From: Bacteroidales bacterium
GTDB taxonomy: Bacteria; Bacteroidota; Bacteroidia; Bacteroidales; UBA932
Direction of reading: 5' to 3'
Assembly: GCA_017471045.1 (NCBI GenBank)
Contig: JAFUWZ010000040.1
Coordinates: forward strand, 1 to 34,959
Length of the DNA: 34,959 bases
Position numbers and translations under genes: made by a program. This document shows positions 1 through 34,959 of the stretch, one piece after another; position 1 is the stretch's first letter, and every line of letters starts with the position of its first letter. The notes beneath the pieces are model-generated. The model did not search any database and was not told the DNA's origin. It saw only the letters and a program-made list of their open reading frames with translations.

Positions 1-1089
1 AACAACGCCCAGGTTCAGCACGATGTGCATCCACACCGGGGCATCGGCATGGTCCTTTACCCAACTCATCTGCATGTACATCAGCGGATAGTGGGTGATG
101 TAAAGCGGGTAGGAAATCTCGCCCAGCCATTTGCAGACGGCTGTGCTCTTCTTGTCCGTGGTTACGCTGCCGGAACCGGCCAGCACGATGAGCGGGAACA
201 GCAGAAGGATGCAAACTGCCTGATAGATGCCGTCCGAAATGCCGGTCTTTCCGCCGATGCAAGGGATGGAAAAGATAAGAACCAGGGCCAGACTGCACCA
301 CCAGAATCCTCCTTTCAGATGGATGGGAGAGCCGCTGGGATTGCTTTCGCTCCTGCGGCCGGGCAGGATGCGGGAAATCAAGAGGCCGCAGAGGAAAGGA
401 TACAGAAGGCGCGTAAAGCCGATATACATCTGCTGGGCATTCAGTGTCCAGCCGCCGATGACGGTATATTGCGGGCCGTCCGGAAACAGGTCGAAGATAT
501 CCCAGCCCAGCGTGAGATCCAGCGTAAAGAAGGCGCAGACTACGCAGAGGATGGCAAGGGCAATCTTGGGGAGCCTTCTGAAGATAAAGGCATACAGGAT
601 ATTCCCGCAATACTCCAGGGTGAGTGACCAGTTGGGGCCGTTGAAGGAGTTGAGTTCCTGCCACCCTCTGATGTCCAGGCCCGGACCGCAGGGAATCATC
701 AGAAGGCCCATCACCAAGCAGAGCACGAACTTCCAGCCTTCCACGCCCATAGTTTTTGGGAAAGCCGACGGCGCAAAGAAAAACAGGGCTGCACCTACCA
801 GCGTACCGGCAATCACCATCGGATGCAGGCGGGTAAGACGGCGTTTGAAAAAGCCCCAGGTGGTCATCATGTTCCAGCGGTCATCGTAGGCATAGCCGAT
901 GACAAAACCGGACAGGACAAAGAAGAAATCCACCGCCAGATAACCGTGATTGATGATTTGCGTGCCGAACTGCGGGATGTAAGTCTCAAAGCAGTGAAAG
1001 AAAATGACCATGATGGCAGCCACGCCGCGGAGCCCGTCCAGAATCTCATAGCGGGGCTTGGATGCAAGATATACTGTTTCTTTTGCCAT
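1..1089 (-). CDS. Acyltransferase family 3 membrane protein, C-terminus cut by window edge
   Basis: The reading frame starts at an ATG at 1089 and stays open for 363 codons to the window edge, so the C-terminus is missing. It is an integral membrane protein of the acyltransferase-3 (OafA/YrhL) type, which transfers acyl groups such as acetyl to surface glycans or other extracytoplasmic acceptors. The N-terminus has the family signature LDGLRGVAAIMVIFFHCFE at about residues 17-35, with the conserved histidine. A second hydrophobic segment ending VDFFFVLSGFVIGY follows, then an RRLTRLHP motif near residue 85. Several further hydrophobic helices can be read, and a late segment SYPLYITHYPL is typical of the family. 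It is transcribed divergently from the AraC-type gene across a 72-bp gap. The substrate cannot be told from sequence. Confidence in the family is high. Confidence 0.88.
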   Translation of the reverse strand, partial: MAKETVYLASKPRYEILDGLRGVAAIMVIFFHCFETYIPQFGTQIINHGYLAVDFFFVLSGFVIGYAYDDRWNMMTTWGFFKRRLTRLHPMVIAGTLVGAALFFFAPSAFPKTMGVEGWKFVLCLVMGLLMIPCGPGLDIRGWQELNSFNGPNWSLTLEYCGNILYAFIFRRLPKIALAILCVVCAFFTLDLTLGWDIFDLFPDGPQYTVIGGWTLNAQQMYIGFTRLLYPFLCGLLISRILPGRRSESNPSGSPIHLKGGFWWCSLALVLIFSIPCIGGKTGISDGIYQAVCILLLFPLIVLAGSGSVTTDKKSTAVCKWLGEISYPLYITHYPLMYMQMSWVKDHADAPVWMHIVLNLGVV

Positions 1090-1093
1090 AATG

Positions 1094-1101
1094 CAAAGGT
1101 A
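1094..1101 (-). promoter_or_regulatory. -7 box for the acyltransferase gene
   Basis: On the minus strand this reads TACCTTTG, a perfect match to the Bacteroidetes -7 consensus TAnnTTTG. It ends only four bases before the ATG, so the transcript would have almost no 5' leader. No TTTG -33 box is seen at the usual 19-21 nt spacing. Confidence 0.5.
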
Positions 1102-1149
1102 GTACAATTATTTTTCATGTAATTGTAATATATTCAATAAAAATATAAC

Positions 1150-1157
1150 TATATTTG
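1150..1157 (+). promoter_or_regulatory. -7 box for the AraC-type regulator gene
   Basis: TATATTTG matches TAnnTTTG exactly and lies four bases upstream of the ATG at 1162. A TTG at 1123-1125 is the nearest -33 candidate, but its 24-nt spacer is longer than usual. The mRNA would be leaderless or nearly so. Confidence 0.5.
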
Positions 1158-1161
1158 CATC

Positions 1162-1968
1162 ATGTATTATCAGTTTGACCATGTCCGTCTGGCTCCGGAG
1201 AAGCAAATCGGCCTTCATACCCAGCCCGGCTTTGAGATTTCCTATATCATCACCGGGAAGGGAATCCGCATCCTTGGTACCGTGACGGAGCCTTTTGAGG
1301 AGGGTGAGGTTATCCTGGTACCTCCCGGACTGCCGCACCAATGGCAGTTCAGCCCGGACTCCGTTGACGCCGGTGGTTGCATAGAAAATATAACCTTCCA
1401 TTTTTCACAGACCTTCCTGGACCGGGTGGTGAACGCTTTTCCAGAACTGTCATCTGATATTATGCGCCTCAAGGAGCTCTCCGAGGCGGTTTCCTTCAAG
1501 GGGAAAATGCGGGAGACCCTGATCGATACCCTGATGAACATTGACCGCCAGGACGGGAAGGGCCGGATTCCGGGAATGCTCTCCCTGGTGATGCAGATGT
1601 CCGGTCTCCGGGAGGCCCAGGCGGTCAGTTCCTTATCGGCCGTTGGCTCTCCGCAGAAACGGCTGGAGAAAATACGGGTCTATGTCTCCTGCAACTATGC
1701 GCGTAACATTACCATCGACGAAATTGCCTCCTATACGGGGATGAACCGGACTTCCTTCTGTGCCTTCTTCAAGCGTCATGTGGGCAAGACCTTCACGCAG
1801 GCGCTGAATGACTATCGTATTGAACGCGCTTGCGAACTCCTGTCCATGGGAGATGCCAATGTCTCGGAGGTGGCCGCCCTCTGCGGTTTCCGGGATGCAG
1901 CTTACTTTATCAAAACTTTTAAAAAAGCGCTGGGGGTCACCCCGGCCAAATGGAAAAAGAATACTTGA
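1162..1968 (+). CDS. AraC-family transcriptional regulator
   Basis: This is a 268-residue cytoplasmic DNA-binding regulator. Residues 1 to about 90 form an AraC-type cupin sensor domain (GFEISYIITGKGIRI, then EGEVILVPPGLPHQW). This domain normally binds a small ligand. Residues from about 165 to the end form the two helix-turn-helix units of the AraC/XylS DNA-binding domain: ITIDEIASYTGMNRTSFCAFFKRH... and then VSEVAALCGFRDAAYFIKTFKKALGVTP, the canonical second HTH and tail. The length is normal for the family. The start chosen is the first ATG, right behind a -7 box. The cupin gene starts one base after its stop, so the two are probably co-transcribed and the regulator may control that gene or the divergent acyltransferase. 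The ligand is unknown. Confidence 0.9.
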   Translation: MYYQFDHVRLAPEKQIGLHTQPGFEISYIITGKGIRILGTVTEPFEEGEVILVPPGLPHQWQFSPDSVDAGGCIENITFHFSQTFLDRVVNAFPELSSDIMRLKELSEAVSFKGKMRETLIDTLMNIDRQDGKGRIPGMLSLVMQMSGLREAQAVSSLSAVGSPQKRLEKIRVYVSCNYARNITIDEIASYTGMNRTSFCAFFKRHVGKTFTQALNDYRIERACELLSMGDANVSEVAALCGFRDAAYFIKTFKKALGVTPAKWKKNT

Positions 1969-1969
1969 A

Positions 1970-2485
1970 ATGGCAACTATCATCAAGAAAGAAGACCGAG
2001 ACTATCAGCCGCATCCGGGCCGGATGGATGGCTGGCGGCTGATGACCGATATGGCCCGGCAGCATCAGGGCCTGAACCCGCAGTACCTGAACTTCGACAT
2101 GCGGGAATTGCCTCCGCATCAGTACAATGCGGCTTATCACTTCCACCGCTATGCCGAGGAGCTGTTCATGATGGTGACTGGCTCTGCCACCCTGCGGACC
2201 CCGGAAGGCCTGACGGAGATAAATGCAGGCGACATCGTTTTCTTTGAGGCCGGAGAAACCGGAGCGCATCAGCTTTACAACCACACCGGGGAGCCCTGCA
2301 CCTGTTTGGACATCCGCACATCCATCGGCTACGACGTGGTGGAGTATCCGGATTCCGGCAAGCTCATCATCACTCCCAGTGCCGAAACATTCAGGAAAGA
2401 CCGGCAGGTGGCCTACTTTGACGGTGAGGAGAGAGTGGATGAGATTTGGAATGAATTGAAACTGAAGGCCAAGGCCAGAGAATAA
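1970..2485 (+). CDS. Cupin-domain protein
   Basis: The ATG at 1970 gives a 171-residue protein starting MATIIKKEDRDYQ. A longer open frame upstream overlaps the AraC gene and was not chosen, because the cupin domain is complete without it. Two cupin motifs are visible. Motif 1 surrounds YHFHRYAEELFMMVTGSATL at about residues 56-75, with metal-ligand-like H and E residues. Motif 2 surrounds INAGDIVFFEAGETGAHQLYN at about residues 83-103. This is the small single-domain conserved-barrel type. Members include isomerases, dioxygenases and sugar-binding proteins, so no reaction can be assigned. It is coupled to the AraC-type gene by a one-base gap. Confidence 0.82.
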   Translation: MATIIKKEDRDYQPHPGRMDGWRLMTDMARQHQGLNPQYLNFDMRELPPHQYNAAYHFHRYAEELFMMVTGSATLRTPEGLTEINAGDIVFFEAGETGAHQLYNHTGEPCTCLDIRTSIGYDVVEYPDSGKLIITPSAETFRKDRQVAYFDGEERVDEIWNELKLKAKARE

Positions 2486-2499
2486 TGGAATTACATTGA

Positions 2500-2600
2500 G
2501 CAGGGCACCGGTGAGAACTCCGGCGTGATGCCGGCGGAGTGCAAGTGGGAACCCGCCGAAAAGCCTGCCAGTGAGGGTGACTGACCTTCCGGCCCTCATG
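2500..2600 (+). ncRNA. Structured RNA element resembling a compact cobalamin riboswitch
   Basis: The 222 bp after the cupin gene contain ordered pieces that match the cobalamin riboswitch core. GCAGG (2500-2504) can pair with CCTGC (2564-2568) as a closing stem. CCGGTGAGAACTCCGG (2508-2523) matches the GGTGxxAAxxCC hairpin. GGCGG...CCGCC encloses an AAGTGGGAA loop. GCCGAAAAGCCTGCC (about 2554-2569) resembles the B12 box. After that, TGAGGG (2572-2577) pairs with CCCTCA (2593-2598), in the place of the regulatory stem-loop. The peripheral arms of the full-length class are missing. A consensus promoter for the next gene lies downstream, so the element may be an orphan or sit at the 3' end of the AraC-cupin mRNA. 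The structure was read by eye only; a different structured RNA is possible. Confidence 0.4.
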
Positions 2601-2621
2601 GCTGAAATCTGAACCAGTTGA

Positions 2622-2646
2622 CCCCGTTGGGTACCCTCCAGCGGGG
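2622..2646 (+). terminator. Hairpin, possible intrinsic terminator or expression platform
   Basis: CCCCGTTGG (2622-2630) pairs with CCAGCGGGG (2638-2646), a 9-bp stem with one G-U pair and a 7-nt loop. The sequence after it, CTTCCTCTTT, is only moderately T-rich, so termination strength is uncertain. It lies just behind the riboswitch-like element and just before the hydrolase promoter. Confidence 0.5.
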
Positions 2647-2653
2647 CTTCCTC

Positions 2654-2684
2654 TTTGCCATGTCACGATTTTTCGGTAATTTTG
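2654..2684 (+). promoter_or_regulatory. Consensus Bacteroidetes promoter of the hydrolase gene
   Basis: TTTG at 2654-2657, a 19-nt spacer and TAATTTTG at 2677-2684 match the TTTG-N19-TAnnTTTG consensus in both boxes and spacing. Transcription would start near 2690, about 18 nt before the ATG at 2708 and downstream of the riboswitch-like element. Confidence 0.7.
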
Positions 2685-2707
2685 CACATTAAACTACACA
2701 TTATCCT

Positions 2708-3640
2708 ATGAAGAAGTTCGCCATTGCACTGCTCTCCATGTTGGCTCTGATGAGCTGCAAAAATGCGGGCACCTGCCAGAATAAAACAGAATCCGATATG
2801 ATATCCTACCACAAAATCCAGATTGAAGACTGTAATGTCTTCTACCGCGAAGCCGGTTCTCCGGAGAATCCCACGCTGCTGCTTCTGCACGGATTCCCGT
2901 CCGCCAGCCACATGTTCCGGGAACTCATGCCGGAATTGGCCGATAAGTATCATCTGATTGCCCCGGACTTCCCGTCCTTCGGTCAGACCGAGTCACCTTC
3001 CAGGGCCAGTTTTGACTATACTTTTGACCATCTGGCCAGGATTGTGGACAAGTTCACCGAGGCGCTTGGACAGGAGCATTTTGCCATGTATATCTTCGAT
3101 TATGGCGCTCCCATCGGCATGCGCCTTGCTATCTGGCATCCGGAACGGATTGCTGCCATTATCTCCCAGAACGGCAACTGCTACGAGGAGGGCCTTGGCA
3201 AGAAATGGGAGGCCCGCAAGGAATACTGGGCCCATCCCACGCTGGAACTACGCGCCCAATATGCATCGGCCTACGCGCTGGAAACGATTATCGGCCAGTA
3301 CACCTATGGCGCTCCAGAAGGCTCTGTCGGCCCTGACGGTTACACGCTGGATTATGCCTATGTCCAGCTCCCGGAGCGTGCCGAGATGCAGAACGACCTC
3401 ATTTTCGACTATCAGAGCAATGTACGGCTGTATCCGGAGTTCCAGAAGTATTTCCGCGAGCATCAGCCCAAACTGCTGGCCGTCTGGGGCAAGAATGACC
3501 CTTCTTTTATTCCTGCAGGAGCCGAGGCTTTCAAACGCGACTTGCCGAATGCCATCGTGAAGTTCGTGGACAGCGGCCACTTTGCGCTGGAATCCCATCA
3601 CAGCGAGATTGCCGGATATATAAGGGAATTCCTGCAGTAG
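2708..3640 (+). CDS. Lipoprotein alpha/beta hydrolase, epoxide hydrolase/haloalkane dehalogenase-like
   Basis: This is a 310-residue protein. Residues 1-17 form a lipoprotein signal ending LALMSC, with lipidation expected on Cys17, so it is likely anchored in the cell envelope. The alpha/beta-hydrolase fold is complete. The HGFPSASH oxyanion-hole motif is at 61-68. The nucleophile elbow is IFDYGAPIG, with Asp131 where serine hydrolases have Ser. The acid is Asp264 in GKNDPSF, and the base is His291 in SGHFALE. An aspartate nucleophile in a DxGxPxG elbow is typical of epoxide hydrolases and haloalkane dehalogenases, which form a covalent ester intermediate. The actual substrate cannot be inferred. 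It has its own consensus promoter and appears monocistronic. Confidence is high for the fold and moderate for the subfamily. Confidence 0.88.
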   Translation: MKKFAIALLSMLALMSCKNAGTCQNKTESDMISYHKIQIEDCNVFYREAGSPENPTLLLLHGFPSASHMFRELMPELADKYHLIAPDFPSFGQTESPSRASFDYTFDHLARIVDKFTEALGQEHFAMYIFDYGAPIGMRLAIWHPERIAAIISQNGNCYEEGLGKKWEARKEYWAHPTLELRAQYASAYALETIIGQYTYGAPEGSVGPDGYTLDYAYVQLPERAEMQNDLIFDYQSNVRLYPEFQKYFREHQPKLLAVWGKNDPSFIPAGAEAFKRDLPNAIVKFVDSGHFALESHHSEIAGYIREFLQ

Positions 3641-3644
3641 GTTG

Positions 3645-3821
3645 ATGGGAATCCATTATTTATACGAATTCTCAGATCGTTCCCAACTCTGGAAATGGCT
3701 GAAAGACAACTACTCATCCGTCAGCCATTGCTGGGTAGTGATGTTCAGCAGCAAGAGGCCGGAATGGACTGCGAAACAAGCGACTCCCCGTCGGAAGAGA
3801 GGCTCTCAAACTTGCAATTGA
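3645..3821 (+). pseudogene. 58-codon ORF, possible N-terminal remnant of a YdeI-like protein
   Basis: An ATG four bases after the hydrolase stop opens a 58-codon frame. Its first 40 residues look protein-like (HYLYEFSDRSQLWKWLKDNY, then CWVVMF) and faintly recall the start of YdeI-type proteins (an xLWxWLxxN...WV pattern). The last 18 residues are basic and low in information, as if the frame has run out of its original gene. I read it as a truncated remnant at the edge of the degenerate region. A short expressed peptide cannot be excluded, and the family guess is weak. Confidence 0.3.
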
Positions 3822-3828
3822 ATCCTCT

Positions 3829-4059
3829 TTACAGTGTGTCGAACTTCACGCCGCCTTCCTGCAGTTCGTCAGTGTAGAGTTCGCGGGGCAGGATGTTCGG
3901 GTATTGGTGCCACTGGCGGATGCTCATGCAGCCGTAGGTGATGCTGTGCTGCGTGAGCGGAGAAGGCGTCTCGCGCCCGTACCATAGCGGAAGTTCCACA
4001 GGACGGTGCCAGAGGTCGCCGCGATACTCGCCGTCGTCGCCCTGCACGTCGAAGCGCAT
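3829..4059 (-). pseudogene. C-terminal gene remnant of unknown family
   Basis: The frame is open on the minus strand from about 4084 and ends in a stop at 3829. The translation is protein-like, for example GDLWHRPVELPLWYGRETP and MSIRQWHQYPNILPRELYTD. It has no convincing start, and the DNA upstream is occupied by a plus-strand AraC remnant. It therefore looks like the surviving C-terminal 75-85 residues of a larger protein. I do not recognise the family. It forms part of the degenerate stretch 3641-5303. Confidence 0.4.
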
Positions 4060-4100
4060 GAGCCAGTCCAGGAATCCTTGTCTTACTTCTCCGGTTCAAA

Positions 4101-4513
4101 GGTACTGCTGGAAACAGGGCTGATAAAGGCATCTTTTCAGAAGCCTTCCAGAGCAGTCTTGACATCTCTGGGGCCTTCCAGCTTCACCGCGAGATGGAGC
4201 AAACTCCCTGGCGCCAGTCCTCCGGCAGGACGCTGGACTCTATCAAAGGGTATTTTTCCATGTGCAGGGACATGTTGGATGCGGCTGACAATCCCACCGG
4301 CTGGAGATTATCCGGCTGATGACCAAGGCGTTTTCCCTTGGGCTCGGATATTATCTGCACCAGTATATAACGCCGGAAACACTGGGAAGGGAGGAACGCA
4401 TATCCAAGCGTATCCTGACAATGGTAGAACAGAACTACACCCGAATCCGAGAGGTGGGGCAGTATCCGGCAGCCGGGGGGGGGATGATTTTCACGCCACC
4501 CTGCCGGGTGTAG
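4101..4513 (+). pseudogene. AraC-type regulator remnant with a frameshift and no DNA-binding domain
   Basis: Two adjacent frames together read like the linker half of a Bacteroidetes AraC regulator. One frame gives FSEAFQSSLDISGAFQLHRE, then SIKGYFSMCRDMLDAADNPTG, and stops at about 4318. The other continues as EIIRLMTKAFSLGLGYYLHQ, then GREERISKRILTMVEQNYTR and IREVGQY, which leads up to where the first helix-turn-helix should begin. A frameshift near 4305-4315 separates the halves. The sequence then dissolves at a G-run near 4480, before any HTH. Family membership is inferred from this linker pattern, which in intact relatives precedes the HTH domain. It is non-functional as read. Confidence 0.55.
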
Positions 4514-4690
4514 GCCATGGTACCTCCGGTGAGGATATAGAGGCCTACGCCGGAGCGGTTGTCCACGGTATCGCGGGCAGCATCCCGCAGGTTGGGGGGC
4601 ATCCTGCCATTCGTCAATAAGCCGGGGATTCTCTCCCGCAGCAGCAGGGACGGCTTGGTGGCGGCGGTAGCGCCAGGCAAAGTGGACTCG
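4485..4690 (-). pseudogene. Fragment of a DUF4143-type AAA ATPase with a frameshift
   Basis: On the minus strand, ENPRLIDEWQDAP is readable and, after a one-base shift in a C-run near 4600, continues NLRDAARDTVDNRSGVGLYI then LTGG. This matches the Walker-B region and sensor region (LIDEWQxxP...RxxVDxRxxxGxFILTGS) of the ATPase family carrying a DUF4143 domain, common in Bacteroidetes genomes. The P-loop upstream and the DUF4143 part downstream are both absent. The fragment faces the AraC remnant and meets it near 4480. Confidence 0.55.
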
Positions 4691-4699
4691 ACGGGAATT

Positions 4700-4960
4700 T
4701 TCCCTCGTTTATCTGAAACGGATCAGGCACCTCCGGCTGCATGGCGTTGTTCTTCTCGAAGAAGCCATTCCGGAGAAAGTAGGACTACAGGCGGATGCGG
4801 GCCTTGAGTTCTTCAATGGTGGGCAGTTTCCTGGATCTTCTTTGTCTGGATATTGTCTTTCAAGCTTGAAGAATCGGAATATCCGATTTCTGTCACAGCC
4901 TGTGGCCGTTTTGCAAGAGAGTCTGCATAAAAAGAATACCATTGCTTCATGCATCATAAA
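4700..4960 (-). other. Degenerate coding remnants in shifting frames
   Basis: Short protein-like pieces can be read on the minus strand in different frames. Examples are SLKDNIQTKKIQET, then IEELKARIRL, then after an in-frame stop SYFLRNGFFEKNNAMQPEVP. No single frame is open through the stretch and no start is credible. This looks like one small gene broken by indels and a stop. The family is not recognised. Confidence 0.35.
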
Positions 4961-4984
4961 TTTCTGGCAGAGAAGCCTTTAGAC

Positions 4985-5257
4985 TCAGGATATGCAGTAT
5001 CGGGCATAGATCTCTCCAAGCCACTGCATGTATTCCGGGTCTATTCTCACGTCGTGGATTCTCACGACCATGATCTCATAATTATCCATCGCGCGAGAAT
5101 ACTGATTCTTTGGAGGTCCTACAGGCTGGAGATGAGGTTGACGGCTTAGCGTTTGTTCCCGGACACCGTTGACATAGATGTCCAGATAAATGAAAGTGTT
5201 ACCGCTTTTGAGTCCCACATAAGCATAGTTTTTCGGGCGCCTTGACTGTCTTATCAT
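4985..5257 (-). pseudogene. 90-codon hypothetical ORF, probably a remnant
   Basis: An ATG at 5257 opens a 90-codon frame with a protein-like composition, such as KNYAYVGLKSGNTFIYLDIY, then NYEIMVVRIHDVRIDPEYMQ. The first seven codons look out of frame with the rest: a neighbouring frame, KEDDKTVKAPEK, would join better and suggests a one-base indel near 5240. It has no recognised domain, signal peptide or promoter box. It could be a genuine small protein, but its position at the end of a degenerate region makes decay more likely. Confidence 0.35.
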
Positions 5258-5290
5258 CCTCCTTTGCAGTGAAAATCATAATAATCTGGG

Positions 5291-5298
5291 TATATTTG
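5291..5298 (+). promoter_or_regulatory. -7 box for the sialidase-like gene
   Basis: TATATTTG is a perfect TAnnTTTG match ending five bases before the ATG at 5304. A TTTG at 5263-5266 has a 24-nt spacer, which is long. The transcript would have almost no leader. Confidence 0.45.
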
Positions 5299-5303
5299 TA
5301 CTT

Positions 5304-6428
5304 ATGCGTACACAACGATTCATTTTGATCATCTGCCTCTTCCTGAATGTTTTCGCGCTGGGTGCCCAGTCGTATATGCCCAACCTGCCCTGGGCAGACA
5401 TTTCGGACCAGGTAGACCGGCAGGTCGTCATCGCGGCCGGGACGGCGGAACTCTACAACGGGCATCCGACGACCGTCCTGCTGGATGACCGGCGCACGAT
5501 GCTCTGCACCTGGTCCCGGGGGCACGGCGGTCTGGCGGCATTCTTGAGTTTCAGCGAGGACGGCGGACTGACCTGGCACAACCAGGATGCACCCGAAGCG
5601 TGGAAAGGCCTCGTCAACTGTCCCAGCCTCTACAAACTCACCGACAAGCAAGGGAAGCAGCGCCTCTTCGTCTTCGCGCAAATCGCCGGAGACCCAATCT
5701 CCCGGAACATGGGCTACAGCGTCAGCGAAGACGGCGGCCGTAGCTGGAGTCCGGCGCGGGACCTGGGCAAGCCCTGCATCATGGCCTTTACCAGCATCAT
5801 CCGCCTCAGCAACGGAGACTATCTCGGCCTGTACCATCGGGGGCTTTCCGACCAGGATCGCAATCCGCTCAAACTCTGGCAGGCCCTTTCGCACGACGGA
5901 GGGCTGACCTGGGACGAATCACGACTCGTCGGCGAATATCCCGGCAAGTCTCCCTGCGAACCCTGCGTGTTCCGCTCCCCCGACGGGAAACGCCTGATCT
6001 GCGTCGCCCGCGAAAACCGCCGCCTCGGCTGCTCCCTGATGATGACCTCGGACGATGAAGGCGGGCATTGGTCCGAAATGAAAGAAACCCCATGGGGACT
6101 GACCGGTGACCGGCACCAGATGCAATACCTGGCGGACGGCCGGATCATTTTCGTCTTCCGGGATATGGCGCCCGGCAGTCCGACCCGGGGCCATTTTGTC
6201 GCCTGGACAGGCACTTGCAACGATCTCCTTTCCGGCTACTCAGGCCAGTATAAAGTCAAACTGCTCCACAACTACGCGGGCTGGGACTGCGGCTATCCCG
6301 GCCTGGAGCAGCTCCCGGACGGGACACTGGTCGCAACGACCTATGTGAAATACCATCCCGGAAGCGAAAAACACTCCGTGGTGTCAGTCCGTTTCAGAAT
6401 CGAAGAACTGGACGCTTTGTTCCGATAG
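5304..6428 (+). CDS. Secreted sialidase-fold (BNR/Asp-box) protein, putative exo-sialidase
   Basis: This is a 374-residue protein with an N-terminal signal peptide (about residues 1-21, ending LGAQS), so it is exported to the periplasm or surface. Four Asp-box turns mark a six-bladed sialidase-type propeller: SEDGGLTW (84-91), SEDGGRSW (141-148), SHDGGLTW (196-203) and a weaker SDDEGGHW (249-256). The family includes GH33 sialidases, which release terminal sialic acid, and related propellers with other glycan substrates. I could not place the full arginine triad and nucleophilic tyrosine with certainty, so activity is unproven. Its stop lies two bases from the stop of the convergent hpt-adk gene, leaving no room for a separate terminator. 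No transporter or sialic acid catabolism gene is adjacent. Confidence 0.8.
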   Translation: MRTQRFILIICLFLNVFALGAQSYMPNLPWADISDQVDRQVVIAAGTAELYNGHPTTVLLDDRRTMLCTWSRGHGGLAAFLSFSEDGGLTWHNQDAPEAWKGLVNCPSLYKLTDKQGKQRLFVFAQIAGDPISRNMGYSVSEDGGRSWSPARDLGKPCIMAFTSIIRLSNGDYLGLYHRGLSDQDRNPLKLWQALSHDGGLTWDESRLVGEYPGKSPCEPCVFRSPDGKRLICVARENRRLGCSLMMTSDDEGGHWSEMKETPWGLTGDRHQMQYLADGRIIFVFRDMAPGSPTRGHFVAWTGTCNDLLSGYSGQYKVKLLHNYAGWDCGYPGLEQLPDGTLVATTYVKYHPGSEKHSVVSVRFRIEELDALFR

Positions 6429-6430
6429 GA

Positions 6431-7555
6431 TCAGAACTGATCGACGAGGGCGAAAATGCGGTCGCGTACCTGCTCGATCGTACCGACGCCGTCCACTTCG
6501 TTGTATTTGCCGCTTTTCTGGTAATAGGCGATCTCGGGTTCGGTCTGCGCGTGGTAGGTCTCGATACGGTTCTTGATGATCTCGACATTGGCGTCATCCG
6601 CCCGGCCCTCGATGGCAGCGCGGTGGCTGATCCTGTCGATGATCATCTGGTCCGGAATCATGATGCTGACGACGGAGGTCACTTCCTCACCGCTCCGGGC
6701 CAACATCGCATCCAGGGCTTCAGCCTGCGCGATGGTGCGCGGAAAACCGTCCAGCAAGAATCCCTTGACCCCCTTGACGGTCTTGAATTCGGATTCGATC
6801 ATCCCCTCGACGACCTCGTCCGGGACCAGGCGGCCGTCCTCGATCAGGGCTTTTGCCTTGAGGCCCAGTTCCGTGCCGGCGGCGATCTCCTTGCGGAGCA
6901 GATTGCCCGTGGAAATATGGTGCAGGTTGTAACGTTCAACCATCGCAGTGGCCTGGGTGCCCTTGCCGGCTCCGGGAGGCCCGAACAAAACATAGTATTT
7001 CATCTTCGTATCTTCTGTATCAAGGACGTAAATGTCCTCGAAATTCCTTCCGACTTCGTTGTAATCCAAGCCATACCCCACAATAAAGGCGTTCGGGATG
7101 GACAGCCCGACATAATCCAGTTTCACGTCCTTGTCATAGGATTCCGGTTTGAAAAGCAAGGTGCAAATCTTGACCTCCCGGGCGTGATGATCCTTCAGCT
7201 TCTGCACAAGACTGACGATGGTGTTGCCCGTATCGACAATATCCTCCACCACGATGACCCTGCGTCCCGTGATGTCGCTCGTAAAGCCCATCATCTCCTT
7301 GACCTCTCCCGTAGAGGACGTGCCCGCGTAGGAGGCCAGCTTGATAGAAACCAGTTCACAGGTAAACTTCAGACGCTTCATCAGCGCGGAGGTGAACATC
7401 ATCGAACCGTTCAGGACGCATAGGATGACCGGGATGTCCGTGCAGCCCTCATTGTCCCGGTTGATCCGGGCGGCGACTTCGTCGATCGCCTGTTCGATCC
7501 GGGCATTGGGGATAAACTGCTTGAAGGTCTTGTCGAATAGTCTTACTTTTTCCAT
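6431..7555 (-). CDS. Fused hypoxanthine phosphoribosyltransferase-adenylate kinase
   Basis: A single 374-residue frame holds two complete cytoplasmic nucleotide enzymes. Residues 1 to about 183 are a hypoxanthine phosphoribosyltransferase with the PRPP loop VVEDIVDTGNT at about 102-112 and the C-terminal base-site segment IPNAFIVGYGLDYNE. It converts hypoxanthine or guanine plus PRPP to IMP or GMP. Residues 185-374 are an adenylate kinase starting at MKYYVLFGPPGAGKGTQ, with the P-loop at 192-201, DGFPRT at 269-274 and the short-LID form GRADD at about 318-322. It interconverts ATP, ADP and AMP. The kinase's natural start Met185 survives, with no linker. In Bacteroides relatives hpt and adk are neighbouring genes, so the fusion probably arose by loss of the intervening stop. 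Both active sites look intact. Confidence 0.93.
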   Translation of the reverse strand: MEKVRLFDKTFKQFIPNARIEQAIDEVAARINRDNEGCTDIPVILCVLNGSMMFTSALMKRLKFTCELVSIKLASYAGTSSTGEVKEMMGFTSDITGRRVIVVEDIVDTGNTIVSLVQKLKDHHAREVKICTLLFKPESYDKDVKLDYVGLSIPNAFIVGYGLDYNEVGRNFEDIYVLDTEDTKMKYYVLFGPPGAGKGTQATAMVERYNLHHISTGNLLRKEIAAGTELGLKAKALIEDGRLVPDEVVEGMIESEFKTVKGVKGFLLDGFPRTIAQAEALDAMLARSGEEVTSVVSIMIPDQMIIDRISHRAAIEGRADDANVEIIKNRIETYHAQTEPEIAYYQKSGKYNEVDGVGTIEQVRDRIFALVDQF

Positions 7556-7576
7556 GGCAGTTGCAAAATGAGTTTA

Positions 7577-7584
7577 CAAATTTA
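7577..7584 (-). promoter_or_regulatory. -7 box for the hpt-adk fusion gene
   Basis: Read on the minus strand this is TAAATTTG, a perfect TAnnTTTG, 21 bases before the ATG at 7555. The 93-bp gap is shared with the divergent HHH-protein gene. Confidence 0.45.
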
Positions 7585-7648
7585 ACATTCTTTTTCCATA
7601 ATCGACGCGAAACAATGTGTAAATTGGGATGACCAAAACGACAAAGCC

Positions 7649-9343
7649 ATGAAAACTTCCCCCGCGAGGCGCCTCTGCCTCCTGCTGATCGCGTATCCCC
7701 TGTTCCTGACCGCCCAAGAGCGGGACCTGACCACCCTGACCGGAACCGCTTCCGTCGAAGAGCTGGACGAAGACGAATACGAGCGACTCGAGTCACTCCG
7801 CGCCGCTCCGGTCCGGATCAACACGGCATCCCTGGCACAACTCCAGTCCTGCGGCTTATTTACACGGTTTCAAGCCCTCTCCCTGACTGACTACAGGACC
7901 CGCAACGGAGACATTCTCTCCCCGGCCGAGCTGGGCCTGGTTGACGGATTCTCGCCCGATCGTGTCCAGGCCTTGACCCCCTTTCTTTCATTCTTCTCCC
8001 GGAACCGGCCCGGACAGGCAGGCCAGGAGCAGCTCCACCAAGATCTGGTCGCCCGGGGCGAATACCGGAATGGAGCATTCGGATACGCGGTCAAATACCG
8101 CATGGCAAAAGACGAGCGGGGCGCGCTGGCCCTGACAGCCCGCTCCAGTGCCCGGGAGAAACCCGGCGCGCCGGATACCTGGTCTTTCCAGGCCACGAAA
8201 TACCTCCGCCGCCGGACAGGGAAAATCCTGCTGGGCGACTACAACGCCCGTTTCGGCCAGGGGTTGGCACTATGGAACGGATTCTCTATGAGCGGGTTGA
8301 CTACGGCAGAGAACTTTGCAAGGCATCCGACCGGTCTCTCCCCGGCCTGGTCATTCAGCCCGGACGCTCCGTTGCGGGGCGTTGCCGGAGATCTGACCCT
8401 GCGGGGCTGGAGTCTCTCTGCAGCCGCTGTCTTTCCCGGACTGCGGGCCCGGATGGATGGCAACCCGAAGGCACAGGTATCCGCCTTCGGAGCAGGCAAC
8501 GCGAGTTGGACCGGAAGGAAAGCAGAATTCTCCGTCACAGCCCTCTGGGGCCCGGAACAGAACGGGCAGGCTTCCAAACTGGCAGCGGATTTCCGCTGGA
8601 CACCGGGGGCGGCCGGGGTCTTCGGAGAGTGGGCCTGGGACCTGCGCAACCAGCGGCTGGCCGCAGTCGGAGGCCTGACCTGGTCGCCTGCCTACCAGAA
8701 AAAACTCTCCGTACTGATCCGACACTATCCTGTGGGATTCGACGCTGACCTGACCGGCGGAGTACGGGCAGGAAGCCGGTGCAGCGGCGAAAGCGGCGTC
8801 GCCGCGGGCCTGCGGCTGCCCTGGATCCGATTCACGGCGGACTATGCCCGATTCCCCGCCAGAGACCTCGCCCAGACGCGGCTGCTCTGCCTGCTGCCCC
8901 TGATACTCCCCCAAGGATGGAATCTCACCCCACGTGTCTCGCTCCGCTGGCGGAACGGCATCCTGCGCGAGGAATACCGCCTCGAAACCTTGTGGGACGA
9001 TTCCCCTTGGCAGGTAAAGATCCGGGGCGACCTGGTCCGTTGCAGCGGCACGTCCTGGCTTGCCTACGCGGAAGGGGGACGCAAGACGGAACGCTGGCGT
9101 ATCTATGCTCGCGCCGGGATCTTCAAGATCGATGAATGGGACGACCGGATCTATGTCTATGAAAGGGATGTCCCCGGATGCTTCCATGTCCCCGCATATT
9201 ACGGCCGCGGGGTCAATGCCAGCCTGGTCGGCGGGGCCCGATGGAGAAGGCATACGCTGTCCCTGCGCATCGGCGGCATACGATACGTCACGGACAAGCC
9301 GGGGCGTTTCGAATGCCGCATGCAATACAGCTGGAGCCGATAG
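7649..9343 (+). CDS. Helix-hairpin-helix protein with probable outer-membrane beta-barrel
   Basis: This is a 564-residue exported protein. Residues 1-22 are a signal peptide (LCLLLIAYPLFLTAQ). Residues about 36-50 are acidic. Residues 55-112 form a ComEA-like helix-hairpin-helix module: VRINTASLAQLQSCGLF, then GDILSPAELGLVDGFSPDRV. The remaining 440 or so residues show alternating aromatic and polar residues with many Trp, Tyr, Arg and Gly, such as FGQGLALWNGFSMSG and RFECRMQYSWSR at the very end. That pattern suggests an outer-membrane barrel. The HHH module usually binds DNA non-specifically, which is odd in a periplasmic or outer-membrane setting. Similar HHH-plus-barrel proteins occur in Bacteroidetes but have no established role that I know of. 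Its stop is 15 bp from that of the convergent nitroreductase. Confidence 0.72.
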   Translation: MKTSPARRLCLLLIAYPLFLTAQERDLTTLTGTASVEELDEDEYERLESLRAAPVRINTASLAQLQSCGLFTRFQALSLTDYRTRNGDILSPAELGLVDGFSPDRVQALTPFLSFFSRNRPGQAGQEQLHQDLVARGEYRNGAFGYAVKYRMAKDERGALALTARSSAREKPGAPDTWSFQATKYLRRRTGKILLGDYNARFGQGLALWNGFSMSGLTTAENFARHPTGLSPAWSFSPDAPLRGVAGDLTLRGWSLSAAAVFPGLRARMDGNPKAQVSAFGAGNASWTGRKAEFSVTALWGPEQNGQASKLAADFRWTPGAAGVFGEWAWDLRNQRLAAVGGLTWSPAYQKKLSVLIRHYPVGFDADLTGGVRAGSRCSGESGVAAGLRLPWIRFTADYARFPARDLAQTRLLCLLPLILPQGWNLTPRVSLRWRNGILREEYRLETLWDDSPWQVKIRGDLVRCSGTSWLAYAEGGRKTERWRIYARAGIFKIDEWDDRIYVYERDVPGCFHVPAYYGRGVNASLVGGARWRRHTLSLRIGGIRYVTDKPGRFECRMQYSWSR

Positions 9344-9358
9344 ACTCCGGCCGCTATC

Positions 9359-9970
9359 TTACAACTCGGAAACGAATTCCCCGAAAGGCACGCGCTCCCC
9401 GTGCAGGGAAGAGACTTCGGAATGCGCCGATGCATGCCCGACCGGCAGCAAAAGCGCCATTTCATAGGGAGCCGTCTCCGGGAAGAGTTCGCGGATACGG
9501 GCCGGATCGAAGGAGCCGATCCATACACTGTCCAGATCCACGTCCGTGGCGGCCAGCATCATGTGGGTACCGACAATGGCCGCATCGATTTCGCCGCCAT
9601 TCTTGCCATCGACGGCACGGACCCAGGCTTTCGCCGGATCATAGCCGATCATGAAAACGATCGGAGCGTCATAACAAGGATGTATGGTGCGCAGGCGGGC
9701 CAACGCCTCATCGCCGGATACGACCCAGACATGTACGGGCTGGAGATTCTTGGCCGTCGGTGCGAGACGGCCCGCTTCCAGGATTTTCTGGATCTTGGCA
9801 GCTGAAACAGCCCGGTTGGAGAAAGCCCGGCAGGAATACCGCTTCCCGGCGAGTTGGAGGAAGGCATCGGAGCCCTGGTGCTTCTTGATGTGGTGCTCAA
9901 CATCGACAAAAGCAGCCCGATGATGGATTCTGGAGATGTCACTCAGACGATCAAGGAGTCTTTTTTTCAT
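9359..9970 (-). CDS. Nitroreductase-family FMN oxidoreductase
   Basis: This is a 203-residue cytoplasmic flavoprotein. The nitroreductase domain starts near residue 38 with FLQLAGKRYSCRAFSNR, the FMN-phosphate binding RYSxR motif. It continues through ILEAGRLAPTAKNLQPVHVW and the late ALLLPVGHA segment. The family reduces nitro compounds, quinones or related acceptors with NAD(P)H. The specific substrate is not predictable. The first 35 residues are an extension that many relatives lack. I kept the first ATG because no better in-frame start lies near residue 35. It sits 55 bp after murF on the same strand, with an A/T-rich gap that may hold its own promoter. Confidence 0.85.
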   Translation of the reverse strand: MKKRLLDRLSDISRIHHRAAFVDVEHHIKKHQGSDAFLQLAGKRYSCRAFSNRAVSAAKIQKILEAGRLAPTAKNLQPVHVWVVSGDEALARLRTIHPCYDAPIVFMIGYDPAKAWVRAVDGKNGGEIDAAIVGTHMMLAATDVDLDSVWIGSFDPARIRELFPETAPYEMALLLPVGHASAHSEVSSLHGERVPFGEFVSEL

Positions 9971-10025
9971 ATCTTTCTACATTGACACAGTGCAATATAC
10001 AAAAAAAAGACAAAAATGCAAAGCG

Positions 10026-11348
10026 CTACAGTTCCGGGACCACGTTTTCCATCCGGATCCCGCGGGAGCCTTTGATCAGGATCACGGCATCCCGGACCGG
10101 ATGGGCCTTCAGTTCATCGGAGAGCGCCTGCGCGTCCGGGAACCAGGCCGGAGCCTCTGCCAGCCCCAGTACGGCCAGGGCCTTACCAAACTCTTCTCCC
10201 ACAAAAACCGGCTGATAATCTGCGGAAAGGGCCTTACGGACGATGGTACAGTGCTCCTGCAGCGACTCATCGCCCAACTCCCGCATATCGCCCAGCAGGG
10301 CGATCTTCCGGGGAGCCGCCAGGGCGGCGAAATTGTCCAGTGCGGCGGCCATGCTGGACGGATTGGCATTGTACGCATCGACGATCAAGGTATTACGCTC
10401 CGTGTGCGTCATCTGCGAACGGTTGTTGACCGGGACATAAGCCGCAATCGCATCGGCCGCCTCCGAGACCGGCACGCCGAAACGGGCTCCGACGGCCAGG
10501 GCTGCCATCACGTTGGGGGCGTTGTAACTGCCGACCAGCCGAGTCCGGATCACCCGCTGCCCCAGCTTGATCCGGAGGAAAGGTTCGTCCGGGCCGGCCG
10601 GAAGGACGGCGGCATGGTCCTGCGTCAGGCCATAGGGCAGGATCAAAAGGCCGGAGCGCTCCGCAACCATCCCGGACAGATCCGGGTCATCCGTATTGAG
10701 GAAGACTTCCCCGCCCCGCGCGGCGATGTAATCGTACAGCTGCCCCTTGGCCCGCTTGACGCCTGCGAAATTCCCGAAACCCAGCAGGTGGGCGCAGCCG
10801 ACGTTGGTGATCAGTCCCAGGTCCGGCTCGCAGACCTGCACCAGACGGGCGATGTCGTCCGGATGGTTGGCTCCCATCTCGACGACGGAGAGTTGCGTGG
10901 CGGGCGTGATCTTCAACAGGGTCAGCGGGACACCGATGTCGTTGTTCAGGTTGCCTTCGGTCGCCGAGACGGCATAGCGTGTCGCAAGGACGGCCCGGAT
11001 CAGCTCCTTGGTGGTGGTCTTTCCGTTGGTTCCGGTCAAGCCGAGGACGGTCAGTCTCCGTCCGTCCGGACGGAGGCTTTCCCGGTGGTAGCGGGCCAGG
11101 GCCTGCAAGGCCTCCAGCGTATCCGGGACGGGGAGAACGTCCGCGCGACCGGAACGGGCCGCCGCGCTGTCCGCCGAGACGACGGCATAGCGTGCGCCGG
11201 CATCCAGGGCCTTCAGCGCGTAGGCGTTGCCGTCAAAATTCTCGCCCCTGAGGGCGAAAAACAATTCGCCGCCCTTCAGCGTGCGGCTGTCTGTCGTCAC
11301 CACGCCACCGCAGGCAAGATAACGCTCATACAAGGCAGGGATATCCAT
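10026..11348 (-). CDS. murF: UDP-N-acetylmuramoyl-tripeptide--D-alanyl-D-alanine ligase
   Basis: This 440-residue cytoplasmic Mur ligase adds D-Ala-D-Ala to the UDP-MurNAc-tripeptide, the last cytoplasmic step of the stem peptide. The N-terminal substrate domain contains VTTDSRTLKGGELFFALRGE. The ATP loop GLTGTNGKTTTKE is at about 103-115, and EGNLNNDIGVPLTLL follows. VEMGANHPDDIARLV is the MurF-type motif, and DAYNANPSSM is the conserved C-terminal ligase motif. The length is normal. It is the last gene of a tightly spaced leftward set tgt-lptG-dut-murF, eight bases after dut. Confidence 0.95.
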   Translation of the reverse strand: MDIPALYERYLACGGVVTTDSRTLKGGELFFALRGENFDGNAYALKALDAGARYAVVSADSAAARSGRADVLPVPDTLEALQALARYHRESLRPDGRRLTVLGLTGTNGKTTTKELIRAVLATRYAVSATEGNLNNDIGVPLTLLKITPATQLSVVEMGANHPDDIARLVQVCEPDLGLITNVGCAHLLGFGNFAGVKRAKGQLYDYIAARGGEVFLNTDDPDLSGMVAERSGLLILPYGLTQDHAAVLPAGPDEPFLRIKLGQRVIRTRLVGSYNAPNVMAALAVGARFGVPVSEAADAIAAYVPVNNRSQMTHTERNTLIVDAYNANPSSMAAALDNFAALAAPRKIALLGDMRELGDESLQEHCTIVRKALSADYQPVFVGEEFGKALAVLGLAEAPAWFPDAQALSDELKAHPVRDAVILIKGSRGIRMENVVPEL

Positions 11349-11356
11349 TTTACTGA

Positions 11357-11791
11357 CTATTTGCGTCCGGTACTGCCGAAACCGCCGGCACCGCGTCCGG
11401 TCTCATCCAGGACATCGGCTTCCTCCCATTCCGCCTGTTCACAGCGGGCGAACACCATCTGGGCGATCCGCTCGCCCGGCTCGATGGAGAAAGCTTCGTC
11501 CGACAGGTTGACCAGGATCACCTTGATCTCGCCCCGGTAGTCAGCATCGATCGTGCCGGGCGAGTTGAGCACCGTGATCCCGTGCTTGGCGGCCAGGCCG
11601 CTGCGGGGACGGACCTGACCCTCATATCCCTCCGGGATCTGCATATACAGGCCCGTCGGGACCAGGGCCCGTTCCAGAGGCCGCAGGACGAGGGTTTCAT
11701 CCAGACCCGCACGCAAGTCCACGCCTGCGGAAAGGGATGTCGCATAAGCCGGAAGATCACGGCCGGAGGTATTGACGACTTTTACAATCAT
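11357..11791 (-). CDS. dut: dUTP diphosphatase
   Basis: This 144-residue trimeric dUTPase hydrolyses dUTP to dUMP and pyrophosphate, which keeps uracil out of DNA and supplies thymidylate synthesis. All five family motifs are visible: [46 protein letters not shown] and the C-terminal [11 protein letters not shown] that closes over the active site. The length is typical. It lies eight bases after lptG and eight before murF, consistent with one transcript. Confidence 0.96.
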
Positions 11792-11799
11792 GCTTCAGA

Positions 11800-12888
11800 C
11801 TATTTGGGGGCCTTCCAGTACAGGACGGCCGCGATACAGGCATAGATGACATTCGGCAGCCAGAGCGCCACCCCGGGCGGGAGCGTGTCCGTATATACGA
11901 ACATCTGGCTGAACTTGAGGAACAGGATATACGAGAAAGCCAGGGCGATGCCCGCAGCGATGTTCCATCCGATGCCGCCCCGCCGTTTCCGTGCAGACAG
12001 CGACACGCCCATGATCGTCAGGATGAATGCCGAAAACGGCAGGGCGAAGCGCGTATGCTGCTCGATCTCGGAATACATCACATTGGCGTCGCCACGCTGC
12101 TTCTGCGTGTCGATCAGCTCCAGCAATTCCCCGTAAGGGAGGGTTTCCACCGTCATCTTGTTGCGGTAGAAGTCCGACACGGTCAGGTTGATGACCGTAT
12201 CCAGCCGGGCGCCGGTCCGGACGCGGTCTTCCAGGCCCGTGCCATAGTCGCGGATAAAGTATTTCCGCAGGCTCCAGCAGGCCTTGGTACTGTCCCAGAC
12301 CGCCGTTTCCGCGGTCAGCTTGCTGACGACCTGGTTGTCCTTGATGGACTCGAGGGTGAACTTGTAGGCGGTGTTGTTCCAGTTGCTGAAGGACTCCACA
12401 TAGACGAAGGTACCGGGGTCGATCTGGTAATGGATGTCCCGGTTGAAGAACCCCCGCTGCTTGACATATTTGCTCTCGAACTGCAAGCGGGTGGCATTGG
12501 ACCGGGGGATCACATAGAGGTTGAGCCCGAGCGAGAGGATGGCGATCAGGCCGGCCGCCACAAGGTACGGCACCATCATCCGGTGATAGCTCACGCCCCC
12601 GGACAGGATGGCGATGATCTCCGAGTTCGAGGCCATCACGGAGGTGAAGAAGATGACCGTGATGAACACGAACAGCGGGCTGAACATGTTGATGAAGTAC
12701 GGGATGAAGTTGACGTAATAATCGAAGATGATGGCCTTGAGCGGCGCTTCCTTGGAGACGAAATCGTCGATCTTCTCGCTGATGTCGAAGATGATGACGA
12801 TGCCGATGATCAGGAGCATCGCGAAGAAGAAGGTCGTGATGAACTTCTTGAAGATATAGAGGTCGATCTTACGGGGAGTCAGGTCCAT
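11800..12888 (-). CDS. LptF/LptG-family permease, lipopolysaccharide export
   Basis: This is a 362-residue inner-membrane protein of the YjgP/YjgQ type. The first helix after KIDLYIFKKFITTFFFAM is followed by two more. A large periplasmic domain (about residues 130-260) comes next, and three C-terminal helices follow ARKRRGGIGWNIAAGIALAF. With LptB and its partner permease, such proteins pull LPS out of the inner membrane toward the LptA bridge. The SNSEIIAILSGGVS segment after the third helix is the conserved coupling region that contacts the ATPase. I cannot decide between LptF and LptG from sequence alone. Adjacency to tgt is common in Bacteroidetes. The gap to tgt is four bases. Confidence 0.88.
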   Translation of the reverse strand: MDLTPRKIDLYIFKKFITTFFFAMLLIIGIVIIFDISEKIDDFVSKEAPLKAIIFDYYVNFIPYFINMFSPLFVFITVIFFTSVMASNSEIIAILSGGVSYHRMMVPYLVAAGLIAILSLGLNLYVIPRSNATRLQFESKYVKQRGFFNRDIHYQIDPGTFVYVESFSNWNNTAYKFTLESIKDNQVVSKLTAETAVWDSTKACWSLRKYFIRDYGTGLEDRVRTGARLDTVINLTVSDFYRNKMTVETLPYGELLELIDTQKQRGDANVMYSEIEQHTRFALPFSAFILTIMGVSLSARKRRGGIGWNIAAGIALAFSYILFLKFSQMFVYTDTLPPGVALWLPNVIYACIAAVLYWKAPK

Positions 12889-12892
12889 GGGC

Positions 12893-14023
12893 TTACAGTC
12901 TAGAGGTTATGCGCGGAAGAACCTTCTCCTTCCAGAAGGCGAAGTCGCCCTTTTCGATATGGAGGCGGCTCTGACGGACCAGGTCCAGGTAAAAGGCCAG
13001 GTTGTGCTCGGTCGCGATCATCGCGGCCATCATTTCCCCGGCGATGAACAGATGCCGCAGATAGGCCTTGGAGTAGCTGTGATCGACGAAGGACGTGCCG
13101 GCGGGATCGAGCTCGGAGAAGTCGTCCTCCCATTTGGCATTCCGCATGTTCAGCACGCCGTTCCAGGTGAAGAGCATGCCGTTGCGCCCGTTGCGCGTCG
13201 GCATCACGCAGTCGAACATGTCCACGCCCCGCGCGATGCCCTCCAGGATGTTGGCCGGCGTGCCGACGCCCATCAGGTAGCGGGCACGCTCCTGCGGGAT
13301 CAGCGGGCAGACCCGTTCCAGCATCTCGTACATCTTTTCGGTCGGCTCCCCGACGGCGAGGCCGCCGATCGCGATGCCGACTTCGGCAAACCGGAGGGCG
13401 TGCTCCGTCGCCCGCGTGCGCAAGTCGGGATACACGCAGCCCTGGATGATCGGGAAAAAGGTCTGTTCGTAGCCATAGAGCGGTTCCGTCTCCTTGAAAC
13501 GGGCGGCGTAGCGCTCCAGCCAGCCCTGGGTCAGGGTGAGTGACTTCTCGGCATAACGGTAGTCCGCATCGCCGGGACAACACTCGTCCAGCGCCATCAT
13601 GATGTCGGCGCCGATGATGCGCTGCGTATCGACGTTGTTCTCTGGCGTAAACAGGTGCCGGGAGCCGTCGATATGGGACTGGAAACGGCAGCCCTCGGGC
13701 GTAATCTTGCGCATCCGGGCCAGGGAGAAGACCTGGAATCCACCGCTGTCCGTCAGGATCGGCCGGTCCCAGTTCTCGAAGCGGTGCAGGCCACCCGCCT
13801 GGCGGAGAATGTCCAGCCCGGGGCGGAGATAAAGGTGGTAGGTGTTGCCGAGGATGATCTCGGCCCCGATGTCCTCCTTCAATTCCTTATGATAGACGCC
13901 CTTGACGGATCCGACGGTCCCGACCGGCATGAAAATGGGGATCCGGATGACTCCGTGGTCGGTGGTCAACTCGCCGCAGCGGGCGGCAGAATGGGGGTCG
14001 ATGGCGGTCCGGACGAATTTCAT
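12893..14023 (-). CDS. tgt: Queuine/preQ1 tRNA-guanine transglycosylase, zinc cysteines replaced
   Basis: This 376-residue cytoplasmic enzyme swaps guanine 34 of GUN-anticodon tRNAs for the queuosine precursor preQ1. Family motifs are clear: GNTYHLYLRPG, LTDSGGFQVFSLA (substrate aspartate), IQGCVYPDLR, GGLAVGEP and MFDCVMPTRNGRNG, with the nucleophilic Asp at about 271. The odd point is the zinc site. The usual CxCxxC before YSRAYLRHL is replaced by DPAGTSFVDHSYS at 306-318, so all three cysteine ligands are absent. The later histidine in TEHNLAFY is kept. It may be a zinc-free lineage variant. It heads the leftward operon tgt-lptG-dut-murF, with possible -7 boxes TAACTTTG (14041-14048) and TATTTTTG (14050-14057) just upstream. 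Confidence 0.94.
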   Translation of the reverse strand: MKFVRTAIDPHSAARCGELTTDHGVIRIPIFMPVGTVGSVKGVYHKELKEDIGAEIILGNTYHLYLRPGLDILRQAGGLHRFENWDRPILTDSGGFQVFSLARMRKITPEGCRFQSHIDGSRHLFTPENNVDTQRIIGADIMMALDECCPGDADYRYAEKSLTLTQGWLERYAARFKETEPLYGYEQTFFPIIQGCVYPDLRTRATEHALRFAEVGIAIGGLAVGEPTEKMYEMLERVCPLIPQERARYLMGVGTPANILEGIARGVDMFDCVMPTRNGRNGMLFTWNGVLNMRNAKWEDDFSELDPAGTSFVDHSYSKAYLRHLFIAGEMMAAMIATEHNLAFYLDLVRQSRLHIEKGDFAFWKEKVLPRITSRL

Positions 14024-14040
14024 ATCCTAAAAATAACTTT

Positions 14041-14078
14041 CAAAGTTAGCAAAAATACCGCGAAATCGCTTATTTTTG
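14041..14078. promoter_or_regulatory. Divergent -7 boxes between tgt and the nucleoside permease gene
   Basis: Within the 99-bp divergent gap, the minus strand has TAACTTTG (14041-14048) and TATTTTTG (14050-14057) facing tgt. The plus strand has TATTTTTG (14071-14078) facing the permease. All three match TAnnTTTG exactly. No -33 TTTG is seen at ideal spacing, so which of the minus-strand boxes is used is open. Confidence 0.45.
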
Positions 14079-14122
14079 TAAATACTCCGCACAAGAAGAC
14101 TATAATTAAACCATAAACCCAC

Positions 14123-15406
14123 ATGAACGACAAAAACATCAGCCTGCGCCTGATCGTGATGAACTTCCTCGAGTTCGCAGTCTGGGGCGCCTATCTCACC
14201 TCCATGGGCAGTTTCCTCGCCAAGTCCGGCCTCGGGCCGCAGATCTGGCTTTTCTTCGCCACCCAGGGCTTCGTCTCGATCTTCATGCCGGCCCTGATGG
14301 GCATCGTGGCGGACAAGTGGATCCCCGCCCAGAAGGTGCTTTCGCTCTGTCAGGGACTCGCCGGCCTGTTCATGATCGGTGCGGGACTGTATGCCCGCAG
14401 CGCCGGGGCTGCCATCCAGTTCGGCCCGCTCTATACGATGTATGCGCTGAGCGTCGCCTTCTTCATGCCGACGATCGCCATTTCCAATTCCGTCGCATTC
14501 AACGCCCTGGAAAAGGCAGGCAAGGATCCGGTCAAGGACTTCCCCCCGATCCGGGTGTTCGGTACGATCGGCTTCATCTGCAGCATGCTCTTTGTCAACT
14601 TCGTCCGGAACGGGCAGGGCGTGCAGTTCCAGCATTCCTATGAGCAGTTCCTAATGTCGGGCATTCTGAGCCTCGTGCTCTGCGGCTACGCGCTGACGCT
14701 GCCCAACTGCCCGTGCAAGCCGAAGTCGGCCGGCACGCAGTCGTTCGCCGAGGCGACGGGCCTGAGCGCCTTCAAACTTTTCAAGGAGGGTCAGTTCGCC
14801 GTATTCTTCATCTTCTCGATGCTGCTGGGCGCCTCGCTCCAGATCACCAACGGCTACGCCAACACCTTCATCACTTCGTTCAAGGACAATCCGATGTATT
14901 CCAACGCCTGGGGCGCGAACAACGCCAACGCGCTGATCTCGCTGAGCCAGGTTTCCGAAACCCTGTGTATCCTGCTGATTCCCTTCTTCATGAAGAAGTT
15001 CGGTATCAAGAAAGTAATGCTGATCGCGATGTTCGCATGGGTGTTCCGCTTCGGTTTCTTCGGGGCGGGCAACCCGGGCGCCGGCGTGTGGATGTTCATC
15101 CTGAGCTGCATCGTCTATGGCGTGGCGTTCGATTTCTTCAACATCTCCGGCTCGCTGTATGTCAACGAGAATACGGACAAGGACATCCGGTCCTCGGCGC
15201 AAGGCCTGTTCATGCTGATGACGAACGGCCTGGGAGCTTCGATCGGTACCTGGGCGGCCGGCAAGGTGGTCAACCACTTCGTGTACAATGCCGCAGAGCC
15301 GTCCTGGAGCACGGCCTGGTACATTTTTGCCGCCTACTCGCTCCTCGTCGGCCTCCTCTTCATGATCTTCTTCAAGGATCCGCAGAAGGGTAAGAAAGCC
15401 GCATAG
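14123..15406 (+). CDS. Nucleoside permease, NupG-type MFS transporter
   Basis: This is a 427-residue inner-membrane transporter with about twelve hydrophobic segments. The start RLIVMNFLEFAVWGAYLTSM, then QGFVSIFMPALMGIVADKWI, is characteristic of the NupG/XapB nucleoside:proton symporter family. Relatives import purine and pyrimidine nucleosides. SSAQGLFMLMTNGLGASIGT near the C-terminus is also family-like. Beside tgt and in a window rich in nucleotide genes, a salvage role with the hpt-adk fusion is plausible but inferred. Its stop faces the GH130 gene, with a large hairpin between them. Confidence 0.87.
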   Translation: MNDKNISLRLIVMNFLEFAVWGAYLTSMGSFLAKSGLGPQIWLFFATQGFVSIFMPALMGIVADKWIPAQKVLSLCQGLAGLFMIGAGLYARSAGAAIQFGPLYTMYALSVAFFMPTIAISNSVAFNALEKAGKDPVKDFPPIRVFGTIGFICSMLFVNFVRNGQGVQFQHSYEQFLMSGILSLVLCGYALTLPNCPCKPKSAGTQSFAEATGLSAFKLFKEGQFAVFFIFSMLLGASLQITNGYANTFITSFKDNPMYSNAWGANNANALISLSQVSETLCILLIPFFMKKFGIKKVMLIAMFAWVFRFGFFGAGNPGAGVWMFILSCIVYGVAFDFFNISGSLYVNENTDKDIRSSAQGLFMLMTNGLGASIGTWAAGKVVNHFVYNAAEPSWSTAWYIFAAYSLLVGLLFMIFFKDPQKGKKAA

Positions 15407-15427
15407 CGTCCGTGTACGACAAGCGCA

Positions 15428-15485
15428 CTGCGCTGTTTTGAAAGCTGAAAAGGACCCTTCGGGGAAAGCTTTCAAAACAGCGCAG
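15428..15485. terminator. Large inverted repeat between convergent genes, likely bidirectional terminator
   Basis: The arms 15428-15446 and 15467-15485 are perfect inverted copies of 19 bp (CTGCGCTGTTTTGAAAGCT and its complement), separated by a 20-nt spacer that itself contains CCCTTCGGG. A further AAGCG outside the left arm can pair with CGCTT outside the right. It lies between the nucleoside permease stop (15406) and the GH130 stop (15520), so it can terminate both. The stem is longer than typical terminators, and the T-runs lie within the arms, so it may instead be a mobile palindromic repeat. Confidence 0.6.
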
Positions 15486-15519
15486 CGCCGCTTTTGCGAA
15501 GGCAGTCGCCAAGTGGAGC

Positions 15520-16500
15520 CTAGACGATGCTGTGGGCCTGGGTCCAAGCAACGATTTCGGGGACGTAGCCGAAAGCGAGGCCGGTGACGGAGTCGGCGCA
15601 GCCATAATAGACGGCCAGGCGCCCCGTCCCGGGATCATGCAGCGCGGCGCACGGGAACGTCACGTTCGGCACATCGCCCGTACACTCATAGATCTCCCGC
15701 GGCGAGATCAGGTACGGGCCGCTGCGGGCAAGCACCTTCCACGGCTGCTCCAGGTCCAGGAGCGCCGATCCGAACGCATACACGTAGCCGTTGCACGAGC
15801 GCAGTACGCCGTGGTAGATCAGCAGCCAGCCGTCCGGCGTCTCAATCGGCACGGGCCCCGCCCCGATCTTCATGCACTGCCACGCGCTCACCTCGAACGG
15901 AGCCGGCGACATCACATGCCGGTGATGGCCCCAGAATTCAAGGTCCGGCGACTCCGAATAGAAGATGTCGCCGAATGCCGTATGCCCCGTGTCGCTCGGT
16001 CGGGACAGCATGGCGAAGCGACCTCCGATCTTCTTCGGAAACAGTACGCCGTTGCGGTTGTACGGCAGGAAAGCGTTTTCGCACTGGTGGAAGGTCTCAA
16101 AATCCTTCGTCCAGGCCACTCCGATCGTCGGGCCGAAATACCCGTTGCACCAAGTCACATAGTACACACCGTCAATCTCTGTCACCCGCGGATCATATCC
16201 ATACACCCACTCGGCCACCTCCGGATCCGCCCCGACCCGTTTGAAATCCTCCTCCTGGATCTCCCAGTGGATGCCATCCACCGAAAAGCCCACGTGGATC
16301 CGCATCCGGCGGTTCGTGTCATCGCAGCGGAAAACGCCCGCATAATGATACTTTCCCTTCTCGAACGGCACAACCGCCGAGTTGAAAATAGAATTGGACG
16401 TAGAAAGCAAGTTGCGCGGGATGATGGGATTCTTGGAGTACCGCCACATTATCTCGTTCGAACCGACGGGACGCTCCTCCCAGGGAAAGATCTTATTCAT
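15520..16500 (-). CDS. GH130-family glycoside phosphorylase
   Basis: The start is taken at ATG 16500 ([11 protein letters not shown]), which overlaps the permease stop by eight bases. A more upstream in-frame ATG at 16536 would overlap by 44. This gives 326 residues of a five-bladed GH130 propeller, with [32 protein letters not shown] (catalytic acid probably Asp103), [11 protein letters not shown] and [23 protein letters not shown]130 enzymes phosphorolyse beta-1,4- or beta-1,2-mannosides, giving mannose-1-phosphate. Subfamily and linkage cannot be fixed by eye. No signal peptide is seen, fitting cytoplasmic phosphorolysis of sugars brought in by the adjacent permease. A hydrolytic GH130 relative is possible. 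Confidence 0.88.
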
Positions 16501-17782
16501 TGAGTGTATGTTTTTGATTGTCTTTTTTTGCCGCATCCGGGTGGGTGAACGGCACGAACCAGGTCATCAGGAAAGCAGGCACCGTCGCCAGCATCACAGC
16601 CAGGAAGAACCACTTGTAGCCCAGCGCATCGCTCAGGAAGCCCGACGCCATCCCCGTCACCATCACGGACAGGTTCATGATGCCGCTGGCAAAGGCATAA
16701 TGCGCCATCTGATGCGGACCCGGAGCCACCTGCTGCATCATGAAGAGCGTCAGGCCGACGAAGCCGAAACCATAACCGAAATACTCCAGCACGACACCTC
16801 CGCCTACCAGCCACATACTTTGCGGCTGCAGCCAGGCCAGGACGGCATACACGATGAACGGGACATTGAAGATGCAGCACAGCGTGAAGAGGGTCTTCTT
16901 CAAGCCCCGCGCCGCGATATAGTATCCTGCCAGCAAGGAGCCCAGCAGGAACGCCCCGGCCCCGAAGGTACCGTAATACAGGCCGATCTGCTCGTTGCTC
17001 AGGCCCAGCCCGCCGGCCGTCATGTCCGTCTTCAGGAAGAGCGGGACGATCTTCATCACGAAACCCTCGCCCAAGCGGTAGAGAATGATGAAGGCGATGT
17101 AATACCAGATGTGCTTCTTCTGGAAGAAGGACACGATCACCTCCCTCAGTTCACGCAAGACCTTGTCCATCGAGCCGCCCTGCGCAGGCGCTTGCGTGCT
17201 GGGCAGTGCCCGGATGTGATACAGGCCCAGCAGGACCAGCATCGCGCCGATCATCCCGAACACGATGCTCCAGGAGGTCGCGACGCCGAACCGCCCGAAC
17301 AGCCGCCCGGCCAGCCAGACCAGCCCGCCCGTCGCCACCAGCTTGGCGAGGTTGTAGAAAGCGCCTTGCCAGCCGATGTATTTGGACTGGTTCTCATTGT
17401 CCAGCTCGGACATATAGACGCCGTCCGCCACGATATCGTGCGTAGCTCCGCTGAAGGCGATCACGGCCAGCAGTGCGATACAGACCGCAAAGAACGACGG
17501 CAGATGCAGGGCGAAGGCCACCAGGCCGAAGAGCACGCCGCTCAGGATCTGGGTCAGGATGACGAAAAACTTCTTGGTCCTGTACAGTTCCAGGATGGGG
17601 CTCCAAAGGAACTTGATCGTCCAGGGCCACATGATCAGCGAAGTCCAGAAGGCGATCTGGGCGTCGCTGACCTGCAGGTCCTTGAACATCACGGCCGAGA
17701 CCATATTGAGAACCACGAAAGGCAGTCCCATCGCGAAATACAGGGTCGGCACCCATTTCAGAGGAGAAGGATTCCTGCTCAT
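16493..17782 (-). CDS. MFS permease, probable oligosaccharide importer
   Basis: This is a 429-residue inner-membrane transporter with about twelve helices, starting at [21 protein letters not shown] longer frame upstream to 17857 adds 25 residues that do not look like family sequence. Features include [20 protein letters not shown] after helix 2, [19 protein letters not shown], and a central cytoplasmic loop near [12 protein letters not shown]. It resembles the AmpG-like permeases that accompany GH130 mannoside phosphorylases in Bacteroidetes. Together with the overlapping downstream GH130 gene it likely imports a manno-oligosaccharide for phosphorolysis. That substrate is inferred from the neighbour only. 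Confidence 0.85.
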
Positions 17783-17795
17783 CAAAGACAGGTTG

Positions 17796-17921
17796 CTAAG
17801 GAATTCTGGGAACGATACGGCCGCCGTCGGCCGTCCGGACATGGGCCGGCAACTCATTGGCCTGACCGGGGAGGACCAGGAAGGTATGCTGGCGCGCCAC
17901 CACGCAGAGCGTTCTTTTCAT
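17796..17921 (-). CDS. Possible 41-residue small protein between folD and the permease gene
   Basis: An ATG at 17921, eight bases after the folD stop and preceded by AGGCAAAT, opens a 41-codon frame ending at 17796. The product begins MKRTLCVVARQHTFLVLPGQ and ends TADGGRIVPRIP, with a TAG stop. It fills almost the whole 147-bp gap. Nothing is recognised in it. It could be a real small protein at the end of the purine operon, a decayed gene end or chance. Conservation would decide. Confidence 0.3.
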   Translation of the reverse strand: MKRTLCVVARQHTFLVLPGQANELPAHVRTADGGRIVPRIP

Positions 17922-17929
17922 ATTTGCCT

Positions 17930-18772
<843 letters not shown>

Positions 18773-18775
18773 AAC

Positions 18776-20026
18776 TTAATCCAATGCACAGTGTGCGATA
18801 TCGTGGCGGTAGAAAAGATGGTCACACTCGATTTGGGCCACTTCGCGATACACCTTCCCGCGGGCTTCGGCGATGGAGGGACCTTCGGCGATGACCATCA
18901 GGACGCGGCCGCCGTTCGTGACGAGCTGGCCGTCCTTGAAGGCGGTGCCCATGTGGACAATGCGCGCCTCGACCGGGTCCAGGTTCTTGATGGCGAAACC
19001 CTTCTGATAAGAGCCCGGGTAGCCTTTGGATGCGAGGACGACCCCCAGGGAGAAAGCACTCCGCCAGACGGGAGCTTCCATCTCGCGGCCGGTGGCGACG
19101 GCCTCGAAGATGTCGTAGATGTCACTTTCGAGCAGCGGCAGCACGACTTCCGTCTCCGGATCGCCGAAACGGGCGTTGAACTCGATCACCTTGATGCCTT
19201 CCGGCGTCTTCATCAAGCCCCCGTACAGGACGCCGGAGAGCGGGCGGCCTTCGGAGACCATCGCCTCCGCAGCCTTGCACAGGATCTCCTTGTAAGCGAA
19301 TTCGCGGTCCGCTTCCGTAATGAACGGCAAACCCGTGTACGCGCCCATGCCGCCGGTATTCGGCCCCTTGTCACCGTCAAAGGCGCGTTTATGGTCCTGG
19401 GACAGCGGCATCGGATAGACACGGCTCCCGTCGACAAAGCAGAGGAAGGAGAATTCCGGTCCGGTGAGGTAATCCTCGACCACGACGCGTCCTTCGCCGA
19501 AACTGTGGTCCAGGAGCATGTCGGCCAGGGCGGCCCTCGCTTCCTCAAGGTTCTGCGCGACCACCACGCCCTTTCCGGCGGCGAGGCCATCATACTTGAG
19601 GACGGACGGGAACGGACGGGATGAGACATAGGCCAAAGCCTTGTCGTAATCCGAGAAGGCTTCGTAGGCCGCCGTCGGGATGCCGTATCGGGCCATGAGC
19701 CGCTTGGCGAACTCCTTGGAGCTCTCGATGGCGGTGGCGGCCTTCGTATGGCCGAAAACCTTCAAGCCGGCCGCCCGGAAAACATCGACGATGCCGGCGG
19801 CAAGCGAAGCCTCCGGCCCGACGACGGTCAGATCGACTTGGTTTTCCCGGGCGAAAGACAGCAGTCCCGCCACATCGGTATCTTTCAGCGGGACGTTGAT
19901 CGCCTGCTGGCCGATACCGGCGTTTCCGGGGGCGCAGTAGATCTTTTCAACCTGCGGGCTGCGGCGCAAGGCATCCACGATGGCATGCTCGCGACCGCCG
20001 CCGCCGATAACGAGTACACTTTTCAT
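18776..20026 (-). CDS. purD: Phosphoribosylamine--glycine ligase (GAR synthetase)
   Basis: This 416-residue ATP-grasp enzyme joins phosphoribosylamine and glycine to GAR, step 2 of purine synthesis. The start is the ATG at 20026 (MKSVLVIGGGGREHAIVDAL). A TTG three codons earlier, overlapping the purH stop, is less likely. Motifs include NAGIGQQAINVPL, VGPEASLAAGIVD, the ATP-grasp segments VLKYDGLAAGKGVVVA and GPEFSFLCFVDG, GPNTGGMGAYTGLPFI and FNARFGDPETEVVLPLL. Its substrate phosphoribosylamine is unstable. If PurF upstream is ammonia-dependent, the operon would still make it by the phosphoribosyltransfer reaction. Confidence 0.96.
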   Translation of the reverse strand: MKSVLVIGGGGREHAIVDALRRSPQVEKIYCAPGNAGIGQQAINVPLKDTDVAGLLSFARENQVDLTVVGPEASLAAGIVDVFRAAGLKVFGHTKAATAIESSKEFAKRLMARYGIPTAAYEAFSDYDKALAYVSSRPFPSVLKYDGLAAGKGVVVAQNLEEARAALADMLLDHSFGEGRVVVEDYLTGPEFSFLCFVDGSRVYPMPLSQDHKRAFDGDKGPNTGGMGAYTGLPFITEADREFAYKEILCKAAEAMVSEGRPLSGVLYGGLMKTPEGIKVIEFNARFGDPETEVVLPLLESDIYDIFEAVATGREMEAPVWRSAFSLGVVLASKGYPGSYQKGFAIKNLDPVEARIVHMGTAFKDGQLVTNGGRVLMVIAEGPSIAEARGKVYREVAQIECDHLFYRHDIAHCALD

Positions 20027-20031
20027 GACGC

Positions 20032-21594
20032 TCAATGTTTGAAATGTCTCATGCCCGTGAAGAGCATCGTAATGCCGTGCTTGTCAGCCTCTTCGACCGA
20101 CTCGGCATCCCGGACGCTGCCGCCGGGCTGCACAATGGCGCCCACGCCGTATTCCGCGGCCATCGCGACGCTGTCCCCGAAGGGGAAGAAGCCGTCGGAG
20201 CCGAGCACGACGCCGGCCTGACGGATGTCGCAGCCCCGCTGGGCAAGCGAAGCCTGGGCCGCTTCGAGGGCGATCTTGGCGGAGCCTACCCGGTTCATCT
20301 GACCGGCTCCCACGCCCAGCGTCGCTCCGTCCTTGACCACGACGATGGCATTGGACTTGACGTGCTTGACGATGCGCCAGGCAAACTGCAGGTCCGTCAT
20401 CTGGGCCTCGGTGGGCTGCACCTTCGTGACGCACATCCCGGGATCGAGGGGCTTCGTGACCAGGTCCTGGTCCTGCACCAGCAAGCCGCCGGTGACGGAG
20501 ACATATTGCTTGCGGACGATACCGTCGTCCTTCATGTCCACCTGCAGGAGACGGAGATTCTTCTTGGTGCAAAGGATCTCAAGCGCCTCGGCCGAGAAGG
20601 AAGGAGCCATGATGATCTCCAGGAAAATGGGCTTCATCAGGGCGGCCGCCTCCGCGTTGACTTCGCAGTTGGTGGCGACGATGCCGCCGAAGATGCTGAC
20701 CTTGTCGGCCTCATAGGCCTTGGTCCAGGCATCCACGACATCCGCTCCGATCGCGGCACCGCAGGGGTTCATGTGCTTCAGGCCCACGCAGAACGGCGTG
20801 TCGCCGAACTCCCGGACGATGCTCAAAGCCGCATTGGCATCCTGGATGTTGTTGTAGGAAAGCTCCTTGCCGTTGAGCTGGACCGCACTGGCCAGCGAGA
20901 AGGGCACCGGCTCGGAGGCCGCGTAGAACTTGGCTTCCTGGTGGGGGTTCTCCCCGTAACGAAGCCCCTGCTTGAGGTCGTATTCGAGGAAGAGTTTCTC
21001 GTTCAGGCCGGCCTGGGCACGCATATAGGCCGCGATCATCATGTCATACTCGGCCGTATGGGTGTAAGCCTTGGCGGAGAGTTTGAGGCGCGTCTCCTGC
21101 GACGTGGTACCATTCGAGCGGAGCTCGTCCAAGACAGTGGGATAATCGGCCGGCTGGCATACGATCGTGACGTCGCGCCAGTTCTTGGCCGCGCTGCGGA
21201 CCATCGAGGGGCCGCCGATGTCGATGTTCTCGATGGCGTCCTCCAGGGTCACGTCCGGTTTGGCGATGGTCTGCTTGAAAGGATAGAGGTTGACACAGAC
21301 CAGGTCAATCGTCTCGATCGCGTTCGCGGCGAGGGTTTCCATGTGTTCGGGCAGTTCGCGACGGGCCAGGATGCCGCCGTGAACCTTCGGGTGCAGGGTT
21401 TTGACCCGGCCGTCGAGGATCTCCGGGAAGCCGGTCACCTCGCTGATGCCGATGGTCCTGACCCCTTCTTGTTCCAACAGGCGCTGCGTACCGCCGGTGG
21501 CGATGATCTCCCATCCGAGATCCACCAGGCCTTTGACAAACTCGACAAGACCCGTCTTGTCGCTGACACTTACCAATGCTCTTTTATGACTCAT
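20032..21594 (-). CDS. purH: AICAR transformylase/IMP cyclohydrolase
   Basis: This 520-residue bifunctional enzyme formylates AICAR with 10-formyl-THF and closes the ring to IMP, the last two steps of the pathway. The N-terminal IMP cyclohydrolase domain shows [33 protein letters not shown] and [19 protein letters not shown]. The C-terminal transformylase has [14 protein letters not shown], the catalytic KHMNPCGAA and the terminal [19 protein letters not shown]. The length is normal. It starts nine bases after purM. Confidence 0.97.
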
Positions 21595-21603
21595 ATTCTA
21601 GGA

Positions 21604-22635
21604 TTATTGCAAGATGATATTGACTCCGGGGACGTCGGTGACGCGGCCGATGACGGACGCCTTTTCGCCGCAGGCGGAGAGGATGCCGATGGCTTTCTGC
21701 GCCTCGGACTCGTCCAGCACGGCGATCATGCCGATCCCCATATTGAAGATGTTGAACATTTCGCGGTGCGGGACGCTGCCCCACTTTTCCAGCATCCGGA
21801 AGACCGGCAGGATCTCCCAGCTGCCCTCGCAGATCTCCAGGCCCTGGCCGGGCTGGAGCACGCGCGGGATATTCTCGTCGAAACCGCCGCCCGTGATGTG
21901 GCAGATCCCATGCACGTCGCAGGCGCGGATGACTTCCAGCATCTGCTTGACATAGATCCGCGTCGGCGTGAGCAGGACTTCGCCGAGCTGACGGCCGCCG
22001 AACTCGGGGATGGCGTCCGTGTAATTCAGGCCGGCATCCGTGACGATCTTGCGCACCAGGCTGAAGCCGTTGGAATGCACACCCGTCGAGGCGATGCCGA
22101 CGAGCACGTCGCCGACCTTGACCTTGCTGCCGTCGATCAACTTGGATTTCTCGACCACGCCCGTCGTATAACCGGCGATGTCATATTCGCCGTCGGCGTA
22201 CATCCCGGGCATCTCGGCCGTCTCGCCGCCCACCAGGGCGCAGCCCGCCTGGCGGCAGCCTTCCGCCACACCGGCGACGATCGCTTCGACCTTCCCGGGC
22301 ACATTGTGTCCCAGGGCGACGTAGTCCAGGAAGAAGAGCGGTTCGGCGCCCTGTGCGAGGACGTCGTTGACACACATGGCGACCGCATCGATACCGATCG
22401 TGTCGTGCTTGTCCAGGGCAAAGGCGATCTTGAGCTTGGTGCCCACGCCGTCGGTCCCGCTGACCAGCACCGGCTCCCGGATTCCGAGGACGGAGAGGTC
22501 GAACATGCCGCCGAAAGAGCCGATGCTTCCCATCGAACCGGCGCGGGCCGTCGAGGCGACGTGCTGTTTGATGCGGCGGACCACTTCATAGCCGGCCTCG
22601 AGGTTCACGCCGGCGTTTTCATACGTTTTGGCCAT
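21604..22635 (-). CDS. purM: Phosphoribosylformylglycinamidine cyclo-ligase (AIR synthetase)
   Basis: This 343-residue enzyme uses ATP to close FGAM to AIR, step 5. Motifs of the PurM/PurL superfamily are clear: the N-terminal [85 protein letters not shown] and [16 protein letters not shown]. The length matches the family. It starts five bases after the purF stop. Confidence 0.97.
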
Positions 22636-22640
22636 ATCGT

Positions 22641-23999
22641 TTAATCGTTGATTGCGTCATCATTGTACAGGACCGTGGGATATTCGCCCGTAAAGCAGGC
22701 CTGGCAGGGATCCGCGCAGCCAAAGCACGAGGCGCGGGTGGATTCGGGACTGAGGTAGCCCAGCGAATCGGCACCGATCGCCTCCCGCGCCTGTTCCAGG
22801 CTGCGGCTTGAGCAGAGGAGTTCCTCCTTGGTGGACGTGTCCACGCCGTAATAGCAGGGGAAACGCATCATCGGACTGGCAATGCGCACGTGTACTTCCG
22901 TCGCCCCGGCCTCCCGCAGCATGCGGACGATCTTGAGCGAGGTCGTGCCGCGCACGATGCTGTCGTCCACCAGGACGATGCGCCTGCCGCGGACGATATC
23001 CTCGACCGGGGATAGTTTCATCTTCACGCCCAGTTCGCGCACCTCCTGGATGGGCTCGATGAAGGTGCGGCCGACGTATTTGTGCTTGATCAGGCCCATC
23101 TCATACGGGATGCCGCTCTCCTGGCTGTAGCCCATGGCGGCAGAGAGGCTGGACTCCGGCACGCCGACCACGATGTCCGCCTCCACGGGGCATTCGCGGT
23201 ACAGGCGGCGGCCCGCCTCCTCGCGGTATAGGTGGACGTTGCAGCCGTCGATGTTGCTGTCCGGACGGGCGTAGTAGATGTATTCCATCGCGCACATCCG
23301 GTGCTTCTGGAATTGGGAATAGCGGTTGGAACGAAGCCCGTGGGCATCCAGGGTGACCACTTCGCCCGGTTCGACATCCCGAAGGAACTTGGCGCCCATG
23401 ATCCCGAAGGCACAGGACTCGCTGCCGACGACATAACCGTCGCCCAGCGTCCCGATCACCAGCGGTTTGATGCCGTATTTGTCGCGGCAGGCATAGATGC
23501 GGTTCTTGGTCATCACGAGAATCGAAAAACCACCCTCGATCATATTGAGGGCCTTGAGGATGTTGACGATGCGGTCTTCGCCGTTGTTCTTCTTGATCAG
23601 GTGGGCAAAGATCTCACTGTCCGTCGCCGTCTGGAAGATGATGCCGCGCTTTTCGAGCAGCATCTCGATCTGCCTGGCGTTGATGAAATTGCCGTCGCAG
23701 GCCACCGCGAAGTCTCCCTTGGTCTGGTAGAACAGGATGGGATCGACATTGTCCAGGCCTCCCTTGCGGACGTTGGCATACTTGACGCTGCCGATGCCGA
23801 TGCTGCCTTCCAGGCCCAGGACATTGCCGTCCGTGAACACCTCGCTGAGCAGTCCCAGACCCCGGTGCCGGCAGGGCTGTCCCTGCTCGTCGAAGGTGAC
23901 GATCCCGGCACCCTCCTGACCCCGGTGCTGGATATTGTGCAGGCCGTAATATAGATAAGTGGAGGCGTTCTTGACGCCATAAACACCGAGCACTCCCAT
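22641..23999 (-). CDS. purF: Amidophosphoribosyltransferase lacking the catalytic cysteine
   Basis: This 452-residue enzyme forms phosphoribosylamine from PRPP, the first committed purine step. The synthase half is intact: [10 protein letters not shown] (308-317), the PRPP loop [14 protein letters not shown] (341-354), and Cys236, Cys382, Cys432 and Cys435 at places matching the Fe-S ligands of Bacillus PurF. The glutaminase half is not. Relatives start (M)CGVFGI, where the Cys is the nucleophile; here the protein starts MGVLGVYG. A stop five codons upstream in frame excludes a hidden start. Glutamine-pocket residues also differ: HVRY has become SVKY (Lys73) and HNGN has become CDGN (Asp102). 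It is therefore probably ammonia-dependent. It begins one base after purC. Confidence 0.95.
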
Positions 24000-24000
24000 A

Positions 24001-24726
24001 TCAGTTCGTTCCTAAAACAGTTGTCAGTCGTTCGTATACATTCCGGTAAGAAGCGACCACGTCGCTCAAGTCCAGGCGGAAGCGGTCCTTGTCCAGCCGC
24101 TCACCGGTCCGCTCATCCCACAGGCGGGCGGTATCGGGGCTGATCTCGTCGGACAGGATGATCTGTCCGTTGTCCGTCGCCCGGCCGAACTCGATCTTCA
24201 CGTCGACCAGTTCGATCCCGACCTGATGGAAGAGTCCTTTCAGCAGGCTGTTGGCCTTCTTCGCCTCGGCGATCATGTTCCCGACCTCCTCATAATTGAC
24301 CAGCCCGAGCGCGACGGCCAGGTCCGGATTGATGAACGGGTCATCCAATTCGTCGTCGTTGTAGCGCAGCTCGACGATCAGGTTGTCCGGCTGGAAGCCC
24401 TCTTCGATCCCGAGACGGGCCGCCAGCGAGCCGGCCACCCGGTTGCGCACGATGAATTCGATCGGGATGATCTCGATCTTGCGGCAGAGCTGTTCGTTCT
24501 CTCCGATCCGCTCCAGGAAATGGTTCGGCACTCCCTGCCCGCCGAGATAGCCCAGCAGCAGGGCCGAAATTTGGTTGTCGAGAGCGCCCTTCCCCTCGAA
24601 GCGGGCCCGTTTGACGTTGTTGAACGCCACGGTCACGTCCTTGTACCGGACGATGACCTTATCGGGATCATCGGTGGCGAAAATCTGTTTTTCGTTACCG
24701 TTGAGGATAAGTTCCTTTTTCATCAT
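24001..24726 (-). CDS. purC: Phosphoribosylaminoimidazole-succinocarboxamide synthase
   Basis: This 241-residue SAICAR synthetase joins CAIR and aspartate with ATP. Motifs include the N-terminal KQIFATDDPDKVIVRYKDVT, the KRARFEGKGALDNQIS segment, the substrate motif IEFIVRNRVAGSLAARLGIE and KIEFGRATDNGQIILSDEIS with TARLWDE. The length is normal for the short bacterial form. The start codon overlaps the purL stop by four bases (ATGA), indicating translational coupling. Confidence 0.97.
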   Translation of the reverse strand: MMKKELILNGNEKQIFATDDPDKVIVRYKDVTVAFNNVKRARFEGKGALDNQISALLLGYLGGQGVPNHFLERIGENEQLCRKIEIIPIEFIVRNRVAGSLAARLGIEEGFQPDNLIVELRYNDDELDDPFINPDLAVALGLVNYEEVGNMIAEAKKANSLLKGLFHQVGIELVDVKIEFGRATDNGQIILSDEISPDTARLWDERTGERLDKDRFRLDLSDVVASYRNVYERLTTVLGTN

Positions 24727-27700
24727 AGGTTATTGGGATTGAAATACTTGACGGCATTGTCGAACAGGGGCTGCAGGCAGTTGCCTGCGATATTCTTGAA
24801 GAGGCTGCCCTCGTAGCGCTCGCTGTGGCCCATCTTGCCGAGGATGTGGCCGTCGGGACTCAGGATGCCCTCGATGTCGTAATAGGAGCCGTTGGGGTTG
24901 TCCACATAGCGGAACGCGACCTGGCCGTTTGCAAACAGCTCGCGGGCCTGGGCCTCCCCCACCACGAACTTGCCTTCGCCGTGGCTGACGGCGATGGCAT
25001 GCCGCTCACCCTTCGAGAGTCCGGCGAGCCAGGGGGAACGGGTGGATGCGACCTCGGTCGTCACCATTTTGGAGACATGGCGGTTGATGTCGTTGCGGAA
25101 CAGGGTCGGCGAATCCGGGGTCACGCAGCCCAGGCGACCGTACGGGAGCAGGCCGCTCTTGACCAGGGCCTGGAATCCGTTGCAGATGCCGAGGACCAGG
25201 CCGCCGCGTCCGAGGAAGGCCTCGATGGCGGCCGCCACCCGGGCGTTGTTGATCACGTCGGCGATGAACTTGCCGCTGCCGTCGGGCTCGTCGCCGGAGG
25301 AGAAGCCGCCGCAGAAAGTGAGGATATGACTTTCGGCGATGCGGTCGGCCAGTTCGGCGATCGATGCGTTGACCGCATCGGCCGTCAGGTTGCGGAAGAT
25401 GAAGGGACGGACCTCGGCCCCCGCTTTGCGGAACGCCTTGGCCGTGTCATAATCGCAGTTGGTGCCCGGGAAAACCGGCAGGCAGACGACCGGATGTGCG
25501 ACCGGCTCGCCCGGCCAGACCAGGTTCGCCGGATCGAAGGGACGCTCCTCCACGCGCGGGGCCGGCTCCTGAAAAGCCGGAGCGACCTCTTCGGGATAAA
25601 GCCGGGCATAGCGGCCGGTGTGTGCCTTGCGCAGGGCGGCGGGATCCAGGGAGACCCCGTTGATGCGGATCTCTCCGTCCGTCACCGTGCCCAGTTCGAC
25701 GGCCGCCGGGTGCTCCAGGGCGGTCGTGGACTCGACCAGCACCGAGCCGTAGGAGAGGCCGAACAGCGCCCCCTCCGCGAGCCGGACGTCGAAGCCCAGA
25801 CCGTTGCCGAAAGCCATCTTCGCCAAGCCCTCGGCGAGACCGCCGAAGCCGACGGACCAGGCGGACACGATCTCGCCGGAGCGGATCCTGCCATGTACGA
25901 AATCCCAGTTGGACGCGAGCATGCGGGTGTCGGGCATCCGGTTGACCAGGGGATCATGACGGATCCAGTAGAGGCGGTTCCCGGGCCGCTTAAGCTCCGG
26001 AGAGATGACCTGACGCGCATCGATCGTCGTGATGCCGAAGGCGATGAGGGTCGGCGGGACGTTGAGATGCTCGAACGTGCCGCTCATCGAGTCCTTGCCG
26101 CCGATGGAGGGCAGGCCGAGATCAAGCTGCATCTTGAGGGCGCCGAGCAGCGCCGCGAGCGGTTTGCCCCAGCTGTGGGGGTCGGATGTCATCCGCTCGA
26201 AATATTCCTGGTAGGAGAAGCGCATCCGGGACCAGTCCCCGCCGGCCGCGACGACCTTCGTACAAGCCTCCACGACCGCATAGGCGGCGCCGTGGTAGGG
26301 GCTCCAGGACGTCAGCGAAGGATTGTAGCCGAAAGCCATCACGCTGGCCGTCTCCGTGTAGCCGGAGACCGGGAGTTTCTGGACCGAAACCTGGGTCTCG
26401 GTCGCTTGATAGCGGCCGCCGTATGGCATCAGGACCGTGGAACGGCCGATCGTGGAGTCGAACATCTCCACCAGCCCCTTCTGGGAAGCGACATTGGCGG
26501 ACGAGAGCAGCCGCTCCATCTTTTCCGGGAGCGTATCCCCGGCCGGAACGCCCGCGAAGGGGTCCCGCTCTTCCACGCCGCCGATGCGCGCCTGGGCATA
26601 ATGCTTCGCGCCGGCACTGTCGATGAACCCGCGGGACAGGTCGCAAACCTTAACCCCTCCCTTGTACATGCGCATGCGCCCCGTATCGGTCACGTCGGCG
26701 ACATGGGTCACCTCGACGTTGTCCAGGGCGCAGTATCTTTCAAATTCGGCACGGTCCCCGGCCGCCACGACGACCGCCATCCGCTCCTGGGACTCGCTGA
26801 TCGCCAGTTCGGTGGCATTGAGGCCCTCGTACTTGACCGGCACGCGGTCCAGCCGGATGTCCAGGCCGTCCGCCAGTTCGCCGATGGCGACGCTGACACC
26901 GCCGGCGCCGAAGTCGTTGGATTTCTTGATCAGCCGCGTCACTTCCGGACGGCGGAACAGACGCTGGAGCTGGCGTTCCTCGGGCGCATTGCCCTTCTGG
27001 ACTTCACTGCCGCAGGTCTCCAGCGAGGACTCGGTATGTTCCTTGGACGAGCCGGTGGCTCCGCCGATGCCGTCCCGTCCCGTCCGGCCGCCCAGCAGCA
27101 GGATCACGTCGCCGGGCGCGGGACTCTCGCGCCGCACATCGGCAGCCTTGACGGCGCCGACCACCGCGCCGACTTCCAGGCGCTTGGCCGTGTAGCCCTC
27201 ATCGAAAATCTCCCGCACATGCGTGGTGGCCAGGCCAATCTGGTTGCCGTAGCTGGAATAGCCGGCCGCCGCCTTGCGCGAGATGACGCGCTGGGGCAGC
27301 TTGCCCGGGATGGTCTCCGCCACGGAGCGGTTGATGTCGCCCGCACCGGTCACGCGCATCGCCTGATAAACGTATGCCCGGCCGGAAAGCGGGTCGCGGA
27401 TCGCCCCGCCCAGGCAGGTCGAGGCTCCGCCGAACGGTTCGATTTCCGTCGGATGGTTGTGCGTCTCGTTCTTGAACTGCAGCAGCCATTTCTCCTGCTT
27501 CCCGTCCACGTCCACATCGACGAAAACGCTGCACGCGTTGTTCTCTTCGCTCTGCTCCAGGTCGTCCAGCTTGCCCACCGAGCGGAGGTAGCGCGCACCG
27601 ATCGTCGCCAGTTCCATCAGGCACAGGCTCTTGCCTTCGCGTCCAAGCTCCCTGCGGATGTCATGGAAACGCCCGAGCGTCGACACGATCTCCTCCTTGA

Positions 27701-28415
27701 CGAACGAATCATCCACCTTGATGGAGGTCAGCTCCGAGGTGAAGGTCGTATGGCGGCAATGGTCGCTCCAGTACGTGTCCAGGATGCGGAGCTCCGTCTC
27801 GGACGGGTCGCGGCCTTCCTGCCGGAAATACCGTACCACTTCGACCAGGTCGTCCGCATTCATCGCCAGGCCGTGGGACTTGCATAAAGCGGCATACGCC
27901 GACTCGGGCATGGCGGTAAATCCGGAAAGGTCTTCGAGCGGCTTCACGTCCGCCTGCTCGGCCAGGGACAGCACGGCCAGGTCCTTGGGACGGCACTCCA
28001 CGGGATTGATGAAATAGTGGCGCAGCCGCGAGAGCGTTTCCTCGGAAGTGTCATCGTCGAAGATGAGCAGCCGGCTGCTCTTGATCTCCACCTGCGCTTC
28101 GGGCTGGATCAGGTGGACGCAGTCCACGGCCGAGCTGGCCCGCTGGTCGAACTGGCCGGGGATGTATTCCACGGCGATGTATTTCCTGCCGGCCAGATCG
28201 CAGCTGTCGCTGACCAGGTCCGTCACCGTCTCGCCGAACACGCTGTAGCGGCAGCGCTCGACCAGCTCGTCGCTGAACCCGAACAAATCATAGACATTGA
28301 GCAGCCGCAGCGAACGGAGCTGCAGGGAAAGATTCTCGTTGAACTCGGAGAGCAGGCTCTTCGCCTCTCCCCGGAAACCGGGCTTCTTTTCGACAAAGAT
28401 TCGTTTGTTGACCAT
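24723..28415 (-). CDS. purL: Phosphoribosylformylglycinamidine synthase, large fused form
   Basis: The start is ATG 28415 (MVNKRIFVEKKPGF); the frame upstream of it does not resemble the family. The result is 1230 residues, the large single-chain FGAR amidotransferase usual in Bacteroidetes and Proteobacteria. It shows DTYWSDHCRHTTFTSEL, QFKNETHNHPTEIEPFGGAS, GRTGRDGIGGATGSSKEH and a second PurM-like half. It ends in a class-I glutaminase starting VVCLPVFPGTNCDYDTAKAF. The glutaminase is complete: Cys1078 in LGICNGFQAL, and His1197 and Glu1199 in GHSERYE. So, unlike PurF and CarA in this window, it should use glutamine. It follows purE by 46 bp that contain a hairpin. Confidence 0.97.
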   Translation of the reverse strand: MVNKRIFVEKKPGFRGEAKSLLSEFNENLSLQLRSLRLLNVYDLFGFSDELVERCRYSVFGETVTDLVSDSCDLAGRKYIAVEYIPGQFDQRASSAVDCVHLIQPEAQVEIKSSRLLIFDDDTSEETLSRLRHYFINPVECRPKDLAVLSLAEQADVKPLEDLSGFTAMPESAYAALCKSHGLAMNADDLVEVVRYFRQEGRDPSETELRILDTYWSDHCRHTTFTSELTSIKVDDSFVKEEIVSTLGRFHDIRRELGREGKSLCLMELATIGARYLRSVGKLDDLEQSEENNACSVFVDVDVDGKQEKWLLQFKNETHNHPTEIEPFGGASTCLGGAIRDPLSGRAYVYQAMRVTGAGDINRSVAETIPGKLPQRVISRKAAAGYSSYGNQIGLATTHVREIFDEGYTAKRLEVGAVVGAVKAADVRRESPAPGDVILLLGGRTGRDGIGGATGSSKEHTESSLETCGSEVQKGNAPEERQLQRLFRRPEVTRLIKKSNDFGAGGVSVAIGELADGLDIRLDRVPVKYEGLNATELAISESQERMAVVVAAGDRAEFERYCALDNVEVTHVADVTDTGRMRMYKGGVKVCDLSRGFIDSAGAKHYAQARIGGVEERDPFAGVPAGDTLPEKMERLLSSANVASQKGLVEMFDSTIGRSTVLMPYGGRYQATETQVSVQKLPVSGYTETASVMAFGYNPSLTSWSPYHGAAYAVVEACTKVVAAGGDWSRMRFSYQEYFERMTSDPHSWGKPLAALLGALKMQLDLGLPSIGGKDSMSGTFEHLNVPPTLIAFGITTIDARQVISPELKRPGNRLYWIRHDPLVNRMPDTRMLASNWDFVHGRIRSGEIVSAWSVGFGGLAEGLAKMAFGNGLGFDVRLAEGALFGLSYGSVLVESTTALEHPAAVELGTVTDGEIRINGVSLDPAALRKAHTGRYARLYPEEVAPAFQEPAPRVEERPFDPANLVWPGEPVAHPVVCLPVFPGTNCDYDTAKAFRKAGAEVRPFIFRNLTADAVNASIAELADRIAESHILTFCGGFSSGDEPDGSGKFIADVINNARVAAAIEAFLGRGGLVLGICNGFQALVKSGLLPYGRLGCVTPDSPTLFRNDINRHVSKMVTTEVASTRSPWLAGLSKGERHAIAVSHGEGKFVVGEAQARELFANGQVAFRYVDNPNGSYYDIEGILSPDGHILGKMGHSERYEGSLFKNIAGNCLQPLFDNAVKYFNPNNL

Positions 28416-28434
28416 ATATGGATGGAAATGACAA

Positions 28435-28455
28435 GCCCACCCGGACGGGGTGGGC
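28435..28455 (-). terminator. Hairpin between purE and purL
   Basis: GCCCACCC and GGGTGGGC form a perfect 8-bp stem with a 5-nt loop. In the direction of transcription no T-run follows, so it is a poor intrinsic terminator. It is more likely to affect mRNA processing or stability, or to reduce read-through from purE into purL. Confidence 0.45.
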
Positions 28456-28461
28456 GCAGTT

Positions 28462-28929
28462 CTATATTTGCGTATGGAGTACTTTTTCGCTTTGGCGGAC
28501 GCGGAAGTCGTCCAGCTTGGAGCGCAGGGGCTGATCCTGCAGTGCAAGGATGGCTACGGCGTAGAGGGCCGCATTGCGCGCGCCGTCGATGGCCATCGTG
28601 GCGACCGGGATGCCCGAAGGCATCTGCACGATCGACAGGAGCGAATCCAGACCGTTGAGCGCCTTGCTTCTGACCGGAACCCCGATGACCGGCAGGGTGG
28701 TCAGCGCGGCGATGACGCCCGGCAGGTGTGCGGCCCCTCCGGCGCCGGCAATGATGATGTCGAAACCCTGGTCGCGGGCGGAGCGGACATAGTCGGCGAG
28801 CGGGCCGGGATTACGGTGTGCGCTGAGCACCTTCTTCTCATAGGGGATGCCGAACTCTTCGAGCGTCGTACAGGCGGGCGACATGACGTCCCAGTCGCTT
28901 GCACTGCCCATGATCACTGCTACCTTCAT
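28462..28929 (-). CDS. purE: N5-carboxyaminoimidazole ribonucleotide mutase, class I
   Basis: The start is ATG 28929 ([16 protein letters not shown]). The 24 codons upstream in the same frame lie in the promoter region and are not family-like. The 155-residue product has the class I PurE motifs [41 protein letters not shown] and the late [21 protein letters not shown]. It moves the carboxyl group of N5-CAIR to form CAIR. The partner PurK, which makes N5-CAIR, is not in the window. It is the first gene of the leftward purine operon. Confidence 0.95.
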
Positions 28930-28970
28930 AGTGCGATATTTACAAACCAACTTAGCCTTTTCAGGAGAAG

Positions 28971-29002
28971 CAAAGTTACTGCGAATAATCCGCCCCGGCA
29001 AA
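28971..29002 (-). promoter_or_regulatory. Promoter of the purine operon
   Basis: On the minus strand TTTG (29002-28999), 20 nt and TAACTTTG (28978-28971) match the Bacteroidetes consensus. Transcription would start near 28965, giving a leader of about 35 nt before purE. The boxes and spacer length are the same as in the divergent pyrimidine promoter. Confidence 0.6.
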
Positions 29003-29055
29003 AACTTTTTCCATTTTTTTCAACAGGCCGGATGTTGATAAATCCAGCAGAAATA

Positions 29056-29087
29056 TTTGCCGGAAAACCCAAGAAAGCGTAACTTTG
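29056..29087 (+). promoter_or_regulatory. Promoter of the pyrimidine operon
   Basis: TTTG (29056-29059), a 20-nt spacer and TAACTTTG (29080-29087) match the Bacteroidetes consensus. Transcription would start near 29093, so the GGAG at 29097-29100 and the leader ORF at 29104 lie at the very start of the RNA. Confidence 0.65.
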
Positions 29088-29103
29088 CAAAAAATTGGAG
29101 ACG

Positions 29104-29178
29104 ATGAGACACCTTTTTCAATCTGCCTGCCTGTCCTGCGCATCGGATGAAGACGGTGTTCTGTTTTTATTTGATTGA
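29104..29178 (+). CDS. Leader peptide of the pyrimidine operon, 24 codons
   Basis: A GGAG motif three bases upstream, unusual in this GC-rich Bacteroidales window, precedes an ATG that opens a 24-codon frame (MRHLFQSACL at the start, DEDGVLFLFD at the end, then TGA). The last codons are U-rich (GTTCTGTTTTTATTTGATT), and the stop lies two bases before an intrinsic terminator stem. Promoter, short ORF, U-rich pause region, terminator and then pyr genes is the layout of the enterobacterial pyrBI leader. There, a closely following ribosome prevents termination when low UTP stalls RNA polymerase. The peptide itself probably has no other function. The role is inferred from layout. Confidence 0.62.
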   Translation: MRHLFQSACLSCASDEDGVLFLFD

Positions 29179-29180
29179 CT

Positions 29181-29207
29181 GACAGCCTCTACGGCTGTCT
29201 TTTTTTT
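29181..29207 (+). terminator. Intrinsic terminator acting as attenuator upstream of pyrC
   Basis: GACAGCC (29181-29187) and GGCTGTC (29193-29199) form a perfect 7-bp stem with a TCTAC loop, followed by eight T residues (29200-29207). Only the leader ORF lies between the promoter and this terminator, so it must act within the pyrimidine operon leader and not at the end of another gene. The pyrC ATG follows seven bases later. A ribosome at the leader stop would cover the left arm and block the stem. Confidence 0.8.
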
Positions 29208-29213
29208 GGTCCG

Positions 29214-30485
29214 ATGAGAGAAGATGTATTACTGAAAGGAGGCCGGGTCGCGACGCCGGAAGGGATCCGGAGCGCCGATCTGCTGGTCCGCCACGGACGG
29301 ATCGCCGCGGTCCGTGAGGGCCTCGAACCGGAGGGCGCGCGGACCGTCGACTGCCGCGGGCTGCTGGTCAGCGCCGGCTTCTGCGACATCCACGTCCATC
29401 TCCGGGAGCCCGGATTCTCCGCCAAGGAGACCATCCGCTCCGGGTCCGAGGCCGCGGCGGCCGGCGGATACACGACCGTCTGCGCCATGCCCAACCTCAA
29501 CCCGGTCCCGGACAGTCCGGAACACCTGGCCGTCGAGCAGGCCCTGATCGATCGGGACGCCGTGATCGAAGTGCTCCCCTATGGTGCGATCACGAAGGAG
29601 CGCCGGGGGCTCGAGCTGGTGGACATGGCCGCCCTGAAGGACCGCTGCTGCGCCTTCTCCGACGACGGGAGCGGGGTGCAGCGCGAAGGGATGATGCGGC
29701 AGGCGATGACCCTTGCCGCGCAGCAAGACGTGATCATCGCGGCCCATTGCGAAGACGAGACGCTGCTCCGCGGCGGCTACATCCACGACGGGCGTTACTG
29801 CCGCGAGCATGGCCACAAGGGCATCTGTTCCGAGAGCGAATGGGGCCAGATCGCGCGCGACCTGACCCTCTGCGCCGAGACCGGATGCCGCTATCATGTC
29901 TGCCACATTTCCACGAAAGAAAGCGTCGATCTGATCCGCCGGGCCAAGGCGGAAGGCATACGCGTGACCTGCGAAACCGCCCCGCACTACCTGGCCCTCT
30001 GCGAAGACGACCTGCAGGAAGACGGACGTTTCAAGATGAACCCCCCGCTGCGCAGCGCCGAGGACCGGCAGGCCCTGGTCGAAGGCCTCCGGGACGGTAC
30101 CATCGACGCGATCGCGACCGACCATGCGCCCCACACGGCCGAAGAGAAATCCCGCGGCCTGGCCGGCAGCGCAATGGGCATCGTCGGCCTCGAAACGGCC
30201 TTTCCCGTCCTCTATACCACGCTGGTCGAGACCGGCGTCCTCCCCCTGACCCGGCTGCTCGAGGCCCTGACAGAAGGCCCCCGGCGGGCGTTCCGCCTAC
30301 CCGGCGGGCTCCGTGTCGGGGAACGGGCCGACCTGACCGTCCTCGACCTGTCCGAGACCTTCACGGTCGATCCGGCCCGGTTCCGCAGCCAGGGCCGTGC
30401 CACTCCTTTTGCCGGCATGACCGTCCGGGGCCGCGTCCGGATGACCCTCAAGGACGGGCATATCGTCTACGAATCCAACAGTTAG
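29214..30485 (+). CDS. pyrC: Dihydroorotase, class I
   Basis: The start is ATG 29214 (MREDVLLKGGRVATPEG). An in-frame TTG 13 codons earlier would begin inside the leader and span the terminator, so it is rejected. The 423-residue amidohydrolase cyclises carbamoyl aspartate to dihydroorotate. Metal and substrate motifs are GFCDIHVHLREPGFSAKET, CAFSDDGSGV, IAAHCEDE, YHVCHISTKESVDLI and DAIATDHAPHT, which are typical of the class I (Gram-positive and Bacteroidetes) type. It is the first structural gene after the attenuator, three bases before carA. Confidence 0.95.
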   Translation: MREDVLLKGGRVATPEGIRSADLLVRHGRIAAVREGLEPEGARTVDCRGLLVSAGFCDIHVHLREPGFSAKETIRSGSEAAAAGGYTTVCAMPNLNPVPDSPEHLAVEQALIDRDAVIEVLPYGAITKERRGLELVDMAALKDRCCAFSDDGSGVQREGMMRQAMTLAAQQDVIIAAHCEDETLLRGGYIHDGRYCREHGHKGICSESEWGQIARDLTLCAETGCRYHVCHISTKESVDLIRRAKAEGIRVTCETAPHYLALCEDDLQEDGRFKMNPPLRSAEDRQALVEGLRDGTIDAIATDHAPHTAEEKSRGLAGSAMGIVGLETAFPVLYTTLVETGVLPLTRLLEALTEGPRRAFRLPGGLRVGERADLTVLDLSETFTVDPARFRSQGRATPFAGMTVRGRVRMTLKDGHIVYESNS

Positions 30486-30488
30486 TAT

Positions 30489-31571
30489 ATGAAAAGACCT
30501 GAAAAGAAACTGGTACTGGAAAACGGCCTGGAATTCTACGGCATCGGCTTCGGAGCCGACTGCCGGAAGGTTTGCGAGATCGTTTTCAACACCTCCGTCG
30601 TCGGATACCAGGAGATCCTCTCCGACCCTTCCTACGCGGAGCAGATCGTCGTGATGACCTACCCGCTGATCGGCAACTACGGCATCACCGACGAAGACTT
30701 CGAGGCCCGCACGCCGAAGATCGGCGGCCTGGTGGTCCGCGAGTGCTGCGACACCCCGAGCAACTTCCGCTATACCCAGACCCTCGAGGAGTATCTCGAA
30801 GACCACGGCATCCCGTGCCTTGGCGGGGTCGATACCCGGATGCTGACCAAGATCATCCGTGACACGGGTCGGCCGATGGGCGCCATCGTCGAAGCGGACC
30901 TGCCCAAGGAAGAGGCGCTCCGGCTGATCGCCGGCACGCCCCGCGCCCGGGACCTGGTCGCCCAGGTCAGCTGCCGGAAGCGCTGGGTCACCCGCACGCC
31001 CGGCCACCGCTTCCACGTCGTGGCTATCGACTGCGGCATCAAATACAGCATCATCCGCCACCTGTCCGAGCGCGGCTGCAACGTCACCATCGTGCCGTTC
31101 AACACGGCCGCCGACGACATCCTCGCCTTCAATCCGGACGGCATCGTCTTCTCCAACGGTCCCGCCGGCGGGCCGGAAATGCCTTCCCTCTCCGCCCTGT
31201 TCGCGCAGCTGAAAGGGCGCAAGCCCATCCTCGGGATCGGCCTGGGCCAGGAAATCATCGGCCTGCACTACGGCGCCTCCCTATCCCACATGGGCTGCGG
31301 CATCCATGGAGACCATCCCATCCGTGACCTGGAGAGCGGCCGGATCAACATCGCGGTCCTCAACCAGAGCTGGGCTTTCGGGAGCGTCGAAGGGACCGTG
31401 CTGCGCCCCACCCACGTCACCGTGCCGGAAGGCTATGTCGTCGGCTTCGAGCAGGCCGAAGACCGGATCTTCGGCGTCCAGTTCCACCTCGAGTCCGCCC
31501 CCGGACCGCAGGACAACGTCTATCTTTTCGACCGTTTCATCCAAATGATGGAGGAAGAGCCCCATGCCTAG
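30489..31571 (+). CDS. carA: Carbamoyl-phosphate synthase small subunit lacking the catalytic cysteine
   Basis: This 360-residue protein has the CarA N-terminal domain (FYGIGFGADCRKVCEIVFNTS, then GYQEILSDPSYAEQIV) and a class-I glutaminase-like domain. In active CarA the nucleophile lies in GICLGHQ. Here the motif is GIGLGQE, with Gly251 at the Cys position (codon GGC where Cys would be TGC). Nearby conserved pieces are changed too: GHHGGNHPV has become GIHGDHPI (271-278) and QNHGFAV has become LNQSWAF (291-297). His333 and Glu335 of the triad remain in FHLESAPGP. It probably still binds CarB but cannot hydrolyse glutamine, as in ammonia-dependent mammalian CPS1. Its stop overlaps carB by eight bases. 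Confidence 0.94.
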   Translation: MKRPEKKLVLENGLEFYGIGFGADCRKVCEIVFNTSVVGYQEILSDPSYAEQIVVMTYPLIGNYGITDEDFEARTPKIGGLVVRECCDTPSNFRYTQTLEEYLEDHGIPCLGGVDTRMLTKIIRDTGRPMGAIVEADLPKEEALRLIAGTPRARDLVAQVSCRKRWVTRTPGHRFHVVAIDCGIKYSIIRHLSERGCNVTIVPFNTAADDILAFNPDGIVFSNGPAGGPEMPSLSALFAQLKGRKPILGIGLGQEIIGLHYGASLSHMGCGIHGDHPIRDLESGRINIAVLNQSWAFGSVEGTVLRPTHVTVPEGYVVGFEQAEDRIFGVQFHLESAPGPQDNVYLFDRFIQMMEEEPHA

Positions 31572-34500
31572 AAGAACCGATATCAAGAAAGTGATGGTCA
31601 TCGGCTCCGGCCCGATCGTCATCGGCCAGGCCGCCGAATTCGACTACGCCGACACCCAGGCCTGCCTTGCGCTCAAGGAGGAAGGCTACGAAGTGATCCT
31701 GGTCAACTCCAACCCGGCCACCATCATGACCGACACGCACATCGCGGACAAGGTCTACATGGAGCCCCTCAAACTCGAATACATCGCCAAGATCATCCGT
31801 TACGAGCGGCCCGACGCCCTCGTGCCGGGCCTCGGCGGGCAGACCGGCCTCAACCTCGCCGTCCAGCTGGCCCGCAAAGGCGTCCTCGAGGAGTGCGGCG
31901 TCGAGATCCTCGGCACCTCCTTCCACGGCATCGAGAAGGCCGAAGACCGCGAACTCTTCAAGGAGCTCTGCATGGGGATCGGCGAGCCCGTCATCCCTTC
32001 GGAAATCTGCTACGACGTCGAGAACGGCGCGCGCATCGCCGCCGAGATCGGCTACCCCGTCATCCTGCGGCCGGCCTTCACGCTCGGCGGTACGGGCGGC
32101 GGTTTCGCCGACAACGAGGAGCAGCTCCGCGACCTGATGCGGAACGCCCTCGCCCTCTCCCCCGTCCACCAGGTACTCGTCGAGAAGAGCATCAAGGGCT
32201 ACAAGGAGATCGAGTTCGAAGTGATGCGCGACCACAACGACACCGCCATCGCCATCTGTTCGATGGAAAACATCGATCCGGTCGGCGTCCACACGGGCGA
32301 CTCGATGGTCGTCGCACCCGCCCAGACCCTGACGGACAAGGAATACCAGATGCTGCGCGACAGCGCTCTCAAGCTGATCCGGGCCCTGGAGATCGAAGGC
32401 GGCTGCAACGTCCAGTTCGCCCTCGATCCCCTTTCTTTCAAGTATTATATCATCGAGGTCAACCCGCGCGTATCGCGCTCCTCGGCCCTGGCGTCCAAGG
32501 CCAGCGGTTTCCCGATCGCCCGCGTCACCGCCAAGATCGCGGTCGGCCTGACCCTCGACGAGATCCAGATCGCCGGGGCGCCGGCCTGCTGCGAGCCGGC
32601 CATCGACTACGTCGTCACGAAGGTCGCCCGCTTCCCCTTCGACAAATTCAGCGAAGCGTCCAACGAGCTCGGTACGCAGATGAAGGCGACGGGCGAAGTG
32701 ATGAGCATCGGCCGCACCCTCGAGGAGAGCATCCTCAAGGCGATGCGCTCCCTCGAAGCGGGCTGCTGCCACATCCACAAGAAGAGATTCGACGACTGGA
32801 CGCAGGAGGCCCTGCTCGACTACATCAGCACCCCGACTGACGACCGCATCCACGCCATCGCCCAGCTGCTGCGCCTGAGGATCGACCTGACGCGCATCTA
32901 CGACCGCACCAAGATCGACCTCCTCTTCCTCGAGAAAATCTACAACATCGTCCGGATGGAGCGCCGCGTCAAGGCCGCGCCGCAGGATGAAGCCGTCCTG
33001 CGGGAAGCCAAGCGCATGGGCTTCGGCGACCGCTTCATCGCGCAGCTCTGGGGCTGCAGCGAGGAGGATGTCATCCGCTTCCGCCGCGACAAAGGCATCC
33101 GGCCGGTCTACAAGATGATCGACTCCTGCTCCGCCGAGCACGACACCTATGTGCCCTATTTCTACTCGACCTACGAGCAGGAAAACGAATCCGTCCGCAG
33201 CCATCGCCGCAAGATCCTGGTGCTCGGATCCGGCCCGATCCGCATCGGACAGGGCGTGGAGTTCGACTACTCCACCGTCCACGCGATCTGGGCCATCCGC
33301 GAGGCCGGCTACGAAGCGATCATCATCAACAACAATCCCGAGACCGTCTCGACCGACTACACCATTTCCGACAAGCTCTATTTCGAGCCCCTCACGCCCG
33401 AGGACGTCATGAACGTGATCGACCTCGAGCAGCCGGAAGGCGTGATCGTGACCCTCGGCGGCCAGACGGCCATCAACCTGGCGGCCCCGCTGGAGCAGTT
33501 CGGCGTCCCGCTGATCGGCACCGGCCTGCAGGCCATCGACAACGCCGAAGACCGTAAACGCTTCGAGCAGATCCTGCGCCGGACCGGCATCCCGCAGCCG
33601 CGGGCCAAGGCCGTCACCAACGTCGAGGACGGCGTGCGGGCGGCCGAGGAGATCGGCTATCCCGTCCTCGTGCGGCCCAGTTTCGTGCTCGGCGGCCGCG
33701 CGATGATGATCGTCGGCAACGAGGAGACCCTGCGCCACTACCTCCACAACGCCGTGGAGATCAACGAGAACTCCCCGGTCCTCGTGGACAAGTACATCAT
33801 GGGCAAGGAGACGGAGGTCGATGCCATCTGCGACGGGGAGGACGTATTCATTCCTGCCATCATGGAGCACGTCGAGCGCACCGGCATCCACTCCGGCGAC
33901 AGCATCAGCGTCTATCCTTCCTTCAGCCTCAGCGACAAGGTCAAGCAGGAGATCATCCGCGACACCGTCCAGCTGGGCCGCGCCATCGGCATCAAGGGCC
34001 TGTACAACATCCAGTTCATCGTGGACGAGCACGAGGACGTCTATGTGATCGAGGTCAATCCGCGCTCCTCGCGCACCGTGCCCTTCATCTCCAAGTCCAC
34101 CGGCATCCCGATGGCCAAGATCGCCACACGCGTGATGCTCGGACACACGCTCAAGGAGCAGGGCATCACCGAGGTCTGTTTCCCGGAGCGCAAGCGCCAC
34201 TTCGTCAAGACGCCGGCTTTCTCCTTCGGCAAAATCAAGGGGATCGACACCTACCTCTCGCCCGAGATGAAATCCACCGGCGAGGCCATCGGCTACGACG
34301 ACAGCCTCAACCGCGCACTATATAAGTCGTTGCAGGCCTCGGGCATGACGATCCGCAGCTACGGCACCGTCTTCGTCACCCTCGCCGACCGCTACAAGGC
34401 CGAGGCCCTGCCCCTGATCTGTCGTTTCTACAACCTCGGCTTCAACATCGAGGCGACGCGCGGCACGGCGGCCTTCCTCCGGGAGCACGGGATCAAGACC

Positions 34501-34752
34501 CGCACCCTGCACAAGATCAGCGAGGGCAGCGACGACATACCGAACGCCCTGCGCAAGGGTCACGTCAGCTACGTGATCAACAAGATCGACCTCAATCAGA
34601 AGAGCAGCCATCTGGACGGCTACGAAATCCGTCGCACGGCCGTGGAGAACAATGTCACGATCTTCACCGCCCTGGAGACCGTCGGCGTGCTGCTGGACGT
34701 CCTGGAGGAAATCACCCTCGGCATCTCGACCATCGACGAAGAGTACAAATAG
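31564..34752 (+). CDS. carB: Carbamoyl-phosphate synthase large subunit
   Basis: This 1062-residue cytoplasmic enzyme makes carbamoyl phosphate from bicarbonate, ammonia and two ATP, feeding pyrimidine and arginine synthesis. It shows the expected internal duplication: VMVIGSGPIVIGQAAEFDYA near the N-terminus and ILVLGSGPIRIGQGVEFDYS near residue 552. Each half has an ATP-grasp domain, with FTLGGTGGGFADNEEQL in the first and FVLGGRAMMIVGNEE in the second. The C-terminal allosteric domain contains GFNIEATRGTAAFLREHGIK. Length and motifs are normal, so synthetase activity should be intact. Given the altered CarA, ammonia would have to enter from solution. Confidence 0.97.
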   Translation: MPRRTDIKKVMVIGSGPIVIGQAAEFDYADTQACLALKEEGYEVILVNSNPATIMTDTHIADKVYMEPLKLEYIAKIIRYERPDALVPGLGGQTGLNLAVQLARKGVLEECGVEILGTSFHGIEKAEDRELFKELCMGIGEPVIPSEICYDVENGARIAAEIGYPVILRPAFTLGGTGGGFADNEEQLRDLMRNALALSPVHQVLVEKSIKGYKEIEFEVMRDHNDTAIAICSMENIDPVGVHTGDSMVVAPAQTLTDKEYQMLRDSALKLIRALEIEGGCNVQFALDPLSFKYYIIEVNPRVSRSSALASKASGFPIARVTAKIAVGLTLDEIQIAGAPACCEPAIDYVVTKVARFPFDKFSEASNELGTQMKATGEVMSIGRTLEESILKAMRSLEAGCCHIHKKRFDDWTQEALLDYISTPTDDRIHAIAQLLRLRIDLTRIYDRTKIDLLFLEKIYNIVRMERRVKAAPQDEAVLREAKRMGFGDRFIAQLWGCSEEDVIRFRRDKGIRPVYKMIDSCSAEHDTYVPYFYSTYEQENESVRSHRRKILVLGSGPIRIGQGVEFDYSTVHAIWAIREAGYEAIIINNNPETVSTDYTISDKLYFEPLTPEDVMNVIDLEQPEGVIVTLGGQTAINLAAPLEQFGVPLIGTGLQAIDNAEDRKRFEQILRRTGIPQPRAKAVTNVEDGVRAAEEIGYPVLVRPSFVLGGRAMMIVGNEETLRHYLHNAVEINENSPVLVDKYIMGKETEVDAICDGEDVFIPAIMEHVERTGIHSGDSISVYPSFSLSDKVKQEIIRDTVQLGRAIGIKGLYNIQFIVDEHEDVYVIEVNPRSSRTVPFISKSTGIPMAKIATRVMLGHTLKEQGITEVCFPERKRHFVKTPAFSFGKIKGIDTYLSPEMKSTGEAIGYDDSLNRALYKSLQASGMTIRSYGTVFVTLADRYKAEALPLICRFYNLGFNIEATRGTAAFLREHGIKTRTLHKISEGSDDIPNALRKGHVSYVINKIDLNQKSSHLDGYEIRRTAVENNVTIFTALETVGVLLDVLEEITLGISTIDEEYK

Positions 34753-34959
34753 ATGGACAGAAAGTTTTATACTATCGCCGAAAACGCGCCGATCGCCCCC
34801 AAGACCTATCGCCTGGTCCTGGAGGGCGAGAGCGCCGCGGACGGCGAATTCGTGGGCCTCGACGTCCCGGGCTTCTTCCTGCGCCGGCCCTTGTCGGTCT
34901 GCGCGCGCAGCGACAAGGGGATCACCCGGATATACAAGGTAGTGGGGGCCGGCCCCGAA
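34753..34959 (+). CDS. pyrK: Dihydroorotate dehydrogenase electron-transfer subunit, N-terminal part
   Basis: The ATG directly follows the carB stop with no gap, and the frame runs off the window after 69 codons. The start MDRKFYTIAENAPIAPKTYR and the FAD-binding FFLRRPLSVCARSD match the ferredoxin-reductase-like PyrK subunit. PyrK passes electrons from dihydroorotate dehydrogenase PyrD to NAD. The usual C-terminal 2Fe-2S cysteines lie beyond the window. The position after pyrC-carA-carB supports the call and predicts pyrD next. Confidence 0.88.
   Translation, partial: MDRKFYTIAENAPIAPKTYRLVLEGESAADGEFVGLDVPGFFLRRPLSVCARSDKGITRIYKVVGAGPE

Follow-up and report, generated by a model that had tools for sequence, protein, structure and literature searches.

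The window, by which we mean the whole 34,959-nt stretch of Bacteroidales DNA that was analysed, ends in a pyrimidine locus in which pyrC, carA, carB and a pyrK-like open reading frame (ORF) follow one another on the plus strand behind a short leader with its own promoter, ORF and terminator (Table 1). The original prediction had spoken of a pyrC-carAB-pyrK operon, and the first three genes indeed exceed the cut-offs of their family models, while pyrK, cut by the end of the window, is suggested by weak partial matches below cut-off. Upstream, and divergent from the pyr operon, the minus strand carries purE, a purL-like ORF (identified by eye) and a purC-like ORF between 24001 and 28929, the last scoring 178.1 bits, just under its family cut-off of 189.9. 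The pyrB gene of the source genome stands at the start of another contig, preceded by pyrF- and pyrE-like ORFs (by eye). Because in the relative L057 pyrC is followed by carA-, carB-, pyrK- and pyrD-like ORFs (by eye), it is likely that these genes form one long UMP operon.

Table 1. Features of the leader region and pyr genes in the window
Feature	Positions	Strand	Basis
-33 element TTTG	29056-29059	+	sequence match; consensus quoted in the available part of PMC7366714
-7 element TAACTTTG (TAnnTTTG)	29080-29087	+	sequence match; consensus quoted in the available part of PMC7366714
Closing stem, 5' arm (predicted), spanning the leader start codon	29096-29113	+	fold prediction
GGAG	29097-29100	+	sequence inspection
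Leader ORF, 24 codons and TGA, encoding MRHLFQSACLSCASDEDGVLFLFD	29104-29178	+	open frame; relatives share layout
Closing stem, 3' arm (predicted), running into the U tract	29155-29169	+	fold prediction
U tract TTTTTATTT, presumed UTP-dependent pause region	29164-29172	+	sequence; U preference in relatives
Leader stop TGA	29176-29178	+	two bases before terminator stem
Terminator stem-loop, perfect 7 bp	29181-29199	+	sequence and terminator scan
Terminator T8 tract	29200-29207	+	sequence inspection
pyrC, dihydroorotase	29214-30485	+	TIGR00857, 390.8 bits (cut-off 279.05)
carA	30489-31571	+	TIGR01368, 343.5 bits (cut-off 307.35)
carB	31564-34752	+	TIGR01369, 1449.3 bits (cut-off 1027)
pyrK-like ORF, cut by window end	34753-34959	+	partial pyrK-model matches, best 27.7 bits, below cut-off

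Anatomy of the leader

Inspection of the plus strand, base by base, verified the layout of the leader region: the 24-codon ORF, its stop two bases before a perfect 7-bp stem and the run of eight T residues are all as originally read, and only the distance from this run to the pyrC start codon had to be corrected, from seven bases to six. A promoter is also present, of the Bacteroides -33/-7 form according to the consensus quoted in the available part of PMC7366714, with a spacer of 20 nt between TTTG and TAACTTTG; a sigma-70 scan found none. The start of the transcript is estimated to lie near 29091. The terminator stem begins 77 nt from the leader start, and the 30 nt before it hold 15 T residues in a window of 60% GC, with pyrC at 68% GC.

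The GGAG to which attention had been drawn is found before the ORF, but no role for it is supported, GGAG or GAGG being present in 4 of 75 leaders and any of five purine 4-mers in 15. Bacteroidetes messages are described in the available part of PMC7366714 as having no classical Shine-Dalgarno sites.

Conservation among relatives

The type of pyrC found in the window is not general in the order Bacteroidales: it was detected in three of 295 sampled genomes of the order at an E value of 1e-80. In the window's own family 35 genomes of 299 have it (the source genome being included in both counts), and in a second family 174 of 250. Eighty upstream stretches were taken, namely every one of the 34 other matches in the window's family and 46 from the second family, hand-picked among the matches listed, of 174, with eight further listed matches left out. 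Together with 12 additional regions, the window among them, these gave 92 regions. A terminator lies upstream of pyrC in 76 of them, and in 75 of these 76 an ATG-initiated ORF reaches the terminator, a count in which the choice of ORF was permissive and which has no null of its own. The 16 regions in which no terminator was found at pyrC all belong to the window's family (16 of 46 there).

A further comparison used sets of 86 and 87 loci, partly overlapping the 92 regions, in which both a promoter and a terminator were required. Left out were the loci titled as Clostridia or Clostridia-like, L088, L089, L092 and L105, loci with identical 80 nt plus stem and, for the set of 86, also L047, which has no strict TAnnTTTG. 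When the promoter was picked without reference to the ORF, the frame opened by the first ATG had its stop between -15 and +16 of the stem in 70 of the 86 loci, where dinucleotide shuffles would give 11.1 (sd 3.0). By the same null, any ORF ending between -9 and +16 is present in 76 loci (13.0 expected), and 83 loci have an ORF that extends to the stem (30.4 expected). The excess is seen also among the 75 less similar loci, of which 62 have a first-ATG ORF with its stop at the stem while 9.4 would be expected, and when the promoter was chosen knowing the ORF (79 of 87 loci against 15.6). Measured from the start of the stem, the stop lies at -9 to +15 in 72 of 75 leaders and at +45 to +48 in the other three. 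The species behind all these leader and terminator counts are related, so that the trials are not independent.

These numbers bear directly on the alternative that a chance ORF stands before an ordinary terminator or that the terminator belongs to an upstream transcript. Short ORFs are frequent, and the shuffles would lead one to expect some 11 to 13 among 86 loci, but 70 to 76 were seen; purE, being divergent, does not need this terminator. We regard this explanation as extremely unlikely. The comparison of relatives supports the conservation of ORF and terminator (70 of 86 loci, 75 of 76 regions) and of the U-rich end, described below.

Distribution of the leader

A composite scan of both strands, covering 1.82 million strand-bases of the window and of pyrC neighbourhoods up to 13 kb, and not whole genomes, returned 27 matches. 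Of these, 25 precede pyrC, another precedes pyrK (in L032) and the last lies within pyrC itself (in L062), which is due to chance. The pyrC loci of the other type (L013-L030) gave no match. At two loci, L003 and L032, promoter, leader and terminator precede a pyrK-like gene and no terminator was found before pyrC; the gene was called by eye in L003 and, in L032, from pyrK models scoring at most 198.7 bits, below their cut-offs. Compared with the pyrC leader of L002, the leader of L003 is 58% identical (read by eye) and that of L032 38%. Judged from these arrangements, the predicted leader-terminator unit follows the operon.

The pyrB genes of other Bacteroidales (30 loci of 59 places in 58 genomes) gave three leader-like matches, one of them, L194, doubtful. 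In L205 (minus strand, stem near 2454) the ORF lies beside the terminator and has a U-rich end; in L200 (plus strand, stem near 1410) an ORF of 11 codons lies beside the terminator with no U tract. These two pyrB leaders come from other Bacteroidales families and possibly have separate origins. Genes of the NCS2 permease family were matched in 11 of 14 genomes, in six over cut-off, and no such leader was detected before them (15 loci scanned, 12 upstream regions inspected), so that no wider UTP regulon is seen.

The U-rich end of the leader

U makes up 0.54 and 0.49 of the pair of 10-nt bins that precede the stem, and A 0.25 and 0.19 (87 loci); a run of at least four T occurs in the last 30 nt of 51 of 75 leaders as against 16 of 75 in the stretch 45-75 nt upstream of the stem. 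The preference reaches synonymous positions. Among codons able to end in T, the third base is T in 306 of 526 (58%) within the last eight leader codons, in 477 of 1267 (38%) in the earlier leader and in 581 of 2597 (22%) at the start of pyrC, where the sample consists of approximately the first 50 codons of the first open frame from an approximate start. Phenylalanine is written TTT in 50 of 60 cases in the leader tail, 34 of 77 in the earlier leader and 16 of 52 at the start of pyrC. The encoded ends, in turn, vary by clade (VLFLFD, VTTVYFC, GIIVLLG, ITVFN). That the preference for U and for TTT is kept while the residues vary speaks for selection acting at the level of the transcript, which a pause dependent on UTP would require, and not for stalling at specific codons.

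Constraint on the peptide itself is weak. In 12 disjoint pairs of leaders, 31 of the 104 codons with a single change are synonymous (0.30, against 0.23 by chance), and over all 24 overlapping pairs the figure is 103 of 248. A likeness of the peptide start (MRHLF) to that of the Escherichia coli pyrBI leader, proposed originally, is not supported: RH occurs within the first six residues in one leader of 75, that of the window itself, and beyond RH no likeness between the window peptide and E. coli pyrL is seen in an informal comparison.

Attenuators of the trp, his and leu operons likewise combine a leader-peptide ORF with an intrinsic terminator, and one could suppose that a ribosome stalled at Phe, Leu or Cys codons favours an antiterminator, as in the trp and phe type. 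The window leader does end in Leu-Phe-Leu-Phe-Asp, and leader tails in general are rich in V, F, L and I. Against this, the end residues differ from clade to clade while U stays high, so that no regulatory codons are common to the clades, and the genes controlled would be those of pyrimidine synthesis. According to the available part of PMC4824070, stop and terminator are separated by more than 20 bp in amino-acid attenuators, whereas here the stop adjoins the stem (within 15 nt of its start in 72 of 75 leaders). Nor is there a signal of an antiterminator: the longest complement to the 5' arm of the terminator averages 4.00 against 3.93 in shuffles (75 loci), and two loci of 75 have such a complement at p 0.05 or less, with 3.8 expected. 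Amino-acid attenuation is a very improbable reading of these leaders.

The U tract is absent from eight of 75 leaders in which ORF and terminator are kept, including leaders 10-12 codons long and the majority of one clade with the stop inside the hairpin; by eye it is absent from a further four, L045, L065, L073 and L083. Contact between ORF and terminator has therefore been retained in more leaders than the U tract has. The last four loci carry the titles Muribaculum, Muribaculaceae or Porphyromonadaceae and have 17-codon leaders with similar ends and the stop at the stem. The loci L115-L117, L121, L122, L135 and L137 have short leaders in which the U tract is slight or missing; most of them end in ETAR or ETTR and have the stop inside the terminator hairpin, that of L115 being 8 nt before the stem.

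Such leaders are what would be expected if the device sensed translation status or growth, that is, the speed of the ribosome relative to that of the polymerase, rather than UTP, the U tract being no more than a fixed pause during which coupling can be established. On the other side stand the preference for U at synonymous sites of the leader end and the position of the composite before pyr genes in 26 of the 27 matches in the scanned neighbourhoods, and we consider sensing of this kind unlikely, with about one chance in its favour to several against.

Search for PyrR and RNA elements

The PyrR-dependent pyr attenuators of Bacillota also place a terminator before the pyr operon, as here. A protein- or metabolite-binding leader RNA, whether PyrR-like or a riboswitch, with the ORF only incidental to it, could find some encouragement in the folding of the leaders, which is better than that of shuffles (mean z -1.25, 75 leaders), and in weak, sub-cut-off matches to the PyrR model in eight of 14 genomes. 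No genome of the 14, the source genome included, has a match over the cut-off of the one PyrR model used, in agreement with the view that the system works without PyrR; the match of the source genome (C24:7091-7501, inside the window) scores 19.9 bits against a cut-off of 138, and the weak matches are probably other phosphoribosyltransferases. Rfam gave no match on the whole window, on the window leader even at E 5, or on 20 relatives at gathering score. In both respects the leaders differ from the PyrR-dependent attenuators of Bacillota, and the coincidence of ORF and stem, far above chance, also speaks against an incidental ORF, which leaves a binding RNA highly unlikely.

Upstream regions of several Clostridia loci were considered as candidate PyrR sites; Rfam found none at gathering score in eight of them, and no such sites are claimed.

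Pairing between leader start and leader end

The start of the leader, taken as 16 nt either side of its ATG, was compared with the leader end. In the 63 leaders long enough for the analysis, the computed expected number of start-to-end pairs is 11.5 as against 7.8 in segment-wise shuffles, and 15 of them reach p 0.05 or less, with 3.2 expected. Among 45 less similar leaders, the duplex of start and end has a z of -1.16 (standard error 0.22), and p is 0.05 or less in 14 of the 45, where 2.2 would be expected. As controls, the untranscribed upstream sequence paired with the end gives z 0.09 (45 leaders) and the start paired with the middle z +0.47 (27 leaders). Some results count against start-to-end pairing. 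Besides clade B and the rank of the window among swapped partners (below), the control of middle with end is also below zero (z -0.40, 27 leaders), and the longest Watson-Crick run between start and end, at 5.89, scarcely exceeds the 5.40 of shuffles.

Swapping ends among relatives, within clades grouped by hand, weakens the pairing in clade A (p 0.00005), C (0.002) and D (0.011), and not significantly in clade B (p 0.21). In clade A the two arms change together; in L178, for example, ACCTGAATCC stands opposite GGATTTAGGT, and in L169 GCCCCG stands opposite CGGGGC. In the window the predicted closing stem folds with z -1.99, nine of 200 shuffles folding as well, and start-to-end pairing has p 0.03 against shuffles; against swapped partners from other genomes the duplex ranks only 0.41, in a test confounded by GC content whose own control put 2 of 12 in the best 5%.

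The E. coli pyrL leader (L223, 2900-3034, E. coli K-12), a single sequence, shows start-to-end complementarity with z -3.67. Its presumed Shine-Dalgarno sequence, GGGAGGA, is complementary to its own U/C pause tract, also in the predicted fold; the likeness between the two systems thus extends to a ribosome-binding region complementary to such a tract. By computed pairing, then, many lineages have a leader whose start and U-rich end are complementary, a new feature of which no description was found in the literature searched.

A probable pyrBI-like attenuator in Bacteroidota

The closest known parallel is the pyrBI operon of E. coli with its leader pyrL, the mechanism of which is described in the available part of PMC10135430. 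Both systems have a short leader ORF, a U-rich stretch 5' of an intrinsic terminator, an ORF that reaches this terminator and a first pyr gene close behind, and neither the order of parts nor the missing antiterminator signal departs from the analogy originally drawn. The differences are these: the window leader has 24 codons and pyrL 44; the window stop lies 2 nt before the stem and that of pyrL 47 nt after its start, the three relatives with stops at +45 to +48 being in this measure like pyrL; the window leader precedes pyrC-carAB and not pyrBI; and its promoter is of Bacteroides type, with leaders that have no conserved Shine-Dalgarno sequence. In its way of working, this pyrC leader would be a variant of pyrBI-type attenuation.

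The conserved layout and the nucleotide-level preference for U are probably those of a translation-coupled transcription attenuator, pyrBI-like, that adjusts the UMP operon to UTP, for which we infer leader translation, ribosome occlusion and UTP-dependent pausing. Transcription would start just upstream of the short leader ORF. With ample UTP, the polymerase would cross the U-rich end without delay and with no ribosome close behind, the hairpin and T8 would form, and transcription would stop before pyrC. When UTP is low, the polymerase would pause in the U tract and the leader ribosome would catch up and halt when it reached the stop codon. With two bases between this codon and the stem, the ribosome would cover the 5' arm, so that the hairpin would be blocked and the operon transcribed. 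The available part of PMC4824070 reports that terminators of E. coli are repressed by a stop codon lying a few bases away, and that suppression is less frequent for terminators located in the initial 100 bp of a coding region, coupling being not yet set up there; since the window stem lies so near the leader start, the model leans on the pause. The pyrL pause that was studied is not stabilised by NusA (PMC9291695, available part).

After passage of a polymerase without a ribosome, the leader start may pair with the U-rich end and shut out a late ribosome, so that the pairing could seal the leader against late ribosomes. A further step would be a race gate, in which the entry site is open only for the time that the polymerase needs to get from the start codon as far as the U tract, and in which UTP, through its effect on travel and pause time, decides whether a ribosome loads; this we put forward tentatively, judging it rather doubtful.

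No pyr leader attenuator in Bacteroidota and no study of coupling with pyr-gene attenuation there was found in the literature searched, the main reviews lying outside that search, which agrees with the original expectation that none had been described in the phylum. The available part of PMC7366714 reports small ORFs reminiscent of attenuation leader peptides in 5' untranslated regions of Bacteroides thetaiotaomicron, and the word pyrimidine is absent from its main text.

The 75 leaders show which parts have been kept, namely the position of the stop next to the stem, the synonymous choice of U and, by prediction, the start-to-end pairing, and the clades without a U tract are candidates for another signal. 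If the attenuator works as proposed, UTP sensing by the coupling of polymerase and ribosome would extend from the enterobacteria to Bacteroidota, and the leader would offer a natural reporter for coupling in this phylum; if the pairing also has the role suggested, it would be a component common to UTP attenuation in two phyla that had each arrived at it independently.
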